From: Calditrichota bacterium | GTDB lineage: Bacteria > CLD3 | DNA length: 64,000 nucleotides | Direction of reading: 5' to 3' | Assembly: GCA_008501735.1 (NCBI GenBank) | Contig: QQUF01000022.1 | Coordinates: 35,034-99,033 of the forward strand | In this document: in pieces, positions 1 through 64,000 of the stretch | Numbering within the stretch: position 1 is the first letter of the stretch | Layout: the number at the start of each line of letters is the position of its first letter | The notes under the pieces: generated by a model | Seen by the model: the letters and a program-made list of their open reading frames with translations, nothing else | Databases searched by the model: none | Told to the model about the DNA's origin: nothing | Position numbers and translations under genes: made by a program

Positions 1-2603
1 GGACAGAAACTTTTCTTGACGAAAATCCACAAAACGGAAATAATTTTTACCTTTTTTCAACTATTGACACAAAAGGAAATGAAAGTGATTTGCTTGAATT
101 TACGGTTGTTGACACAATTTTTCACAGTGAAGAATCTGAAGGTTACATTTGGGTAAGTAGTGAGACAGGAATGTTTCAAGAAAGTTTTTCAAATATTGCA
201 ACCTTGAGTGGAGTAGTTGCTTTAGGAATTTTTGGTTACGACAACGAGTCCGTCCAAACTTTACCTTGGAGTTTTCCATTTTTTGGACAAAGTTCAACTA
301 CTTTAAGAATTTCTTCAAAAGGTTTTGTGATTCTTGGAAACAACCCTACACCCGGACTTTCAAGAACATTTTTACCAAATCCGACAACACCAGATAACAT
401 AATTGCACCACTTTGGGCTGACCTTGCAGTCTTTAATGGAATTGGAGAAGTCTATTACTTAGAAGATTTGGCAAATCAAAGAGTTATCATTCAGTGGACA
501 AACCTAATTCCCTACGGTGATTTAACAAATTCAATTACAAACACTTTTCAGTTGGAACTTCACGAAGATGGAAAAATTCTTTTTCACTATGACCAATTGA
601 ATGCCGCAAATTCATTACTTGCAACAATCGGAGTCGAAAATTCAAATGGAACCAAAGGCTTTCAGATTGGTTACGACAGTCCAATTTTGCAAAGCAATAC
701 TTCTTACTTGATTACGAAAAATTATCTCCCAAAAATCAACTCTTTAACAAAAATTTATGAGACCGACGAATTTGACCAAAATATTTGGATTCAAGCTGAC
801 ATTTCTCAAATGGATTTAACTCTACCGAATCACTACCTAAACTGGAAATTCACAACTGATACGAATTACAACAAAGTTCCCTTAGTTTCAGGAACGAATT
901 TTATTCCTGCACCAAATCAACTTGATGTTGAAATTGAATATTTTGTGAGTGCCACTGATTCTCTTTTCACTTTTGCAAATTCTTTTTACCCCATTGATTT
1001 AGGAACAAATTCCATTTCTCCTTATCAATTTAAAGTTAGGTTAATTCCACCTGGAAATTTAACTGCTGAATCGAATGTTAGTGGAGAAATTCCTCTGACT
1101 TGGCAAGAGGCAGGATTAAACACTTTACGTTACGACGACGGAACAAGCGAATTTGCAGATTCTTCAACAGCCTTTGCAGGTCTAAATGCTACTACTCAAA
1201 CAACTTTTGCGAATGTTTTTGAAGTCTTTTCCGAAGACCTTGAGGTAACTTCAGTCGAAATTTATTTTGTAGATGTCGTTTACCCTCTAAGCAATTTCAA
1301 AGTAAAAGTTTTTGATTTTGATTCTACAACCAACGCTCCAGGAGCAGTTTTGGCACAAACATCAGCAATTAGCCAATTTGGGCTTTCTGGCGAATTTATT
1401 GAAATTAACTCAGGAAGTAGTGGAGTTCCAGTCGGTAATAAATTTTGTGTCGGAATTGAACAATTTAATTCAAGCCCAATTGGACTTGGTGGCGATACAA
1501 CCTTAAATTCTCCTTACGAATTTCAACCTAATACATTTTTTGTTAAAGAAGGACTCACTGGCTCTTGGAATCCAATTGAAACTTTGCCACAGTACGGAGA
1601 AGTAATTCCAATGATTCGTGTTAATTATGGGAAAAAAGATACAGTTGTGGTTGCTAATTCAATCTCTCGAAAGAAGAATTTTTTACAGCTAAATCCTGTT
1701 ACAAAGAAATCTAAAGTTTCACAAAAAACTCCAAACAAAATCAATTCTTTCCCAACTTGGCAACTTTTGAACTACAAACTTTACAAAATGTTAGGAGTCG
1801 CTTCAAGCGCAGAAGACGTTGTGACAAATGGAACTTTAATTTTCACAGACACAACTAAAGCTTTTGTTGACAGCTTGGTTATGAACCCAAATTTTTACAG
1901 TTACACCGTTACTGCAACTTACGACGTGAATGGAAATACTCTTGAATCTAAACCCGAAAATCTTGCAATTGCAACTCCTAGTGGAACTCCTCAAGTTTCT
2001 TTTTCAGATTTGGATTTTGGAATTGCTCTCATCAACGACTCACTATTTGCAGATTTTAAAATTGAAAATCTTGGAACAGCTCCTTTGGAAATTTCAGATT
2101 TAAACTTTTCAAACCCAAATATTTTTGGAGTGAAGAACGCAAACTTTCCTTTAAATGTTCTCCCACAAGACTCAACGAAAATTCAACTTTTTTGTTTTTC
2201 GCCAACTCCTGCAATCTTTAATGAAGAAGCTTTCGTTTTGAGTAATTCACCGACGAGCCCCGACACGGTTAGCATTTTTGCAGAAATTGTCTTGAGCACT
2301 TCGGAGAGTTTAAACGAGATTCCTAAAGTTTTCAGCTTGGAGCAAAATTTTCCGAATCCGTTTAACCCGACAACAACGATAAAGTTTGGAATCCCAAAGG
2401 AAAGTTTTGTAAATCTGACAGTTTTCAACGTGCTTGGACAGAAAGTTAAAACTCTTGTTAGCGAAGAACTTCAACCTTCTTTTTACTCACTTAAGTGGGA
2501 TGGAACAAATGATTTTAAAAAAATAGTTTCGAGTGGAGTTTACTTTTACAAAATTGAAACAGAGAATTTTAGACAAACGAGAAAACTTTTATTTTTGAAG
2601 TAA
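1..2603 (+). CDS. Secreted protein with C-terminal T9SS-type sorting domain (5' end missing)
   Basis: The frame is open from base 3, so the gene begins before the window and about 867 residues are visible. The visible N-terminus reads like the end of an Fn3-type domain. Next comes a nidogen-like beta-rich segment with an APLWADL motif. Near bases 1980-2290 there is an immunoglobulin-like 'choice-of-anchor' segment (SDLDFG...IENLGTAPLEI). The last 90 residues carry FPNPFNPTTTIKF, VLGQKVKTL and GVYFYKI and end in LLFLK, which is the type A sorting domain of Bacteroidota/Ignavibacteria secreted proteins. In the family this tail directs type IX export and is then cleaved or anchored. The enzymatic or adhesive role is unknown. 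A terminator-like inverted repeat follows five bases after the stop. Confidence 0.85.
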   Translation, partial: TETFLDENPQNGNNFYLFSTIDTKGNESDLLEFTVVDTIFHSEESEGYIWVSSETGMFQESFSNIATLSGVVALGIFGYDNESVQTLPWSFPFFGQSSTTLRISSKGFVILGNNPTPGLSRTFLPNPTTPDNIIAPLWADLAVFNGIGEVYYLEDLANQRVIIQWTNLIPYGDLTNSITNTFQLELHEDGKILFHYDQLNAANSLLATIGVENSNGTKGFQIGYDSPILQSNTSYLITKNYLPKINSLTKIYETDEFDQNIWIQADISQMDLTLPNHYLNWKFTTDTNYNKVPLVSGTNFIPAPNQLDVEIEYFVSATDSLFTFANSFYPIDLGTNSISPYQFKVRLIPPGNLTAESNVSGEIPLTWQEAGLNTLRYDDGTSEFADSSTAFAGLNATTQTTFANVFEVFSEDLEVTSVEIYFVDVVYPLSNFKVKVFDFDSTTNAPGAVLAQTSAISQFGLSGEFIEINSGSSGVPVGNKFCVGIEQFNSSPIGLGGDTTLNSPYEFQPNTFFVKEGLTGSWNPIETLPQYGEVIPMIRVNYGKKDTVVVANSISRKKNFLQLNPVTKKSKVSQKTPNKINSFPTWQLLNYKLYKMLGVASSAEDVVTNGTLIFTDTTKAFVDSLVMNPNFYSYTVTATYDVNGNTLESKPENLAIATPSGTPQVSFSDLDFGIALINDSLFADFKIENLGTAPLEISDLNFSNPNIFGVKNANFPLNVLPQDSTKIQLFCFSPTPAIFNEEAFVLSNSPTSPDTVSIFAEIVLSTSESLNEIPKVFSLEQNFPNPFNPTTTIKFGIPKESFVNLTVFNVLGQKVKTLVSEELQPSFYSLKWDGTNDFKKIVSSGVYFYKIETENFRQTRKLLFLK

Positions 2604-2607
2604 GAAA

Positions 2608-2643
2608 TATTGTAGGGAGCAAAGATTTTTGTTCCCTACAATA
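2608..2643. repeat. Intergenic inverted repeat, GTAGGGA family
   Basis: The arms are 2608-2623 and 2628-2643. They are complementary over 16 positions with one G-T pair, around a 4-base loop, and are followed by cagtttttt. The core TGTAGGGAgCAAA/TTTGTTCCCTACA recurs at 32202 and 47484. The position right after a stop codon suggests it acts as a terminator, but the shared sequence marks it as one copy of a dispersed element. Confidence 0.75.
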
Positions 2644-2719
2644 CAGTTTTTTCGTTGAACTTTTTGAATTTTTTATGATACATTTTTCTAACCTTAAAAT
2701 CAAAACAGGAGAAATTCAA

Positions 2720-3217
2720 ATGATTAGCAAACAAGAAATTTTAGATTCGATGAAACAAGAAACTAAAATTATCAAACATTTAGGAAGTAAAGTTCAAGTT
2801 GCACACTTGGATTACAAACCAACTGAAAATCAACGCTCAATGAATGAACTTTTGCAATATTTGACTTTTTGTGCATTAACTCCAATGTTGAATATTGTAA
2901 ATGGGAATTGGGAACACGCAGAAGCCATTGCAAAAAAATCTGCGAATGTAAATCTCGAAAACTTTGGCGAAGCAATGGACAAACAGATTGCTGAAATTGA
3001 AAAAGAAATCAACAAATTTACTGAAGAAGAATTAGCTGCAAAAGATGCGACTTTGCCTTGGGGAACTCCTGTCAAAGCTGGAATTGCTTTAGTTGAAATG
3101 GTTGTAAAAACTTACTCTGCTTACAGAATGCAACTTTTTCTTTACGCAAAATCAGCAGGTTTAACCGAATTAAATTCTTGGGATTGTTGGATTGGAACCG
3201 ATAGACCGAAAGAATAA
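2720..3217 (+). CDS. DinB/YfiT-like four-helix protein
   Basis: 165 residues from ATG 2720. An in-frame ATG at 2675 is rejected because AGGAGA (2708-2713) lies correctly before 2720. The protein is predicted all-helical with no signal peptide. The segment HLDYKPTENQRSMNELLQYL followed by CALTPM resembles DinB-like proteins, in which a DYRPT-QRS-LELLRYL pattern precedes the metal-site helix. DinB-fold proteins include thiol-dependent transferases and damage-induced proteins of unknown function. The full set of metal-binding histidines is not obvious here, so the activity is left open. The stop is one base before the next start, so it is probably co-transcribed with the downstream reductase. 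Confidence 0.6.
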   Translation: MISKQEILDSMKQETKIIKHLGSKVQVAHLDYKPTENQRSMNELLQYLTFCALTPMLNIVNGNWEHAEAIAKKSANVNLENFGEAMDKQIAEIEKEINKFTEEELAAKDATLPWGTPVKAGIALVEMVVKTYSAYRMQLFLYAKSAGLTELNSWDCWIGTDRPKE

Positions 3218-3218
3218 A

Positions 3219-3728
3219 TTGCGAAAAGTTATCCTTTACGTTGCCTCAAGTCTTGACAATTTTATCGCAAGTTCGGACGGAAGTGTTGATTGGCTTTTTC
3301 ACGATTCCGATTACGGTTACACTGAGTTCATTAATTCGATTGACACAGTTTTAATTGGTCGAAAAACTTATTCACAAGTGTTAGAATTTGGCGAGTATCC
3401 TTACAAAAGCAAAAGAAGTTTTGTTTTTACTCGTCAAAATATTACAAAAGACGAAAATGTTACTTTTGTGAATGAAAAACTTTCTGAGTTTGTGAGAAAG
3501 TTAAAAGCTCAAAATGGCAAAGATATTTGGTTAGTTGGTGGTGGAGAGATTGCAAAAATTTTGCTAAATGAAAATTTGGTTGATGAGATTTTTCTCTCAG
3601 TTCACCCAATAATTTTGGGAAAAGGAATTCCTCTTTTTACCGAAATCAACAAAACTCTTAGACTAAAACTTTTGAAAATTGAGACTTTTGAAAGTGGTTT
3701 GGTTCAACTTGTCTATAAGGTTTTATGA
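3219..3728 (+). CDS. Dihydrofolate reductase-family (RibD C-terminal-like) protein
   Basis: 169 residues from TTG 3219, which gives the family's usual N-terminus MRKVILYVASSLDNFIA. A TTG at 3192 would overlap the upstream gene by 26 bases for no gain. Visible marks are SSLDNFIA, DSVDWLF-type spacing (GSVDWLF), LIGRKTYSQVLEFG, DIWLVGGGEIAKILL (the nucleotide-binding glycine turn) and a final HPIILGKGIPLF. These are the motifs of the YwjB/YyaP and RibD-C reductase family, which bind NADPH. The substrate is unknown and need not be dihydrofolate. The 3' end overlaps the convergent VanZ gene by 6 bases. Confidence 0.8.
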   Translation: MRKVILYVASSLDNFIASSDGSVDWLFHDSDYGYTEFINSIDTVLIGRKTYSQVLEFGEYPYKSKRSFVFTRQNITKDENVTFVNEKLSEFVRKLKAQNGKDIWLVGGGEIAKILLNENLVDEIFLSVHPIILGKGIPLFTEINKTLRLKLLKIETFESGLVQLVYKVL

Positions 3729-4112
3729 ACTTGAGAAATAGTTTTTTATTTTTATATAGATTTCCCAAATTCCGATTCCAAGTAAAATCCCCAAAGTGTC
3801 AGCGACAAAATCCATAAAATCGCAATACCTTCCTGGAACAAAGTACTGATGAATTTCGTCACTTGCTCCATAAAAAGTTCCGAAGAAAAACGTAACTAAA
3901 ACAGCATTTTCTTTCAGTTTTTGCACTGACTCAGTTGTCAGATTTCTCATCAAAAGAAATCCTAAAACCGCATATTCAACAAAATGAATCCATTTGTCCC
4001 AAAGTGGAACGTCAGGTTGTGGAATGTCAACTTGTTTCAAGGAAGACATAACAAAGATTAGAAGCAAGTAAAGATAAACAGGAAGTCGAAATTTTAAAAA
4101 ATAGCTGTTCAA
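3723..4112 (-). CDS. VanZ-family membrane protein
   Basis: 129 residues from a TTG start (4112) that overlaps the stop of the upstream nnr gene in the arrangement TTGA, a translational-coupling layout. The protein has about four hydrophobic segments. It carries the VanZ-type DKWIHFVEYAVLGFLL stretch and, further on, ASDEIHQYFVPGRYCDFMDF, the conserved acidic/His region (D-E-x-H-Q...GR-x-x-D-x-x-D). VanZ-like proteins are small inner-membrane proteins; the founding member gives low teicoplanin resistance, but most homologues have no known role. There is no van cluster here, so a resistance function should not be assumed. Confidence 0.85.
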   Translation of the reverse strand: MNSYFLKFRLPVYLYLLLIFVMSSLKQVDIPQPDVPLWDKWIHFVEYAVLGFLLMRNLTTESVQKLKENAVLVTFFFGTFYGASDEIHQYFVPGRYCDFMDFVADTLGILLGIGIWEIYIKIKNYFSSS

Positions 4113-5635
4113 ATTTTCCTGATTTTTTTAAACGCTTTTGGTAAAAAGTCTATTAAATCGGAGGCTGTAAGAGCAAATTCTGTCTTGTTTTTTGTTGCCA
4201 AATCACCCGATAAGCCGTGAAGGAAAACTCCATTTATTGCTGCTTCAAGAGGTTTTTTTGTTTGCGAAAGTAGAGAAGCAATGATTCCCGAAAGAACATC
4301 TCCTGAACCAGCAGTTGCCATTCCCGAATTTCCGGTCGAATTTACAAAAGCTTCACTTCCACAAAAAGTTACTGTTGGAGCACCTTTTAACACTAAAACA
4401 ACCGAATGTTTTTTGGAAAAATCTTTTCCAACATCAAGAATATTTTCACAAATTTCTGTTTTCGTAAGTTTTGTCAAACGAGCAAATTCACCCAAGTGAG
4501 GAGTCAAAATTGCATTTCTTGGTAGGAGTGAAAAGTCAGATTTCTCTGCTAAAAGATTTAAAGCATCTGCGTCAAGAACACACAATTTTTCACTTCTTTT
4601 CAACTCTGCAAGTATTTTTAAGAAGAGGTTTCTCGTAGCTTTTGAAGCTCCCAAACCAGGACCAAAAAGACAAACGTCAGACCAATTAATTTTTTCTTTA
4701 AAGTCAGTTAAAGTTTTTGTGGAAAATTCGAAAGGGAAAGTCATTACTTCTGTTAGATTTTCTTCGAAAATGGTATTTAAGTTTTGCGGAACGGCAAGAG
4801 TTGTCAAACCTGCTCCTGCAACTAAAGTTACTTTTGAAGCAAGAATTCCTGCTCCTGTCATTCCTTCTGAGCCAGCCCAAACAAAGACTTTTCCAACACT
4901 ATTTTTGTAATCGGTTTTTTTACGTTTTGGCAAGATTTTGCAGATAGCTTCTTTTGTTACAAGTTTTGCTTCAAACCCTACTTTTTCTTCTGCTTCAGGT
5001 AGGAAACCAATATCAACCGCAGTAATTTTACCTGTAAACTCTTGTGCAGAATTTATGTAAAGCCCCGTTTTTATTTTTCCAAAAGTTACTGTAAAATCAG
5101 CTTTTACAACCTCTCCTTTCGCCATTCCATTAGCTCCATTCAGACCAGAAGGAATATCAACGGCAAAAACTTTCGTTTGAAACGAATTTACCTTTTTCAC
5201 TGCTTGAGAAGCAATTCCTCTCAATTCACCTCTAAAACCTGTTCCGTAAAGAGCATCAACTACGAAGTCTGGATTTTCCAAAATTTCTAAGTCATTTTTT
5301 GAGATTTCAGAAAGAACTTTGCCACCAGCTTTTTTGTAGAGTTCAAGCTTTTTTTTCGGAAGCCCCTGAATTTCATCTTCCGAATTTAAGAGTAGAACCA
5401 AGACATTCGCTTTGTAGTTTTGTAGCCAACGAGCAACCACAAATCCGTCACCTCCGTTGTTACCCTTTCCACAAAAAACGTAAACAGTTTTATTTTCTAA
5501 ATTTTTAAATTTTGATTTGATTAAATCGAAAATGGATTTGGCAGCAATTTCCATTAAAACTGAATCTTCGATTCCGAGTTCAATTGTCAGTTTATCAATT
5601 TTTTGAGATTGCTTAGGAGTGATTAATTCAAGCAT
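4109..5635 (-). CDS. nnr: Bifunctional NAD(P)H-hydrate epimerase / ADP-dependent NAD(P)H-hydrate dehydratase
   Basis: 508 residues, the normal length of the fused repair enzyme. The N-terminal YjeF_N domain (about 1-215) has FCGKGNNGGDGFVVARWL, the phosphate loop of the epimerase, and VDIPSGLNGANG. The C-terminal ribokinase-like dehydratase domain (about 235-500) has GSEGMTGAGILA, LTPHLGEFARL, VLKGAPTVT and STGNSGMATAGSGDVLSGII, the ATP/ADP-binding and catalytic Asp region. The enzyme repairs hydrated NADH and NADPH: the epimerase interconverts R and S forms and the dehydratase restores the S form. Start ATG 5635. The vanZ gene is translationally coupled downstream. Confidence 0.95.
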   Translation of the reverse strand: MLELITPKQSQKIDKLTIELGIEDSVLMEIAAKSIFDLIKSKFKNLENKTVYVFCGKGNNGGDGFVVARWLQNYKANVLVLLLNSEDEIQGLPKKKLELYKKAGGKVLSEISKNDLEILENPDFVVDALYGTGFRGELRGIASQAVKKVNSFQTKVFAVDIPSGLNGANGMAKGEVVKADFTVTFGKIKTGLYINSAQEFTGKITAVDIGFLPEAEEKVGFEAKLVTKEAICKILPKRKKTDYKNSVGKVFVWAGSEGMTGAGILASKVTLVAGAGLTTLAVPQNLNTIFEENLTEVMTFPFEFSTKTLTDFKEKINWSDVCLFGPGLGASKATRNLFLKILAELKRSEKLCVLDADALNLLAEKSDFSLLPRNAILTPHLGEFARLTKLTKTEICENILDVGKDFSKKHSVVLVLKGAPTVTFCGSEAFVNSTGNSGMATAGSGDVLSGIIASLLSQTKKPLEAAINGVFLHGLSGDLATKNKTEFALTASDLIDFLPKAFKKIRKI

Positions 5636-5663
5636 AAAATAAGATTTGGAAATTATTTAGCAT

Positions 5664-5693
5664 AAAAAAAGGCTCTTTAGAAAAAAGAGCCTT
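5664..5693 (-). terminator. Rho-independent terminator of the small gene at 5706-5918
   Basis: Perfect 10-bp stem: AAGGCTCTTT (5669-5678) pairs with AAAGAGCCTT (5684-5693) around a 5-base loop. On the minus strand it ends in seven T (complement of 5664-5670). It lies 12 bases past the stop of the small gene and so insulates it from nnr. Confidence 0.85.
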
Positions 5694-5705
5694 ACTAAGC
5701 AAGGC

Positions 5706-5918
5706 TTAAAGCAATTTTTGGACTTCTTCATTTGTTAACGCAAGATTGACTAACTTATCAATAAACTCATCGGTTGTTCTATAACCAAGTTTATACCTGA
5801 GCATATCAATTTCGTTAATCGTTCCAAGGTCTAATTCGATATTTAAACCAGACTTGCTTTGCATATTTGCAATGCCAAAGGAATGATAAGAAGAACCATT
5901 GCCAGTAGAACCAAACAT
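5706..5918 (-). CDS. Small orphan protein, 70 residues
   Basis: Not recognised. Evidence that it is a real gene: a consensus Shine-Dalgarno GGAGGT sits 6 bases before ATG 5918, the strongest ribosome site noticed in the window, and a perfect rho-independent terminator follows. The first 25 residues are rich in Gly, Ser and Asn (MFGSTGNGSSYHSFG). The rest is a compact helical stretch (INEIDMLRYKLGYRTTDEF, then DKLVNLALTNEEVQKLL) that could be a small dimerising or DNA-associated fold. No cysteine or transmembrane segment. It stands alone, with about 170 bases to the gene upstream. A strong ribosome site plus a private terminator suggests an abundant protein, which is inference. Confidence 0.7.
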   Translation of the reverse strand: MFGSTGNGSSYHSFGIANMQSKSGLNIELDLGTINEIDMLRYKLGYRTTDEFIDKLVNLALTNEEVQKLL

Positions 5919-6088
5919 TTAAAAACCTCCATAAGAAGTTTGACTAAGAACACTTACACTTTATGTTTATTTTGTGCAAGGCTTTTGGGGCGAAATGGGA
6001 AAATTAAGGGGCTTACTTTAAGCTTACATTCTAACTTAAGTTATAAAATTAAATTAGGAAATAATAAAATTTATTCCCTATTAATTTT

Positions 6089-6859
6089 TTAGCGGTTAAC
6101 CCACTCGGGTTTCCTTTTTTCAATAAACGCTTTGATTCCTTCATTGGCATCAAAAGTAAACATCAAATTATTCAAATAAAAATCTTCAGTTGCACGAAGT
6201 TGAGTTTGGAAATCTTTGCGGTTTGACATTTGTCTTTGAATCTTTTTCGTGTATTCAAGGACGATTCCGCTTTTGTCTGCTATAGAAGCAATATAATCTG
6301 TACAGGATTTTTCAAAATCGTCTTTTGAGAAAATTCTGTTTACAATCCCGAATGATTTTGCCTCATCAACAGAAATATTTTCACCTCTGAAAATCAAATC
6401 GTTTGTTGTTTTAGTACCAGCAATTTCTTGTAAAACAATTAATGCAATTGGCGGAAAGACACCGACTTTAATTTCAGGTAATCCGAATTGTGTTCCCTCT
6501 TGAGCTAAAACCATATCACAAAACATTGCTAACTCAAAACCACCGCCCAAAGTCCAACCTTTAACTTTGGCGACTGTAACGACATTGTATTCGTCAAGAG
6601 AGTAGAAGATTTTGTGAAAGTTGTAAATTAACTGCTGAACGTATTCTCTTGTGTGTTCTTTTACATCAGCTCCATAGGAAAAATTTTCTCCTTCGCCTTC
6701 AAATACAAGAACTCGAACGTCATCTCTCTGATGAATCAAATCAAGAGCTTCATTCATCTCCTCTAAAGTTTCGATACTCAAGACATTTCCCGGAGGAGTG
6801 TTAAGAGTCATTTTGCAAACGTTATTTTCAACGCCAACTTTGATGTTCTTAAATTGCAT
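6089..6859 (-). CDS. Enoyl-CoA hydratase/isomerase family protein (crotonase fold)
   Basis: 256 residues, the usual length. Both crotonase glutamates are present: E109 in GWTLGGGFELAMFCDM, the oxyanion-hole loop, and E129 in FGLPEIKVGVFPP. YGADVKEHT near residue 62 is the CoA-binding loop (normally SAGADIKE). TPPGNVLSIETLEEM at the N-terminus and PPIALIVL after the second glutamate resemble the cyclohexadiene-carboxyl-CoA hydratase branch more than generic fatty-acid hydratases, but this is only a resemblance. The start codon overlaps the stop of the HAD gene in TGATG, so the two are translationally coupled. The substrate is undetermined. Confidence 0.85.
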   Translation of the reverse strand: MQFKNIKVGVENNVCKMTLNTPPGNVLSIETLEEMNEALDLIHQRDDVRVLVFEGEGENFSYGADVKEHTREYVQQLIYNFHKIFYSLDEYNVVTVAKVKGWTLGGGFELAMFCDMVLAQEGTQFGLPEIKVGVFPPIALIVLQEIAGTKTTNDLIFRGENISVDEAKSFGIVNRIFSKDDFEKSCTDYIASIADKSGIVLEYTKKIQRQMSNRKDFQTQLRATEDFYLNNLMFTFDANEGIKAFIEKRKPEWVNR

Positions 6860-7527
6860 CAGTTGGATTCCTCTAATTTTTTATCTGTTAATAATTCAAG
6901 TTTTGATTTTATCTCCGCAAAGTCTCTGAACTCAAAAAAAGGAAAGTTTTTTTCGCCCAAAAATTTTGCAAGACCTTTTTTAGCAAAAACCCAATCCGAC
7001 TTTTGAGCTGGACATCTGTCAGTCGTTCCGTCTCCGATGTAAACGATTTTGTCAAAATTGGTTCTGATTTCTTCCAAATGGAAAGTTTTGCAATGATTAC
7101 AAAGACCATTTATTTTTGGCGAATTTGAAGGAATTACCTTCCATTTATTTTTGCTATCTACAAAAAAATCATTGGAGTAAATCTTAATTGAGCCAATATA
7201 GTTTTTTTGAAAAACAAATTCAATAATTTTTCTAAAGCCGCCACTTAACACAATTAATTCAAAATTATGTTCCTTGCACCAATTTGTAAAATCTTTAAAA
7301 GTCTCGTCAATTTTAATATTTTTATCCAAAGCCTCAAAAGCAGATTTTTCATCAACTTTAAGAAAATCCATTTCAAGTTGCAAAGCTTCTTTTTCAGGTA
7401 AAAGCCCTGCTTCTACTTTATCTTCAACTTCATTCCAAGCATCACCAACGTAGTGGTCAAGCAAAAACTGCAAAGTATCATTTTGGGTAATTGTTCCGTC
7501 GAAATCGCAGAAAATTGCCAATTTCAT
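6859..7527 (-). CDS. HAD-superfamily (IB, MtnX/SerB-like) phosphatase
   Basis: 222 residues. HAD motif I is FCDFDGTITQND (nucleophile Asp 8), motif II is LIVLSGGF, and motif III/IV is DKIVYIGDGTTDRCPAQKSD. The DFDGTIT start and the GDGTTD...A..SD end match the MtnX / 2-hydroxy-3-keto-5-methylthiopentenyl phosphatase and phosphoserine phosphatase-like branch. A cysteine pair, CNHCKTFH, follows the cap and is common in this branch. No methionine-salvage genes are nearby, so the substrate is open. It overlaps aroF at its start (TAATG) and the crotonase at its stop (TGATG), which makes a tightly coupled three-gene unit. Confidence 0.82.
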   Translation of the reverse strand: MKLAIFCDFDGTITQNDTLQFLLDHYVGDAWNEVEDKVEAGLLPEKEALQLEMDFLKVDEKSAFEALDKNIKIDETFKDFTNWCKEHNFELIVLSGGFRKIIEFVFQKNYIGSIKIYSNDFFVDSKNKWKVIPSNSPKINGLCNHCKTFHLEEIRTNFDKIVYIGDGTTDRCPAQKSDWVFAKKGLAKFLGEKNFPFFEFRDFAEIKSKLELLTDKKLEESN

Positions 7528-8528
7528 TAAAAATGCCTTTGACGCACATTTGCAATAAGAGAAATATCTCTCATCAATTTTTGGAAATCAGAAGGCTCAA
7601 TTGCTTGAAACCCATCTGAAAGTGCTTCTGAGGGTTGGTTATGGACTTCTACAATGATTCCGTCTGCTCCCGATGCAATCGAAGCTAAAGACATATCATA
7701 AATCTGATTTCTTTTTCCTGTTCCGTGGCTTGGGTCAACAATAATTGGTAAATGACTTACCTCTTTGACGGTTGGAATTATGCTCAAATCAAGGGTATTT
7801 CGTGTATGGTTTGCAAAGGTTCTTATTCCTCTTTCACACAAAATTACGTTTGGGTTTCCCTCACTCAATAAATATTCTGCACTCAAAAGAAGTTCATCTA
7901 AAGTAGCGGCAAGACCTCTTTTTAATAGAACAGGTTTTTTTGTTTTACCGATTTTTTTTAAAAGAGAAAAATTTTGCATATTTCGTGAACCGATTTGAAA
8001 AATGTCCGCAACTGCCGCAACTTCGTCAATGGTTTCAGTGTCAATAACTTCGGTAATAATTTTTAACCCTGTTCTGGCTTTGACTTCAGCAAGAATTTCG
8101 ATTCCCTTGTGTTGCAAGCCTTGAAAACTGTAAGGAGAAGTTCGTGGTTTAAAAGCTCCACCACGCAAAATTTCCGCTCCTGAATCTTGTACTCTCTTAG
8201 CGATTTCCAAAGTTCTTTCTAAACTTTCAACAGCACAAGGTCCAGCGATTGAAACCAATTTCTTACCGCCGATTTTAACTCCGCCAACATCAACAACTGT
8301 ATCTTCTGGTTTGAATTCTCGACTTGCAAGTTTAAATTGCTGTGAAGAACGAACTTCGTTTACTCCTGAAAACTCACCTAAGCTAATTAAATCACCGTTT
8401 TCTTGAACGTGAATTAATCCTCTGTCTCCAAATGAGATTTCGCGGAAGTGAACGTCTTTTTCAAAAAGTTTTGAAAGAAACTTCGCTTTGTTTTCAGAAG
8501 AAATATTCTTTTCAAGTTCTAAAATCAT
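7527..8528 (-). CDS. aroF: 3-deoxy-7-phosphoheptulonate (DAHP) synthase, type I-beta with N-terminal regulatory domain
   Basis: 333 residues from ATG 8528, chosen over a TTG-like upstream frame extension because AAAGGAT precedes it at a suitable distance. Residues 1-70 form a ferredoxin-like (ACT-like) domain as in Thermotoga DAHP synthase, which gives feedback control by aromatic amino acids. The barrel follows: VSIAGPCAVES, LRGGAFKPRTSPYSFQGL, TEVIDT, QIGSRNMQN, PVLLKRG, LCERGIRTF, LPIIVDPSHGTG and IIVEVHNQP. These include the PEP/E4P-binding KPRTSP and the metal-ligand Cys, His, Glu and Asp positions. The enzyme makes the first step of the shikimate pathway. The crotonase and HAD genes downstream have no obvious link to it. 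Confidence 0.95.
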   Translation of the reverse strand: MILELEKNISSENKAKFLSKLFEKDVHFREISFGDRGLIHVQENGDLISLGEFSGVNEVRSSQQFKLASREFKPEDTVVDVGGVKIGGKKLVSIAGPCAVESLERTLEIAKRVQDSGAEILRGGAFKPRTSPYSFQGLQHKGIEILAEVKARTGLKIITEVIDTETIDEVAAVADIFQIGSRNMQNFSLLKKIGKTKKPVLLKRGLAATLDELLLSAEYLLSEGNPNVILCERGIRTFANHTRNTLDLSIIPTVKEVSHLPIIVDPSHGTGKRNQIYDMSLASIASGADGIIVEVHNQPSEALSDGFQAIEPSDFQKLMRDISLIANVRQRHF

Positions 8529-8592
8529 TCTAAATCCTTTGTGAATTTCTGCGTTCCTAAACAAATTCATCAACAAAAATTAATAACAAAAT

Positions 8593-9465
8593 CTATACAA
8601 AAACCGAACGCAATTTAGACGTGAAATATAATAAAGGTTTACTTAATTGTAGAAGTAATTTTTCTTGAGGGTAATGTTTTTTAAGGTAGTCAAAAAAAGA
8701 CTCGTGAAGTGCCTTAATCATCTTTTTTCTCACTTTGTAAATGCTTGCACCTTTGACGTGAAGGACTTCTGACTCTGCCAAGAAATAGATTTTCCACTTT
8801 GCCCTTTTTATCCGAAAACAAAAATCAACGTCATTAAAAAACATCGGAAAATTTTCATCTAAAAGTCCGATTTCTTCTAAAACTTGATTCTTTACCAAAA
8901 GTGCCGCTCCTTGTGGTTGGTCAACTTCACAAGTTTCGTTGTGTGTAAAATTAGGCATTTTGTATGAACTGAAAAAATTACTCTTAGGAAAAATTCTGCT
9001 AAGCAAAAACATCTCGAAAAATAAAGTTCTAAATGTTGGGAAACGCCGACAGGAAGGCTGAATACTCTTGTCTAAGTTCAAAAGTTTTGGTGCAACGGCT
9101 CCCACTTTTTCATTCTCTTCTAAAAAAGTGATAAGTTTTTCAATCGAATTTTTAGTCAAAATCGTGTCAGGATTTAAGAGCATTTTAAACTTCCCTTGGG
9201 AAATTTGAAGCCCTTGATTAGTTCCTCTTGCGAACTTTAGATTTTCTGAATTTGCAATTAATTTTGTTTCTGGGAATTTTTTTATGACTTCCAAAGTGGA
9301 GTCGGAAGAAGCGTTGTCAACAACAATTGCTTCAAATGAACAGCTAACTTCTGAGAAAATCGAACTTAAACAATTGCCGATTTCGTTTTCGCTGTTCCAA
9401 GTAACAATGACAAAAGAAACATCTATTTTTTCTTTTTCCCTTCTGCTTCTTGAAGTTCTTTCCAA
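8593..9465 (-). CDS. Family 2 glycosyltransferase (rhamnosyltransferase-like)
   Basis: About 290 residues. GT-A fold marks are SFVIVTWNSENEIGNCLSSI, EAIVVDNASSDST, NLKFARGTNQGL and the divalent-metal/nucleotide motif LLNPDT. CEVDQPQGAALLVKN, the acceptor region, and MFFNDVDFCFRIKRAKW follow, as in WbbL-type rhamnosyl/glucosyl transferases. The enzyme transfers a sugar from a nucleotide donor to a cell-surface glycan at the cytoplasmic membrane face. The start is uncertain: TTG 9465 overlaps the upstream gene by 43 bases, and no ATG is available in frame before the first strand. An ATA near 9426, after AGAAGG, is the only other option. The fold itself begins at about residue 15. Confidence 0.85.
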   Translation of the reverse strand: MERTSRSRREKEKIDVSFVIVTWNSENEIGNCLSSIFSEVSCSFEAIVVDNASSDSTLEVIKKFPETKLIANSENLKFARGTNQGLQISQGKFKMLLNPDTILTKNSIEKLITFLEENEKVGAVAPKLLNLDKSIQPSCRRFPTFRTLFFEMFLLSRIFPKSNFFSSYKMPNFTHNETCEVDQPQGAALLVKNQVLEEIGLLDENFPMFFNDVDFCFRIKRAKWKIYFLAESEVLHVKGASIYKVRKKMIKALHESFFDYLKKHYPQEKLLLQLSKPLLYFTSKLRSVFV

Positions 9466-10898
9466 AGTTTTTCGTACTTTTTAATTTCTTGGTCGTATTT
9501 GCTTGTCTTTTCAGAATTCTTACGAGACTTCAAAATCGAAATTGCCTTGTCATAAAGTTCCTGTTCTGCATAAATTTTCACAAGGTAAAGTGAGTTAATC
9601 TGACCTTTTGAATCAAGCGAAGGTTTTGTTTTTTTCGGTTCAATTTTCTTAGGTTCTTCTCCACTAATTTTTGGCTCGAAAAGTTCTTCAACACTTTCTT
9701 CTTCGAAATTGATAAAATCTTCGGAATACTCTTCTGTTTCCTCCTCTTGAAGTGCCTCACCAAGAACAGACTTAAAATCTTCTGGATTTCCAAGCCCAAA
9801 ATTTTCGTCAGGAATTTCGTCTGTAACTTTTGAGTCTAAAGGTGGAAGTTCTGATGAATCTTCCAAATCTTCTTCTGACTCTTCTTCTGAAAGTTCTTCC
9901 AACTTTTCAGAATTCTGGGTTTCCTTTGCCTCACTAATTGCTTTCAATCGCTCAAGTCGTTTTGCTTGCAAAAGTTTCGCTTCCTCGACTTTGTCAGAAT
10001 CCGAAACAACTTCCTGTTTTTCCTCTTCGAGAGGTGGAAGTTCATCGTCGTCAACAGAAAATTCATCTTCTTCAAAAGCCTCAGGTAATTCGTAAACATC
10101 AGTTTCAGTGGTTTCTAGCGACTCTTCAACAAGTTTTTCTAAAGGAGGAAGTTCGTCATCGTCAATTGAAAGTTCATCTTCTTCAAAGGTTTCAGAAAGT
10201 TCATAGACATCAGTTTCGGTAGCTTCTAAAGGCTCTTTCCCAACTTTGTCTAAAGGAGGAAGTTCGTCGTCAACAGAAATTATTTCTTCTTCAAAAATTT
10301 CAGGAGGTGTTAAAGGCTCTTCTTGTTTGCGACCAATATTTTTAAGACGAGCAAGTATTTTTGTTTGAGCGTCTTGAGCATCTTCAACTTTTTCGATTTC
10401 TCCAATTGGTTTTTCTAAAATCTCTTTTGTCGCAACGTTTGAAGATTCTTGGAAAGCAGAAGATTTGTCTTCGATTAAACTGTCTAACCCAGCTGCGACC
10501 TCGAAATTTTTGATTTCTCTCGCATACTTTTGATTAAATCTATCTTTTTGTAAAGCATTGCGAAAGGCTTCAAGTGCTAAAGAATTATTGGCTGTTTTTT
10601 TATAAATTATCGCTTCTAACTCAAAGGTCATTGCAAGAGTTGGAGCTATCTTTTTAAGTTCTTCAAGTTCCTTTAAGGCTTCTTCATAATTTCTTGTTTT
10701 GATAAGAGCGTTCACCAAAACAATTCTCGTCGAAATGTTTTCAGGTTCTTTGCTTAAAAGAAGCGAGCAGTTAAACTTCGCCTCTTCGAAAAGTTCCATT
10801 TTCAGATAGTTGTCAGCCAATCTACCTAAAAGTAGAGAGCTTGGATTTGCCTTAATTAACTCCGTTAGGATTTCAATTTCTTTGACCAAATTCGGCAT
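9423..10898 (-). CDS. TPR protein with long acidic region containing tandem ELPPL repeats
   Basis: 491 residues with no signal peptide. Residues 1-135 are TPR-like helices (LLGRLADNYLKMELFEEAKF, then NYEEALKELEELKKIAP). Residues about 200-300 are very acidic and carry a repeated unit of about 39 residues, each ending near DDELPPL with TETDVYEL in the middle. Two units are almost identical, and further partial ones end in ELPPLD. The C-terminus (about 420-491) returns to a helical TPR-like segment (LYLVKIYAEQELYDKAISIL) and a basic tail, EAEGKKKK. A TPR-acidic linker-TPR layout suggests a cytoplasmic scaffold. It sits between a lipoprotein gene and a glycosyltransferase, so a role in surface assembly is possible but unproven. 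Confidence 0.75.
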   Translation of the reverse strand: MPNLVKEIEILTELIKANPSSLLLGRLADNYLKMELFEEAKFNCSLLLSKEPENISTRIVLVNALIKTRNYEEALKELEELKKIAPTLAMTFELEAIIYKKTANNSLALEAFRNALQKDRFNQKYAREIKNFEVAAGLDSLIEDKSSAFQESSNVATKEILEKPIGEIEKVEDAQDAQTKILARLKNIGRKQEEPLTPPEIFEEEIISVDDELPPLDKVGKEPLEATETDVYELSETFEEDELSIDDDELPPLEKLVEESLETTETDVYELPEAFEEDEFSVDDDELPPLEEEKQEVVSDSDKVEEAKLLQAKRLERLKAISEAKETQNSEKLEELSEEESEEDLEDSSELPPLDSKVTDEIPDENFGLGNPEDFKSVLGEALQEEETEEYSEDFINFEEESVEELFEPKISGEEPKKIEPKKTKPSLDSKGQINSLYLVKIYAEQELYDKAISILKSRKNSEKTSKYDQEIKKYEKLWKELQEAEGKKKK

Positions 10899-10921
10899 AA
10901 AAAATATTTAGAACCTATCTT

Positions 10922-11788
10922 TTAGATGTTGTCTTTTGAAAAAAGAAAGTTTGATCCAACAGTTTTACCTGAATTCAAATTAACCGTTTTTGTTTCACCA
11001 TCAACTTTAACCTGTACAAACCAAAGGTCTTCAGAATGTGAAAGGTAAATGTAATAATTTCCTTTTGGAAGTGGTGTGTCAGCACTGTTTTCAAAAGTAA
11101 AAGAAAACTTACTTCCTCTTTTCCCTTTGATTGAAGTTTCTTTTAGCGAGTGAGCAAGAATCAAGTTTCTAAGCCTTGTGTTATATTCATCAACTGTTTT
11201 TTGAATATTGACTCCACCACCAGTTTCTGTTCCGTCTTTTAATTGCTCGTCTATTTTTTTTCTTTTTTCGATAATGTTTGTAATTTGTCTAACGATTCCT
11301 GAAAGTTCGCCAAGAAAGAATTTTTCAGCTTCTTTCTTTACTTCTGGAGCAAGTCCGATACTACTTGAGTAAGTTTCCAAATATTTTGAAAAAAGTTTTG
11401 GGTCACTTCCTGCTTGAACAGTAGTTTCAAATTTTTTAAAAAGAACGTTATCGAATTTTTTTCTAGCTTCTGGAGCTTGTTTGGTTTTTTCTAATTTTTT
11501 CCAAAGTCTTTGCCTTTCGTTTTCAAGTTTCTCGTCTTCTGCAATAAGCAAAGCTCTTAGCGAGTCGCCTTGTTCGGCAGAATTTGCGATTAAATCTTTA
11601 AACTGCTGACGTAATTTTTCGATTTCAGAAGAGATTTCAGGTTTGATTAGGTAAACTTTTTTATTTAAAATCTCACTATCAGTGCTTGGAACTGAACCGC
11701 TAATTGTTCCTTTTTGAGTTTCCTCATCTCCACAAGCAAACAAAAGTATTCCTGAAAAAAGAGTTAAGATTAAGTTTCTAAGAGTCAT
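10922..11788 (-). CDS. Lipoprotein with coiled-coil middle and beta C-terminal domain
   Basis: 288 residues from ATG 11788, with GAGG about ten bases before. The N-terminus TLRNLILTLFSGILLFACGD is a lipoprotein signal peptide with lipobox LFAC. Mature residues 40-190 are charged and helical (LRQQFKDLIANSAEQGDSLR, then EDEKLENERQRLWKKLEKTK), likely coiled coil. Residues 200-288 are beta-rich (GSKFSFTFENSADTPLPKGN, then YYIYLSHSEDLWFVQVKVDG), like a carboxypeptidase-regulatory or Fn3-type module. The function is not recognised. It lies 14 bases after the phosphatidyltransferase fusion and 23 before the TPR gene, so it is probably part of one envelope operon. Confidence 0.7.
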   Translation of the reverse strand: MTLRNLILTLFSGILLFACGDEETQKGTISGSVPSTDSEILNKKVYLIKPEISSEIEKLRQQFKDLIANSAEQGDSLRALLIAEDEKLENERQRLWKKLEKTKQAPEARKKFDNVLFKKFETTVQAGSDPKLFSKYLETYSSSIGLAPEVKKEAEKFFLGELSGIVRQITNIIEKRKKIDEQLKDGTETGGGVNIQKTVDEYNTRLRNLILAHSLKETSIKGKRGSKFSFTFENSADTPLPKGNYYIYLSHSEDLWFVQVKVDGETKTVNLNSGKTVGSNFLFSKDNI

Positions 11789-11802
11789 TTAGGTAGTGCT
11801 CC

Positions 11803-13401
11803 TCAATTTGAATTGAATAAAATTAAACTTTTTGGTATTTCTTTAAAAGTAGGAACTAAAAGTTCAAAATCTCTCGAATCGGCTTCACATCGAATTGAGT
11901 AAACTTTTCCGTCGTACTCAAAAAGAAACTCAATTAAAGAAATTTCTCTTCCGCTTCGCCACTTTTTGTAAGTAACAAAATTGAAATTTACACCATTAAA
12001 GAAAAATATATCTTCTTTAATTTTGGCTTTTGTTATTTTTTCTAAATTTAACTCCTCATTTGCCTCTCCCCAAAAATAAATTGAAATTTTGGAAGCTGCA
12101 TCTTTGAACTCCCAAAATTGAGCCAATTTTTCTTCACCTCTAAACTTTCCATTTTTTCTCCAACCAATAGGGTACCTTAAGGAAAATCTGTGATTCCGTG
12201 AAATAAAGAGTTCGTCTAAAGGTAGCGACTCACCATCTTCTTCTGACTCAGGAAGTTCAAACGAAAAAGTATTGAACATTTGCTCAAACTCAGGCAAAAA
12301 TTGCTGTGAATACTCAGAAGGGCATTGAAAATTAACGATGAGTTTGTGGTCAGAAAAGTCAAAGACGTAAACAATTTTTCTTAATTTATCTTCAGCTTGG
12401 TTATTAAAATACTCAAGTTTGTAAGTTGAAATTCCGTTAATTTCAATAATCTTATCAGAAATTTTCGCAGAGTTTTCAAAAAATAAATCTGTTTTCTTCG
12501 TCTTAAGGGTCTCCTTAAACTCTTCAAGTTTGTGAATATTTCTAATGTTTTGAATGCTAAAAAATGCCATTTGTGAACGAGCGGAGGAAACTGAAATTAT
12601 ATTTTTGAAAAACCGAATTTCAACAAAGGCTCTTGTTGAGTCGTTTAGATCAGGAAAAGCCATTTCTGTTGCTTTCCAACTTTTGTTTCTTTCAAATGTC
12701 ACTCCAACTTCTTCATTCACGTAAGTTTCAAAAATAGTTTCGCCCTTCTCTTCTAAATTTTTGTTGTAAACCTCAAAAATTTTTTCAGTTTCTGATTTCT
12801 CTTGGGCAAAGCTTTGGGCTGTGAAACAGGTTAGAAACAAAAGCAAAAGAGTTTTTGCAATTTTTTCTGCTTCAAGTGTTTTTAAAAAAAGTTTTGTGTA
12901 GGAAAATGTTGAGGCTAAAATCAAAACTGCTCCAATGTAAACGAAAATTATTCCTATTTCGGGTTTATTCAAAATATAAAAAATCACAACAAGCACGAAA
13001 ATATTTACAGTAACCTTACCAAGCATATTCGAAGAAATAACGCTTTTCCTTTTTCCAAAGACAAAAATAGAGGCAATAATTATTCCAATATCTCTTGCAA
13101 GAAGAATTCCAAAGAACCAAATTGGAATCGGGTTTACTCGGTAAAGTGCCAAGTAACCCAAAACAAAAATTGCACAGAGTTTGTCAGCAACAGGATCAAT
13201 GATTTTCCCAAATTCTGAGACTTGATTTAATTTACGGGCAAAATATCCATCAAGAAAGTCTGTCAACCCTCCAAGAAAGACAAAAAACAAAGCGTAATAA
13301 TTTCCCGTTTCCGTTTCCCAAGAAAGAAAATAAAGTAGAGGTGGAATCAGCAAAATTCGGCTGAAACTAAGAAAATTGGAAATATTTAAAATCTTACCCA
13401 A
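11803..13401 (-). CDS. CDP-alcohol phosphatidyltransferase (PgsA-like) fused to a large exported domain
   Basis: 532 residues from a TTG start. Residues 1-178 are a complete CDP-alcohol phosphatidyltransferase. The whole catalytic signature is present: D48-x2-D51-G52-x2-A55-R56-x8-G65-x3-D69-x3-D73, with about six membrane segments. Such enzymes condense CDP-diacylglycerol with glycerol-3-phosphate (PgsA) or another alcohol. Residues 181-200 (IAKTLLLLFLTCFTAQSFAQ) look exactly like a signal peptide with a cleavage site after FAQ. Residues 201-532 hold two soluble repeats of PsbP/DUF1795 flavour (GVTFERNKSWKATE and FSLRYPIGWRKNGK). The frame is continuous, so this is either a true fusion with a seventh membrane helix or two overlapping genes with an ATT-type internal start at 12861. 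The family's usual length is about 180 residues. Confidence 0.8.
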   Translation of the reverse strand: MGKILNISNFLSFSRILLIPPLLYFLSWETETGNYYALFFVFLGGLTDFLDGYFARKLNQVSEFGKIIDPVADKLCAIFVLGYLALYRVNPIPIWFFGILLARDIGIIIASIFVFGKRKSVISSNMLGKVTVNIFVLVVIFYILNKPEIGIIFVYIGAVLILASTFSYTKLFLKTLEAEKIAKTLLLLFLTCFTAQSFAQEKSETEKIFEVYNKNLEEKGETIFETYVNEEVGVTFERNKSWKATEMAFPDLNDSTRAFVEIRFFKNIISVSSARSQMAFFSIQNIRNIHKLEEFKETLKTKKTDLFFENSAKISDKIIEINGISTYKLEYFNNQAEDKLRKIVYVFDFSDHKLIVNFQCPSEYSQQFLPEFEQMFNTFSFELPESEEDGESLPLDELFISRNHRFSLRYPIGWRKNGKFRGEEKLAQFWEFKDAASKISIYFWGEANEELNLEKITKAKIKEDIFFFNGVNFNFVTYKKWRSGREISLIEFLFEYDGKVYSIRCEADSRDFELLVPTFKEIPKSLILFNSN

Positions 13402-13437
13402 AGTCTTTTGTCAAATTCAGAAATTAAAAGTTCAGAA

Positions 13438-13486
13438 TTGCCGACTTTAGTCGGTTAGGGAATACAAAACCGACTAAAGTCGGCAA
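13438..13486. repeat. Inverted repeat with 17-bp perfect arms
   Basis: TTGCCGACTTTAGTCGG (13438-13454) is the exact reverse complement of 13470-13486, with a 15-base spacer. Each arm is also nearly self-complementary (CCGACT/AGTCGG). It lies between two minus-strand genes, next to a second repeat at 13514. It is possibly a terminator, but more complex than needed for one. Confidence 0.85.
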
Positions 13487-13513
13487 TCCATTTCGTTTGA
13501 GAATAGAAAACAA

Positions 13514-13563
13514 GAGCACAGCCTTTAGCTGTTTGCAATACTAACAGCCTAAAGGCTGTGCTC
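13514..13563. repeat. Inverted repeat, CAGCCTTTAGGCTG family
   Basis: The arms GAGCACAGCCTTTAGCTGTT (13514-13533) and 13543-13563 pair over 20 bases with one extra C in the second arm. The core AGCCTAAAGGCTG and the flanking GGAG/CTCC recur at 44371-44396. This makes it a dispersed intergenic element rather than a private terminator of the flavoprotein gene that ends at 13582. Confidence 0.8.
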
Positions 13564-13581
13564 CTAAAATTGTTTAAGAAT

Positions 13582-14763
13582 TTATCCTAAAAATATCTTT
13601 GTTACTTCCCAAATTAGTTTTGGTTGGAAACGAACTGCTGTTTTAAAAACATTAAACAAAGTTCTTTTTTCGGGAGGCATTTTGACAAGAATTTCAGCAG
13701 TTTGGTTAAGTTGTCCGTCAGTTAATTTTGCCGTAAACTCTTTAACTTTGTAAAACCTGTCGTTTAGTTTGCCGACAGTTTTTTTCCACTCTTTGTCGTA
13801 ATTTGAAAGCATCTTTTTAGAAACATCGTTTTTACGAATCGCTTCACCGATTACTTTTCCAGCGATTCTTCCTGCTTTCATTGCGTTGACAATTCCTCCA
13901 CCAGTCATTGGGTTTACTTGGTGAGCAGTGTCTCCGACAAGAACAATTCCGTTTCCAGAAAGTTCACTCATACTTTCGGTACAAGGAACACCACCAAGTG
14001 TAGTTGTAATTTCAGAAGCATTAGGAAATTTTTCTGCTATGTACTCGTCAAGATATTTTTTTGGGGATTTTTTGCCTGAGTATTTTCCTGAAATTCCGAT
14101 TCCAACGTTTGCTTGTCCGTCACCTTTAGGAAAAACCCAAATGTAACCTCCAGGACATTTTTCAGTTGAAAGGAAAAAATCTATAACACCGTCTTTTACG
14201 TCAATGTTTGCGAGGTGAGCTTGGTAACAAGTTTCCATATCTTTCATTTTTATCACAGTCTTGAAACCTGCCCAACGACCAACTCTTCCCTCAACTCCAT
14301 CAGCAGCAACAACAACTTTTGCTTTGACTGTTCGCTCTTCTTCCGATTGATAACGATATTTTACACCACTTACATAGTCTCCGTCAAAAGTCAGTCCCGT
14401 AACATAACTTCTTGTTTGAATTTTTGCACCAGAACGAATCGCCATCAAAGCAAGTTCTTGGTCAAACATTTTTCTGTGAAGAACGTAACCCGAGCCTTCT
14501 GCTGAAGATTCAACGATTGTTCCGTTTGGAGAAATAAGTCTGAATGTTTTTACAGTCGAAGCAATCATCGGCATTCCGTCAGGATTCGGAATAAATTCCT
14601 TCAAACCTGCTCCACCAACAGCTTCACCACATCTTACAGGAATTCCAATTTCTCTGTCTTTTTCTAAAACAAGTACTTTTAAACCTTCCTCGGCAGCAAA
14701 TTTCGCAGCCATAGTTCCACCTGGTCCACCGCCAACTACGACAACATCAAATTCTTCTTGCAA
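13582..14763 (-). CDS. Geranylgeranyl reductase-family FAD-dependent oxidoreductase
   Basis: 393 residues from TTG 14763 with AAAAGGT seven bases before it. FAD-binding marks are VVVVGGGPGGTMAAKFAAEE (Rossmann GxGxxG and E), VRCGEAVGG (the family's GE/Cys loop), VVVAADGVEGRVGRWAG (the ADG motif) and GIVLVGDTAHQVNPMTGGGI (the GD motif that contacts FAD ribose). CPGGYIWVFPKGDGQANVGIG is the (Y/F)xWxFP signature of geranylgeranyl reductases. Members saturate isoprenoid chains in chlorophyll, archaeal lipids or menaquinone (MenJ). Immediately upstream in the same unit is a two-cluster ferredoxin, the expected electron donor. With no photosynthesis genes here, quinone or membrane-lipid chain reduction is the best guess. 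Confidence 0.9.
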   Translation of the reverse strand: MQEEFDVVVVGGGPGGTMAAKFAAEEGLKVLVLEKDREIGIPVRCGEAVGGAGLKEFIPNPDGMPMIASTVKTFRLISPNGTIVESSAEGSGYVLHRKMFDQELALMAIRSGAKIQTRSYVTGLTFDGDYVSGVKYRYQSEEERTVKAKVVVAADGVEGRVGRWAGFKTVIKMKDMETCYQAHLANIDVKDGVIDFFLSTEKCPGGYIWVFPKGDGQANVGIGISGKYSGKKSPKKYLDEYIAEKFPNASEITTTLGGVPCTESMSELSGNGIVLVGDTAHQVNPMTGGGIVNAMKAGRIAGKVIGEAIRKNDVSKKMLSNYDKEWKKTVGKLNDRFYKVKEFTAKLTDGQLNQTAEILVKMPPEKRTLFNVFKTAVRFQPKLIWEVTKIFLG

Positions 14764-14787
14764 ACTAAATACCTTTTTGTTTTTGTT

Positions 14788-14961
14788 CTATTCCGCTTTA
14801 TACAGAACTTCAATTGGACAAATTTTTATACACATATCACAATCAATACAAATTTCGTGAACAACCGCAATGTGAGAGTCTGAAAGTTCGATACAATCTA
14901 CTGGACAAACTCCAACACAAGTTCCGCAGAAGTCGCATTTATCTTGTTTAATGCCAATCAC
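14788..14961 (-). CDS. 2[4Fe-4S] ferredoxin, 57 residues
   Basis: Short gene read directly from the sequence, from GTG 14961 (AAAGG seven bases before) to TAG 14788. It contains two cluster motifs, CDFCGTCVGVCPVDCIEL and CIDCDMCIKICPIEVLY, each Cx2Cx2-3Cx3CP, so eight cysteines bind two cubane clusters. It is 24 bases upstream of the geranylgeranyl-reductase-family gene in the same direction and probably shares its transcript. In methanogens a ferredoxin adjacent to geranylgeranyl reductase supplies its electrons, which supports the same partnership here. Confidence 0.92.
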   Translation of the reverse strand: MIGIKQDKCDFCGTCVGVCPVDCIELSDSHIAVVHEICIDCDMCIKICPIEVLYKAE

Positions 14962-15161
14962 TTAAATGCCTTTGCTAAATTTTTCAATTACTCTATTCAA
15001 TTAGGGTGCAAAATATAAGTTAAACTTTAAAGAAATTGCATAAGTTTAAGGCTTTTTTTTGAAAATTGAAAATTTATTCTAATCTCTTTTTTACAGTTGT
15101 AAAAGAATTTTCTATATTGGGCAAATTTCTGATTAGAAAAAATTAAGAGATTGAATAAAAA

Positions 15162-15503
15162 ATGTACACTTACAGAGCAAAAGTAACAAGAGTTGTTGAC
15201 GGAGACACGGTTGATGTTAACGTTGATTTAGGTTTCGGAGTTTTTTCAAGACAAAGATTTCGTTTGGCAGAAATTGACGCTCCCGAAACTCACCGAAGGA
15301 AAAAAGATAGTGAAGAGTATAAAGCAGGAATGAAAAGTAAAGAATGGTTGGAATCAAAAGTCTTGGAAACTGAAATCATTGTCAAAACAAACAAAGACAA
15401 AAAAGGTGCTTACGGAAGATACATTGCTCACCTTTTTCTTAAAGACGAAGAAACCTCCCTAAACAATCAAATGTTAGAGCTCGGACTCGCAAAAAAATAC
15501 TAA
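15162..15503 (+). CDS. Thermonuclease (staphylococcal nuclease-like) family protein
   Basis: 113 residues, a minimal SNase domain. RVVDGDTVDVNVDLG carries the calcium-binding Asp, FRLAEIDAPETHRR the first catalytic Arg and calcium Asp region, and KGAYGRYIAHLF the second catalytic Arg. It ends LGLAKKY. There is no signal peptide or lipobox, unlike many secreted thermonucleases, so it is likely cytoplasmic and resembles phage-type or housekeeping SNase domains. It is transcribed divergently from the ferredoxin/flavoprotein pair and lies 13 bases before the E1-alpha gene. Confidence 0.88.
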   Translation: MYTYRAKVTRVVDGDTVDVNVDLGFGVFSRQRFRLAEIDAPETHRRKKDSEEYKAGMKSKEWLESKVLETEIIVKTNKDKKGAYGRYIAHLFLKDEETSLNNQMLELGLAKKY

Positions 15504-15516
15504 AAATGAGGACTCA

Positions 15517-16533
15517 ATGGCAGATTTTAAATTGACCAAAATCGCAGCAAAATACAAAATCAAAACAAAGTCAAGTCTCAGCCGTGAACGGAAACTTGAA
15601 CTTTACCACTTTATGCTTTTGACAAGAGCTTTAGACGACAGAATCGCAAATCTGTATCGACAAAGCAAAGTTTTTGGTGGAGTTTACGGAGGAAGAGGTG
15701 AAGAAGCAACCGCAGTTGGTGCGACTTTCGCTCTTGAAAAAGATGACGTAATTGCTCCAATGATTCGAAATGCAGGAGCTCTTTATGTCAAAGGACTTGA
15801 CCCAAAAAGATTTCTCGCAAACTTTCTCGGAAAAGTTACAGGACCAAGCAAAGGTAAAGACGGAAACACTCACTTTGGTGACTTGGAACTTGGAATTTTT
15901 GCTCCGATTTCTATGCTTTCAGCAATGATTCCAACTTGTTGTGGAGCTGCAATGACTTTCAAAATGCGAGGCGAAAAACGTGTCGCATTAACTTGGACAG
16001 GCGACGGAGCTTCAAGTCTTGGAGATTTTCACGAAGGAATAAATCTTGCGGCTGTTCAAAATCTTCCGCTTGTTCTTTTCATTCAAAACAATCAGTACGC
16101 TTACTCAACTCCAACAAGACTGAATTGCGTTGCAAAAGACTTTGTTGACAAAGCTGTTGGCTACGGAATTGAAGGAGTTCAAGTTGACGGAAACGATGTT
16201 TTGGCAGTTTACGAAGTAGCTAAAAAAGCAATCGATAAAGCAAGAAACGGAGGAGGTCCTACTTTAATCGAATCAATTACGATGCGAATGAAAGGACATG
16301 CAGAACACGACGACTTTTTCTACGTTCCAAAAGACTTTTACAACGAATGGCTGAAAAAAGACCCTATTGTTCGTTTTGAAAATTATTTGCACGAAAATGA
16401 AAATGTTACTTTAGACGAGTTCCAAAAACTAAATGACAAAGTAAAAGACATTGTTGACGAAGCCGAAAAATTTGCCTTAGAAAGTCCTTACCCTGTTGGT
16501 GAAGACGCAGCAAAAGGTGTTTACGCAGATTAG
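15517..16533 (+). CDS. Pyruvate/2-oxoacid dehydrogenase E1 component, alpha subunit
   Basis: 338 residues, normal for a heterotetrameric E1-alpha. The thiamine-diphosphate motif runs from G162-D163-G164 (TGDGASSLGDFHEGINLAAV) to the double Asn in LVLFIQNNQYAYST. KGKDGNTHFGDLELGIFAPI is the substrate-entry loop and MRMKGHAEHDDFFYVP the phosphorylation-loop-like region of the family. It decarboxylates a 2-oxoacid and passes the acyl group to E2 lipoyl arms. The beta subunit, E2 and E3 are not adjacent; a lipoprotein gene follows. Pyruvate, acetoin and branched-chain specificities cannot be told apart from sequence alone, so no symbol is given. Ribosome site GAGGA precedes ATG 15517. Confidence 0.9.
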   Translation: MADFKLTKIAAKYKIKTKSSLSRERKLELYHFMLLTRALDDRIANLYRQSKVFGGVYGGRGEEATAVGATFALEKDDVIAPMIRNAGALYVKGLDPKRFLANFLGKVTGPSKGKDGNTHFGDLELGIFAPISMLSAMIPTCCGAAMTFKMRGEKRVALTWTGDGASSLGDFHEGINLAAVQNLPLVLFIQNNQYAYSTPTRLNCVAKDFVDKAVGYGIEGVQVDGNDVLAVYEVAKKAIDKARNGGGPTLIESITMRMKGHAEHDDFFYVPKDFYNEWLKKDPIVRFENYLHENENVTLDEFQKLNDKVKDIVDEAEKFALESPYPVGEDAAKGVYAD

Positions 16534-16549
16534 ACTAAAAGAATTAAAA

Positions 16550-17968
16550 ATGCACAAAAAAATTATAGTTTTCCTTAGTTTGACTTTCCTTCTTTCTTGT
16601 TCGGAATACTCCGAAAGCCAAACCTCAAACTTAACAGCTCCACAAAATCTCAAAATCAATCAACTTTCAGAAACAGAAGTTACTCTTAGTTGGGATTACG
16701 AATACCCGAATTTTAAAACAATTCCTGAAATCCAAAAATTTCATTCTGAATTCTTAGGTTTTAAAATTGAGAGAAAAACTAACGAATTAGAGTTCACTGA
16801 AATCGTTCGCCTTAACGGAGACGTTGTAACTTTTAATGACTCTGGTTTAGTAGGCAGTAATTCTTACACCTACAAAATTTCTGCTTTAACAGAAGCAAAT
16901 TCGGTTTCAAGTGAACCGCTAAAAATTGCTTACGAGCCTTTTGGTTACGAATTAGGTTGGACTGGAAATCACCAAGCAGGAGTTCGAGCTGGAGTTTTTA
17001 GCCCTGACAATTCTTCAATTCTGACAGGAAGCGACAAAGGAGAAATTAAACTTTGGAACTCCCAAACTGGCGAAATCAGATGGCAGAAAAAATTTCCACT
17101 AATAAGTCGCTCTGTTCGTTTCAGCTTTGACGGAACAAAAGTAATTGTAAACTCAGGGGAAAGAATTATCGTTTTACGAACTTCTAACGGAACTTTACTT
17201 TGGGAAAAAAGTCATTCAGTTGAAACTTTACTTTGGGAAGTTTTCCCGAGCCACGACAACACAAAAGTTGTTTCTTGCGGAACAGATAAATTCGTTAGAG
17301 TTTGGAACTTAGCTGACGGAACTTTGCTCTGGGAACACGAACACGAAAAAGTTGTAAACACTTGCGAATTCAGCCCTGACGATTCCAAAGTTGCAACAGG
17401 AACAGGAGTTGGAGTTCAAGAAGGCAAAGTCAAAGTTTTCGACTCTGAAAACGGAAACTTGCTTTGGGAAGGTGAACACGGAGAACTCGTTTTTTCAATT
17501 GCTTTCAGTCCTGACGGAACAAGATTTGCTTCAACTGGACACGACAGTTTAGTCAAAGTTTGGGACTCTGAAAACGGAAATTTATTTTGGGAAGGTCAGC
17601 ACCAAAACTTAGGCTTCCAAGTAAATTTTAGCCACGACGGCAAAAAATTAACAACTGCAAGTGAAGACAGACACGTTCGAGTTTGGGACGTTGAAACAGG
17701 AAATGAAGATTGGAAAGCATTTCAAGGCGAACACGTTTGGTCAGCTTCATTCAGTTCAGACGGCACAAAAGTGGTAGCAGGTAGTTTTGACAACAGGTTC
17801 AAGGTTTGGAAAGCAAAAAACGGTTTCACTTTTTGGGAAGGCGGAACTCATGACCACTTAGTTTTTGCAACTTCTTTTAATTCTGACGATTCACAAATTC
17901 TTTCGACTAGTTACGATGCGAAACTAAAAGTTTGGAATGCAAGAAAAATGTGGAGTGTTGTTGAGTGA
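16550..17968 (+). CDS. Lipoprotein with Fn3 domain and eight WD40-like repeats
   Basis: 472 residues from ATG 16550. Frame extension to 16496 would overlap E1-alpha and is rejected. The N-terminus KKIIVFLSLTFLLSCSE has lipobox LLSC. Residues about 30-130 form a fibronectin type III domain (APQNLKINQLSETEVTLSWD). From about residue 145 there are eight units of about 40 residues with the pattern FSPDGTK..(S/T)G..D..(V/I)KVWD...G. That is a closed beta-propeller of WD40 type, with LLWEGEH recurring between blades. It is probably a periplasmic or surface-anchored interaction protein. The ligand is unknown. It converges on the YaiI gene with nine bases between stops. Confidence 0.85.
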   Translation: MHKKIIVFLSLTFLLSCSEYSESQTSNLTAPQNLKINQLSETEVTLSWDYEYPNFKTIPEIQKFHSEFLGFKIERKTNELEFTEIVRLNGDVVTFNDSGLVGSNSYTYKISALTEANSVSSEPLKIAYEPFGYELGWTGNHQAGVRAGVFSPDNSSILTGSDKGEIKLWNSQTGEIRWQKKFPLISRSVRFSFDGTKVIVNSGERIIVLRTSNGTLLWEKSHSVETLLWEVFPSHDNTKVVSCGTDKFVRVWNLADGTLLWEHEHEKVVNTCEFSPDDSKVATGTGVGVQEGKVKVFDSENGNLLWEGEHGELVFSIAFSPDGTRFASTGHDSLVKVWDSENGNLFWEGQHQNLGFQVNFSHDGKKLTTASEDRHVRVWDVETGNEDWKAFQGEHVWSASFSSDGTKVVAGSFDNRFKVWKAKNGFTFWEGGTHDHLVFATSFNSDDSQILSTSYDAKLKVWNARKMWSVVE

Positions 17969-17977
17969 GCTAAAAAA

Positions 17978-18433
17978 TTATTTTTGATTCAGAGTTCGTG
18001 TTAGGAATTTGTCAAGTTGGTTTGCAAACTCCTGTTTGTCTTTACTGTTGTAAGAATTCGGACCTCCTGTTTCAACTCCGACTGAACGCAATTCTTCAAA
18101 CAAATTTCGCGAAGCTAATCTTTCCCCAATGTTTACGTCGGTTAGAAATTTCCCTCTTGGGTCAAGCACAAACCCTTCTTTTTTGATTACTCTGTCAGCC
18201 AGAGGAATGTCAGCAGAAATCACCAAATCACCTTTTTCCATAATTTCTACAATTTTGTCATCAGCTACGTCAGCACCTGCAGAAACGATTAGGCTTTTGA
18301 TTAGTGGTGAACTCGGAACTCGCAAAAATTGATTCGCTACCAAAACTAGTTCGACTTTAAGACGCTTCACAGTTTTGTATAAAATTTGTTTTACAGCTAA
18401 AGGACAAGCATCTGCGTCAACCAAAATTTTCAT
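17978..18433 (-). CDS. YaiI/YqxD family (UPF0178, DUF188) PIN-like protein
   Basis: 151 residues from ATG 18433; a TTG two codons earlier is possible. Signature segments are MKILVDADACPLAVKQIL, VVANQFLRVPSSP (often VAN..), VVSAGADVADDKIVE-type (IVSAGADVADDKIVE), GDLVISADIPLADRVI and VLDPRGKFLT. The conserved acidic residues (DADACP, DVADD, DIPLAD) fit a PIN-like nuclease fold. No member of the family has a settled biochemical function. Cytoplasmic. Confidence 0.9.
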   Translation of the reverse strand: MKILVDADACPLAVKQILYKTVKRLKVELVLVANQFLRVPSSPLIKSLIVSAGADVADDKIVEIMEKGDLVISADIPLADRVIKKEGFVLDPRGKFLTDVNIGERLASRNLFEELRSVGVETGGPNSYNSKDKQEFANQLDKFLTRTLNQK

Positions 18434-18453
18434 TCTCAAAAAATCCTTAATTT

Positions 18454-19107
18454 TTAGTATTCAAATGAGTAAAAAAACACTGAAATAAAATGACTAATAC
18501 TTCCACCCAAAACGAAAAAGTGAAAAATTGCGTGGTTAAATTTTATCTTTTTAATGCTGTACAAAACTGCTCCAACAGTGTAAGCCATTCCTCCTGCAAA
18601 AAGCCAAACTAAACCTTCAAAAGATAAATTTGCAACCAATGGTTTTATCGCAAAGACAACTAACCAACCCATAAAAACGTACATTAAAGTTGATACTATT
18701 TTAAACCTGCCTGTAAAAAATAATTTCAGAATTATTCCTGTAACAGCCAAACTCCAAGTAATCCCGAAAATTACCCAACCTGTTGTTCCGCTAAGAGTGA
18801 TTAAAGTAAAAGGTGTGTAAGTTCCTGCAATCAAAACATAAATCGCAGCGTGGTCAAAAATCCGCAATCGGCTTCTCACTTTTGGTTCTTTCGCACTGTG
18901 GTAAAAAGTCGAAGCAGAGTAAAGAGTAATCAAACTTACCCCGAAAATCGCAAAACTTACAATGTGCCAAACATTGCCGTTTACACTTGCGTGAACCACC
19001 AAAACAACCAAAGCAATAACACTCAGAAACAAGCCGAAAGAGTGAGAAATGACATTTAATTTTTCTTCCATTGGCGAATAAAATTTTACGCCTTCAATAT
19101 TTTCCAT
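18454..19107 (-). CDS. Hemolysin III / PAQR-family membrane protein
   Basis: 217 residues with seven predicted membrane helices. The zinc-type PAQR motifs are all visible: EEKLNVISHSFG (Ser-His of helix 1), SASTFYHSAKEP, LRIFDHAAIYVLIAGTYTPF (Asp-His) and the C-terminal NHAIFHFFVLGGSISHFISV (the His pair near the last helix). Bacterial members, often called hemolysin III or YqfA, influence membrane fluidity and lipid homeostasis; a true haemolytic role is doubtful. ATG 19107. A possible 46-residue gene lies upstream on the same strand. Confidence 0.92.
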   Translation of the reverse strand: MENIEGVKFYSPMEEKLNVISHSFGLFLSVIALVVLVVHASVNGNVWHIVSFAIFGVSLITLYSASTFYHSAKEPKVRSRLRIFDHAAIYVLIAGTYTPFTLITLSGTTGWVIFGITWSLAVTGIILKLFFTGRFKIVSTLMYVFMGWLVVFAIKPLVANLSFEGLVWLFAGGMAYTVGAVLYSIKKIKFNHAIFHFFVLGGSISHFISVFFYSFEY

Positions 19108-19199
19108 AAAAATAATTTCCTTAATTTTAAGGTAAAACTAACTCTTTTTACTTAAGTAATTGACAACTCTTTTTTAATTTTATTGATAATATCTTCTAC

Positions 19200-19340
19200 T
19201 TATTTCATTTCCTCAATCTCGCTTTTAGAAGCTAAAATTTGAAGTCTGTTTCCCTTTCTCTGCAAAATAACAGGGTAATTTTGTTTTACTGAAAATTGTT
19301 TTTCAAATTCATCTTGATGTAAAAAAAGTAATTCTTCCAT
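19200..19340 (-). CDS. Possible small protein, 46 residues
   Basis: An open frame from ATG 19340 with GGGGAAA seven bases upstream, ending at TAA 19200. The product begins MEELLFLHQDEFEKQF and ends KSEIEEMK. It is charged and helical, with a central beta-like NYPVILQRKGNRLQILA. Its composition and codon use look like the neighbours and it has a ribosome site, but it is short and unrecognised. It may be co-transcribed with the PAQR gene 93 bases downstream. It could equally be chance. Confidence 0.4.
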   Translation of the reverse strand: MEELLFLHQDEFEKQFSVKQNYPVILQRKGNRLQILASKSEIEEMK

Positions 19341-19647
19341 TAAATTTCCCCGAAAAAAATTCCACTTTTGCTTTTCTTTAACTAATCCAAAAGTTATTTC
19401 ACAAAGTTTACAATCTTAAGTTGATGGGCTCAAAATTTTGTGAACAATTTACATTGCTAAATTGAGTTTACTCGAACCAGCGTTGTAAACGAAAATTATC
19501 ATTTTGTTTTTCCAAAGTAATAAAACCAAAGGTAAATCTTTTCGCTCTCTTTTAAAGGCACATTTTAATTTGAAAATTGAGGGTAAATGTTTAACTTTAT
19601 GGACTATTAAACATTACAATTTAAAGTTACTTAGAGGATTAAATAAA
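19341..19647. other. AT-rich non-coding region upstream of pckA
   Basis: This stretch lies between the divergent small frame and pckA. No convincing RNA structure, repeat or gene was seen. The pckA frame stays open back to 19504 but has no family-like residues or ribosome site there, so this is best read as promoter and leader sequence. Confidence 0.5.
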
Positions 19648-21264
19648 ATGCAAGATTTAGGGCTTTCGAAAGTCGGCATAAATGAGCACAAAACAATTTA
19701 CAGAAACCTTTCATACGACGAACTTTTCAAACACGAAACAGACCCAAGTCTTGAAGGACACGAAAGAGGTTTTGTAACTTCTTCTGGAGCTGTTGCTGTT
19801 GAGACAGGAAGATTTACAGGGCGTTCTCCTAAAGACAAATACATTGTTGAAGAGGAAACTTCAAAAGACAACGTTTGGTGGGCTGGAAGACCTGGTTCTG
19901 ACAACAAACCAATTTCAGAAGAAACTTGGGAAGAACTCAAATCAATCGCTCAAAAACAACTTAACGGAAAAAATCTTTACATCATTGACGCATTTTGTGG
20001 TGCAAATCCTGAAACAAGAATCAATGTGCGTGTAATCACAGAAGTTGCTTGGATGGCACATTTTGCAAAAAATATGTTCATCAGACCAACTGATGCTGAA
20101 CTCGAAAACTTCAATCCTGATTTCACAATTCTTCACGCTTGTAAAGCTACAAATCCTGATTTTGAGAAACACGGACTTAGAAGTGAAGTTTTCGCTGGTT
20201 TTAACATCAAGCAAAGAATGGCTGCAATTGGTGGAACTTGGTACGGTGGAGAAATCAAAAAAGGTATTTTCTCAATGATGAACTACTTCCTTCCACTTAA
20301 AGGAATTGGTGCTTTCCACTGTTCTGCAAACGAAGGACAAAAAGGCGACACAGCACTTTTCTTCGGACTTTCAGGAACAGGAAAAACTACTCTCTCAACT
20401 GACCCAAACAGAGCTTTAATCGGCGACGATGAACACGGTTGGGACAACGACGGAATTTTCAATTTTGAAGGTGGTTGTTACGCAAAAACAATTCACTTGA
20501 GTGAAGAAGCTGAGCCAGACATTTACCACGCAATCAAAAGGGACGCACTTTTAGAAAACGTAGTTTACGACGAGAAGACAGGTGTAATCGACTACGAGTC
20601 AAATGCAAAAACTGAGAACACTCGTGTTTCTTACCCAATTCACCACATTGACAACATCGTAAAACCTGTTTCAAAAGGTGGACATCCAAATCACGTGATT
20701 TTCTTAACTGCTGACGCTTACGGAGTTCTTCCTCCAGTTGCAAAACTCACCGAAGACCAAGCAAAATATCACTTCCTTAGTGGGTACACAGCTAAAGTTG
20801 CAGGAACTGAAATCGGAGTTACTGAACCTTCAGCAACTTTCTCAACTTGTTTCGGTGCAGCTTTTATGCTTCTTCACCCAACAAAATATGCTGAAATTCT
20901 TGGTAAAAAAGTAAACGAACACGGTTCTCACGTTTGGCTTGTAAACACAGGTTGGACAGGTGGTGCTTACGGAACAGGAAAAAGAATGTCTATCAAACTT
21001 ACTCGTTCAATCATCACTGCAATTCTTGAAGACAAACTCAATGACACAGAATACGAAAATATGCCAATTTTCAACTTAGCAGTTCCAAAGTCTGTTGACG
21101 GAATTGACGATTCAAGTGTTTTGAATCCAAAAAATACTTGGACTGACAAAGCCAAATACGATGAAACAGCTAAAAAATTAGGTGCAATGTTTGTCAAGAA
21201 CTTTGAGACTTTCACCGACAACGACGAAGGCAAAAGATTAGTTGCCGCAGGACCAAAATTATAA
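19648..21264 (+). CDS. pckA: Phosphoenolpyruvate carboxykinase (ATP)
   Basis: 538 residues from ATG 19648, with AGAGGA before it. This matches the family's usual length and the usual start just before LGLSKVGI...YRNLSYDEL. Motifs are [20 protein letters not shown] (oxaloacetate-binding Arg), [20 protein letters not shown], the P-loop [36 protein letters not shown] (kinase-2 metal Asp) and [16 protein letters not shown] (adenine loop). It converts oxaloacetate and ATP to PEP, CO2 and ADP, the entry to gluconeogenesis. It is followed by a hairpin terminator and then purM, so it is likely its own transcription unit. Confidence 0.97.
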
Positions 21265-21293
21265 TTTAAAGTCTCATTTCTTTTGTGGTTATG

Positions 21294-21327
21294 AACGGGC
21301 AATTAGCGTAAGCCAAATTTGCCCGTT
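21294..21327 (+). terminator. Hairpin terminator after pckA
   Basis: AACGGGCAA (21294-21302) pairs with TTGCCCGTT (21319-21327), a 9-bp GC-rich stem followed by TCTTATTTT. It lies 30 bases after the pckA stop. Confidence 0.65.
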
Positions 21328-21402
21328 TCTTATTTTAAATAAAAATTGCGGTGCTAACGCTTCCTGCGGTAGTAACGCTCTCTCAAATCAGAGGCAAAAA
21401 AC

Positions 21403-22410
21403 TTGGAAAATATTAGCTATAAATCTGCAGGCGTTGACATCGAAGCAGGTGAAGAATCCGTAAAAAGAATAAAAACTCACGTCAAAAAAACTTTTACAAA
21501 AGGTGTTCTCGGAGAAATCGGACTTTTCGGTGGATTCTTTGAACTCGACTTAGCAAAGTGGAAACAGCCTGTTTTAACTTCAAGTGTTGACGGAGTCGGA
21601 ACAAAAATCAAAGTTGCTTTGATGGCACAAAAATTCGACACAGTCGGACAAGACTTGGTCAATCACTGCACAAACGACATTTTAGTTTGTGGAGCTTATC
21701 CACTTTACTTTTTGGATTACTTTGCAACGGGTAAACTTTCTCCCGAAATGTTTGAGCAAGTGATTCTCGGTTTCTCAAAAGCTTGTATCGAAAATGAATG
21801 TGCTTTAATCGGTGGCGAAACTGCCGAAATGCCGGGAATTTATGCCAACGAAGATTTTGACCTCGCAGGAACAATTGTTGGTTGTGTCGAAAAATCGAAA
21901 ATCATTGACGGAACTAAAGTCCACAAAGGCGATGTTTTAATTGCACTTCCTTCGACAGGACTTCACACAAACGGCTATTCATTAGCAAGAAAAGTTTTGT
22001 TTGAAGTTGCAAAACTCGACGTTTCAACTTACGATGACGAACTCGGAACAACAATCGGCGACGCACTTCTTGCTGTTCACAAAAGTTACTTAAATCCAAT
22101 CAAAAATCTTTTGGACAACACTGATTACGTAAACGGACTTTCTCACGTTACCGGTGGCGGAATCATTGGAAACACAAATAGAATTTTGCGTGAAGGAATG
22201 ACAGTTGAAATGGATTGGTCAAGTTGGAAAGTTCCACCAATTTTCACAATGATTCAAAAGCTTGGCAAAATTTCTGACGAAGAAATGAGAAAAGCCTTCA
22301 ACATTGGAATCGGACTTTTAATCGCAGTCAAAGAAGAAAATGTAGATTCAGTTTTAGCCGAACTCAAGAAATCGGGCGAAAGTCCATTCGTAGCCGGAAG
22401 AATTAACTAA
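21403..22410 (+). CDS. purM: Phosphoribosylformylglycinamidine cyclo-ligase (AIR synthetase)
   Basis: 335 residues from TTG 21403 with GAGG eight bases before. The N-terminus is the family's NISYKSAGVDIEAG. Motifs are TSSVDGVGTKIKVA, QDLVNHCTNDILVCGAYPLY, CALIGGETAEMPGIY, LPSTGLHTNGYSLAR and GLSHVTGGGIIGNTNRIL. These form the PurM/PurL-fold ATP-grasp-independent nucleotide site. It closes the imidazole ring to give AIR in purine synthesis. No other pur gene is adjacent. The stop codon abuts the plsY start (TAAATG), so it heads a purM-plsY-gpsA unit. Confidence 0.97.
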   Translation: MENISYKSAGVDIEAGEESVKRIKTHVKKTFTKGVLGEIGLFGGFFELDLAKWKQPVLTSSVDGVGTKIKVALMAQKFDTVGQDLVNHCTNDILVCGAYPLYFLDYFATGKLSPEMFEQVILGFSKACIENECALIGGETAEMPGIYANEDFDLAGTIVGCVEKSKIIDGTKVHKGDVLIALPSTGLHTNGYSLARKVLFEVAKLDVSTYDDELGTTIGDALLAVHKSYLNPIKNLLDNTDYVNGLSHVTGGGIIGNTNRILREGMTVEMDWSSWKVPPIFTMIQKLGKISDEEMRKAFNIGIGLLIAVKEENVDSVLAELKKSGESPFVAGRIN

Positions 22411-23031
22411 ATGTTAGACTTAATCTTAGCAATCGTTTTAAGTTACTTGCTTGGTGCTTTGTGTCCAAGTCTTTGGCTGACAAAACTCATCACAGGAAAA
22501 GACCTCCGAACTCTCGGAAGCGGAAATCTTGGAGCAACAAACGCTTGGAGAAATTGTGGCTGGAAAGTCGGACTTCCTGTCGGACTTGTTGATTTGGGAA
22601 AAGGTTTTGTCGCAACTTTTTATGATTCACAACTAATTCCTTTCGATTTCTTTCCTGACCCACTTTATGCAAAAATTCTCTGTGGCTTTGTTGCAATTTT
22701 TGGACATATGTTTTCGGTTTTTGCAAATTTCAAAGGTGGAAAAGGAGTTCTTACTGCTGTTGGATTGCTAATTGGTTTGATGCCTCAAGCTGTTGGAGCT
22801 TGTGTTTTGGTTTGGATTATTGCAGTTGCGTTGACAAGAATGGTTTCTGTTGGTTCAATTGTTGGAGCACTTGCTTTACCTGTTGCTGTTTTCTTCCTTT
22901 ACAACAATGATATTTTACAGGGGATTTCGATAGTAATTGCAATTTTGATTGTTTACACACACCGAACAAACATTCAAAGAATTCTCAAAGGCGAAGAAAG
23001 TAAAATTCCGATTGGAAAAAAGAATGCTTAA
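22411..23031 (+). CDS. plsY: Glycerol-3-phosphate acyltransferase (acyl-phosphate dependent)
   Basis: 206 residues with about five to seven membrane helices. The three PlsY motifs are GSGNLGATNAWRNCGWK, FGHMFSVFANFKGGKGV and a final YTHRTNIQRILKGEES. It acylates sn-glycerol-3-phosphate from acyl-phosphate at the inner membrane, the first step of phosphatidate synthesis. The next gene, gpsA, makes the glycerol-3-phosphate substrate and overlaps it by 8 bases, so the pair is functionally as well as translationally coupled. Confidence 0.97.
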   Translation: MLDLILAIVLSYLLGALCPSLWLTKLITGKDLRTLGSGNLGATNAWRNCGWKVGLPVGLVDLGKGFVATFYDSQLIPFDFFPDPLYAKILCGFVAIFGHMFSVFANFKGGKGVLTAVGLLIGLMPQAVGACVLVWIIAVALTRMVSVGSIVGALALPVAVFFLYNNDILQGISIVIAILIVYTHRTNIQRILKGEESKIPIGKKNA

Positions 23032-24028
23032 CAAAATCACAATTTTAGGTTCAGGAAACTGGGGTTTGACAATTGCTCTTTTGCTTGCTCGCAAAGAAAG
23101 ACGAGTAACCGTTTGGGGCAGAAATGAAAAGTTTATTTCCGAGATTTCACGAACTCGTGCAAATTCACGTTACCTTCCTGGAATTTCTTTACCAAGCGAA
23201 ATTGAATTCACTTCCGATTTTGAAAAAGCAATTTCAAACAGAGATTTGATAATTCTTGGGATTCCTTCTCACGCTTTAAGACAAATTTCTGAAAAGATTG
23301 TTGATACAAAAATTGACATTTCAAAAACTTACTTCCTTGACCTTGCCAAAGGAATTGAAAACGAAACTTTAAAAAGAATGTCAGAAGTTCTTTTTGAAGT
23401 CTTACCCGAAGCAGAAAAAAATTACGCAGTTCTCGCAGGTCCAAACATTGCAAAAGAAGTTGCTTTAACAATTCCAACAACTTCTGTTGTCTCTTCCGAC
23501 AATCCAAAACTTGCTTCTGAAATCCAAAAAACTTTGAGTACAAATTACTTTCGAGTTTATGCAAACGATGATGTAATCGGCGTTGAACTTGGAGGAGCTT
23601 TGAAAAATGTAATTGCACTTGCAGCAGGAATTAGCGACGGACTTGGTTTCGGTGCAAACGCAAAATCTGCTTTGATGACTCGCGGACTCGCAGAAATATC
23701 ACGACTTGGAGTTGAGCTCGGAGCTAAACCTGAAACTTTTGCAGGACTTTCAGGAATGGGCGATTTGATTACAACTTGCGTAAGTCCAAGCAGTCGGAAC
23801 AGAACTTTGGGTGAAAAAATCGGCAAAGGCAAAACCTTAACCGAAGCACTTGAAGAAATGACAATGGTAGCAGAAGGAGTCAACACAACGAAATCGGCTT
23901 TCCAACTTTCTCAAATGTTAAACATAGAAATGCCAATTACAGAAGCGATTCACAACATTCTTTTTGAGGAAAGAAGCCCAAAAGAAGTCGTTGCCGAATT
24001 GATGCTCAGGAATTTAAAAGCAGAGTAA
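23024..24028 (+). CDS. gpsA: Glycerol-3-phosphate dehydrogenase (NAD(P)+)
   Basis: 334 residues from ATG 23024. An upstream frame extension to 22949 lies wholly inside plsY and is rejected. Motifs are ITILGSGNWGLTIALLLA (Rossmann GxGxxG), AVLAGPNIAKEVA, the catalytic lysine in ELGGALKNVIALAAGISDGL, and FAGLSGMGDLITTCVSPSSR. It reduces dihydroxyacetone phosphate to sn-glycerol-3-phosphate for phospholipid synthesis. It overlaps the 3' end of plsY. The end converges on modC with two bases between. Confidence 0.97.
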   Translation: MLNKITILGSGNWGLTIALLLARKERRVTVWGRNEKFISEISRTRANSRYLPGISLPSEIEFTSDFEKAISNRDLIILGIPSHALRQISEKIVDTKIDISKTYFLDLAKGIENETLKRMSEVLFEVLPEAEKNYAVLAGPNIAKEVALTIPTTSVVSSDNPKLASEIQKTLSTNYFRVYANDDVIGVELGGALKNVIALAAGISDGLGFGANAKSALMTRGLAEISRLGVELGAKPETFAGLSGMGDLITTCVSPSSRNRTLGEKIGKGKTLTEALEEMTMVAEGVNTTKSAFQLSQMLNIEMPITEAIHNILFEERSPKEVVAELMLRNLKAE

Positions 24029-24030
24029 AC

Positions 24031-25101
24031 TCACAAAACATTAAACGCCTGACTTTTCATAAGACAAAAGACCTTCTTGCCTAACTCAAGTCCAAAATCA
24101 TTCAGAGTCTTAAGTGAGACTTCCACCAAAATCGTCTCGCCAACGTCAACTTGAACCAAAGCTCCGTGATGTCCGATTTCCGAAATCCCCGTAACTTCTC
24201 CTTCAATTTGGTTTTGAATTGAAATCCCTTTGATTTCTGTAAGAGCCAAAGCAATATCTTCGGGACGAACTGAAATTGTAACTTTGCCATTTTCTTTTGA
24301 CTCTAAAAATGGAATTTTGATATTCTGCTCACCAAGTTTCACCAAAGTGAAACCTTTCTCTTCCTGTTGTTCAACAAATTCAACTTCAAAAATATTTTCT
24401 AACCCAAAAGACTTTGCAAGAGTCAAAATCTTCTCTTTCTTTACAATCTCGAAAAATCTTCCAAAATCCAAAACTTTGCCTTTTTCCAAAACAATAAGCC
24501 ATTCGGTAAGTTCCAAAATCTCGTTAATTGAGTGACTAACATAAAGCATTGGAATTTCTGTTTCCTTCTGTACTCGTTTCAAGAAAGGCAAAATCTGTCG
24601 TTTCAAAGATTCATCAAGTGAAGCCAAAGGTTCGTCAAGAAGTAGCAAACTCGGTGAAGAAAGTAAGGCTCTTCCCAAAGCAACTCTTTGTTTTTCACCT
24701 CCTGAAAGTTTCAGAGGTTTACGACTCAAAAGATTTTCAAGTTCTAGTAATGCTACAACTTGTTCAAGTTCAAATTTTCTTTCGTTTTCCTCTAACAGTT
24801 TGTAGCCGTAAAGCAGATTATTTTTTACAGAAAGATGTGGAAAAAGTTGACTGTCTTGAAAAACGTAACCAATTTTTCTTTCGTGCGGCGGAAGATTAAT
24901 TTTGTTTTGGGAATCAAAAATAACTTTCCTATCAATTTCAATTTTTCCAAATTTTGGATTTTTTAAACCTGAAAGAACATTAAAAAATGAGCTTTTTCCT
25001 GCTCCGGAAGCTCCAAAAATACCAACTATTTTTTGTTCAATTTTTAGCTTCACTTCAAGGTCGAATTTTTCAATAGCCAATTTAAAATCTAAGTCTAACA
25101 A
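24031..25101 (-). CDS. modC: Molybdate ABC transporter ATP-binding protein
   Basis: 356 residues from TTG 25101. The ABC domain has Walker A GIFGASGAGKSSFF, Q-loop YVFQDSQLFPHLSV, signature LSGGEKQRVALGRAL, Walker B LLLLDEPLASLD and switch His in YVSHS. Residues about 235-356 form the ModC-specific regulatory region, with ISVRPEDIALAL and a TOBE-type domain (NQIEGEVTGISEIGHHGALV) that binds oxyanion. It pairs with modB three bases upstream. No periplasmic modA is present in the window. Tungstate or sulfate specificity cannot be excluded, but the ModC layout favours molybdate. Confidence 0.9.
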   Translation of the reverse strand: MLDLDFKLAIEKFDLEVKLKIEQKIVGIFGASGAGKSSFFNVLSGLKNPKFGKIEIDRKVIFDSQNKINLPPHERKIGYVFQDSQLFPHLSVKNNLLYGYKLLEENERKFELEQVVALLELENLLSRKPLKLSGGEKQRVALGRALLSSPSLLLLDEPLASLDESLKRQILPFLKRVQKETEIPMLYVSHSINEILELTEWLIVLEKGKVLDFGRFFEIVKKEKILTLAKSFGLENIFEVEFVEQQEEKGFTLVKLGEQNIKIPFLESKENGKVTISVRPEDIALALTEIKGISIQNQIEGEVTGISEIGHHGALVQVDVGETILVEVSLKTLNDFGLELGKKVFCLMKSQAFNVL

Positions 25102-25104
25102 AAG

Positions 25105-25791
25105 TTACTTCCCTAAAAGTTTTTTAGTTCTTCTTGCAAAAAACTCGCTTCCCAAAAGTGCTAGGAAAGACAAAACTACCGAAATCAAGACAAGCCGAAA
25201 AGCTGCTTCTTCGCCATTTGGAATCTGAATGTAAGTAAAAATTGCAAGTGGTAAAGTTCGAGTTTCTCCTTCGATGTTTGAGACAAAAGTAACTGTTGCA
25301 CCGAACTCGCCCAAACTTCTCGCAAAAGTCAAAATCAAGCCTGTCAAAACTCCGGTCAGTGAAAGTGGTAAAGTAACTGTAAAAAAGACACGGATTTTAC
25401 TTGCTCCAAGAGTCGAAGCTACTTGCTCAAGACGTGGCTCAACAAGTTCAACTGAAAGCCGAACAGCACGAACCATAAGCGGAAAACTCACAACAGCCGA
25501 AGCCAAAACTGCTCCTTTGAAATCAAAAGCGAAAATTATCCCGAAAAACTCATTTAAAAATTTCCCTAAAAAACCTTGAGTTCCAAAAGCCAAAAGTAAC
25601 AAGTAACCAGTTACAACAGGAGGCAAAACCAAAGGTAAGTGGACAAGCCCATCGAAGAAAGATTTTCCACGAAATTCTTTTTTTGCAAGTAACCAACCGC
25701 AAAAAATTCCTGGGATTAAAACTACAACAACACACCAAAGACTAACTTTTATCGAAAGCCAAAGTGCTGAAATTTCTTCTGGAGATAACAA
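25105..25791 (-). CDS. modB: Molybdate ABC transporter permease
   Basis: 228 residues from TTG 25791, with about five membrane helices. It has HLPLVLPPVVTGYLLLLAFG, typical of ModB, and the EAA coupling loop in QVASTLGASKIRVFFTVTLP followed by RSLGEFGATVTFVSNIEGET, the ModB-type gate region. It forms the channel for ModC. The expected binding-protein gene modA should precede it, but an AT-rich repeat and a lipoprotein gene occupy that place. Confidence 0.93.
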   Translation of the reverse strand: MLSPEEISALWLSIKVSLWCVVVVLIPGIFCGWLLAKKEFRGKSFFDGLVHLPLVLPPVVTGYLLLLAFGTQGFLGKFLNEFFGIIFAFDFKGAVLASAVVSFPLMVRAVRLSVELVEPRLEQVASTLGASKIRVFFTVTLPLSLTGVLTGLILTFARSLGEFGATVTFVSNIEGETRTLPLAIFTYIQIPNGEEAAFRLVLISVVLSFLALLGSEFFARRTKKLLGK

Positions 25792-25887
25792 AATAATGAC
25801 TAATAATTAATGACTAATGGAAATGAAACCTCAAAACCTACCACCAAACCAAAATTCATAATTCTTAATTCATAATTCTTAATTCTC
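25792..25887. repeat. AT-rich repeat region (AATGACTAATAA and AATTCATAATTCTT units)
   Basis: It contains two TAATGACTAAT copies and a tandem of ATTCATAATTCTTA. The 15-mer AATAATGACTAATAA (25792-25806) recurs at 60392-60406. The AATTCTTAATT units recur at 43702-43732. The last unit supplies the TAA stop of the gene ending at 25879. No gene or structured RNA was seen here. Confidence 0.7.
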
Positions 25888-27258
25888 AAAAGAGCATTCT
25901 CCCCAAGTAAAAGGATTTACATAAGTGTAAGTTTCGGAGTCGACAGACCAGTAAGTTTCTTTTTCTTTTGCAAAGAACAAAACGTTCAGCAAAATTTTCT
26001 TTGTTTTGCTTAAGCCAACTAAGTTTGAATTTTTGAGCAAAAAACTTAATTCTTTAAAGGTTGTTTTAGTTGTCAAAACAAGTGGTTTTATGTTAGGTTC
26101 TACCTCTGTAAAAATTTGCTTCAAAAACACTTTTCCGTCTTCTTTTGAAATTTGCCAAACAGTTTGCCCTTCTTCAAGACTAACTGGTTTTTCGCCGTTT
26201 GAACTAATCATTAGGTAAGCAAAGCCTTTCTCTGCATTTTCCCAAAAGTTATTGTCAAATCTGAAATTAATCCCTAAACCATTGGCAAACTTTACAACTC
26301 GAAATTCTACTTCTTCTCCCTTAGGAGGATTCAACGAGAATTTTTTGATTTTCGCAAAGTCGAAATTTTCTGAAAACTTTTGGTCTAAAGATTTGATTTT
26401 TGTTTTCGGTAATTTTGGTAAGTAAGATTCATTTTTACTCAAGAAATCTTTTTTAAAAAGGTAGATGTCTCTTTGCTCATTCGTTACTAAGAACTCTTTT
26501 CCGTCAAAACAAATCGCTTCACATTGGTCGAGTTCAACCAAAACTTTTTCGTGATTTTTTGTGAGGAACTTTTCACCTTCTTTTCTAAAAAGGTAAAGGT
26601 ATTCGTAACACAAAACCAAAAGTTCACCGTTTTGATAATCTGCTGCCGTAACTTGGCTGTCAGTTTCAAATTCCTCAAGCAATTCTAAAATCTGAACTTC
26701 ATCAGTAAAATTTGGAAGTCTGTAAAGCTTTGTCTTTCGGTTTCCTCTATTTTTAGACAAAAAATAAAGTTTGCCTTCTGCTAGGAAGATAGCTTCACAA
26801 TCAAAATTTTTCTGTTTATGTAAAGGTGGAAATTCTTTTTGATCAGGGTAAACAATTTGGATTTTTTTAGAAACTTCAGTAGTCATTTTCTTTCCAGTTG
26901 TGCTAAAAATGTCAGGTTCTTTCAGAAAGTAAAGTGTTAGGTCTTTTCTTGCATTTCTGTTGTTACCAATGTCTGCGATGACAATATTTCCCGAATTGTC
27001 AAAAGCAATGTCTTCCCAATCAACATTTTCTGCATTTTCTAAAATAACCTCCTTGACGAAAGTTCCATCTTTTCGGATTGCGAAAATTCTCGCTTTGTCT
27101 CCTGAGTCGTTGTGTGTCCAAAAAATATTTTCAAATTTTTGGCTTTTAATTATTCCCGATGACTCATCAATTTTGTCGTCTTGAATTTTTGAGAAAGGTT
27201 TATAATCTGTCTGAAAACAAGAAGTAAGGAGAAAAGAAAGGAAAAGTAGTCTTAGCAT
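25879..27258 (-). CDS. Lipoprotein with probable beta-propeller
   Basis: 459 residues from ATG 27258, preceded by AGAGGA. The N-terminus LRLLFLSFLLTSCFQTD has lipobox LTSC. The mature N-terminal half shows repeated strands with ESSGIIKSQKFENIFWTHND, DWEDIAFDNSGNIVIADIGN, FDCEAIFLAEGKLYFLSKNR and QCEAICFDGKEFLVTNEQRD. That spacing and the DIGNN motif are typical of propeller lipoproteins related to SdiA-regulated or phytase-like domains. The last 150 residues are a different beta domain. No catalytic signature was recognised. It lies 16 bases downstream of the diguanylate cyclase gene and may share its transcript. Confidence 0.75.
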   Translation of the reverse strand: MLRLLFLSFLLTSCFQTDYKPFSKIQDDKIDESSGIIKSQKFENIFWTHNDSGDKARIFAIRKDGTFVKEVILENAENVDWEDIAFDNSGNIVIADIGNNRNARKDLTLYFLKEPDIFSTTGKKMTTEVSKKIQIVYPDQKEFPPLHKQKNFDCEAIFLAEGKLYFLSKNRGNRKTKLYRLPNFTDEVQILELLEEFETDSQVTAADYQNGELLVLCYEYLYLFRKEGEKFLTKNHEKVLVELDQCEAICFDGKEFLVTNEQRDIYLFKKDFLSKNESYLPKLPKTKIKSLDQKFSENFDFAKIKKFSLNPPKGEEVEFRVVKFANGLGINFRFDNNFWENAEKGFAYLMISSNGEKPVSLEEGQTVWQISKEDGKVFLKQIFTEVEPNIKPLVLTTKTTFKELSFLLKNSNLVGLSKTKKILLNVLFFAKEKETYWSVDSETYTYVNPFTWGECSFEN

Positions 27259-27274
27259 AAAAATCCTCTTAAAA

Positions 27275-29275
27275 TTAAACTATTGGCTCAGGGTCTATGC
27301 TTTCGTCTAAATTTGGTGGTAAGTTGTGAAAAGTAACTCTGTTTCGACCAGCTCTTTTGGAAGCATAAAGCGCTTTGTCAGCAACACGAATAAAGTCTTT
27401 TGCATTTTCCATTACCTTTTTGTCGAACTCTGCAACTCCAATGCTTATTGTTACTTTATATTCATCGCCGTTGAAAGAAATTACTTTTTCCTCAATTTGA
27501 CTACGAATTAATTCAGCTTTTTTAACGGCTTGTTCGGTATTTGTATTAATTAATAAAATCGAAAACTCTTCTCCTCCGTAACGTCCAATTCCGTCAATTG
27601 AACGAATCATTTTTTCCAAAGTCTGTGCCACTTGACGTAAAACCTCGTCACCAACAAGATGTCCATAATTATCATTAAAACTCTTGAAGTGGTCAATATC
27701 AATCATCAACAACTGCATTTTCAAATCATATCTGTCAGACCTTTGGATTTCAAGTGCAAGTTTTTCGTCAAAAGCTCTTCTGTTTGGAATCCGAGTCAAA
27801 CCGTCTGTGCTTGCTAATTGTTTTAACTCCGAGTAGTAACTTGCTCTATCCAAAGCTCCGCCCAAAGTTACAGTTAATTTTTTTAGAATTTCTTTATTCT
27901 CTTTGTTGAAGAAAAAAGACCTCTTACTTTCGATTGTGATGATTCCTGGCTTTTCAATTGTGTCAAAAGGAACTGCAAGAAATGACCTGTAACCGCTAGA
28001 AGTTTTTTCTTGATTTGTATAACGTGGATGAAAATTTATCTCTCTTGTTCCATCGGCAGCTTCAATAAAATCACTGTCAATTTTTGAGTTCTTTCTTAAA
28101 TCTGCAACAACTAAACCTTCGTTTTTCCTCAAAACATAACCGTTCAATCCTTCGCTGATTTTGAAAACCGTTTTAACAGGAAAAATTTCCTCATCTTTGA
28201 ATTCGGAACTTGAGTAGTCTAGGTAAGCAATTTCAGCTTCCTCTGAATTAGGTTTTGAAAATGCAATTGCAAGTCTGTCATAGTTAAAGACTTTTTTCAC
28301 AATTTCTAAGAATTTGAAAATTACATCTTTTTCTTTAAACTGACTACTTAAGTCAAGACTGACTTCGTAAAGTCCTGAGTAAAATAAAAATTTTCGGTTA
28401 GTGTCTTTTAGCTCTTCAAAGTTGATGATTAATTTTTCGATGACTTTTGCGAAGGTCTCAAATAGGTGCTTTTCTTTTTCAGAAAACTTATTCTCAGACT
28501 CAGAGTCAGCAACTAAAACTCCGATAATTTCTTTGTCAATTACTAATGGGACACCGAGAAATGAGCCTGTAATTTCTTCTTCTGAATAATAGTTAATTGC
28601 AGGAGAATTTTCGGGAATTGTGTTTTCCATTAAAGTTTCTTCACGTTTTACAACTGTTCCTGGAAGATTGCCCCCAAGCGGAATTCGCGAAGAAAGATGG
28701 AAATTTTGTGAATCGGAAAAACCTGCTTTTAAAAATAAAGTGTGGTCTTGCAAATTCAGAAGGAAAACACCAACTGTTTTAGCGTCCAAAACATTTTTTA
28801 CTTTTTGTAGCAAATCATTTAAAAGCAACTCAAAATTTTCTTCAAACCTTTGAAATTGCTCATCAAATTTTTCTTCTGAAATTGATTCCCAATTAAAATC
28901 ATTGGAATTCTTTGCTGTTTTTTCTTCAAAACTAAGTTGTGAGAATTCATTTGCTCGGTTGTTGTCTAAAATTGTTTCTTTAGGTTCAGAATCTTTTTCG
29001 ATTGGTTCTGGAGGAGTAAAATTTATCGGAGCTTCGATTTTTGCTTTTCTTCTATCAAAAGATTCATCTCGCAAAGTCTCGTAAGATTCTGGCTCACTTT
29101 TTTTCTGATTCAAATAAAGGATTCCAACTGCAACCAAACCTAAAATGCCAATGAGTCTAACTGCTTGAACAAGACTTTCATTTTCTTCGATTCCGATTGG
29201 GAAAACCGAATAAAGTAAAACTAGAATTAGTAAAATGTATAAAATTTCAAGAAACTGAAAAGAGCCTTTGCTCAT
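27275..29275 (-). CDS. Membrane-anchored diguanylate cyclase with GAF domains
   Basis: 666 residues from ATG 29275, with AGAAG before it. Two N-terminal membrane helices (FLEILYILLILVLLYS and VRLIGILGLVAVGILYL) are followed by a charged linker. Two GAF domains follow at about 155-300 (TVGVFLLNLQDHTLFLKAGF, GSFLGVPLVIDKEIIGVLVA) and about 315-480 (SGYRSFLAVPFDTIEKPGII). The GGDEF domain from about 490 has TDGLTRIPNRRAFDEKL, MIDIDHFKSFNDNYGHLVGD and the active GGEEF near residue 570. The product inhibition I-site RSID lies five residues before it. It should make c-di-GMP in response to a small ligand and be feedback-inhibited. No EAL or PilZ protein was seen nearby. Confidence 0.93.
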   Translation of the reverse strand: MSKGSFQFLEILYILLILVLLYSVFPIGIEENESLVQAVRLIGILGLVAVGILYLNQKKSEPESYETLRDESFDRRKAKIEAPINFTPPEPIEKDSEPKETILDNNRANEFSQLSFEEKTAKNSNDFNWESISEEKFDEQFQRFEENFELLLNDLLQKVKNVLDAKTVGVFLLNLQDHTLFLKAGFSDSQNFHLSSRIPLGGNLPGTVVKREETLMENTIPENSPAINYYSEEEITGSFLGVPLVIDKEIIGVLVADSESENKFSEKEKHLFETFAKVIEKLIINFEELKDTNRKFLFYSGLYEVSLDLSSQFKEKDVIFKFLEIVKKVFNYDRLAIAFSKPNSEEAEIAYLDYSSSEFKDEEIFPVKTVFKISEGLNGYVLRKNEGLVVADLRKNSKIDSDFIEAADGTREINFHPRYTNQEKTSSGYRSFLAVPFDTIEKPGIITIESKRSFFFNKENKEILKKLTVTLGGALDRASYYSELKQLASTDGLTRIPNRRAFDEKLALEIQRSDRYDLKMQLLMIDIDHFKSFNDNYGHLVGDEVLRQVAQTLEKMIRSIDGIGRYGGEEFSILLINTNTEQAVKKAELIRSQIEEKVISFNGDEYKVTISIGVAEFDKKVMENAKDFIRVADKALYASKRAGRNRVTFHNLPPNLDESIDPEPIV

Positions 29276-29567
29276 TGAACTTCTCAAGTTAGTAGTGATG
29301 GCTTAATTTTGTAGATTTCTTTTTGCGAAAAATCAATTTAGTAAATTTTGAAAACTCTGACAACTACCTAAATGAAAAACTAAGATTTTTCTCAACTTAG
29401 TGTCCTTCACAAAATTGAAAAGTTGGTCTAAATTTTTGTCAAACCTCTTCCTAAACTCTTCTTAGATTTCAACAATTCACTTTGAAAAATAGCTTTGAAA
29501 TATTAATTTCACGGCTCGCTAAATCAAGAAAAATTAAACTCAAAGAATAAATCACAAAGGCACAAAA
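29276..29567. other. Divergent promoter region, no gene seen
   Basis: About 290 AT-rich bases lie between the divergent diguanylate cyclase and M1 peptidase genes. TAGCTTTG near 29489 resembles a Bacteroidota -7 element, but no matching -33 TTTG was found at the right spacing. No repeat or RNA structure was recognised. Confidence 0.4.
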
Positions 29568-32123
29568 ATGAGACGAAAATACGGAAACTACTCTTGGGAC
29601 TCAAAACATCCTGCCGCAGATTCACTTGCAACAGAGAATTTTGTTAGAAGAAGAGAAATTAACGTTTCGCATCAAAAATTAGAGGTAAGTTTCGACCTCG
29701 AAAAAGAAACAATAAACGGAACTTGTACACTCACTTTCAAACCTGTAAATGACAAACTTGCAAAAATGTCTTTTGACGCTGTTGATTTGGAAGTTTCAAA
29801 AGTTGTAATTGACGGAAAAGAGCTTGAATACAAAATCAAAAAAGAAAGTATTGAAGTTACTTTGGACAGACCTTACAACTCTGATGAAGAAATGAATGTT
29901 TCAGTAACTTACAGTGTAACTTCGCCTGAGAAAGGAGCTTTTTTCATCAAACCTGACGAAGGTTATCCTGACAAAGAAGTTCATCTTTGGACACAAGGCG
30001 AATCGGAAGAAAACCGTTTTTGGTACCCAACTTACGACACTCCAAACCAAAAGTACACAACAGAAGCAATAATCACTTGTGACGAAAATCTTACTGCACT
30101 TTCAAATGGAAAACTTGTCAGTGAAACTCACAACAAAGAAGCAAAAACTAAAACTTTTCATTGGCTTCACGATGTTCCTCACGTCTCTTACTTATTCAAC
30201 ATTGCAATCGGAGACTTTGATGTTTACGAAGACGAGTACAACGGAGTTCCTGTAAATTATTACGCTCCAAGAGGTGAAGGCGACAAACTCAAAGATGCTT
30301 TCGGTTTAACTCCTGATATGATTAAATTTTTCTCAGAAGCAACAGGTTACGATTACCCTTACGCAAAATACGGTCAAGTTGTAGTTCGCGACTTTACTTG
30401 GGGCGGAATGGAAAACACAACTTTAACAATTATGTACGACGGAATCATTTACGACAAAACTGCTAAGAAAGATGTTGAACTTGATTCTCATTCCTTAGTT
30501 GCTCACGAACTTGCTCACCAATGGTTTGGCGATTTGATAACAATGAAAAATTGGCAATACCTTTGGTTAAACGAAAGTTTTGCTTCTTACTTCGACCCTC
30601 TTTACTTTGAACACAAATTCGGAAAAGACGAGTTCGATTACAGAATGTACCAAGAGCAAAACGGTTACTTAGCAGAAGCAAAAGCAGGTTACATTCGCCC
30701 AATCGAAACAAATTTTTATCATTCCGCAGAAGATATGTTTGATGGACACTCTTACAACAAAGGAGCTTGTGCGTTGCACACTTTGCGTTATGAAATTGGC
30801 GACGAAATGTTTTTCAAAGGTGTCAAACACTACGTCAAAAAACACGCAAACACTTGTGCAGAATCTGCTGACTTGAGAATTGCCTTTGAGGAATCTACAG
30901 GAATTAACATTGATGCTTTTGTAAAACAGTGGTTCCAAACTGCAGGTCATCCGAAATTTGAAGTTTCTTACGATTACCAAGAAAGCACAAAATTAATCAA
31001 GCTCAAAGTTAAGCAAACTCAAAAAACCGACAAACACGTTCCGATTTTCAAAACTCCTTTTCAAATTGAAGTTGTTTGTGGTGGTGAGGGAAAACAGTTC
31101 AGATTTGAAACTGACAGCAAAGAACAAATTTACTACGTTCCTTGTGAAAACGAACCGGAAGCAGTTTTCTTCGACCCTGACGGATTCATTCTCTGTGAAA
31201 TCGAGTTTGAAAAAGAGAAAAAAGAATTGCTTTGGACTCTCAAAAACGGAAGAACGATTTGGGTAAGAATTGATGCAGCTAAACAACTTGCAAAAATTAC
31301 TGGAAAATCTGACGTTGTCGAAGCACTCGCTGATTGTGTAAAGAATGACTCTTTCTACGGAGTTTCAAGACAAGCTGCTGTTGCACTTGGAAAAATTGGA
31401 ACTGACGATGCGAAAAAAGCACTTCTCGGACTTTTGGAAATTCCTGAGTCAAGAGCAAGAGTTGGAGTTGCTCAAGGTCTTGGAGAATTTAAATGCAAAG
31501 ACGTTTACGACAAACTCGTAGCACTTTTTGATAAAGACGATTCTTACTTTGTTCGTGGTGCAGCAGTAACTTCTGCCGCAAAAGCTAACAAAGAAGGTTC
31601 TTTTGATTTCTTGAAACAAGCAATCGAAGTTGATTCTTTCCGTGCAGCAATCGCAAGTGGTGCAATGCAAGGAATGTTTGAAACTAAAAATCTTGAAGGA
31701 ATTGAAATTCTTAAAGACAAAAGCACTTACGGAAATGAACTCCGAACAAGGGCATCAGCGATTCGTGTTCTTGGAAGTTACGCAGATTTCTTCCCTGAAA
31801 AATCAAACGACATTCGTGAATTTATTGAAGAGTTGTTGAAAGACCCGAACTTTAGAATTAGAAGCGTTGCAGTTGGTGCTTTAGAAAAAATAGCTGACAC
31901 AAAATCAATTCCAAAAATTGACCAACTTGTAACAGGTGAAGTTTTTGGAATGCTCAAAAGAACAGCTCGCGAAGCAATCCTAAACATTCGCAAAACTGAA
32001 AAAACAAAAGTGCCAAAAGCATCTTTTGAAACAGAGGTAAATTCGCTCAAAGAAGAAAACAAGAAACTCAAAGAGAAACTTGAAGACATCGTGGCGAAAC
32101 TTGACTCAGTCTTGAAGAAATAA
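29568..32123 (+). CDS. M1-family metallo-aminopeptidase with HEAT-repeat C-terminus
   Basis: 851 residues. The N-terminal beta domain is followed by the exopeptidase motif GGMEN (279-283) and the zinc site HELAH (313-317), with the third ligand E336 in NES, spaced as in gluzincins. Glu314 is the general base. Residues about 560-780 are alpha-helical repeats (AVALGKIGTDDAKKALLGLL and similar), i.e. HEAT repeats replacing the usual C-terminal domain. The last 40 residues are a coiled coil (SLKEENKKLKEKLEDIVAKL). There is no signal peptide, so the enzyme is probably cytoplasmic and trims N-terminal residues from peptides. It ends in a strong terminator at 32155. Confidence 0.95.
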   Translation: MRRKYGNYSWDSKHPAADSLATENFVRRREINVSHQKLEVSFDLEKETINGTCTLTFKPVNDKLAKMSFDAVDLEVSKVVIDGKELEYKIKKESIEVTLDRPYNSDEEMNVSVTYSVTSPEKGAFFIKPDEGYPDKEVHLWTQGESEENRFWYPTYDTPNQKYTTEAIITCDENLTALSNGKLVSETHNKEAKTKTFHWLHDVPHVSYLFNIAIGDFDVYEDEYNGVPVNYYAPRGEGDKLKDAFGLTPDMIKFFSEATGYDYPYAKYGQVVVRDFTWGGMENTTLTIMYDGIIYDKTAKKDVELDSHSLVAHELAHQWFGDLITMKNWQYLWLNESFASYFDPLYFEHKFGKDEFDYRMYQEQNGYLAEAKAGYIRPIETNFYHSAEDMFDGHSYNKGACALHTLRYEIGDEMFFKGVKHYVKKHANTCAESADLRIAFEESTGINIDAFVKQWFQTAGHPKFEVSYDYQESTKLIKLKVKQTQKTDKHVPIFKTPFQIEVVCGGEGKQFRFETDSKEQIYYVPCENEPEAVFFDPDGFILCEIEFEKEKKELLWTLKNGRTIWVRIDAAKQLAKITGKSDVVEALADCVKNDSFYGVSRQAAVALGKIGTDDAKKALLGLLEIPESRARVGVAQGLGEFKCKDVYDKLVALFDKDDSYFVRGAAVTSAAKANKEGSFDFLKQAIEVDSFRAAIASGAMQGMFETKNLEGIEILKDKSTYGNELRTRASAIRVLGSYADFFPEKSNDIREFIEELLKDPNFRIRSVAVGALEKIADTKSIPKIDQLVTGEVFGMLKRTAREAILNIRKTEKTKVPKASFETEVNSLKEENKKLKEKLEDIVAKLDSVLKK

Positions 32124-32154
32124 TCGAATGAACCAAAATCATTTGTAAAAATAC

Positions 32155-32190
32155 AAAAGCCGATTGGGAATTTCTCCAATCGGCTTTTTT
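32155..32190 (+). terminator. Rho-independent terminator of the M1 peptidase gene
   Basis: AAAAGCCGATTGG (32155-32167) pairs perfectly with CCAATCGGCTTTT (32176-32188) around an 8-base loop, followed by a T run. It is immediately followed by a GTAGGGA-family repeat. Confidence 0.9.
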
Positions 32191-32201
32191 GTAAAATTCG
32201 C

Positions 32202-32225
32202 AGGGAACAAAAATTTTTGTTCCCT
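32202..32225. repeat. Palindrome, GTAGGGA family
   Basis: AGGGAACAAAAA joined directly to TTTTTGTTCCCT makes a perfect 24-base palindrome flanked by C...AC. It is a second copy of the element at 2608 and 47484. It lies between convergent genes and comes after a complete terminator, so a simple terminator role does not explain it. Confidence 0.85.
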
Positions 32226-32255
32226 ACAGATTTTTGTCATTCCGCAATTTTAAAA

Positions 32256-34910
32256 TTATTTCAGTAATTGCATTTTTTTCGTTTGTGAGAATTTTCCTGA
32301 TTCGAGTCTGTAAAGGTAAGTTCCACTTGAGACTTGTTTTCCTGATTCGTTTGTACCATTCCAAACAACAGAGCCTTTGGAATTTGTAAGCTCATATTCT
32401 TTGACTTTCTCGCCCAAAATGTTAAAAATCGTCAACTTACTTTTTACAGAATTAGAAATTGGTAATTCGTAATTAATTGTTGTCGAAGGGTTAAACGGAT
32501 TCGGATAATTTTGTGCAAGTTCGTAACCTTCGAGTTTGTTTTCCTCTTCTTCAATGTCAGACCAAATTATAGAAGTAATATCAACTTTAAACATCGACCT
32601 TCCGTGTGTTCCTGCAACTAAATGGTACTGAGTTCCTTCTATAAGTTCTAAATCAAAAACAGGAGAAAGTGGTAAACCATCGTCCATAATTGTCCAATTA
32701 TAGCCTTGAAAAAGTGGAAATGAATTAAAAACACCCAGATCTGTTCCAACAAAAAGATGAGTCGTCATATCAATCTGATTAATCTTAGAAGATGACTTTT
32801 GTGAAGGATTTATAATTACTGGCTGAGAAAAAGCAATAACATCATTAATTGGAACATTTGGTAAATTTCCGCTAACATCGATCCAAGTTTGCCCTAAATC
32901 TTCTGTTTTCCACAAATGAGCAGTTAAGTCATTTTCTTTAAAACCTGAGAAACTTACATAACAAATTGAATCTGCTGCTCCTATCCAACCACCATTATCA
33001 AACTTAACAGGTGCAACACGAGTACACCAACGAGTTGGCAAACTTGCGGAAACATTTGTCCAATTTGCTCCGTCGTCGGAAGTTACCCAAACGTTTCCGT
33101 CGTCAGTTCCTGCCCAAACAATGTCAGGGTTTGTAAAAGAAGGTGCAATTGTTGTAACAGTTCCGAAGTTCAAATTTCCACCTTGAGGAGGATTCGTCAA
33201 AGTCGGACTAAAAGAAGTCCAATTGTCGCCCATATCTGTTGTTTTGTAAACTCGGTTTGTTCCGAAGTAAAGAGTTGAATTGTCAAAAGGACTCATTGCA
33301 AAAGGTGTTGACCAGTTTCTTGGCTCATTTTGGTCAATTCCTGAATTCTGCCCGACAATGTTTGTGCTTTGTCCATTTTCAATTCTGAAAAGATTTCCCC
33401 ATTGGTACTCTGCGTAAACTCTGTCTGAATTTGTCGGATCAACAAGACAATAAAATCCGTCGCCACCAAGAATTGATTGGTAATCGTCAAGATTTCCTGT
33501 CAAAGTTCTAACTGTGTTGTTGTCCTGAGTTCCTCCATAAAGTCTTTGTGGAAGTTGTGGGTCGTGAGTAATCGCATAAAATTGTGTTACAGGAAAATTC
33601 GATGCTTTTGTGAAACTATTTCCTGTGTTGTTTGTGTAGTAAAGTCCTCCATCGTTTCCAACGTAAATTTCAGAAGGAACTAAAGGATTGAACCAAAAAG
33701 CGTGGTGGTCAACGTGCATTTGGAAACTGTCAAAAGAGTTCCAAGTTTGTCCGCCATCTGTTGAGTTTTTTATTCGAACTCCCATTGCGATAATGTGGTC
33801 AGGATTTACAGGGTCAACATCAATTGTTCCGAAATACCAACCGAAAGAAGAAAAAATGTCCATTAAATCAGGGTCATTTGAATCGACGAGTTCTGTCCAA
33901 GTTGCCCCAGAATCAACACTTTTGTAAAAACCTTTGAAGTAACCCGGATGGTCAACGTAAATTGCGTAAACAGTTGAAGGAAGCGAAGGAGCGACTTTTA
34001 CACCGATTCTTCCGACGTTCAAAGCATTTGGTGGAAGTCCGTTGGTAAGTTGATTCCAAGTTTGTCCGCCATCAATTGATTTGTAAAGTCCGCTTCCCAT
34101 TCCACCTACTTTTCTTTCTTGAGGTCTTCGGATTCTTTCCCACATAGAAGCGTAAAGTTCGTCAGGATTTTGTGGGTTAATCGAAATGTCAATACAACCT
34201 GTTGAATCGTTTACTGTGAGTTGTTGCGTCCAAGTTTGTCCGCCGTCAATTGTTTTGTAAACTCCTCTTTCAGGGTTTGTGTCGAAAAGTTTTCCCATTG
34301 CAGCAACCCAAACAATGTCAGGGTTTGTCGGGTGAATTACAATTCTTCCGATGTGGTGAGAATTTGGCAAACCGACAAAAGTCCAGCTTGAACCTGCGTC
34401 AATAGTTTTGTAAACTCCTGTTCCCGGATAAGAATCACCTGAAGAATTCGCTTCACCTGTTCCAACCCAAAGTGTATTCGCATCATTTGGATCCATCGCA
34501 ACTGCTCCAATAGAAAGGCTTCCGACATCATCGAAAATCGGTGTCCAAGCTTGACCGAAGTTTGTAGATTTAAAAACTCCACCTGCCGCAGTTCCTGTGT
34601 AAACAACATTTGGGTTGAATTGGTCAGCAACAACTGCTGTAACTCTTCCTCCAATGTTTGTCGGACCTGCTTGTTGCCAAGTCAAAGTGCTAATTTTGTT
34701 TTGTGATTTTGACTTCTTGCGTTCAGCACGAACTTGGTTTAGAGATTTTTGGTAGGCTTCCGTATTTAATTTTCCACTCGGGTAAGTTCTTTGAGCAAAA
34801 AACCAATCATTCGGAACTTTCGGCGGTTTGCGAGTAACTTCGTTTTGCTTCGTACTGCAAGACACCAAAAAGGCGAGTAAAACAAGGAAAAGAGTTTTTG
34901 AGTAGTTCAT
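32256..34910 (-). CDS. Sortilin/BNR-repeat secreted protein with T9SS-type sorting domain
   Basis: 884 residues from ATG 34910, with GGAG directly upstream. A TTG three codons earlier falls inside that ribosome site. The N-terminus NYSKTLFLVLLAFLVSCSTK is a lipoprotein-like signal with lipobox LVSC. From residue about 80 there are many VPS10/BNR blades with the pattern VYKTIDGGQTWTQ, forming one or two propellers like plant photosystem factor or sialidase-type proteins. No sialidase catalytic set was identified. The C-terminus has NYPNPFNPSTTINYELP, LGEKVKEYELTNSKG and GTYLYRLESGKFSQTKKMQL, the type A sorting domain. It is probably displayed on the cell surface. Having both a lipobox and a sorting domain is unusual. 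Confidence 0.88.
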   Translation of the reverse strand: MNYSKTLFLVLLAFLVSCSTKQNEVTRKPPKVPNDWFFAQRTYPSGKLNTEAYQKSLNQVRAERKKSKSQNKISTLTWQQAGPTNIGGRVTAVVADQFNPNVVYTGTAAGGVFKSTNFGQAWTPIFDDVGSLSIGAVAMDPNDANTLWVGTGEANSSGDSYPGTGVYKTIDAGSSWTFVGLPNSHHIGRIVIHPTNPDIVWVAAMGKLFDTNPERGVYKTIDGGQTWTQQLTVNDSTGCIDISINPQNPDELYASMWERIRRPQERKVGGMGSGLYKSIDGGQTWNQLTNGLPPNALNVGRIGVKVAPSLPSTVYAIYVDHPGYFKGFYKSVDSGATWTELVDSNDPDLMDIFSSFGWYFGTIDVDPVNPDHIIAMGVRIKNSTDGGQTWNSFDSFQMHVDHHAFWFNPLVPSEIYVGNDGGLYYTNNTGNSFTKASNFPVTQFYAITHDPQLPQRLYGGTQDNNTVRTLTGNLDDYQSILGGDGFYCLVDPTNSDRVYAEYQWGNLFRIENGQSTNIVGQNSGIDQNEPRNWSTPFAMSPFDNSTLYFGTNRVYKTTDMGDNWTSFSPTLTNPPQGGNLNFGTVTTIAPSFTNPDIVWAGTDDGNVWVTSDDGANWTNVSASLPTRWCTRVAPVKFDNGGWIGAADSICYVSFSGFKENDLTAHLWKTEDLGQTWIDVSGNLPNVPINDVIAFSQPVIINPSQKSSSKINQIDMTTHLFVGTDLGVFNSFPLFQGYNWTIMDDGLPLSPVFDLELIEGTQYHLVAGTHGRSMFKVDITSIIWSDIEEEENKLEGYELAQNYPNPFNPSTTINYELPISNSVKSKLTIFNILGEKVKEYELTNSKGSVVWNGTNESGKQVSSGTYLYRLESGKFSQTKKMQLLK

Positions 34911-35042
34911 TTTCTCCAACTATTTTTTTAGGGTTAAAGGTTAGCTTAAATTAAAAGTTAGCATTTTGTAGGTCAAGCTAAAAAATGCTGTTCAAAACCG
35001 AATTAAGTTTCTATTTTTTTAAAACTAAATGGAAACCAAAAT

Positions 35043-35074
35043 TTTGGAATGGTTTTTGTCGATTACTACCTTTC
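35043..35074 (+). promoter_or_regulatory. Candidate Bacteroidota-type promoter (-33 TTTG / -7 TAnnTTTG-like)
   Basis: TTTG at 35043-35046 is followed, after 20 bases, by TACCTTTC (35067-35074), seven of eight matches to TAnnTTTG. It lies about 40 bases upstream of the lipoprotein gene at 35116. It is a pattern match only. Confidence 0.3.
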
Positions 35075-35115
35075 TCTACGAGGTAACAAACTTAGAATAA
35101 CTTTAAGTTACGCCA

Positions 35116-36639
35116 ATGAAACTCATTAAAGAAATTTTCCCAATTTTCTTTGTTGCGGTAACACTTTGTGTAAACGCTTGTCAAGAAGATTTACACGAAC
35201 ATTTACCTTTGGTGCATTCTGTCTCAATTTCACCCGAAAGCATAAATTCTCAGGAAACCGTTAGTCTTTCAGTTTACTCTACTGACGGAAATGGAGACAA
35301 ACTTTCTTACTCTTGGGAAAGTGAATTCGGATATTTTTTGAGTAGTACAAATTTACCACAAACCACTTGGCAAGCTCCTTTCGAATCGGGAAATTACACA
35401 ATTTTCTTCACTGTTGATGACGGCAAAAACCTTGTTCGAGACTCTGTTTTGATAACTGTCAACAACCTGCCACCGAATTTTAGTGAAATCAGGCAACCTG
35501 CTAATAACTCAACAAATGTAAAAATTCCAACAACACTCTTTTGGAATGCTTCTGACTACGAAAACGATTCTTTTGTCTATGATTTTTACTTCGGTAAAGA
35601 AGGGAATTTTTCGCTCCAAAAACACAATTTAGAAACCAACTTTTTTAACCCGCTACTTCTTGAGCCAGAAACCAATTACTCTTGGAAAGTCGTTGCTAAA
35701 GATTTAGAAAATGAGAATGAAACTGAAAGCGAAACTTGGTCTTTTAGAACAGGAAAATGGGCAAATTTTAGAACAAATAATTCTGGTTTGCCGATTGATT
35801 TAGCTTTTTCAGTTGCAATTGATCAAAATGATAAAAAATGGATTGGAACTTTCGGCAGTGGTTTAGTTTTGCTTGAAAAGGAAAATTGGATTGTCTTCAA
35901 CACCGATAACTCACCAATTTCAGATGATAAAATTCTTAGTATTGCAATTGACAAAAACAATTCAAAATGGATTGGAACCGATTCGGGTGGCTTGACAGTT
36001 TTTTATGGAGCAAACTGGCGGACTTTTCAAATTGGAAATTCAGCTTTAATTTCTAACTCAATCTTAACAGTTCAAATTGACAACAATGACAAAAAATGGA
36101 TTGGGACTTTACACGGCGGTTTGACAACTTTCGATAACTATGAATGGGAGACTTTTGCAGTCGGAAACTCAGGACTTCCTGATAACACGGTTCTTTCAAT
36201 TGCATTTGAAAATGACAAAACTTGGATTGGAACTTCAAGCGGTGGAGTTGCTTCATTAGAAAATGAAATTTGGAAAGTCTTTGACACCTCGAATTCACCT
36301 TTACCAATTAACCGAATTAATTCAATTTCAGTTGACCAAAATGGTAAGAAGTGGTTCGGAACTCCAAAGGGTTTAGTTTCTTTTGACGGACAAAATTGGC
36401 AAGTTTTCACAGAAGAAAATTCAGACTTATTGGACGACCAAGTCTTTTCACTCAACGTTGACTCCAAGAACAAAAAGTGGATTGGAACAAGCAAAGGACT
36501 TAGCAGTTTTGACAAAAAATACTGGAGTTCTTACGAAGAGTTTTTTGGTAGCAACATTTTGGAAATCAAAATTGACGACTCTGGCAAGAAATGGATTTCT
36601 ACAGAAGGCTCAGGGCTTGTGATGACGAATGAGCAATAA
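35116..36639 (+). CDS. Lipoprotein with PKD/Fn3 domains and two-component-regulator-type propeller
   Basis: 507 residues. The signal peptide ends in lipobox VNAC. Residues about 30-120 are PKD-like (SISPESINSQETVSLSVYST, DGNGDKLSYSW) and 120-215 Fn3-like (RQPANNSTNVKIPTTLFWNA). From about 220 there are seven or eight units of about 40 residues with the core IDxNxKKWIGT..GGL..F, the Reg_prop propeller normally found in the sensor half of hybrid two-component proteins of Bacteroidota. Here it is free of any kinase. It is probably a surface-anchored ligand or glycan-binding protein. It converges on rsmE. Confidence 0.8.
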   Translation: MKLIKEIFPIFFVAVTLCVNACQEDLHEHLPLVHSVSISPESINSQETVSLSVYSTDGNGDKLSYSWESEFGYFLSSTNLPQTTWQAPFESGNYTIFFTVDDGKNLVRDSVLITVNNLPPNFSEIRQPANNSTNVKIPTTLFWNASDYENDSFVYDFYFGKEGNFSLQKHNLETNFFNPLLLEPETNYSWKVVAKDLENENETESETWSFRTGKWANFRTNNSGLPIDLAFSVAIDQNDKKWIGTFGSGLVLLEKENWIVFNTDNSPISDDKILSIAIDKNNSKWIGTDSGGLTVFYGANWRTFQIGNSALISNSILTVQIDNNDKKWIGTLHGGLTTFDNYEWETFAVGNSGLPDNTVLSIAFENDKTWIGTSSGGVASLENEIWKVFDTSNSPLPINRINSISVDQNGKKWFGTPKGLVSFDGQNWQVFTEENSDLLDDQVFSLNVDSKNKKWIGTSKGLSSFDKKYWSSYEEFFGSNILEIKIDDSGKKWISTEGSGLVMTNEQ

Positions 36640-36654
36640 TTTTTAATTTCACAT

Positions 36655-37356
36655 CTATTTTTTCAAAAGTAAAGCACAAGCTACAATCGAAGCAGTTTCC
36701 GTTCTGAGTCGCCTTTTGCCAAGCGACAAGGATTGAAAATTTTTTGTTAAAACTTTTGTCACTTCTTCTTCCGAAAATCCTTTTTCAGAGCCAACCAAAA
36801 TTAGTGTCTCGGAGTCTTTAGAGAGGCTTTCCTTTGAGCTTTCCACAAACTCTTCGTGTGCAATTAGCCTTTGTGGAAAACTTGTGGATAACTCTAAAAC
36901 TTGTGCAAAACTAATCGGTTCAACTACTTCTGTGAGCCAATTTCCTCCACTTTGCTTCAAAGCACTAACCGAAATTTTTTTCCAACGCTCAAGCCTAACT
37001 TTTTCCTTAACGTTTTGTGATTTTATCGGAATGATTTTTTTGATTCCAAGTTCGGAACATTTTTCAACTAAAAAGTCAAAACGATTGCTATGTAAAATTC
37101 CGACTGCGAGAGTAATTTTGTTTTCATTTTCAGGTTCGTCAACGAGTGTCTCAAGGATTTCTGCTTTACAAGATTTTTTGTAAAATTCTTTGGCTTTTGC
37201 GAGGAAAATTTTCCCTTTCCCATCAGTAACTTGGAAGGGTAAATCTTTGTTTTTTCGTAAGACTTTGAAGAGGTGGTTGAACTCTTCATTTTCAAGTAAA
37301 AGGGTTTTATTTTTGAGGTCAATTTTTTCTGTAAAAAATAAAAACTGGTGAGCCAA
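36655..37356 (-). CDS. rsmE: 16S rRNA (uracil(1498)-N(3))-methyltransferase
   Basis: 233 residues from TTG 37356 with AAGGAAG seven bases before. SPOUT-fold marks are NHLFKVLRKNK (HxxxVLR, the RNA-binding PUA-like start), ILHSNRFDFLVEKCSELGIK, SALKQSGGNWLTEV, LILVGSEKGFSEEEV (SAM-binding G-x-E-G-F/G) and LGKRRLRTETASIVA, the trefoil-knot signature LG-x-R-x-LRTETA. It methylates U1498 of 16S rRNA near the decoding site. It is transcribed divergently from the outer-membrane barrel gene. Confidence 0.95.
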   Translation of the reverse strand: MAHQFLFFTEKIDLKNKTLLLENEEFNHLFKVLRKNKDLPFQVTDGKGKIFLAKAKEFYKKSCKAEILETLVDEPENENKITLAVGILHSNRFDFLVEKCSELGIKKIIPIKSQNVKEKVRLERWKKISVSALKQSGGNWLTEVVEPISFAQVLELSTSFPQRLIAHEEFVESSKESLSKDSETLILVGSEKGFSEEEVTKVLTKNFQSLSLGKRRLRTETASIVACALLLKK

Positions 37357-37486
37357 AATTTTTCTTCCTTTTTTGTGTTTTAAATCTGATTACCGATTGA
37401 TTTTACTCTTCTGAAAAATACAAAAATTAATTATATTAACCCGATTTTTTAAGCATAAAAATTTAACTTTAAGTGAGTTGTAAAAT

Positions 37487-38860
37487 ATGAAAAAATTTAC
37501 CGCTTTTGTTTTAGGTGTTTTCGCACTTCCAACGGTACTTTTTGCACAAGGTGAAGGCTTTTCTATGAACGTTGACGGAGCAGTCGGAGCAACAATTGTT
37601 GACGGCGAACTTGTGAACTCAATCGGAATCAGACCTGAATTCGTAATCGGCAAACTCGGAGTCAGACTTGACCTTTCACTTTACCTTGACGCAGACGGAA
37701 AAATCAAAGACGAATACTGGGACGAACCTGGAGATTACTTAGAGAAAATTTATTACATTCGTTGGGGACAAAAAGGCGACCCTTTTTATATCAAAGGCGG
37801 ACAACTTGACAACGTAACTTTAGGTTATGGACTCTTAGTAAACAACTACGCAAACTCCGTTGAGTATCCAAACAGAATTAGAGTCGGAACTCAAATCGGA
37901 ATTGACAAAGGCGATTGGGGTTTTGACGCTTTCCAAAACAACTTCCGCGAACTTGACAATAAAGGAAGCCTTTACGGAGTCAGAGGTTTTTACAGACCAA
38001 TTCCAATTCTTGAAGTTGGAGCAACTTGGGCAAGTGACAACGACCAATTTGCAAACGTTGGTTTCCGCGAAGATGTAAAAGATGCTAAAGATTTACTATC
38101 GACATTAACTTTACCAGCTATACCAGGTGAGCCTGCAAAATTAGACGGATTTTTGAAAGAAGACCCTGCAATTTCAGGATTTGTTCTTGACGCAGCAGTT
38201 CCGATAATCAGGCAAAAAAGCCTCAACCTGACATTTTACACTCAGTACGCAAAATTGATTGATTACGGTTACGGTTTGACTCCAATTGGAGCAAAACTTC
38301 AAATCTCACTCCTTAGTGCAAGAGCTGAACTCAGAAGATTCGGTAAAGAATTCGTTTCGGAATATTTTGACAGAACTTACGAACTGAACCGCTCAAGTTT
38401 GGTAAATAGCGACGGAGTTTATTCAGCTGTAACAAAAGAAGAAAGTATCACAAGTTTCCAAAAAACAACTAACGGTTATTTTGGAGAAGCGAGTTTTACA
38501 ATTCCACAGATTTTGGTGGCAACAGCAGCTTTTTCCGATATGCTTGGAAACAAAGACGAAAATGGAAAATCAATTCACGACCAAAGCCTTTATGCAGAAG
38601 CAGATTTAAATACAAAATATATTCCACAAATTTCAAAAGCCACAGCTTACTACCAACAAACTCACGTTGACAATGTTTTTAGTTTCGACCAAACACAATC
38701 AACAATTTGGGGTTATAAATTAGGTTATGAACTCGCTGCAAATGCTTCTTTGGTTTTCGATTGGCAACATCACTACGTTCCAAATGGAACAAAAGCTAAC
38801 GGAGAAACAAAATACAAAGTCGAACGAGTTGTAACTATCGAAACGATAATTTCGTTTTAA
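37487..38860 (+). CDS. Outer-membrane beta-barrel protein
   Basis: 457 residues. The Sec signal peptide MKKFTAFVLGVFALPTVLFA is cleaved before QGEG. The mature protein is made of alternating amphipathic strands (VRLDLSLYLDADGKI, DPFYIKGGQL, GLLVNNYANS, VEYPNRIRVGTQIGID, ARAELRRF, SLVFDWQHHYV) and ends in VVTIETIISF. The C-terminal Phe is the usual signal for the BAM machinery. The family is not recognised; similar barrels are often annotated as hypothetical outer-membrane proteins in Ignavibacteria. No plug or TonB box was noticed, so a diffusion pore or structural role is more likely than active uptake. Confidence 0.8.
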   Translation: MKKFTAFVLGVFALPTVLFAQGEGFSMNVDGAVGATIVDGELVNSIGIRPEFVIGKLGVRLDLSLYLDADGKIKDEYWDEPGDYLEKIYYIRWGQKGDPFYIKGGQLDNVTLGYGLLVNNYANSVEYPNRIRVGTQIGIDKGDWGFDAFQNNFRELDNKGSLYGVRGFYRPIPILEVGATWASDNDQFANVGFREDVKDAKDLLSTLTLPAIPGEPAKLDGFLKEDPAISGFVLDAAVPIIRQKSLNLTFYTQYAKLIDYGYGLTPIGAKLQISLLSARAELRRFGKEFVSEYFDRTYELNRSSLVNSDGVYSAVTKEESITSFQKTTNGYFGEASFTIPQILVATAAFSDMLGNKDENGKSIHDQSLYAEADLNTKYIPQISKATAYYQQTHVDNVFSFDQTQSTIWGYKLGYELAANASLVFDWQHHYVPNGTKANGETKYKVERVVTIETIISF

Positions 38861-38908
38861 TGTTAATTAAAGCTGTACCTCTTTTAAAACTTACGCAAAT
38901 ACTAATTT

Positions 38909-41506
38909 ATGGAGAAAAATAGATTGGACAAAGGAAACGAAGTCATTCTTCCTGTTAATCTCGAACAGGAAATGAAAGACGCTTATTTAGATTATTCAAT
39001 GTCAGTAATTGTCTCAAGAGCTTTACCTGATGTAAGAGATGGACTAAAACCTGTTCACAGAAGAATTCTTTACGGAATGAACGGACTTGGGGTTTACCAC
39101 GACAAAGCCTACAAAAAATGTGCAGGAATTGTCGGGGAAGTTATGGGAAAATATCACCCTCACGGAGATTCTGCGATTTACGACAGTTTGGTGAGAATGG
39201 CTCAAGATTTCTCAATGCGTTATCCACTCGTTGACGGACAAGGCAACTTCGGAAGTGTTGATGGAGATTCTGCCGCTGCAATGCGTTACACTGAAGCAAG
39301 AATGTCCAAGATGTCAAGTGATATTCTCAAAGACATTGAAAAAAATACTGTTGATTTTAGACCGAATTACGACGACTCTTTGCAAGAACCAATCGTTCTA
39401 CCTTCAAAACTTCCAAACCTTTTGATAAATGGCTCAGACGGAATTGCCGTTGGAATGGCGACGAAAATCCCACCTCACAACATCAATGAAATTATTAGCG
39501 GGACAATCGCCACAATCGAAAGTATGGACGAGAATGGTGAGATTTCGATTACAAACGAAGAATTGATGGACAACCACATTACTGCTCCTGACTTTCCAAC
39601 TGGCGGAATTATCCACGGGATTCTTGGAGTTCGTCAAGCCTACACAACTGGAAGAGGAAGAGTTGTAGTCCGTGCAAAATGTTCGATTGAAGAAAGTCCA
39701 AGAGGCGGAAGAGATGCGATAATTATTACAGAAATCCCTTTCCAAGTCAATAAAACAAACCTCATTGAAAAAATTGTCGAACTTGTCAAACTAAAAAAAG
39801 TCGAAGAAATTGCAGACATTCGCGATGAGTCAGACAGAACAGGAATGAGACTTGTAATCGAACTGAAAAGAGGAACTGTCTCACCTCAAGCCGTTTTAAA
39901 CACACTCTACAAACACACACAGCTTCAAAACACCTTTGGTGTAAATATGATTGCTCTTGTTGACGGAAGACCACAAACGTTAACTCTTAGAGATATTTTA
40001 AAACATTTCATTAACCACAGACACGAAGTTGTTGTCAGAAGAACTCAGTACGATTTAGACCTTGCAGAAAAACGTGCTCATATTTTGGAAGGTTTACTCA
40101 AGGCTCTTGACCACATTGATGAAGTTATCAAAACAATTCGTGCTTCTAAAAGTCGTGATGAAGCATTGCACGGTTTAATGGAAAAATTTGAGCTTTCAGA
40201 CCTGCAAAGTAAAGCAATTCTTGAAATGCAACTCCAGCGTTTGACAGGACTCGAAAGAGAAAAACTTGAAAACGAATACAAAGAGCTTAAAGAAACAATC
40301 GCTGGTTACAATGAAATTCTCGGAAACCGTGATTTAAGAATGCAAATCATTAAAGATGAACTTCTTGAAATTCAAGAAGCTTATGGCGATGAAAGAAATA
40401 CTGAAATCGAATTTTCAGGCGAAGAATTCACTGTCGAAGATTTGATTCCAGAAGAAGACGTTGTTGTTAGCATAACTCACGAAGGTTTCATCAAACGTGC
40501 TGCAGTAACTGAGTTCAGAACTCAAAATCGTGGTGGAAGAGGTGCAACAAGTGCAAAAGCCAAAAATGAAGATTTTGTCGAACATTTGTTTGTAGCTTCG
40601 TCTCACGGTTACATTATGTTTTTCACGAATCTTGGAAGATGTCATTGGCTAAGAGTTTTCTCTATTCCACCAGCAGCAAAATCTTCTCGTGGAAGAGCAA
40701 TCGTAAATATGATTGAGTTCCAAGAAGGAGAAACAATTGCAGCGATTCAGACAGTTAGAAGATTCGACGAAGAAAGTTATGTAGTAATGGCAACACGAAA
40801 CGGAACTGTGAAAAAAACAGCTCTTTCTGCTTACTCAAACATCAGAAAAGGTGGAGTAAATGCAATTACAATTCGTGAAGATGATGCTTTAGTCGAAGCA
40901 AAAATTTCTGATGGAAACCAAGATATAATTATCGGAACTCACAATGGAATGGCAATTCGTTTCCACGAATCAAAACTTCGTGCGATGGGAAGAACTGCCA
41001 CAGGAAATCGCGGAATTCGTTTAGGAGCAGGCGACTTCGTTGTTGGAATGGTAATTACTGCAAGCGAAGGAAAAACTCTCCTTGTTGTTACTGACAAAGG
41101 TTACGGAAAACGCACTTACATCACTCACGACCCAAGCGAAGAAAGAACAGAAGAGGACAATGACATTTACAGACTTATAAATCGTGGTGGAAAAGGTGTC
41201 CGAACTTTGAAGACTAATGCAAAAGTCGGAAATATTTTGACAATTATGGAAGGAAATGACGATGAAGACCTAATGATTATTACCGAGTCTGGAATTGCTA
41301 TTAGAATTCACGTCAAAAATATTTCTACAATTGGAAGAAATACTCAAGGCGTTCGATTGATAAATCTTTTAGATGGCGATAGAGTTTCCGATTGTGCGAG
41401 AATTCCTAAGCAAGAAGATGAAGAGGACATTGAAAATACTACTGAAAATCCCTCAGAGGAATCTGCTCCAAGTGAAGGAAACTCTTCTCAAGAAGAACAA
41501 GAGTAA
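38909..41506 (+). CDS. gyrA: DNA gyrase subunit A
   Basis: 865 residues. The catalytic tyrosine is Y127 in [10 protein letters not shown], and the quinolone-region helix is [10 protein letters not shown] with wild-type Ser88 and Asp92. The GyrA box, which distinguishes GyrA from ParC, is [14 protein letters not shown] in the C-terminal six-bladed pinwheel. The box departs from the usual QRRGGRG(K/R)G in its second and last positions. An acidic tail ([20 protein letters not shown]) ends the protein and probably tunes DNA wrapping. It introduces negative supercoils with GyrB, which is not adjacent. The start at ATG 38909 has no clear ribosome site; an in-frame TTG at 38924 follows GGAG and is the alternative. 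Confidence 0.97.
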
Positions 41507-41529
41507 ACTTTAAATTATAAAATTCTACG

Positions 41530-41567
41530 AGCCCTCTCAGCTTTTAAAGTTTGAGAGGGCTTTTTTT
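41530..41567 (+). terminator. Rho-independent terminator of gyrA
   Basis: AGCCCTCTCA (41530-41539) pairs with TGAGAGGGCT (41552-41561), followed by seven T. The rnz ATG lies 17 bases after the T run. Confidence 0.92.
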
Positions 41568-41583
41568 AAAAGAAAGAACCTTA

Positions 41584-42501
41584 ATGGAATTAGTTGCGCT
41601 CGGAACAGGTGCCGCTTCACCAACACTTGAAAGAAATGTTGCCGCTTATGCTTTACTTCGCCTTGGGGAAATTTTGCTTTTCGATTGTGGTGAAGGAACA
41701 CAAGTTCAATTTGCCAAAGCTAAACTTAGTATGTACAAAGTTAGCAAAATTTTTATAACTCACCTTCACGGTGACCATTTTTATGGCTTAATCCCTTTTC
41801 TAACGACTTTACAACTCAACAAAAGAACAACCCCTCTTGAAATTTATGGTCCAAAAGGACTACGTGAATACATTGATTTTATGAAAAGAATCTCACAAGT
41901 TGGTTTTCAATACGATTTGAAAATAACAGAAATTGATGAAGAGTTTGAAGGTGGAATTATTTTTGAAAACTCAGAATACGTAGTGAAAGCGATGCCTCTT
42001 TTACACAGAATTTTCGTTCTTGGTTATTCACTTGAGGAAAAAGAAAAACCTGGGCATTTTAACAATGAACTTGCCGAAGAACTTGGAATTCCATCAGGTC
42101 CTATTCGCGGGGAAATAAAAAACGGTGCGACAGTTACACTTGAAAACGGAGCTGTTGTAACTCCCGAAATGATAATTGGTGACCCGATTAAAGGCAAAAA
42201 AGTAACTTATTGCACAGACACACTTTACTACAAAAACTCGATTGAACTTGCAAATGAATCCGATTTGTTAATTCACGAAGGAACTTTCGACCCTGATGAA
42301 TTGGAAAAAGCACAGCAGACAAAACACGCAACTTCTCTACAAGCAGCATTGGTTGCAAAAGAGTCAAATTCAAAGAACTTGCTAATCACGCACATCAGTT
42401 CTCGTTACGTCGGAGCAAATAGAAATTTGATAAAAAAAGGAATTGCCGAAGTCTTCCCGGACTTCACAATTGCAAAAGATTTGATGAGAGTTAAGATTTA
42501 A
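41584..42501 (+). CDS. rnz: Ribonuclease Z
   Basis: 305 residues from ATG 41584. A frame start at 41551 would lie inside the gyrA terminator and is rejected. Motifs are LGTGAASPTLERNVAAYAL, FDCGEGTQVQF, the metallo-beta-lactamase zinc motif THLHGDHFYGL, a flexible-arm region at about 155-195 with EELGIPSGPIRGEI, YCTDTLYY (metal Asp), LLIHEGTFDPDE and NLLITHISSRY (last His). This is the short-form tRNase Z that cuts the 3' trailer from tRNA precursors. The last codons share a TTAA with the stop of the convergent kinase gene. Confidence 0.95.
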   Translation: MELVALGTGAASPTLERNVAAYALLRLGEILLFDCGEGTQVQFAKAKLSMYKVSKIFITHLHGDHFYGLIPFLTTLQLNKRTTPLEIYGPKGLREYIDFMKRISQVGFQYDLKITEIDEEFEGGIIFENSEYVVKAMPLLHRIFVLGYSLEEKEKPGHFNNELAEELGIPSGPIRGEIKNGATVTLENGAVVTPEMIIGDPIKGKKVTYCTDTLYYKNSIELANESDLLIHEGTFDPDELEKAQQTKHATSLQAALVAKESNSKNLLITHISSRYVGANRNLIKKGIAEVFPDFTIAKDLMRVKI

Positions 42502-43574
42502 GTTGGCAAGAAAATCGTAACCGTTGTTCCTTCTCCTTCTTCACTGTCAATCAAAATACTCCCGTTGTGGTCTTTGATAATTTTATTTGACATTGGTAAG
42601 CCAATTCCCGTTCCATTTTGTTTCGTAGTGAAAAATAAGTCAAAAAGTTTTTTCTGATTTTCTTTTGAAATCCCGTGTCCTGTATCTCTAAAAATAAATT
42701 CAAAACCATTAGAAACTTTATTAACAGAAATAAATAGGTTTCCGCCACTTTCCATTGCTTGAATGGAATTTAGAAGAATATTTAAGAAAACTTGCTGTAC
42801 TTGGTTTGTATCAACAATGAGAACAACTTTGTCGCTTGATTCATAATTTTTGTGAATTATAACGTTTTGCTTTTTTGCAACTCGCTTTACAAAAAACAAA
42901 GCACTTTCGAGATTTTCGATGAGGTTTGCAGGTTTCTTGTTTGAAATCTTTTCTCGTGTAAAATCCAAAAGCTGATTCAGAACCGAGTCCAAACGGTTGA
43001 TGTCTTTTACAATGCTCTCGTGAATTTCAGAATACTCAGGGTCATCGGAAAGTCCTTCGCTAAGAGCGTCAAGTCCAAGGCGAATTCCTGTGAGCGGATT
43101 TCGGATTTCGTGAGCAACTCCCATCGAAACTTCACCAAGAAGTGCAAGTTTTTCCGAGTAAACTAATTTTTCTTCGAGTTTCTTTCTTTGAGTGATGTCA
43201 CGAGTAACTTCGATTGCGTAATTAACCTCGTCATTTTCATCTTTTAATGGAAAAACCCTCAATTCGTAGTATTTAAGTTCACCTTCTTTATTAGGAATAG
43301 AATATTCGATAGCTTCTTCTTTCCCTGTTTGAAAAACATTTGAAGCACTGCAAAAAGAACAAGTTTGCGATTCACCATAAAATTCTTCGTGGCATTTTAA
43401 ACCTAAAGTAGAACCTAAGGTTTTACCCAAATTTCTTTCAGCAACTTCATTGATGAAAACAATTTCAAAGTTCTTATCAATAATTTTTATCGAATCACCA
43501 AGTTTGTCAAAAATTGACTGCAAAAACTTTGATGAAAGGTCAAAAGTTTCGTTTATAATTTTTAGAGAATTCAT
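42498..43574 (-). CDS. PAS-domain sensor histidine kinase (soluble, NtrB-like)
   Basis: 358 residues from ATG 43574; an upstream frame extension is not needed. No membrane segment. The PAS domain (about 10-130) contains a cysteine group, C61 in LKCHEEFYG and C72/C75 in QTCSFC. This is a pattern common to a branch of PAS kinases and could hold metal or sense redox. The HisKA box is GVAHEIRNPLTGIRLGLDAL with His155. ATP-binding marks are an N-box around NILLNSIQAM, DTGHGISKE and GTGIGLPMSNKII. No response regulator is adjacent, so its partner is unknown. Confidence 0.9.
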   Translation of the reverse strand: MNSLKIINETFDLSSKFLQSIFDKLGDSIKIIDKNFEIVFINEVAERNLGKTLGSTLGLKCHEEFYGESQTCSFCSASNVFQTGKEEAIEYSIPNKEGELKYYELRVFPLKDENDEVNYAIEVTRDITQRKKLEEKLVYSEKLALLGEVSMGVAHEIRNPLTGIRLGLDALSEGLSDDPEYSEIHESIVKDINRLDSVLNQLLDFTREKISNKKPANLIENLESALFFVKRVAKKQNVIIHKNYESSDKVVLIVDTNQVQQVFLNILLNSIQAMESGGNLFISVNKVSNGFEFIFRDTGHGISKENQKKLFDLFFTTKQNGTGIGLPMSNKIIKDHNGSILIDSEEGEGTTVTIFLPT

Positions 43575-43644
43575 TCTAATGACTTTTTGAAAACGTGAAT
43601 TCCGCTCGAAGCGTAAAACCCACAAAATTTGTTTGGGACTAATA

Positions 43645-43681
43645 AAATTGGTCGTTTCAACAAATGCTCTACGACCAATTT
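43645..43681 (-). terminator. Probable terminator of pyrE
   Basis: AAATTGGTCGT (43645-43655) pairs with ACGACCAATTT (43671-43681), an 11-bp perfect stem with a 15-base loop. On the minus strand it is followed by TTTTATTA. The long loop and short T run make it a moderate candidate. Confidence 0.5.
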
Positions 43682-43701
43682 AAACTTTAATTACAGAACT
43701 A

Positions 43702-43732
43702 AAAATTCTTAATTTCTAATTCGTAATTCTTA
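43702..43732. repeat. AT-rich repeat overlapping the pyrE stop codon
   Basis: Units AATTCTTAATTT and CTAATTCGTAATTCTTAA. The 19-mer TAATTTCTAATTCGTAATT (43710-43728) recurs exactly, inverted, inside the sorting-domain coding region near 48875. The final TTAA provides the pyrE stop. Confidence 0.7.
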
Positions 43733-44290
43733 AGAGCGACTTCCTGGCTTTACAACTGGAATTCCGAGTCCACAAGTTGGACAAGAATCCGGGTGGTAAG
43801 CCAAAACTTCCATTTTCAAAAGAGATGCTTGTTTTGTCCCGAATTGCACAACTCCGTTACTTCTGTCAACTATGTAACCAACTCCAACAACATTCGCACC
43901 TTTTGACTCGACTAATTTTATCACTTCTTTGACTGAACCGCCAGTTGTTACAACGTCTTCAACAACAAGAATATTTTCGCCTTCTTCGACTGAAAAACCT
44001 CTTCGCAAAGTCATTTCACCGTTTTGTCTTTCCGCAAAAATTGTTCTTTTGTCAAGGATTCTACCCATTTCAGTTCCGACAACAATTCCACCAATTGCAG
44101 GAGAAATCACTGTGTCAATTTTAACTCCAGCAAATCTGTTTGCAAGTTCTGTGCAAAGTGCTGTCAAGTGTTTTGGGTGTTGTAAAACTTTTGCACATTG
44201 AAAATAATTGTCAGAGTGCAAACCTGAAGTCAACATAAAATGACCGTCAAGCAAAGCCCCTGTTTCTTTGAAAATTTTAAAAATATCCAT
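43730..44290 (-). CDS. pyrE: Orotate phosphoribosyltransferase
   Basis: 186 residues. [20 protein letters not shown] is the N-terminal orotate-binding region and [19 protein letters not shown] follows it. The PRPP loop is [19 protein letters not shown]. The C-terminus carries [16 protein letters not shown], a Cys pair seen in a subset of PyrE proteins, here part of a PDSCPTCG motif. It joins orotate and PRPP to form OMP in pyrimidine synthesis. The next gene upstream on the same strand, pyrF, carries out the following step; a CAGCC-family repeat lies between them. Confidence 0.96.
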
Positions 44291-44370
44291 TTATTTTTCT
44301 ACTTTATTTTTATTGAACTTCGTATTCTACTACTTTTGGATTTGAAAACCCACAAAACTAAATCGTTACA

Positions 44371-44396
44371 GGAGAGCAGCCTAAAGGCTGCACTCC
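44371..44396. repeat. Inverted repeat, CAGCCTAAAGGCTG family
   Basis: GGAGAGCAGCC-TAAA-GGCTGCACTCC is an 11-bp imperfect stem (one mismatch) with a 4-base loop. It matches the core of the element at 13514-13563. It lies between pyrF and pyrE and may attenuate read-through. Confidence 0.75.
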
Positions 44397-44416
44397 TTAA
44401 TTTCAGAAAATATAAA

Positions 44417-45211
44417 CTAACCTAAAATCTCGTTAATTTGTCCACGTAATTCTTTAGTTTTTTCCGCAGCGACTTCTGCGAAATCTTTGCCGTTTGAGGC
44501 GTAAATTATTCCTCGACTTGAATTTATCAGCGAAATCTTTCCACCGTATTTCACAGCAAATTCCAAACTTCCGCCTTGAGCTCCGATTCCCGGAATTAAG
44601 TAAGGCATTCCGTCTGTTGCTTCGCGAATTTCTTCAAATTCTTTATTATGCGTTGCACCAACAACTAAGCCGATATTTTTCAAATTATTCCACTCTTTAG
44701 ATTTCCGTGCAACTTTTAAGTAAAGGTTTTCACCCGACTCGACTTTCTGAAAATCTTGCGAACCTTTGTTAGAAGTCAAGCAAAGCATAAAAATCCCGTG
44801 CTTCTCGTCTTCAAGAAAAGGCGAAACTGAGTCAGAACCCATAAAAGGACTCACTGTAATTGCATCAAATCCGAATTCGTAAAAAGCAGATTTGGCATAC
44901 ATTCTTGAAGTGTTTCCGATGTCACCACGTTTTGCATCAAGAATTGTAAAAATGTGTTTGGGAATGTAGTCGATTGTTTTTTTCAGGCTTTCTAAACCTT
45001 TGATTCCGTAAGCCTCGTAAAAAGCGGAATTCGGTTTGTAAGCACCAACAAAATCTTTTGTTGCGTCGATGATTGCTTTGTTAAACTCAAAAATCGGGTC
45101 GTCAGTCTCAAGAATGTGTTTTGGGAATTTCTCCAAATCCACGTCAAGACCGACACAAACATTACTTTTGTTTGTTGAAATTGAGTTCTTTAACTTTTCT
45201 AAGAATTTCAT
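44417..45211 (-). CDS. pyrF: Orotidine 5'-phosphate decarboxylase, type 2
   Basis: 264 residues, the longer type 2 form. Motifs are VCVGLDVDLEKFP, GAYKPNSAFYEAYG, the catalytic lysine in LDAKRGDIGNTS, ITVSPFMGSDSVSPFLE, LCLTSNKGSQDFQ, VVGATHNKE, LIPGIGAQGG and INSSRGIIYA (phosphate binding). It decarboxylates OMP to UMP. pyrF and pyrE lie together on the minus strand, which gives the last two steps of UMP synthesis. Confidence 0.96.
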   Translation of the reverse strand: MKFLEKLKNSISTNKSNVCVGLDVDLEKFPKHILETDDPIFEFNKAIIDATKDFVGAYKPNSAFYEAYGIKGLESLKKTIDYIPKHIFTILDAKRGDIGNTSRMYAKSAFYEFGFDAITVSPFMGSDSVSPFLEDEKHGIFMLCLTSNKGSQDFQKVESGENLYLKVARKSKEWNNLKNIGLVVGATHNKEFEEIREATDGMPYLIPGIGAQGGSLEFAVKYGGKISLINSSRGIIYASNGKDFAEVAAEKTKELRGQINEILG

Positions 45212-45317
45212 AGAACCAATATTTTTTAATGAAAATTAACGTCATTTACTATTTTTCGGTGAATTTAATCATTAAATTGGAAGTTAATTAAAAACTAAAT
45301 CCAATGAAGATTTAAAT

Positions 45318-47474
45318 TTGAAAACACCTTTTTTACTAACTCTTACCACTCTTTTTATTTTTGGGGTTAGTTTACCTTCCTGTAAAAACACAAATCAAAA
45401 TACGAAAGCACAAAAAATGTCTGAAAAAACAGAACACGAATTTACTAACAGATTAATTCACGAAACTTCTCCTTACCTTTTACAACACGCTCACAATCCT
45501 GTCAATTGGTTTCCTTGGGGCGAAGAAGCTTTGCAAAAAGCAAAAGACGAAAACAAGCCAATTCTGGTGAGCATTGGTTACTCAGCTTGTCATTGGTGTC
45601 ACGTTATGGAAAGAGAAAGTTTTGAAGACACAACAATCGCAAGAATTATGAACGAAAGATTTGTTAACATAAAAATTGACCGCGAAGAACGTCCTGACAT
45701 TGACCAAATTTATATGAGTGCAGTTCAAGCAATTGCAGGAAATGGAGGTTGGCCACTCAACGCTTTTCTGACTCCTGAAGGTGAACCTTTTTACGGAGGA
45801 ACTTATTTCCCACCAAAAAGAATGTACGGAAGACCAAGTTGGGCAGACGTTTTGGTTTCGATTTCAAAACATTGGGAAGAAAATCCTGAGACAGCAAAAG
45901 AACAAGCCAAGAACCTCACTCAGCACATTCAACAAATCGGCAACATTTCTGGAAAAGATACAACTTTGACACCTGCACTTTTAGAATCTGCTTTCACGAA
46001 TGCTTTGGGAACTTTTGATGAAACTTACGGCGGTTTTGGGAATCCGCCGAAATTTTTGCACACAATGGAGTTGATGACTTTGTTAAGATTTCACAAACGA
46101 AGCAAAAACCCGAAGGCTTTAGAGTTAGTCGAGTTCACTTTGAGGAAAATGGCAGAAGGTGGAATTTACGACCAAGTTGGCGGAGGATTTTCGCGTTACT
46201 CAACTGATGCGAGATGGCTTGTTCCTCATTTTGAAAAAATGCTTTACGACAATGCTTTGCTTTCGAGAGTTTACCTTGAGACTTACCAAGTTACAAAAGA
46301 TGAATTTTACAAAAAGATTGCCGAAGAAATTTTCACTTACATTTTACGCGATATGACTTCTGAAAAAGGCGGATTTTTCTCAGCCGAAGACGCAGACAGT
46401 GAAGGAGTTGAAGGTAAATTCTACGTTTGGACTCCTGCTGAAATCGAATCGATTCTCGGGAAAGAAGACGCAGAAAATTTCAACGAATTTTTCGACGTTT
46501 CGGAAAGTGGAAATTTTGAACACCAAAATATTTTAAACATTAAAATCAGCCTCGAAGAATTTGCAAAACAAAAATCAATGTCAGTTGCAGACTTTGAAAA
46601 ATTTCTTTCAGATTCAAAAGCCAAACTTTTTGAAGTTAGAGAAAAACGAATTCGTCCGGGACTTGACGACAAGATTCTTGTTTCGTGGAACGGAATGATG
46701 CTTTACTCTTTCATTCAAGGCTACAACATTTTACGAAATGAAACTTACCTCGAAGTTGCAAAGAAAAATGCAGACTTCCTTTTGGAAAATTTGACAAACG
46801 GAAAATTCCTTTACCGAACTCACAAAGACGGCAAAAGTCATTTGAATGCCTATTTACAAGATTACTCGAAATTCGGACTTGCTTTGGTTGAGCTTTTCTC
46901 TGCAACAGGTGAGAAAAAATATTTGGACAAAGCAAAAAGCCTTGCTTCAACAATGATTGAAGAATTTTGGGACGAGGAAAGCAAAACATTTTACCTGACA
47001 GGCAAAAGCCACGAGAAATTAATTGTCCGCTCAAAAGACATTTACGATGGTGCTGTTCCTTCCGGAAATTCAGTTGCTTTAGATTTTCTTTTGAGACTTC
47101 ACGTTCTTACAGGAAATGAAAAATTCAGAGCAATTGGACAAAAAGGTCTTGAAAACATTGCAGAAGTTGCCGGCAAATATTCAAGTTCTTTCGGTTACGT
47201 TTTGATGGCTTCTGATTTTGCAATGGATTCGCCAAAAGAAATCGTGATTCTTGGTGAACAGAACGAAGAATTTTTGACAAAACTTTACGCAGACTTTTAC
47301 CCGAACAAAGTTGTAGTTTTGGCGGATGAAATTTCGGAAGAGTTAGCACAGGAAATTCCACTTCTTGAAGGCAGAACTAAAATTGGCGACAAAACAACTG
47401 CTTTCGTTTGCGAGAATTTTATCTGTAAATTGCCTGTTACCGAAGTTGCCGATTTTGTAAAGCAGTTGGATTAA
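45318..47474 (+). CDS. Thioredoxin-domain protein of the YyaL/DUF255 family, probable lipoprotein
   Basis: 718 residues from TTG 45318. This start is kept because it gives a signal peptide with lipobox LPSC ([14 protein letters not shown]). A later ATG at 45417 would give the cytoplasmic form. The thioredoxin-like DUF255 domain (about 35-200) contains [35 protein letters not shown] with the CxxC pair, and [20 protein letters not shown]. Residues about 230-700 form an (alpha/alpha)6 barrel like N-acylglucosamine epimerases ([33 protein letters not shown]). Homologues occur from bacteria to mammals (SPATA20) without a proven activity. An exported version is worth noting. Confidence 0.88.
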
Positions 47475-47483
47475 TATTTTTCG

Positions 47484-47511
47484 TAGGGAACAAATATTTT
47501 TGTTCCCTACA
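47484..47511. repeat. Inverted repeat, GTAGGGA family
   Basis: GTAGGGAACAAA (47484-47495) pairs perfectly with 47500-47511. A further half copy, TTGTTCCCTACT, follows at about 47514-47525. It begins ten bases after the upstream stop. Confidence 0.85.
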
Positions 47512-47622
47512 ATTGTTCCCTACTCCTTTGAATTTCACAAATTAATTTTGAGTTTTGACTAAAATTTAGATGATTTGTTTTTTCTAACTTTAAGTTCTTA
47601 GAAAACAACGAAAGGGAAAACA

Positions 47623-49092
47623 ATGCTCAAGTTTAGTCTTTTAACAATCCTATTGGCTTTTCTGCCAAACTTTGCTTTCTCGCAAATCATTTACCAAAAT
47701 GTTAGTGCAACTAATTTACCTCTAAATTCTTTGAGTGGAAATTCAATGGATGCAAAACCTGCTGATGTTGACGGAGACGGAGATTTAGATATTTTTGTAG
47801 CTTGTGAATTTTGCCCAAACAAACTTCTTATCAATGACGGAAACGGAGTTTTTACAAATGAATCGGTTTCAAGACTTCCTCAAGTTGTGAATGATTCGGA
47901 AGACATCGCTGTTGCAGATTTTGACGGAGACAACGACATTGACGTTTTCTTTGTCTCGGAAGACGATAGTTTGAATGAGTTTTACTTGAACGATGGAAAC
48001 GGGTTTTTCACAAATGCAAACAATTTGATTCCTGTAAACGGTGAATCGAATGCAACAATTGCAGTTGACGTTGAAGACGACGGAGATTTTGACATTCTTA
48101 TCGGAAACAACGGACAAAATGTAATTTTGATAAATGACGGAAGTGGAAATTTTACAAACGAAACTTCGCTTCGTTTACCACCAAACACAAACATTACTCA
48201 AGACTTGGAATTCGGCGATGTTGACGGAGACGGCGACAAGGATTTGCTCGAAGGAAACGAAAATGGCAACCGACTTTTGCTAAATGACGGAAACGGAGTT
48301 TTTACGGAAACAACAAGTCAACTTGCTTTCACTCCAAACGGAGAAGAAACTCGTGAAGCTGAATTCGGAGACGTTGACGGCGACAATGATCTTGACATCT
48401 TTTTTGCAAACGTAACTTTTCTGCAAGGCAAACCTTCACAAAATCGACTTTTGTTGAACGACGGAAACGGATTCTTCACAGACGAAACAATCATAAACTT
48501 ACCAATTGAAGGCAAAAATACAGTTGACGGCGATTTTGTGGACGTTGATTCAGACGGCGATTTGGATTTGGTGCTTTCAAATTCATTTAACGCAAGTTTT
48601 CAGATTTTGGAAAACGACGGAAACGGAGATTTTATAGAAGCAACTAACACTTTTATTCCAAGCCAACAACCAACAGGGGATTTGATTGACGCAGAATTTG
48701 CAGACTTTAACGGAGACGGACTAACAGACCTTTACTTGTGTGGTTTTGGGCAAAGCGATTACCTTTACTTTGCAGTTGATTTGGCAAATTCAGTTGAAGA
48801 AATCGGCACTCCCAAAACATTCTCACTTTCACAAAACTACCCGAACCCTTTTAACCCTTCAACTTTCATAAATTACGAATTAGAAATTACGAATTACGAA
48901 TTGGTAAAATTGGTAATTTTTAATATTCGTGGTGAAAAGGTGAAAGAGTTTGTTTTGCCTGAGACGAAAGGTTCTGTTGTCTGGAATGGAAAAAATGAAT
49001 TTGGAAATCAAGTTGCGAGCGGAATTTATTTTTATGGAATTGAGAGTTCAAAAGGGTCTTCTGAACTTCGGAAAATGGTTTTGTTGAAGTGA
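47623..49092 (+). CDS. FG-GAP/VCBS-repeat secreted protein with T9SS-type sorting domain
   Basis: 489 residues. The Sec signal MLKFSLLTILLAFLPNFAFS is cleaved before QIIY. Seven or eight repeats follow, with the calcium-binding motif DVDGDGDLDIF and the companion LLLNDGNGVFT. This is an integrin-like FG-GAP/VCBS propeller. The C-terminus has NYPNPFNPSTFINY, GEKVKEFVLPETKGSVVWNG and GIYFYGIES, ending in MVLLK, the type A sorting domain. It is probably a calcium-stabilised surface or adhesion protein. An AT-rich repeat sequence encodes the NYELEITNYELVKL stretch inside the sorting domain. Confidence 0.9.
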   Translation: MLKFSLLTILLAFLPNFAFSQIIYQNVSATNLPLNSLSGNSMDAKPADVDGDGDLDIFVACEFCPNKLLINDGNGVFTNESVSRLPQVVNDSEDIAVADFDGDNDIDVFFVSEDDSLNEFYLNDGNGFFTNANNLIPVNGESNATIAVDVEDDGDFDILIGNNGQNVILINDGSGNFTNETSLRLPPNTNITQDLEFGDVDGDGDKDLLEGNENGNRLLLNDGNGVFTETTSQLAFTPNGEETREAEFGDVDGDNDLDIFFANVTFLQGKPSQNRLLLNDGNGFFTDETIINLPIEGKNTVDGDFVDVDSDGDLDLVLSNSFNASFQILENDGNGDFIEATNTFIPSQQPTGDLIDAEFADFNGDGLTDLYLCGFGQSDYLYFAVDLANSVEEIGTPKTFSLSQNYPNPFNPSTFINYELEITNYELVKLVIFNIRGEKVKEFVLPETKGSVVWNGKNEFGNQVASGIYFYGIESSKGSSELRKMVLLK

Positions 49093-49103
49093 GATTTTTT
49101 AAA

Positions 49104-49134
49104 GCCATCGGATAGCTTGAAGCTATTCGATGGC
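49104..49134. terminator. Hairpin between convergent genes
   Basis: GCCATCGGATAGCTT (49104-49118) pairs with 49120-49134 over 15 bases with one G-T pair, around almost no loop. It lies 11 bases after the FG-GAP gene and 5 before the end of the receiver gene, so it may serve both. T runs are weak on both sides. Confidence 0.5.
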
Positions 49135-49139
49135 AAAAT

Positions 49140-50243
49140 TTATAGTTTCTTTTCCTGCTCACAAACTTCACCGAACCAAAGAATTATTTCTTTGAGTGCG
49201 AAAATTAGTGAATTGACTGTATTTGTGGTTGGTTGGTAAAAGAAACTTAGTAAAGGTGAATGCGAGCTAGAATCATCATGTGGACCGAACTCGCTTGCTA
49301 GTCCTTGTATTGTTTTGGCAAAAGTTGTTATAAGTTCACCTGATTTTATCTTTTTTTCTTGTGAAAGCCAACTAATGAAAGGTCTAACTTTTACATTAAT
49401 TTTATCTCTTTCATAAAGAAAAATTTTCTCCTTTTCTTTGGAACGATTATTTATCCTATTAAAAGAATTAGGAGCTTTTGTTATTTCAGCAATCTTACTA
49501 AGAATTTTTTGTGAAAGATTTCTAATCAGATCCAAGTTTTCTATTATTTCTACATTTTTATCTTTATTTCGTAAGGTTTTAAAAAATACTTCTTTTGCAT
49601 TTTTATTTAGAAAATTTTCTAAGGTTTCTAAATACTTTTTATTTTCCCATAAAACATCAAGTTCTTCTAAGTTATTGATTATTTCTTTTAGGTTTTCCTT
49701 TTCCTTTGTATCCGTTTTATCAATTATATTCCCTTTCTTAAAGTTGTCAAAACTACCCTCAATCAAAGGTTTAATCACTTCAAGATTTTTTATCTCATCT
49801 GAAGAATTTCCAGTTAAAAAATAGAATCTATCTTTAGCATTTATTTGCTTACTCAAAATGGCAATCTTTAATAAATAATCTCCCTCACGATTTTCATATC
49901 CGTTTTCGGAAATGTCTCTTTGGGCGATTCTGTCCAAATCTTCTAAATTGTATTTCCTCACCTTACCTGATAAATTTCTATCAATAATCAATAAAGAATA
50001 TTTTTGCCCTTTAATTTTAATTTTTCTAAGTGCTTCTGGGAAGTCATTCTCAAATTCTATGAATTGGGACTTATTTAAAATTTGTTTTATTTCTTCAGCA
50101 TTAACTGGACGATTTATTTCTTCTTTTTTAGATTTTAACTCTTTTAATTCTTTTGAAATTGTCTCTTCTAAACGTTCTTCAAATAAATTTTCTACTCTTT
50201 CAAGTACATCGGATACTTCATCTTCTACATAAAAAATTTTCAT
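49140..50243 (-). CDS. Divergent receiver-domain protein with uncharacterised helical C-terminus
   Basis: 367 residues. Residues 1-175 follow a receiver fold: acidic pair in FYVEDE (E7, D8), phosphoacceptor D88 in LLIIDRNLSG, T144 in YFLTGN and lysine 169/170 in FDNFKKGN. A charged helical insert of about 50 residues follows the first strand, and another loop (98-122) follows the phosphoacceptor. Residues 180-367 are helical and not recognised; near the end, ASEFGPHDDSS...PTTNTVNSLIFALKEIILWF faintly recalls HEPN-like abortive-infection C-terminal domains, which is speculation. It overlaps the kinase gene by ATGA, so it is its likely partner. It belongs to the minus-strand cassette that starts at 54316. 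Confidence 0.65.
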   Translation of the reverse strand: MKIFYVEDEVSDVLERVENLFEERLEETISKELKELKSKKEEINRPVNAEEIKQILNKSQFIEFENDFPEALRKIKIKGQKYSLLIIDRNLSGKVRKYNLEDLDRIAQRDISENGYENREGDYLLKIAILSKQINAKDRFYFLTGNSSDEIKNLEVIKPLIEGSFDNFKKGNIIDKTDTKEKENLKEIINNLEELDVLWENKKYLETLENFLNKNAKEVFFKTLRNKDKNVEIIENLDLIRNLSQKILSKIAEITKAPNSFNRINNRSKEKEKIFLYERDKINVKVRPFISWLSQEKKIKSGELITTFAKTIQGLASEFGPHDDSSSHSPLLSFFYQPTTNTVNSLIFALKEIILWFGEVCEQEKKL

Positions 50244-51886
50244 TTAACTTTCCATAAATTTTGAAAAACTATACCAACTGAATAAATTTGGTTTTCCTTT
50301 TTTATTTTAGGAGCTGTTTTAAGGAGGTTAGCAAAACTTCTAATAATTTCCAAACCTAAACCTGTTGACTTTGTTTTCTGATTCTCTTTAAAAGAGTTTT
50401 CTACCTCAAAAGTAATTTCATTAGAATTTTGTAAAACAGAAATTTTTATACTTCTGTTCTCTTTTGGAAGAAAAGATGAATATTTAACTGCGTTTAAAAG
50501 TAACTCTTGAAATAAAATTGTGAATTTGATTCTTGAACCTTTTGCATTCCCAATAACCATTTCTTTTGCTTCGTCTAAATTTAGGTTTAACCTAAAAAAG
50601 TATTTTTGAAGAAAACCTATTAACTTCTGTAAATCTTCGGTTTGTGAGATATTAACCCATAATTCTTTTGCCTCGATAAAAATTTCTTCTGTTGGAAAAT
50701 AATTTTCCACAAAATTAGAGAAGTATTTTCCGTCAAACATATTTCCGACCGAATATTTTAACGCATCTAAAATAACTTGCTCAAAATTCATACCTTCATC
50801 ATCAATATTTTTAGCATCATAAAGAAAATCTTCAAATGAATTATGGTGAGATAGATTCATTGCATTTACAACTTCTCTAATAAGATTTGTTCCCTTCAAT
50901 GCATTTTCTATCGCAAATGGATTATAAGTTTGCTTTCTCTTCATATTTTCTAATGGGTCAATAACAGAAGCAATTAAATTTTTGATTGAATGTGAAAGGT
51001 TAGACATTATTCTGTCTCGTTCTTGCTGAACCTTTATTTCTTGAATGTCGTCACCAATAGAATTACCCTCATATTCGTTATGACAAACATATTTAATTTT
51101 TTCTAAGTCTTTGATTGCCAAATCGTAATCATTTAAAGTAAGATATATTTTACTACGACTTTTAAGCATTTCTGCTAACTCAAAGTCCTCACTAAACCTA
51201 TTTCCCCCGTACAATTCAATAGATTTAGAAATATCTTTTAAAGCATTTTGATATTTGTTAAGACTTTTAAAACATAGACCTCTTTTGTAATATGATTCAT
51301 AATTTTCTGGTTCTAGTTCAATAGCTTGAGTAAAATCTTCGATGGCAAGTTCTATTTTATCTAACCAATAATAACATAAACCTCTTTTGTAAAACAGAAT
51401 TGCATTTTCTGGTTTAATGGCAATTGCTTTATCAAGATATTCACAGGCTTCCTTATATTTATTCATTTTTATTAAGCACTCACTAACAAGTTGCAGAGCT
51501 TGAATATCCTCGGGGACTAATTCAATCACTTTAGAAAAATCATTTGTAGCTTCACCATAATTTTCTTCTTTCATAAAACACTTTCCTCTAAAAGACAAAG
51601 CAATTTGATTTCCAGAATCTAATCCAATCGCTTTAGTGAAATGTTCCTTTGCTTTTTTGAGGTTGACAAGGTCGTATGATTTAATTTCTCCTGTTGAAGG
51701 TTCTACCATTCTGTTTTCAATTTCTTTTATTTCTCGTTCAATCTCCTCAGATTTGCTCTCGTCACTGTTCCATCGAATTTTTTTAAGTTCTTTGAGTTCG
51801 TTTTCCGAATGGTCAATTTTAGAATAGCTTTTAAGCCCAGATATGGTATGTTCTCTTGCCTTTTGGTTTATTTTCGAGTCAATCAT
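50240..51886 (-). CDS. Soluble TPR-repeat histidine kinase-like protein
   Basis: 548 residues with no membrane segment. Five or six TPRs cover about 75-265 (AILFYKRGLCYYWLDKIELA, ESYYKRGLCFKSLNKYQNAL). A phosphotransfer-like helix follows with MSNLSHSIKNLIASVIDPLE; His299 is the candidate phosphorylation site. The GHKL ATPase domain has N-box FQELLLNAVKYS (Asn465) and G-box STGLGLEIIRSFA; the D-box is weak. The TPR sensor suggests a protein or RNA-protein input from the cytoplasm. ATG 51886 has AGGT six bases before it and a sigma-54-like promoter candidate 35-50 bases upstream. The receiver gene downstream overlaps by ATGA. Confidence 0.8.
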   Translation of the reverse strand: MIDSKINQKAREHTISGLKSYSKIDHSENELKELKKIRWNSDESKSEEIEREIKEIENRMVEPSTGEIKSYDLVNLKKAKEHFTKAIGLDSGNQIALSFRGKCFMKEENYGEATNDFSKVIELVPEDIQALQLVSECLIKMNKYKEACEYLDKAIAIKPENAILFYKRGLCYYWLDKIELAIEDFTQAIELEPENYESYYKRGLCFKSLNKYQNALKDISKSIELYGGNRFSEDFELAEMLKSRSKIYLTLNDYDLAIKDLEKIKYVCHNEYEGNSIGDDIQEIKVQQERDRIMSNLSHSIKNLIASVIDPLENMKRKQTYNPFAIENALKGTNLIREVVNAMNLSHHNSFEDFLYDAKNIDDEGMNFEQVILDALKYSVGNMFDGKYFSNFVENYFPTEEIFIEAKELWVNISQTEDLQKLIGFLQKYFFRLNLNLDEAKEMVIGNAKGSRIKFTILFQELLLNAVKYSSFLPKENRSIKISVLQNSNEITFEVENSFKENQKTKSTGLGLEIIRSFANLLKTAPKIKKENQIYSVGIVFQNLWKVK

Positions 51887-51920
51887 CTTTTACCTAATTT
51901 TTTAAGTTTCCAAACAAACT

Positions 51921-51937
51921 TACACACTTTGTGCCAA
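51921..51937 (-). promoter_or_regulatory. Candidate sigma-54 promoter for the TPR kinase/receiver genes
   Basis: On the minus strand, TTGGCAC (-24, 51937-51931) is followed by AAAGT and GTGTA (-12, 51925-51921). The -24 half is a perfect match to TTGGCAC. The -12 half matches TTGCA at three of five bases, having GT where GC is expected. The spacing is exact. A start near 51909 would leave about 22 bases of leader with a ribosome site before ATG 51886. The gene next upstream encodes a sigma-54 activator. Confidence 0.45.
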
Positions 51938-52020
51938 AAACAAAAATCTCTTTCTAAAAGTCTAAAATGAAACTCTGCCAAATCGGAAGTAAAAATATTT
52001 ACGGATAAAAGTAAATATTT

Positions 52021-53574
52021 TTAGTCTCTCCATTTTCTAAGGTGTTCACTTCCTTCTTTGAAAATTTCATACTCTTCGTCTGTCATTGTCGGATATTTTA
52101 ACAACTTTTCAATCAAGGTATCATTTTCTTTCACTTTCTTCAATCTTGCTCGAAAAGTATGTGGTGCAAGTCCGAGAAGTTTTGCGGCTTGAGTTGCGTT
52201 TCCGTTGGCTTTTTTCAAAGCCGCTTCGTAGTATTTTTTCGGAATGTCAAAATCAAAGTTGATTCCTTCGTCAGGAATTAGAACTTCCGTTTGAGGTTTG
52301 CCAATTTCAATGATGTTCAGACTTTCGGCACCAATCTCATTTTCAGGAAAAACGAATGCGGATTCGACAGCATTTTTTAGTTGCCTGACATTTCCTCGCC
52401 ACTGATTTTGTAGGATTTTGGTTTTTGCAGAATTTGAGAAAATTTTTGATTTTTGGTATTTTTGATTAAGCTCGTCCAAAATCTTTTCGGCAATCAAAAT
52501 TTTGTCGTTTGTTCTTTCTCGGAGTGGTGGAATGAAAATTTTTCTCACAACAAGCCTGTAAAACAAATCCTCTCTGAAAGTCCCTTCTTTCACTAATTTT
52601 TCAATATTTTTGTTTGTCGCCGAAATGACTCTGACGTTTACTTTTTCCTCAAAACTTGAGCCAACAGGAAAAAATGTTCCGTCTTGCAAAACTCGTAAAA
52701 GTTTGACTTGAACCGACAAAGGCAAGTCGGCGATTTCGTCAAGAAAAATTGTGCCGTTGTCCGCAAGTTTGAACTTTCCGTCTTTGTCCGAAGTTGCACC
52801 TGTGAAAGAGCCTTTTTTGTGTCCGAAAAATTCACTTTCAAAAAGTTCAAGTGGAATCGCTCCACAATTTACTTTGACCAAGTTTCCGTCTTTTCGTGAG
52901 CTGTTTTTGTGAATTGCTTCTGCGACAAGTTCTTTACCTGTTCCGCTTTCGCCTTGAATAAAAATTGGAATTTCCGAATCGGCAAAAACTGAAATTTCTT
53001 TTTTCAAGTTTAGAATTTCCGCACTTTCGCCAATGATTTCTTCGTAGGCTAAATTTATATTTTTCTTAAGAAATTCATTTTCACGTTTGAACTTTGTGAG
53101 CTCAGTTTTTAGAGTAGAAACTTTTCTAATTTTCGGAAAATCGTCAAGCTCAAAAGTTACTTCCGAAATTCCCGATTCCCTTGAAACTTGAATTAATTTT
53201 GCATCTGTTACTTTGCCTTGTTTGAGAAAAAGCCAACAAGCGTGCATTGTTGGAGTTCCCGAAGTAACGGAAATTGTAAATTTTGCTTTTGGGTTTTCGG
53301 ATTGAATTTCAGAAAGTGCTTTGTGCATCGCAGGGTAAACGATGTTGTAATTTGTTGGGTCAGCCGAAAGACAATCTTTGTAAAAGACTTTTAGTTTTGG
53401 GTAGGTATTTCGGCAAAAAGCCAAAATTTCAGAGGCTGGTTTTAAATATTTTTCGTGGTTGTAGAGAAGGTAAAGTTTGTCGAATTTTTGATTTTCCAAA
53501 ACGGTGAGAATCGCACCCACTTTTTCATTCGGGAAACAATCGTTGTTACCAATAAAAGAAATTAAAATCTTCAT
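52021..53574 (-). CDS. RtcR-like sigma-54 activator with N-terminal CARF domain
   Basis: 517 residues. Residues 1-145 form a CARF-like Rossmann domain: KILISFIGNNDCFPN, VGAILTVLENQKFDKLYLLY, and the ligand-loop motif TISVTSGTPTMHACWLFLKQ (SGTPTMH at 105-111), as in RtcR. The AAA+ domain follows with Walker A GESGTGKE (208-215), sigma-54 contact loop GSFTGA (255-260, a variant of GAFTGA), Walker B GTIFLDE (274-280) and FREDLFYRL. The Fis-type helix-turn-helix is at about 455-485 (ANGNATQAAKLLGLAPHTFR). In RtcR the N-domain blocks the ATPase until an RNA-derived ligand binds. No rtcBA genes are nearby; instead a HEPN/MNT pair precedes it by 15 bases and a kinase/receiver pair follows. Confidence 0.88.
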   Translation of the reverse strand: MKILISFIGNNDCFPNEKVGAILTVLENQKFDKLYLLYNHEKYLKPASEILAFCRNTYPKLKVFYKDCLSADPTNYNIVYPAMHKALSEIQSENPKAKFTISVTSGTPTMHACWLFLKQGKVTDAKLIQVSRESGISEVTFELDDFPKIRKVSTLKTELTKFKRENEFLKKNINLAYEEIIGESAEILNLKKEISVFADSEIPIFIQGESGTGKELVAEAIHKNSSRKDGNLVKVNCGAIPLELFESEFFGHKKGSFTGATSDKDGKFKLADNGTIFLDEIADLPLSVQVKLLRVLQDGTFFPVGSSFEEKVNVRVISATNKNIEKLVKEGTFREDLFYRLVVRKIFIPPLRERTNDKILIAEKILDELNQKYQKSKIFSNSAKTKILQNQWRGNVRQLKNAVESAFVFPENEIGAESLNIIEIGKPQTEVLIPDEGINFDFDIPKKYYEAALKKANGNATQAAKLLGLAPHTFRARLKKVKENDTLIEKLLKYPTMTDEEYEIFKEGSEHLRKWRD

Positions 53575-53589
53575 TTATTTTTACCAATT

Positions 53590-53982
53590 TCATTTTAAAT
53601 CAGCTGAGTCTAAAATATCTCTAAAAATAGGAATCAACTTTTGCAAAGCCTTTACAGCTTGACGAGCTTCTTCACGAGTTGCCGATTCTCCTGGATAACG
53701 GAAAGCTACAGCGAAAGGATTTAGGTAAGCGAATAATTCTTTGTGAATTTCTAATTCAGGAACAACAGGTAAGCATAACTCCATCAAAGCCAATAAGTCG
53801 TGAACTTTCCCAAATCGAATATTTTCCTTTTGCAAAATTGCTTTTAAATATTTTTCTACAGATTGTTGAGCATGAAATCCAGCCGAGTCATAATTTGGAA
53901 ACTTCCTTGCTCTGAATTCTCTTAAAGCACTGTGGTAATCACCTTCGGCTTTCTCAATCCACTCTTTTATCAGTTCGTTCAT
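53590..53982 (-). CDS. HEPN-domain protein, probable toxin half of an MNT/HEPN pair
   Basis: 130 residues. The PF05168-type HEPN pattern is present: WIEKAEGDYHSALREF, DSAGFHAQQSVEKYLKAIL and FGKVHDLLALM. The RNase motif Rx4H is intact as R56-FGKV-H61, so catalytic activity is possible. The HxY tyrosine that is AMPylated in HepT proteins is absent (Leu at that place), so control by its partner must differ from the Shewanella HepT/MntA model. It overlaps the MNT gene by 29 bases and lies 15 bases before the CARF activator gene. Confidence 0.88.
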   Translation of the reverse strand: MNELIKEWIEKAEGDYHSALREFRARKFPNYDSAGFHAQQSVEKYLKAILQKENIRFGKVHDLLALMELCLPVVPELEIHKELFAYLNPFAVAFRYPGESATREEARQAVKALQKLIPIFRDILDSADLK

Positions 53983-54316
53983 AAAGTATTTTACCGAAAT
54001 CGAAAATTTCTTTTAGAAAAAAATCACCTTCTTTTAAACGTTTTTCAATTTGTTTTGGAGTTTTGACAAGAATGTCTAAAGGAAACGAATGTTCTAGAAA
54101 TAAAGCAATTTTAGAACTTAATTTTAAAGCAGATTCTTCTGTTTCAATAACAACTAATAAATCCACGTCGCTTTCTGCTGTTGGATTTCCGTTGGCGTAA
54201 GAACCAAACAAAATAATTTTTTCAGGCTCAAATCTTTCTGCGATTCGGATTGCCTGCATTTTTATTTCACTGAATTTCGCACAACGTTTGCCGATTATTG
54301 AAACTGTGTTTTTCAT
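53954..54316 (-). CDS. Minimal nucleotidyltransferase (MNT), probable antitoxin half
   Basis: 120 residues. The polymerase-beta-like site is complete: LFGSYANGNPTAESDVDLLV gives G38-S39 and the metal aspartates D50 and D52, and D81 in FPLDILVKT is the third. MNT proteins neutralise HEPN toxins, in studied cases by transferring AMP from ATP to the toxin. It is the first gene of the minus-strand cassette; a hairpin separates it from the di-iron protein gene upstream. Its length is normal for the family. Confidence 0.9.
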   Translation of the reverse strand: MKNTVSIIGKRCAKFSEIKMQAIRIAERFEPEKIILFGSYANGNPTAESDVDLLVVIETEESALKLSSKIALFLEHSFPLDILVKTPKQIEKRLKEGDFFLKEIFDFGKILYERTDKRVD

Positions 54317-54328
54317 AGCTTTAAAATT

Positions 54329-54356
54329 CTGAGAGTCTGTAAAATAAGACTCTCAG
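54329..54356 (-). terminator. Hairpin separating the di-iron protein gene from the MNT/HEPN cassette
   Basis: CTGAGAGTCT (54329-54338) pairs perfectly with AGACTCTCAG (54347-54356) around an 8-base loop. On the minus strand AATTTTAAAG follows. It lies 24 bases after the stop at 54380, with MNT starting 13 bases further on. Confidence 0.65.
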
Positions 54357-54379
54357 CTTATTTGGATTAAATTTATTTT

Positions 54380-55093
54380 TTACAATTCCCAAGGAATGTC
54401 GTCAGGAAATTCCATTCCGAGTGATTCGATTGGTGGAAGTTGTAAGCCTGCTTCACGAATTGCAGGAAAAACGTCAAGCATAAAATCTTTCATAACTTCA
54501 CCTGAGTCACGTTTTTTCAAACCAACACTAATTGCATACTCGTTTCCTTCGGTTTTTGGTCTTCCAAAAGAAAGTAAACCTTGTTTGAGCCATTTGTTGA
54601 ACATTCCTTGTGCTTCCGTCATATCATCTAATTCTTTGCAAAGTTCAACAGCATATTTTTGACCTAAGTCTTGGTGTCCGCGTTCTTCTTTTATTATTTT
54701 TTCAACAATTGTTTGGTAAGGTTCCCAAGAGCATTCTTCGTATTCTTGAAGTTGCCAAAATCCGCCTCTGTCATAGAGCCATTGAGCGATTGCAAGTTCC
54801 AACCAGCTTTCTGCGAAAGTCATTGGTTTTTGTGCAATTCTTGCGTGAACCCAAGGTTCAACCGATTCACCAACGTGTTTTTCATAAAGTTTTGCAACGT
54901 CAATGTAATGAGTTGTTTCTTCTTGAACGTGCCAAGCCATAAATTTTAAAAGTTTTCTATCCGGAACGAATTGGAGTCCGTAACCAAACATTTGTGCCGC
55001 AACAAGTTCTCTATAAGATTGGCTTCGCATCATTTGAATTACTGTGTTTGTGAATCTTTCATCTCTACTAGCGAGTGATTCCGATAATTTCAT
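54380..55093 (-). CDS. Stand-alone PaaA/PaaC-like ferritin-fold di-iron protein
   Basis: 237 residues. The di-iron ligand pattern of the phenylacetate-CoA oxygenase family is visible: E29 in helix 1 (YRELVAAQMFGYGL), E59-x2-H62 (VQEETTHYIDVAKLY), a helix with AESWLELAIAQWLYD, and E137-x2-H140 (IIKEERGHQDLGQKYA). The catalytic subunit PaaA epoxidises the ring of phenylacetyl-CoA with oxygen. Here no paaBCDE or CoA ligase is adjacent, so a different substrate or a self-sufficient monooxygenase is likely. ATG 55093 has CAGGAG eleven bases before it. Cytoplasmic. Confidence 0.75.
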   Translation of the reverse strand: MKLSESLASRDERFTNTVIQMMRSQSYRELVAAQMFGYGLQFVPDRKLLKFMAWHVQEETTHYIDVAKLYEKHVGESVEPWVHARIAQKPMTFAESWLELAIAQWLYDRGGFWQLQEYEECSWEPYQTIVEKIIKEERGHQDLGQKYAVELCKELDDMTEAQGMFNKWLKQGLLSFGRPKTEGNEYAISVGLKKRDSGEVMKDFMLDVFPAIREAGLQLPPIESLGMEFPDDIPWEL

Positions 55094-55279
55094 TTGTGTT
55101 AAACTCCTGTAATTTTGACTATTTAAATAAGAATTTTAAGGTAAAATACTTTTTAAATTTTAGCAACTATTTAACTGAAACACCTTACCTAATTGAACTT
55201 AAATTTTTCGCGTCTTTTAGTGTGTTTTAAAGGCAATCTTTGTAAATTGAAATTCAATAATTTTTATTTAGGAAATTGA

Positions 55280-56626
55280 TTGCAGAATTTAGAATCAAAT
55301 CTTGATTTGAGCTTTTTACTTGAAACCGAATTTTCTAATCCTGACCAAGTTTTGATGGTAAAAAAAGGTGAAGTTTTACTAAAGGAAAACCAAGTCAACG
55401 ACAAACTTTATTTCATTTTGGAAGGCTCAATTACATCTTTTGTTTACGATTCGGAAGGCAAAAAATACAAGTCTTTTTCGGCTCAGAAAAATATGTTTGT
55501 TGGAGTTTACAGCTTCTTTTCAGGCTCAAGTAAAAGCCTCACAGAAGTCGTTACAAACGAAGATTCAAAATTCGCTTTCATCACTTACAGTCAGTTCCAA
55601 AATTCAATAAAAAGTAGTAAGTATCTTTTGGGGAAATTCATTTCAGTGATTCTCAAAGAACTGATTTTCAGACATCGCCAACTCCAAAAAATTATAATTG
55701 AAAAAGAGCAGACTTTCCAAAAATTACTCGAAACTGAAAAAATGGCTTCTTTGGGTCAAATGGCTGCAGGAATTGCTCACGAACTCAACAACTCAATTGC
55801 AGTTTTAAAAAACAACAACGAATGGCTTAGCAAAATTATCGGTGAAATTCTTAAAGAAAACAATTCCGAGAATCATCATTTTTTTACCGAAGGTTTTGAA
55901 AAAGGACGAACTTTGACGAGTAGCGAAGCAAAATCAAAAGCTAAAGATTTTGCAAAGAAATATTCGATTTCAAAAGACTTAGCACGCAAATTTGTTGAAG
56001 CAGGTTTGACAGAAAATGACTTTGCAAAGATCAGAAACAACATCGAAAAAGAAGTTCTTGCAAAGCACAAAAATTGGGAAATCGGAACAGCCTTTTATGA
56101 CATTTCTGTTGCTTCAAAACAAGCGGCTCACGTTGTTCAGTCAGTCAAAACTTTGGGTGCGAAAAGTTCTTTTCGGGAAGCAAACCAAGACGTAAATGAA
56201 AGTATTCACAATGCTTTGGCACTTTTGCAAAGTAGCCTTAGAGAAATCAATTTGAAGCTTGAGTTAAAACCTCTGAATTCGATAATTGCAAACAAAGGCG
56301 AGTTGGTTCAGATTTGGACAAATTTGGTCAAAAATGCTTGTGAAAGTCTTAGAAACTCTGGAATCCAAAATCCAGAAATTATAATTTTTTCAGAACAGCA
56401 AAAGACTTCTATATCGGTAAAAATTCAAGACAACGGAAATGGAATTCCGAAAGAAATGTTGAATCAAATTTTTAGACCAAATGTTACTACTAAAATTGGC
56501 GGACTTTCTTTTGGTTTAGGTTTGGGGCTGACAATCGTTGAAAGATTAGTAAATTCTTACAACGGTAGAATTTCTGTTCAGAGTGTTAGAGGTGAAACAA
56601 TTTTTGAAATTAAACTTCCAAATTAG
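55280..56626 (+). CDS. Histidine kinase with N-terminal cyclic-nucleotide-binding-like domain
   Basis: 448 residues from TTG 55280 with AGGA seven bases before. Residues 15-130 are a cNMP-binding-like beta roll (GEVLLKENQVNDKLYFILEG), but the phosphate cassette with Arg is not seen, so the ligand may not be a cyclic nucleotide. The HisKA box is MAAGIAHELNNSIAVLKNNN with His167. About 100 helical residues (190-285) separate this helix from the next dimerisation helix, an unusual insertion. ATPase marks are the N-box around WTNLVKNACESL, DNGNGIPKEM and SFGLGLGLTIVERL. It lies nine bases upstream of a receiver gene, its probable partner. Confidence 0.88.
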   Translation: MQNLESNLDLSFLLETEFSNPDQVLMVKKGEVLLKENQVNDKLYFILEGSITSFVYDSEGKKYKSFSAQKNMFVGVYSFFSGSSKSLTEVVTNEDSKFAFITYSQFQNSIKSSKYLLGKFISVILKELIFRHRQLQKIIIEKEQTFQKLLETEKMASLGQMAAGIAHELNNSIAVLKNNNEWLSKIIGEILKENNSENHHFFTEGFEKGRTLTSSEAKSKAKDFAKKYSISKDLARKFVEAGLTENDFAKIRNNIEKEVLAKHKNWEIGTAFYDISVASKQAAHVVQSVKTLGAKSSFREANQDVNESIHNALALLQSSLREINLKLELKPLNSIIANKGELVQIWTNLVKNACESLRNSGIQNPEIIIFSEQQKTSISVKIQDNGNGIPKEMLNQIFRPNVTTKIGGLSFGLGLGLTIVERLVNSYNGRISVQSVRGETIFEIKLPN

Positions 56627-56635
56627 AGTGAAAAA

Positions 56636-57118
56636 ATGGAAAAGTTAAACATCATTTGTGTTGATGACCAAAGCGAAGTTCTTGCGACTTTACGCAAAAA
56701 CCTTGAGTTTTTTAGTGAATTTTTTGAGATAACTGACTGTGAATCTGCGGAAGAGGCTTGGGAAGAAATTGAAGAAATCGATTCGGAAGGTGATTTTTTG
56801 GCTCTGATAGTTTGTGACCACGTAATGCCGAGCAAAAACGGAGTTGAATTTTTGACTGAATTTTATGAAGACTCAAGATTTCCTTTTACAAAAAAAATGC
56901 TACTAACAGGTTTGGCAACTCACGAAGACACAATTTCGGCAATTAACAATGCCAAAATTGATTGTTACATCGAGAAGCCTTGGGAAAGTGCCGAATTGAT
57001 AAAAACAATTCAGACTTTAGTAACAGAATTTATTTTGGAAAAAGGTTTGGAATACCAAGAAATGCTTCCGATTCTTGACCAACAAGTCGTTTACAGAAAA
57101 CTGAGTGGTAATTCTTAA
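56636..57118 (+). CDS. Single-domain response regulator
   Basis: 160 residues. The receiver fold has acidic pair D10/D11 (IICVDDQSEV), phosphoacceptor D61 in LIVCDHVMPSKNG, T91 in MLLTGLA and K114 in CYIEKPWESAE. About 40 residues follow, helical and with no recognised output domain (EFILEKGLEYQEMLPILDQQ). The C(Y)IEKPW end is typical of receivers that precede HD-GYP or kinase outputs, but none is attached. It is likely a phospho-signal to protein partners. The stop shares TTAA with the convergent cutC. Confidence 0.9.
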   Translation: MEKLNIICVDDQSEVLATLRKNLEFFSEFFEITDCESAEEAWEEIEEIDSEGDFLALIVCDHVMPSKNGVEFLTEFYEDSRFPFTKKMLLTGLATHEDTISAINNAKIDCYIEKPWESAELIKTIQTLVTEFILEKGLEYQEMLPILDQQVVYRKLSGNS

Positions 57119-57854
57119 GAGTTTTGTAAAATCTCAACCATCTTTTTTATTTTTTCAGAGTTCACAGAAATCATCTTGAATTCATCGTAATTTTTATTTC
57201 CACCCATTGTGAGATTTTCATTGATAAAATCCATCTTACTTGCTTCAAAAGATTTTGCCGAGCTATGAAATTCAGTAGCTTGAGTTCTCAAAATCAATTC
57301 TTCCAAATTCATTTCGTTCACACCACTTCCGGGCATAATTTTTATTTTCCCTTCTGTAATCTTCACCAATTTGGAAATTAATTCAATTCCTTCAAAAGCA
57401 GTATTCTTGCCTCCTGATGTCAGAACTCTTGTAACATTCAAATTTATCAATTCCTGTAAAGCCAACAACGGATTTTGCACATATCAAAAGCTCTGTGAAA
57501 AGTTACTTCCATTGGTTTTGCCAAGCCAACAACCTCTTCTGTTCTTCTAAAGTCAATTTCTCCGTTTGACTTTAGAAAGCCAGTTACAACACCGTTTGCA
57601 CCGAGTTTCTTGGCTTGAAGAATATCTCGTTTGATAATCTGATACTCAATTTCTGAGTAAAGAAAATCTCCGCCTCTTGGTCTGATTATCACATTTACAG
57701 GGATTTTTAGATTTTTTACAGTGAATTCGATTGTGGAGTAAGAAGGTGTTGTTCCTCCTTCCAAAAAATTGTCGCACAATTCTATTCGATTTGCACCACT
57801 TTTTTCGGCAATCAGTGCAGATTCAGCGGAATAACAACAAACTTCTAATTTCAT
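57115..57854 (-). pseudogene. cutC: cutC copper homeostasis family gene with a single-base frameshift
   Basis: The N-terminal part (57854 down to about 57478) reads MKLEVCCYSAESALIAEKSG, ANRIELCDNFLEGGTTPSY and ends at VTFHRAFDMCK. The rest of the TIM barrel (LLALQELINLNVTRVLTSGG, IKIMPGSGVNEMNLEEL, EFHSSAK) continues in another frame down to 57115. Adding one A to the four-A run at 57473-57476 (minus strand) restores FDMCKNPLLALQ, the normal family sequence. Combined, the product would be about 245 residues, the usual CutC length. All family motifs on both sides are intact, so the lesion is either very recent, a sequencing or assembly homopolymer error, or a slippery site. CutC is linked to copper tolerance, but its biochemical role is unclear. 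Confidence 0.88.
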
Positions 57855-57865
57855 TTTGTTAGAAA

Positions 57866-59086
57866 CTATTCGTAGCGAAGTGCATCAATCGGATTCAAGT
57901 TTGAAGCTTTTAATGCTGGATAAAATCCAGCTAAAATTCCTGCTGTTGCACAAAATGCTACAGAAATAGTAATCCATAAAGTCGGAATTGTGGCTTCAAA
58001 TTCCAAAAAGTGCGTAATAATTGTACCAATCCCAACTCCTGATAAAATTCCAATTACACCACCAATCAAAGTTATAAAAATTGACTCTAAAAGAAATTGA
58101 GTTAGGATTGTTTTTTTCTTTGCACCAAGGGCTTTTCGGATTCCGATTTCACGGGTTCTTTCTGTTACTGAAACAAGCATAATGTTCATCACACCAATTC
58201 CACCTACAAGAAGCGAAATACTACAAATTGCAATCGCCGCCAAAGCAACCGCATTTGCAACTTCATTGAAAGTATCGGCAAATTGACCGCTTGTTCTTAA
58301 ACCAAAATTATCTTCCTCCAAAGGTCTTTGACTTCTTTCTGTCCTTGTGATAAACCTAACTTGGTCTTGAGCTTCTTCTAAAAGTTCAAGGCTTTTTGCC
58401 TGAACTGTAATGTTGTAAGTCGTATTTCGACCATAAAGTTTTTCCCAAACTGTAACAGGAATGACAACACGATTTCCACCATCGCTTCCAAACATTTCTC
58501 CCTGTTTTTCAAGAATTCCAATTACTTCAAAATTATAACCTTTGATTTTTACTGTTCTGCCAATCGGCTGCATATTCGGAAAAAGAAATTCTGCAAGGTC
58601 AGGACCCAAAACAGTTACAAAATTTTTCGCATAAATATCTGCGTAAGTAAAAAACCTACCGTATTCAACAAACTCTGTATTATTCGGACTGTATTCAGGA
58701 ACTCCACCAGCAATCGAAATCCCTGGATTACTTGTTGCATAATCAGACTTTACGGTTTGCCCAAATTGCCAAGTTTCTTCGCCAACCAAACCACAAGCAG
58801 TACAACGGTCACGAATTGCTTGAGCTATTTCTTTTTTAATTTTTGGATTATTTAAACGTCTTCCACGATTATTAAAACCGAAAGTTTGCGGATAACGCTG
58901 AATTTGAAAAACATCTGAACCAAGAATTGACGAACCTTCAATCACACTTGTCCTAAATCCTTCAAGAACGGTCATTGCAATAATTACAATGCAAATTCCC
59001 ATAACAATTGAAATAGTAGTCAAACTTGAACGAAGTTTGTTTGAGAAAAGCGAAGCTACTGCAACTTTCATTGTTTCAAAAAACAT
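57866..59086 (-). CDS. MacB/FtsX-type ABC transporter permease (second of two)
   Basis: 406 residues. One N-terminal helix (RSSLTTISIVMGICIVIIAM) is followed by a periplasmic MacB-PCD domain of about 220 residues. The FtsX domain has three helices, with GGIGVMNIMLVSVTERTREIGIRKALGAKK between strand and helix and ending AGFYPALKASNLNPIDALRYE. The periplasmic domain has an extra CTACG cysteine pair near residue 95, absent from its paralogue. It is the last gene of the export operon 63688-57866 and 11 bases before cutC. It forms a heterodimeric transmembrane core with the preceding permease. Confidence 0.9.
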   Translation of the reverse strand: MFFETMKVAVASLFSNKLRSSLTTISIVMGICIVIIAMTVLEGFRTSVIEGSSILGSDVFQIQRYPQTFGFNNRGRRLNNPKIKKEIAQAIRDRCTACGLVGEETWQFGQTVKSDYATSNPGISIAGGVPEYSPNNTEFVEYGRFFTYADIYAKNFVTVLGPDLAEFLFPNMQPIGRTVKIKGYNFEVIGILEKQGEMFGSDGGNRVVIPVTVWEKLYGRNTTYNITVQAKSLELLEEAQDQVRFITRTERSQRPLEEDNFGLRTSGQFADTFNEVANAVALAAIAICSISLLVGGIGVMNIMLVSVTERTREIGIRKALGAKKKTILTQFLLESIFITLIGGVIGILSGVGIGTIITHFLEFEATIPTLWITISVAFCATAGILAGFYPALKASNLNPIDALRYE

Positions 59087-59101
59087 AAAATTACCTAAAA
59101 A

Positions 59102-60370
59102 TTATTCTGACCTTAAGGCTTCGATTGGTGTTAATTTCGAGGCTTTAAGAGCAGGAAAGTAACCTGCTAAAAGCCCAATTAAAGCACTAAATCCAAGTGC
59201 AATTACCAAAGTAAATCCGTCGTAAACAATCGTTACATCTTTAATTTCTTCGATTTGCATATGATTTGCAACTGCTTCTGCTCCATAAATTATTCCTGAG
59301 CCGATAAAGAAACCAATTACTCCACCAATCAAACTCACAAAAACTGCCTCCGTCAGAAACTGGCTAAGAATCACTCTTCGTTTTGCACCAAGTGCTTTTC
59401 GGATTCCGATTTCTTTTGTCCTTTCAGTTACAGAGACAAGCATAATATTTGCAATTCCAATTCCGCCGACAACAAGTGAAACAAGTCCAATTAGCGTTAC
59501 AACTAAAGAAAGTGTTCCAACTGTTTTATTAAAAAAATCAGTAAGCTGAGTTTGTTCGTTTATTGCAAAATCGTTTTCTTCAAGTGGTCGCAGTGAGCGA
59601 GTTCTTCGCATCAGCCCTTCAATTTCATACTTTGCATCTTCGAATGATTCTGTGTCATAAGCTTGAAATTGTAAAGTTAAAGTATTTCGAAATCTTCCGC
59701 CTCTTCCACCTCTGTAGCCATTTCGCAGAAAAGTTGAAATTGGAATAATGACAACATTGTCAGCATCTTCTCCAAAAACACTTCCTCTTTCCTCTAAGAC
59801 TCCAATAACTTTAAAGTTATAATTCCCAATTTTTATTCTTTTGCCCAAAGGCTCTTCTTCACCAAAGAATTCTTTTACAACTCCTGTTCCGATAACGCAG
59901 TTGAACCTCGCTCTTTCGACATCAATGTGATTTAAAAATCTTCCGTATTCAGGATAAGAAGAGTTTATATACATATCATTTACATCAGTTCCAGAAAGCT
60001 GAACTCGTGAAATAGCTTTTCCACCATATTTTATAGTTTGGTTTCCATCAATACTTCCTGAAATGTACTTCACTTCTTTGGCTTGTTTCTTTATGAACTC
60101 AAAATGTTCCATTGTAACTGCTGGTCTATTTCTAAACTTGAAAAAATCACCGTGAATTATCCAAGGCATTTTTTCAACGTAAAAATTATTTGCCCCGATG
60201 AAAGAAAAAGACCTTTCTACATAGCCATTAAGCGTTCTAATCGCTGTAAAAATTACGATGATTCCCATAACTCCAAGGACAATTCCGAGAGTTGTAAGAA
60301 CCGACCTAAGTTTGTTTGCTTTGAGTGCATTTACTGCACTTCGGAAATTTTCGACCAAGCTAAAAAACAT
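59102..60370 (-). CDS. MacB/FtsX-type ABC transporter permease (first of two)
   Basis: 422 residues. Layout is as in its downstream paralogue: an N-terminal helix (RSVLTTLGIVLGVMGIIVIF), a periplasmic domain with GRFLNHIDVERARFNCVIGT, then GGIGIANIMLVSVTERTKEIGIRKALGAKRR (split here only by the helix) and the ending AGYFPALKASKLTPIEALRSE. Mechanotransmission permeases of this type drive tripartite export from the periplasm, not transport across the inner membrane. It is 15 bases from the second permease and 64 bases after the ATPase gene, a gap that carries AT-rich repeat sequence. Confidence 0.9.
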   Translation of the reverse strand: MFFSLVENFRSAVNALKANKLRSVLTTLGIVLGVMGIIVIFTAIRTLNGYVERSFSFIGANNFYVEKMPWIIHGDFFKFRNRPAVTMEHFEFIKKQAKEVKYISGSIDGNQTIKYGGKAISRVQLSGTDVNDMYINSSYPEYGRFLNHIDVERARFNCVIGTGVVKEFFGEEEPLGKRIKIGNYNFKVIGVLEERGSVFGEDADNVVIIPISTFLRNGYRGGRGGRFRNTLTLQFQAYDTESFEDAKYEIEGLMRRTRSLRPLEENDFAINEQTQLTDFFNKTVGTLSLVVTLIGLVSLVVGGIGIANIMLVSVTERTKEIGIRKALGAKRRVILSQFLTEAVFVSLIGGVIGFFIGSGIIYGAEAVANHMQIEEIKDVTIVYDGFTLVIALGFSALIGLLAGYFPALKASKLTPIEALRSE

Positions 60371-60434
60371 TTTAAATACTAATGTTTAATGAATAATGAC
60401 TAATAAATTTCGATTTGTGAAATTAACTTTTTTC

Positions 60435-61124
60435 TTAATTTCTTAGAATCTCGTCTCTTTCAATAACTCCGTCACGAAGTCTCACAACTCTTTTTGTGAT
60501 TCGTGCAACTTCTTCTTCGTGAGTAACAACAACGATTGTATTTCCGTCAGAGTTTAATTCTTCAAAAAGTTGTAAAATTTCTTCTGTTGTTTTGGAATCA
60601 AGATTTCCTGTTGGTTCATCTGCGAGAATCAAAGAAGGCTTTGTAATCAAAGCTCTTGCAACTGCAACTCTTTGCCTTTGTCCACCTGAAAGTTCGTTCG
60701 GTTTGTGGTCCATTCTATCTGCAAGTCCGACTTTTTCCAAAACTTCTTCGGCTCTACGTCTTCGTTCTTTAACAGAAACTCCAGAGTAAATTAAAGGAAG
60801 CTCAACATTATGCAAAGCATCAGCTCTCGGCAAAAGATTAAAAGTTTGAAAGACAAAACCGATTCTTCTGTTACGAATTTCAGCAAGTTCATTGTCAGTC
60901 ATTTTTGCAACTTCTTGGTTTGCTAAAACATAACTTCCACCAGTCGGAACATCAAGACAACCGATAATATTCATCAAAGTTGATTTCCCCGAACCAGAAG
61001 GTCCCATAATTGCAGTGTATTCATTTTCGCAAATCAAAAGGTCAATACCATTCAAAGCCTTAACAACAATGTCACTAATTTTATAATGTTTTTCTAAACC
61101 TTTGATGTCAATCAACTTTTCCAT
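60435..61124 (-). CDS. MacB/LolD-type ABC transporter ATP-binding protein
   Basis: 229 residues from ATG 61124, with AGGA eight bases before. A longer frame to 61169 overlaps the MacA-like gene and is not needed. Walker A is [20 protein letters not shown], the Q-loop [20 protein letters not shown], the signature [17 protein letters not shown], Walker [21 protein letters not shown] and the switch His [10 protein letters not shown]. The NLDSKT and FNLLP spelling places it in the MacB/LolD/FtsE group. It powers the two permeases downstream. Confidence 0.95.
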
Positions 61125-61125
61125 T

Positions 61126-62328
61126 TTAATGTCCTGCCTCGCCGAATTGTCCTTTTCCTCCGAACTCACCTTTTGAATTATTTACTTTAACTTTTATACT
61201 GTCTTTGAGGACTTGAGAAAGAATTTTATAACTTCCAGTAACAATTTCGTCGCCGTTTGCAACACCTTGAGTGATTTCAATAAACTCGTCGTCGTTGATT
61301 CCTGTTTTCACATCAACTTGATTTACCATTTCCCCATTCACGACAAAAAGAACTTCTTTTGGGTCACCACCTTCATCGCTTGAACGAACTGCGACTGCAC
61401 GAATTGGAACTGAAATAATATTTTCTTTTACTTTTGTAATTATTTCAACAGAAGCAGACATTCCAGGTCTTAGACCTTCAATTTTGTCATTAACCGAAAT
61501 CTCGACTTCAAAATTTGTAATTTCATCTTGAGTTCCAGCCCCAGAAACAATTCCTGTGTTTGCTATGTGTGTGATTGTTCCAGCAAAAATCTCTTTCGGG
61601 AAAGCATCTATTTCGATTTCAACTTTTTGATTAACTGAAACCTGAGTAATGTCATTTTCGTCGACCTGAACCTCGACTTGCATTTTTTCAAGGTCAGCAA
61701 TTGTCATAATTATATCGCCTTGAAGGTCAGAACCAATGACTCTTTCACCTTCCTCCTTATTAAGCTGCGAAACAATTCCTGTCATCGGAGCATAAATTGT
61801 ACTTTTTATGAGGTCATCTTTTGCTTCGGAAAGAAGTGCTTCACCTTGTTTAACTTGGTCAAGACTTGAAGCGAACTGTGCTTTATTTACTTCATAATTT
61901 GCTTTTGCTCCATCAAGTTCTGCCTGTGAAACTAAGTTCTTTTCAGAAAGCTTTTGTGTTCTTTCGTAGTCAAGTTTTGATTTGTTTAGGTTTGCTTTCG
62001 AAAGTTCAGATTGAGATTTTGCAGAGCTAACTGAAGCCTCTCTTTGACTAACGATTGCTTGAAGTTTTTCTCTATCAATTTGTAGAAGAAATTGCCCTTT
62101 AGTAACACTTTCACCTTCTCCAACGGCAAGTTCAACAATCACTCCACTGACGTTTGAACTCACGTCAATCGAAACGACAGGTTGAATTTTTCCTGTTGCA
62201 GGAACCTTTTGAATTATTTGTCTTTGGCTTACTTTATCCGTTTTCACTTCAACATTTCCGTCGTCTTTGTTACAAGCCAAAAGTCCAAAAAGACAAATGA
62301 AAAGTAAAGGCAATCTGATTTTTTTCAC
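61126..62328 (-). CDS. MacA-like periplasmic adaptor (membrane fusion) lipoprotein
   Basis: 400 residues from GTG 62328, with GGAG nine bases before. A GTG 15 bases further upstream falls on the ribosome site. The N-terminus [20 protein letters not shown] is a lipoprotein signal with lipobox LLAC. Then come the lipoyl half ([40 protein letters not shown]), an alpha-helical hairpin (about 95-170), the second lipoyl half ([20 protein letters not shown]), a beta-barrel domain and the membrane-proximal domain ([15 protein letters not shown]). The protein links the MacB-type pump to TolC. The stop lies one base from the ATPase start. Confidence 0.94.
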
Positions 62329-62353
62329 TTTGTAGTTCTCCACAAATTTATGC

Positions 62354-63688
62354 TTAGTAATTATTTTTACCGGTTAGTTCGTTGAGTTTCGCTAATGCTT
62401 TTTGTGCACCAAACTCAGAAATTACGAGGTCTGCTTTTGCTCTGATTAATGCAACTTGTGTGTCTCTGAATTCAAGCTGAGTTCCCGAACCAACAGAGTA
62501 ACGCTCTTTTGCAAGCTTCAAATCTTCTTCTGCTGACTCAATTCTTTCACGATTGATTGTGATAACTTGAATTGTCGTTTGTAAGTCTTCGTAAGTTCTC
62601 AAAAGGTCAAGAGACAAATTTTGTAAAGTTCTTTCAAAATCTCTTTTTGCAATAATTTTTGAGATTTCTGCTTTTTGCAAATTTGCACTTGTTTGGAATC
62701 CATTAAAAAGATTCATCGAAAGAGTTGCACTTCCTGTGAAAGACCAGTTTCTGTCAAAACTTCCGTAAACTTCGCCCAAATCCGAATTGCTTCTTCCGTA
62801 GCTAAGACTTCCTGTTAAGTTTGGAAAGTATCCGCTTTTCGCAACCTCTCTTGATTTATCAGCTTGTTTAATGTCTAACTCTTTTGAGTTTAAACTGAAG
62901 TTATTGTTTTTAAAATTTTGGATTAATTCTTCAAAATTGATTTCAGGAATGACTTTTGGAAAATCTTCACTAACTGCAAGGGGCTCAAAAGGGTCTTTTC
63001 CAAGATTGATGTTCAAGTTTGCTCTTGAAACTTTAACATTTTCTTTCTGCTCAAGAAGTCTAATTTTGTCAGTTCCGAGTGAAACTTTAGACTGCAAAAA
63101 AGAAGCTTTAGTTTGAGTTCCGACTTTGTAAAGACTTTCTGCACGTTTGAGTTGTTCTTCACTAAGTTTTACATTTTCAGAATAGACTTTTTCGAGTTCT
63201 TGTGCTTGTAAAAGATTGAGGTAAGAGTCTGTGACACTTGTTACAATTTGGGATTTTGTGTCTTTTAGTTCTAATTCAGATTGTTCAACTGAAAGGCTGC
63301 TTCTTTGATAAGATTTTAAAGTTGCGTAGTTCCAAGTTTTTGAAAGCGAAGCCGAAAGAGAATGATTTTTTGTTGTAAAACCGTCTGATTCGATTGGAAC
63401 TAAAACAGTTGTTGCAGTTCCTGTAGAGTCAGTAACGTCAATTTCTCTTTCAGTAATTGTTTTACCGAATTTTGTTTTACTTGAAGTGGCACTAACATTG
63501 AGTTCAGGAATGAAACCAGCACGAGAAATTGTTTGGTCTTCTTGACTACTTTTTAATGATTCTTGAGAGATTAAAATATTTTTATTGTTTTGAAGAGCGA
63601 TTTGGATACAATTTTCAAGAGTAAGTTCTTGAGCGAAAGTTAATGAAGTTGAAAAAATTAGAAGTGAAGGAATAATAAATTTTTTCAT
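62354..63688 (-). CDS. TolC-family outer-membrane efflux protein
   Basis: 444 residues from ATG 63688; a TTG three codons upstream is the alternative. The signal peptide KKFIIPSLLIFSTSLTFAQ is cleaved before ELTL. Two OEP repeats are visible, beginning LENCIQIALQNNKNILISQE and, after about 200 residues, the second helical hairpin. Typical details are LNLLQAQELEKVYSENVKLS, AESLYKVGTQTKASFLQSKV, LSMNLFNGFQ and ERYSVGSGTQLEFRDTQVAL. It forms the outer-membrane channel for the adaptor, ATPase and two permeases encoded downstream. It is the first gene of this five-gene export operon, so the promoter should lie in 63689-63790. Confidence 0.93.
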   Translation of the reverse strand: MKKFIIPSLLIFSTSLTFAQELTLENCIQIALQNNKNILISQESLKSSQEDQTISRAGFIPELNVSATSSKTKFGKTITEREIDVTDSTGTATTVLVPIESDGFTTKNHSLSASLSKTWNYATLKSYQRSSLSVEQSELELKDTKSQIVTSVTDSYLNLLQAQELEKVYSENVKLSEEQLKRAESLYKVGTQTKASFLQSKVSLGTDKIRLLEQKENVKVSRANLNINLGKDPFEPLAVSEDFPKVIPEINFEELIQNFKNNNFSLNSKELDIKQADKSREVAKSGYFPNLTGSLSYGRSNSDLGEVYGSFDRNWSFTGSATLSMNLFNGFQTSANLQKAEISKIIAKRDFERTLQNLSLDLLRTYEDLQTTIQVITINRERIESAEEDLKLAKERYSVGSGTQLEFRDTQVALIRAKADLVISEFGAQKALAKLNELTGKNNY

Positions 63689-63793
63689 TAGAGTCAATTC
63701 TCCGATAATTTTGATTTTGAAAGATTAAGAACGGCACAATTTCGCGTAAGTTACAAAATTTGTTAGAAAAATTTTGTTGCTAAGAGTTAGGCA

Positions 63794-63826
63794 TAAAAAA
63801 AGCCTCGCCACCAAGAGCAAGGCTTT
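63794..63826 (-). terminator. Rho-independent terminator of the thiolase gene
   Basis: AAAGCCTCGC (63799-63808) pairs with GCAAGGCTTT (63817-63826) with one mismatch. On the minus strand it runs into seven T (complement of 63794-63800). It lies 15 bases past the thiolase stop. Confidence 0.8.
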
Positions 63827-63841
63827 AAAGTAAAATCTAAT

Positions 63842-64000
<159 letters not shown>

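Follow-up and report, generated by a model that had tools for sequence, protein, structure and literature searches.

Three adjacent minus-strand genes in the window (the whole 64-kb stretch of DNA that was analyzed), encoding a CARF-AAA+-HTH activator, a soluble TPR histidine kinase and a response regulator, form a conserved unit that recurs in five Desulfobacterota genomes, and on balance we read them as a self-contained, inducible and defensive two-component effector module resembling Detocs. The first-pass annotation had proposed a circuit of five minus-strand genes, in which an MNT/HEPN pair stands ahead of this trio, and all five ORFs were found (Table 1). The spacings that it gave were also correct, with a 29-bp overlap between MNT and HEPN, a 15-bp gap between HEPN and CARF and a 4-bp overlap (ATGA) between kinase and receiver. 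It was silent on the 134-bp gap between the activator and the kinase, which holds regulatory DNA. The hairpin that it took to isolate the upstream neighbor is real, and the terminator scan found its T-run on the plus strand only.

Table 1. Features of the locus, numbered by position in the window.
Feature	Positions	Strand	Basis
MNT minimal nucleotidyltransferase, 120 aa, GSx10DxD; outside the conserved core	53954-54316	-	PF18765/PF01909
HEPN-T protein, 130 aa, conserved H61 and R95YP; outside the conserved core	53590-53982	-	PF05168, E 2e-23; 27-homologue alignment
CARF-AAA+-HTH σ54 activator (RtcR_PspF2 type), 517 aa	52021-53574	-	PDLC01995; Pfam
Tandem dyad upstream activating sequence (putative)	51989-52024	-	Matrix from relative operons
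σ54 promoter-like site	51921-51936	-	11.4 bits
Soluble TPR histidine kinase, 548 aa	50240-51886	-	PF00515, PF14501
REC-HEPN response regulator (HEPN part predicted), 367 aa	49140-50243	-	End-to-end homology to receivers beside CARF orthologues
Receiver domain, aa 1-190 of REC-HEPN	49674-50243	-	VIA-align to KdpE receiver; invariant columns
Predicted HEPN-fold C-terminal domain, aa 188-367 of REC-HEPN	49143-49682	-	Structural matches of predicted model
Hairpin between PaaA-like upstream gene and MNT	54329-54356		10-bp stem, z -3.3

The trio is carried by HSG2, HSG8, S08.Bin136, Desulfonema magnum and G548, and identity between the window and these relatives amounts to 54-62% for the CARF orthologues, 45-52% for the kinase C-terminus and 33-38% end to end for the receiver. 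The six activators group by sequence in one clade with support of 100/100. In G548 the operon is just as compact, with CARF, kinase and receiver in the same order and the last two genes again overlapping by 4 bp; the copies in HSG2 and D. magnum carry interruptions or frameshifts, and HSG2 contains an unlinked receiver copy (contig C94, locus L148) with no evident σ54 site. Only the CARF alignment led to the relatives. The kinase was not found in 385 other diverse genomes, its plasmid matches were set aside as generic TPR proteins, and searches seeded with the receiver drew a blank in plasmids as well as in viral and genome contigs. No full-length relative of the receiver came to light in a genome that lacked the CARF gene of the trio. 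Far from never lying beside the kinase in other genomes, an outcome that the first-pass annotation would have counted against its proposal, the CARF activator does so in five relatives. Because the trio recurs and its activators form one clade, the CARF-to-kinase half of the earlier proposal, in which a CARF-σ54 ATPase switches on a kinase/receiver pair in place of rtcBA, is supported. That the three are chance neighbors with no shared function is scarcely credible: the trio is known in six genomes only, but this six-genome conservation itself contradicts chance, the genes being co-inherited in one clade with a shared operator and promoter.

Within the activator-kinase gap, a predicted tandem enhancer, CTAAAAATATTTAC-N8-GTAAATATTTTTAC on the coding strand, overlaps the CARF stop codon. 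Scored with a self-derived operator matrix trained on the five relative operons only, with the window excluded, it ranks first in the entire 64-kb window at 33.8, the next independent site reaching 10.7 (23 bits lower). A degenerate form of the pattern occurs a single time in the 4.1-Mb host genome, and across the six genomes (~35 Mb) the enhancer-derived pattern was found only upstream of the cassette, with 0 occurrences for a backward-pattern control. Variation between the boxes made an early test with exact TTTAC-N-GTAAA look weak, whereas the enhancer stood out clearly once aligned in its tandem form. The putative σ54 promoter, TGGCACAAAGTGTGTA, begins 50 bp ahead of the kinase start codon and carries GT at −12 where GC is expected; its score of 11.4 bits, obtained with an approximate σ54 matrix, makes it one of 5 such sites among 128,000 positions. 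Equivalent σ54 sites precede the cassette in 5/5 relatives, and in the D. magnum and HSG8 clusters the PDC-M51A radical SAM gene is the first gene behind the same enhancer and promoter. Placement of both elements in the right gap, together with the presence of rpoN and the absence of RtcB in the host genome, lends further support to CARF control of the kinase/receiver pair.

The activator unites in one chain a CARF domain (aa 1-150, with an SGTP motif), a σ54 AAA+ domain (aa 180-410, with GSFTGA) and a Fis-type HTH (aa 445-483), as expected of the RtcR_PspF2 family. The PADLOC model PDLC01995 (RtcR_PspF2 CARF_AAA_HTH) matches aa 1-482 of its 517 residues (E 4e-137), PF00158, PF06956 (RtcR), PF22208 (Csm6-CARF) and PF02954 each score above cut-off, and its CARF profile matches the Csm6 structure 6tug (E 9e-7). 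By contrast, it scores 303 bits against the cut-off of 650 for the RtcR equivalog. Identity as the rtc RNA-repair regulator was dropped, the host genome being without RtcB, as was type III CRISPR coupling, since no Cas10 palm was found in that genome.

Across the wider RtcR_PspF2 family, a strong σ54 site lies just after the CARF gene in 50 of 65 loci, compared with 0/65 on the other strand, and the window has its promoter in the same position, between the activator and the downstream operon. The first downstream gene matches type I restriction enzymes in 32 of 67 cases; others encode VWA/PP2C/kinase, Cas10 or AAA/Old-like proteins, and two distant members head type III operons. That RtcR-like CARF activators drive defense operons is an already published idea (PMC4012209). 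It is somewhat unlikely that the same wiring serves adaptation to stress or RNA damage (translation arrest, dormancy) and not antiviral defense. The loci are mostly chromosomal and no copies turned up on phages or plasmids, unlike most defense systems, no defense island is evident around the compact G548 operon, and RtcR itself responds to tRNA damage (PMC7790460). Set against this, the wider family heads defense operons, and a check for island linkage placed three relatives in islands with type I R-M genes, a VWA/PP2C/kinase operon or PDC-M51A.

Domain matches to PF00515 (TPR) and PF14501 (HATPase_c_5) upheld the call of a soluble TPR kinase. Its TPR region spans about aa 75-270, the phosphoacceptor His299 lies in SHSIKN and an AgrC/GHKL-like ATPase occupies aa 440-545; the His, N-box and G-box residues are invariant across 8 homologues. 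The receiver had been called divergent, a label that does not suit its phosphorylation site, as it keeps E7/D8, D88, T144 and K176, with D88 and K176 invariant in 8 homologues. With H299 and the N-box on one side and the acidic pair, Asp, Thr and Lys on the other, the two proteins have the residues of a two-component pair. Residues 1-195 align with the KdpE receiver (VIA-align Z 9.1, rmsd 3.0, 114 aligned).

What departs from a plain receiver is the C-terminal domain. A Pfam search of the 367-aa protein gave no match, and a PDB sequence search with its profile gave nothing useful. A structural search with the whole receiver was swamped by REC folds and was repeated with the C-terminal domain alone; modeled in this way, the domain adopts a predicted HEPN fold, and all 27 of its top 27 VIA-align matches were HEPN or HEPN-containing proteins (Z 10.7 to 8.1), many of them toxins. 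The best match had Z 10.7 and rmsd 3.1 over 121 aligned residues, with a moderate model pLDDT of 72 and a Foldseek E that was not significant. In the Rx4-6H motif the His is invariant and Ser stands at the Arg position; the conserved His is also kept in the PaREP1/8 group, whose member 2q00 was the second-best structural match. Thus the output appears to be a REC-HEPN protein whose phosphorylation site is intact and whose Rx4-6H motif is degenerate, and without the Arg the modeled domain may bind RNA rather than cut it. A signaling relay, in which the helical domain only dimerizes or binds partners without acting on RNA, would agree with the missing Arg and with the existence of non-catalytic HEPN-like bundles (PMC3710099), but we consider it unlikely in view of the 27 HEPN matches, the retained His, and the failure of Pfam and structural comparison to find a DNA-binding domain in the receiver.

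The MNT/HEPN pair had been proposed as part of the circuit and as its signal source, a role that found no support. The MNT motif GSx10DxD is intact (GSYANGNPTAESDVD), as in type VII (MntA-HepT) toxin-antitoxin systems, and the gene adjoins a HEPN gene as in those systems, although the MntA model scores below cut-off (37.8 of 60 bits). The HEPN protein differs from HepT: it is a HEPN-T protein (PF05168) without RX4HXY. The Rx4H reported as intact (R56 to H61) is a coincidence, Arg56 being present only in the window among 27 aligned homologues. Conserved instead are H61 (26/27 homologues) and R95-Y96-P97, the AF0298-type HEPN-T pattern, which has a possible alternative active site (PMC3710099). 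CARF control of the pair was dropped, since no strong enhancer or σ54 site lies upstream of it. It is quite improbable that the CARF activator reads a signal, be it cleaved RNA or a nucleotide, that comes from the pair. The 15-bp gap and 29-bp overlap suggest a single transcript, HEPN RNases leave the 2′,3′-cyclic phosphate (PMC3710099) that is the end bound by RtcR, and HEPN-cleaved RNA has already been proposed as an RtcR-like signal, in a HEPN-to-RtcR feedback for CoCoNuTs (PMC11090510). However, the pair is found near the activator in 0/5 relatives, the Arg of the claimed Rx4H is not conserved, and among >80 CARF loci MNT/HEPN adjoins CARF at just one other, L089, where the CARF gene is broken and the pair flanks its opposite side. 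HEPN-T relatives also form a common module, present in 24 of 98 genomes and in no case with a CARF-AAA gene closer than about 1.5 kb. The two genes are probably a local, adjacent toxin-antitoxin-like pair, co-transcribed and dispensable for the circuit.

We propose that, in the absence of stress, the CARF domain would keep the AAA+ ATPase of the activator inactive. Upon nucleic-acid stress a ligand would bind CARF, most likely an RNA fragment with a 2′,3′-cyclic phosphate end, as for RtcR, whose response to tRNA damage offers a precedent, or, less likely, a cyclic oligonucleotide. The activator would then assemble at the tandem dyads, where the enhancer and the 3′ end of the activator gene overlap, and open the σ54 promoter, and TPR kinase and REC-HEPN would be made. 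The kinase, via its TPR sensor, would phosphorylate Asp88 of REC-HEPN and thereby control the state of the HEPN domain; by acting on or binding RNA, that domain may slow growth or block a phage. More tentatively, the module could have two gates in series, in which a CARF domain sensing broken RNA governs, via a dedicated enhancer, the synthesis of both a phosphorylation-gated HEPN effector and the effector's own TPR-sensing kinase; one alarm would then be needed for the effector to be made and a second for it to be armed. Such an arrangement would be inducible immunity, or an RNA-damage circuit, of a new kind.

In two published studies (PMC4012209; PMC11090510), gene order is what links RtcR-like CARF activators with restriction and CoCoNuT operons. 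New here is the predicted regulatory DNA itself, a clade-specific tandem enhancer and σ54 promoter conserved in the window and five genomes. Together with the σ54 site that most wider-family loci have at the corresponding position, the enhancer would make CARF control of defense genes testable on defined DNA. The REC-HEPN output, if true, would bring the HEPN fold into the class of receiver-gated effectors and would offer a bench route to the CARF ligand made in infection or RNA damage.

Compared with known systems, the window activator has the CARF-AAA+-HTH architecture and, by prediction, the σ54 dependence of RtcR, and, like the RtcR CARF domain, lacks a Lys/Arg after strand 4, where it has SGTP; its predicted target is the kinase/REC-HEPN operon, with no rtcBA, whereas RtcR regulates rtcBA RNA repair. 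It belongs to the same protein family as the RtcR_PspF2 activators at R-M and CoCoNuT operons (PMC4012209; PMC11090510; PDLC01995) and likewise lies directly upstream of a co-directional operon with a σ54 site between; its clade differs in targeting a two-component pair and in having its own tandem enhancer. PDC-M51A, a PADLOC candidate, is not present in the window, S08 and G548 cassettes. Detocs consists of a soluble kinase plus a receiver-fused effector, an architecture that the pair in the window resembles. Detocs has three genes and a PNP effector that degrades ATP, whereas the window has two genes, with an effector domain that models as HEPN and not PNP, and, unlike in Detocs, this pair is placed under a CARF σ54 activator.

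The five minus-strand genes were confirmed by ORF checks, with the positions, overlaps and spacings reported in the first-pass annotation, and domain searches bore out the families claimed: MNT, HEPN (PF05168), CARF-AAA+-HTH activator and TPR-GHKL kinase. The receiver protein of the window had no Pfam match. The activator matched PADLOC family RtcR_PspF2 (E 4e-137); because PADLOC already holds this family, its architecture is not new. Just past a PaaA-like gene lies a second two-component pair. A gene that we take to be CutC-like is apparently frameshift-split into two overlapping ORFs.

Features of the window and of compared loci
Feature	Positions	Strand
MNT	53954-54316	-
HEPN	53590-53982	-
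Activator	52021-53574	-
Tandem dyad enhancer	51989-52024	
Sigma-54 site	51921-51936	
TPR kinase	50240-51886	-
Receiver (REC-HEPN)	49140-50243	-
Second two-component pair	55280-57118	+
Its cyclic-nucleotide-binding-domain kinase	55280-56626	+
Its receiver	56636-57118	+
CutC-like gene (ORFs 57115-57480 and 57447-57854)	57115-57854	-
AAA_15/Old-like ATPase, then 185-aa protein	L149:16996-18717	
Tandem kinase C-termini (HSG2)	L147:11286-12871	
Repeated-peptide run (D. magnum)	L054:5117-6507	
HigB/HigA-like pair (G032)	L038:10267-10889	
Different receiver protein (G447)	L162:8544-9437	

CARF-domain homologues were sought in plasmids, 290 genomes, genome contigs and viral contigs. The four nearest were all from Desulfobacterota (58-62% identity), and three of them had TPR kinase and receiver homologues on the same strand, a few kb downstream. 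Widening the search for the trio to the relatives' genomes and their phylum added Desulfonema magnum, where the cassette lies ~10-25 kb downstream of the activator and the receiver is frameshifted, and genome G548, where the three genes form a compact operon resembling that of the window. The proposed CARF-kinase-receiver linkage recurs in five Desulfobacterota relatives. The six kinase-linked activators formed one clade with 100/100 support in a maximum-likelihood tree of 79 activators, the window activator being nested within it, and the TPR kinase was absent from 385 other diverse genomes, including class-mates of the window's genome. Some relatives' clusters add a second kinase/receiver pair, a radical SAM gene (PADLOC PDC-M51A) and an AAA/Old-like ATPase. 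In HSG8 the receiver is followed at once by the AAA_15/Old-like ATPase and then by a 185-aa protein without family assignment; these two, present in the D. magnum cluster too, are a possible further effector. HSG2 carries two additional tandem kinase C-termini without TPR repeats, which suggests duplication and decay inside the cluster, and a long repeated-peptide run (KKSVFSPVGTHENSPAIHCRGRM) amid R-M genes of D. magnum is probably a DNA tandem repeat.

A tandem dyad with the consensus GTAAAAATATTTAC-N7/8-GTAAAAATTTTTAC lies upstream of the cassette sigma-54 promoters. A matrix built from five operons of four relatives, with the window left out, scored 33.8 at the dyad in the activator-kinase gap; the next independent window site scored 10.7, and ten shuffles reached a maximum of 27.0. 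The matrix also selected the correct gap in G548, which was outside the training set. Across six genomes (~35 Mb) a degenerate pattern fitted to these dyads occurred only at these cassettes and a backward-pattern control gave zero matches; since the pattern was drawn from those sites, their recovery is by construction, and the informative part is the lack of sites elsewhere. The interval from an intact CARF gene to the gene downstream was scored for sigma-54 sites at 65 loci; its top site exceeded 12 bits on the coding strand in 50 and on the other strand in none. The window site, with GT instead of GC in its -12 element, reaches 11.4 bits and is one of only five sites scoring so high across both strands of the window. 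Similar sites precede the cassettes of S08 (twice), HSG8, D. magnum, HSG2 and G548, and rpoN is present in the host genome. The cis-regulatory evidence for the circuit is unusually good.

The MNT/HEPN pair, previously proposed as a linked partner, adjoins the activator in none of the five relatives, and at the one other CARF locus that has it (L089) the CARF gene is broken. Nor is the "intact Rx4H" of this HEPN a family motif: among 27 homologues Arg56 occurs in the window protein only, while H61 and R95-Y-P are conserved. This is the AF0298-type pattern; a different active site has been proposed for it (PMC3710099), so RNase activity is possible. MNT and HEPN are co-linear with the activator gene and perhaps transcribed together with it; window scans found no enhancer and no strong sigma-54 site upstream of the pair. 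In G032, a HigB/HigA-like toxin-antitoxin pair just upstream of a CARF activator parallels this placement.

The N-terminal 190 residues of the window receiver align with receiver domains (Z 9.1) and keep the acidic pair, Asp88, Thr144 and Lys176. The C-terminal 180 residues, modelled by themselves (pLDDT 72), are predicted to adopt a HEPN fold: ranks 1-27 (Z 10.7 to 8.1) were all HEPN-fold proteins, among them HEPN toxins, AbiA, RnlA, LsoA and Csm6, and the first unrelated row had Z 7.8. Because Foldseek E-values were not significant and helical bundles inflate Z, the assignment rests on rank consistency. The conserved His is kept and the Rx4-6H Arg position is Ser, comparable to the PaREP1/8 group (PMC3710099). 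A different receiver protein in G447, with no CARF gene nearby, has a C-terminus matching the REC-HEPN profile (E 4e-9), a possible hint at a wider family.

Taken together, the genome comparisons show activator, enhancer, sigma-54 promoter, kinase and REC-HEPN to be a conserved unit; the circuit is real and conserved, with three of the five genes at its core. The TPR kinase would phosphorylate Asp88 of REC-HEPN, whose HEPN domain would act on RNA. Neither RtcB nor Cas10 was found in the host genome, which speaks against an RNA-repair or type III CRISPR context in this genome. Elsewhere, activators of this family head type III CRISPR operons (L041 and L043), which places some members at loci that produce cyclic oligoadenylate. 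Others head VWA, PP2C, protein kinase and AAA operons on plasmids and chromosomes, most with sigma-54 sites (L022, L026, L086, L091, L095, L114).

Linkage to defence holds for the wider activator family, in which 32 of 67 first downstream genes match type I restriction enzymes. RtcR-like CARF activators have been noted near restriction systems (PMC4012209) and head CoCoNuT superoperons, where HEPN-made cyclic-phosphate RNA has been proposed as feedback (PMC11090510). TPR, HATPase and REC domains figure among the predicted, as yet unvalidated systems of a 2026 machine-learning survey (PMC13092281), and those systems may include the present family. The CARF-activator literature compared here describes no activator dedicated to a kinase/REC-HEPN pair, nor its enhancer; the CARF superfamily classification (NAR 2020), outside that comparison, may record part of it. 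The circuit adds a new form to the defence-like operons under CARF control.

Follow-up and report, generated by a model that had tools for sequence, protein, structure and literature searches.

RtcR of E. coli and Salmonella is a CARF-AAA+-HTH activator of the neighbouring sigma-54 promoter of rtcBA (PMC7790460; PMC9650030), and rtcR is transcribed away from rtcBA (PMC7790460). CARF-NtrC-like proteins adjoin restriction-modification systems, and sigma-54 activation of the downstream genes was predicted for them (Makarova 2014, PMC4012209); no promoter layout was found in the consulted parts of that account. In CoCoNuT superoperons an RtcR homologue stands at the 5' end, and the downstream genes were predicted, in the consulted part of the source, to be activated via an upstream activating sequence (PMC11090510).

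The window, which is the whole stretch of 64,000 nucleotides analysed here, holds an activator of this kind, followed on the same strand by genes for a TPR-kinase and a receiver-like protein. Like RtcR it is a CARF-AAA+-HTH protein encoded beside a sigma-54 promoter, whereas in the window the promoter lies behind the activator gene and shares its strand, RNA repair is not the cargo, and RtcB had no match in the genome. By its PADLOC match (RtcR_PspF2) it is the same kind of protein as the CARF-NtrC-like activators in the consulted parts of the Makarova account; the cargo there is restriction genes and here a TPR-kinase/receiver-like pair, and the candidate enhancer of the window differs from that of the relatives. 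As in CoCoNuT superoperons the activator gene heads the unit, while no CoCoNuT genes were recognised in the window and neither promoter nor enhancer is located in the consulted part of the CoCoNuT account. The type of regulation is a known one, with a new definition at the DNA level and, in the window, a new cargo. A term search of the open-licence literature gave no description of a conserved promoter with paired palindromes behind the activator gene; as far as the consulted sources go, the conserved layout appears new, the general idea going back to a prediction of 2014.

The stretch 51937-51921 is quite likely the sigma-54 promoter of the kinase/receiver-like pair, with the upstream CARF activator as its dedicated enhancer-binding protein. 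Local control of the pair by the activator had been suggested by the first-pass annotation, and the suggestion gained support from the presence of rpoN, the fit to the sigma-54 motif of the genome itself and a promoter position kept throughout the family.

On the minus strand, a -24 element TTTTTGGCAC (51940-51931) is separated by a 5-nt spacer from a -12 element GTGTA (51925-51921), so that 51937-51921 reads TTGGCACAAAGTGTGTA and the promoter as a whole (51921..51941, minus strand) reads GTTTTTGGCACAAAGTGTGTA. It was assigned from its sequence, a score of 20.2 with a matrix derived from the genome, and the position kept in the family. The motif and its -24/-12 spacing were verified where the first-pass annotation had put them, in the gap of 134 bp (51887-52020) between the activator and kinase genes, both on the minus strand. 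The promoter lies 85 bp past the activator stop on the same strand, that is, at the 3' end of the activator gene, and 50 nt from the kinase ATG. With a +1 at about 51910, as deduced from the position of the -12 element, the predicted transcript leader (51887..51910, minus strand) would be about 24 nt long, close to the 22 bases proposed earlier, and the ribosome site proposed with it was found as AGG (51895-51893), six bases ahead of the kinase ATG.

The GG at -24/-25 of TGGCAY is present in the window site. Its -12 half is GTGT against TTGC, with TG kept, T for C at -12 and G for T at -15; the earlier description of a perfect -24 half and an imperfect -12 half (GT for GC) holds for the T at -12 and missed the second departure at -15. 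It had also been stated that no other TGGCAC of the window had a -12 half at the right spacing, which was wrong, since two exist, TGGCACagactTTGG at 27630(-) inside an ORF (27275-29287) and TGGCACtaacaTTGA at 63487(+) inside another (62354-63697).

Scanning the window with the plain consensus gave 46 matches at two or fewer mismatches, against 36.4 expected. A consensus scan of the window by itself was rejected as evidence because it did not exceed chance, and because it was uninformative, a sigma-54 matrix was learned from 549 upstream regions of the same genome with the window site held out. The sample for the matrix was 1.08 Mb, or 26% of the 4.14-Mb genome (G+C 34.4% in the first 0.68 Mb of sampled genome), and was partly picked around activator genes and motif matches, which may raise the proportion of real sites but not the chance rate. 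The motif of this genome reads ttTTGGCAY-N5-TTGN; at -12 the 11 training sites show A, G or C. The held-out window site fits it, scoring 20.2 with the smoothed matrix, inside the leave-one-out range of the training sites (13.6-22.8), and this was the best matrix score on both strands of the window. No coding sequence scored 20.2 or more in 0.87 Mb, and only 0.02 sites at that score would be expected from Markov sequence over all 549 upstream regions. The best sites of the genome lie 42-116 nt from the start codon, for which 50 nt in the window is typical. The sigma-54 element is confirmed as real and as more than a chance match.

The C at -12 varies in this genome, which makes the imperfect -12 half a lesser objection than it first seemed, and G at -15 also occurs in the homologous promoters of L225, L198, L219, L222 and L249; yet none of the 11 training sites has T at -12 or G at -15, so the doubt over GT for GC was softened and not removed. 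Upstream TTGGCAY sites that lack TTG numbered 8 of 22, against about 7 by chance as estimated from the coding rate. With 11 training sites, odd bases at -15 and -12 and TTG-less sites at chance level, the argument needs position and relatives, and the case rests only on the flanks of the -24 element, the position and the comparison with relatives. In contig C38 of the same genome, near-identical sigma-54-like sites TGGCACGTTA(C/G)TTGA recur at 4383, 9980 and 12479, at intervals of 2.5-5.6 kb, and may precede tandem paralogues.

The two -12 mismatches, together with the near-chance rate of -24-only sites upstream of genes, would fit an improbable alternative, in which TTGGCAC occurs by chance or is a promoter in decay, and the pair is transcribed by read-through from the MNT-HEPN-activator operon or from a housekeeping promoter. 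All five genes from the nucleotidyltransferase to the receiver-like protein lie on one strand, as read-through would have it, and a Bacteroidota-type -7 box TAAGTTTG (51922-51915), seen by eye, overlaps the -12 element. The overall matrix score is nevertheless far above chance and the position is kept in relatives, no sigma-70 consensus promoter was found in the gap, and a 13-bp hairpin stands between activator and kinase in the path of read-through. TAnnTTTG occurred upstream of genes in this genome 77 times in sense and 64 times in antisense, and a Bacteroidota-type promoter was rejected for want of a clear enrichment.

For a genuine sigma-54 promoter the machinery is at hand. The first-pass annotation had named rpoN as a check, and one match was present in the genome (PF04552, E 8e-56). 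The activator (52021..53574, minus strand; 517 aa) is a CARF-AAA+(sigma-54)-HTH protein of RtcR_PspF2 type by Pfam (Sigma54_activat 3.5e-67, RtcR 4.7e-8, HTH_8 4e-7) and by PADLOC, where PDLC01995 (RtcR_PspF2) matched over the full length at 4e-137 and RtcR at 1e-62. Its loop for contact with sigma-54 reads GSFTGA, which is GAFTGA with A changed to S and is identical in the relative L073, and its HTH recognition region is PHTFRARLK, against for example PQAVSKFLK in relatives.

Upstream of it, the gene of a HEPN protein (53590..53982, minus strand; Pfam HEPN 2e-23) lies 15 bp away and is overlapped by that of an MNT nucleotidyltransferase (53954..54316, minus strand; Pfam NTP_transf_2 8.5e-12), whose match to NCBIfam MntA (1.4e-9) falls under the cut-off of that model. 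With a gap of 15 bp, MNT, HEPN and activator are probably one operon, and MNT matches also lie close to the activator in L180, L218 and L234. The genome gave no match to a Cas10 palm, for which type III CRISPR was rejected as the source of the ligand; with RtcB missing as well, the ligand is not transferable from either rtc or type III CRISPR.

About 38 activator-like matches were counted in the genome, including that of the window. Many of them belong to reading frames roughly 1,700 aa long, and one that was tested (L083:5512-10569, plus strand) is a fusion of Ser/Thr protein kinase, AAA, TPR, sigma-54 AAA+ and HTH parts. The 37 or so others could serve the promoter, and it is very improbable, though the enhancer motif of the relatives is absent from the window, that a genuine sigma-54 promoter at this place is served by one of them and not by the adjacent CARF activator. 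In most relatives a promoter stands at the 3' end of the activator gene whatever the cargo, which ties it to the CARF activator, and from these relatives we strongly infer the pairing of this regulator with this promoter.

The relatives were collected by searching genome_contigs with a CARF alignment, which gave 78 loci from many phyla; a 3-row alignment was used for the scan, a 7-row one being too diverse. The 64 loci in which the activator reading frame was long enough and ended in a stop were counted. The activators of the relatives and of the window belong to the same family (PDLC01995). A first hint came from four whole-genome loci, one of which, L074, covers the contig stretch also represented by L174.

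A sigma-54 site with at most one mismatch was found 29-134 bp past the activator stop on the same strand in 38 of the 64, mostly at 96-120 bp, against 0.33 expected from the surrounding rate (Poisson P about 1e-63, ignoring kinship; the loci span many phyla in the tree). The same 29-134 bin of the 64 loci held no antisense match and no match to the reversed pattern, and when two mismatches were allowed nine further loci had a site, 74-110 bp past the stop. In L073 and L079 the activator gene runs into a Cas10-type operon and, by eye, has no gap promoter; as the activators there abut or adjoin such csm-like operons, some members of the family may answer to cyclic oligoadenylate. Behind the activator of the verrucomicrobial L203, L204 and L212 no sigma-54 site was recognisable, and an AbiEii-type protein is among the following genes of L204.

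Five plasmid relatives that were not used to find the pattern (Polaromonas, Pseudomonas, Azotobacter, Vitreoscilla and Rhodoferax) served as a held-out set, from which H6 (Thermocaproicibacter) was excluded, being a CARF match beside a type III-A locus that is annotated as a hypothetical protein and not as a sigma-54 activator. Sites with up to two mismatches were present in all five, at -18 to +166 counted from the activator stop (0.115 expected each), and sites with up to one in three of the five (0.015 expected each). In the tree the window protein groups on a long branch with the plasmid relatives, L078 and L079. L078 and the plasmid relatives all have a sigma-54-like site at the 3' end of the gene, while L079 is the neighbour whose activator abuts a Cas10-type operon.

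Comparison of the gap across relatives, which the first-pass annotation had proposed, could be carried out for the position of the site, which is kept family-wide, and not for the element, which is not alignable in close relatives, since the search gave no other locus carrying this kinase/receiver-like pair. Nine genomes of the same phylum held no CARF domain and no receiver-like protein. The conserved position among relatives is the strongest evidence for the promoter of the window.

Most relatives also carry two palindromes TTYAACC-N2-GGTTRAA, centred about 85 and 106 bp upstream of TGGCAC and 21 bp apart. Their distance to the promoter is fixed, while the first centre, measured against the stop codon, ranges between -7 and about +37. 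Keeping the promoter distance and not the stop-codon distance is the look expected of an enhancer bound by an activator, and the tandem palindromes are probably the enhancer of these activators. The conserved promoter and paired palindromes define a regulatory cassette that is open to testing and spread over many phyla, by which cargo could be recognised from DNA sequence and whose promoter could serve as a reporter for finding the signal sensed by CARF domains.

The tandem motif was found neither in the window nor in L186, L078, L167, L226 or the plasmid relatives. The window has instead a perfect 13-bp palindrome, TAAAAATATTTAC-N8-GTAAATATTTTTA (51990..52023, minus strand), with its centre 70.5 bp upstream of TGGCAC, which is 15-35 bp closer to the promoter than the palindromes of relatives. 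It is a candidate for the enhancer bound by the activator or for a weak A+T terminator.

That the palindrome (52023-51990) is only an intrinsic terminator, the enhancer lying inside the 3' end of the activator gene, is a serious possibility put somewhat below an even chance, and it would fit the preferred promoter-activator pairing too. The palindrome folds at -9.9 kcal/mol (z = -4.0) and hairpins are enriched at gene ends in this genome (82 of 403 ends, 41 of 506 starts). In L246-L249, moreover, the promoter lies at -18 to +8 of the activator stop; as it touches the stop codon, an enhancer there must lie in the 3' end of the activator gene. Against a terminator, 12 of the 13 pairs are A-T, unlike the gene-end hairpins of this genome, which are G+C-cored (only 2 of 82 stems with at most one GC pair), the palindrome was not flagged as a terminator, and its core is unique in the 4.14 Mb.

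Behind the promoter, relatives mostly carry type I restriction genes, in many cases preceded by a small SNase-like gene (a name given by eye; one product tested had no Pfam match), and 17 of 34 cargo proteins tested by Pfam match HSDR_N. Others are vWA proteins, AAA_15/AAA_21 ATPases, AbiEii-type, dynamin-like and Cas10-type (Csm1_B) proteins. In many phyla, then, the CARF switch and its predicted promoter stand ahead of anti-phage genes, mostly restriction enzymes. Signalling cargo behind a CARF activator, as in the window, is found in the vWA-PP2C-protein kinase cassettes of L245 (Polaromonas) and L249 (Rhodoferax), where it is a protein kinase and a PP2C Ser/Thr phosphatase and not a histidine-kinase-like and a receiver-like protein.

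The pair in the window is a new kind of cargo. The first target gene (50240..51886, minus strand) encodes a histidine-kinase-like TPR protein of 548 aa with a C-terminal GHKL/HATPase domain (Pfam TPR_1 1e-29, HATPase_c_5 1.3e-5), and for its C-terminal half neither 386 genomes (E up to 1e-6) nor the plasmid collection gave a relative. The start of the second (49140..50243, minus strand) overlaps the kinase stop, and its product of 367 aa is called receiver-like from motifs seen by eye (VEDE, LLIIDRN and LTGNSS). This protein had no Pfam, PADLOC or NCBIfam match, no convincing PDB match and no match in the plasmid collection, and AlphaFold on the single sequence, without an alignment, gave an uninformative model (pLDDT 37). 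A weak match to it in G088 was rejected as spurious, lying by eye in a HAD-type phosphatase. For the pair as such, no convincing relative was found in the 386 genomes, the plasmid collection or the 78 loci.

For the ligand, the enhancer used in this genome and the function of the cargo we infer the following course. The activator would be produced from the MNT-HEPN-activator operon, and its CARF domain would bind a signal, probably an RNA-derived or nucleotide ligand, upon which the AAA+ ring assembles. The HTH would grip upstream DNA, perhaps the palindrome, and the ring would open the sigma-54 RNA polymerase complex poised on the promoter, so that the TPR-kinase and receiver-like genes are switched on. 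A wider reading, which is tentative and rather unlikely, takes MNT, HEPN, CARF activator, promoter, TPR-kinase and receiver-like protein as an undescribed defence or RNA-damage response, in which HEPN would cut RNA, CARF would sense the ends and a phosphorelay would be the effector arm.

Two other features lie near the cassette on the plus strand. One is a second signalling pair (55280-57118), a cNMP-binding histidine kinase followed by a receiver protein, and another is an FG-GAP repeat protein (47623-49092) that weakly matches C-terminal sorting domains of type IX secretion.
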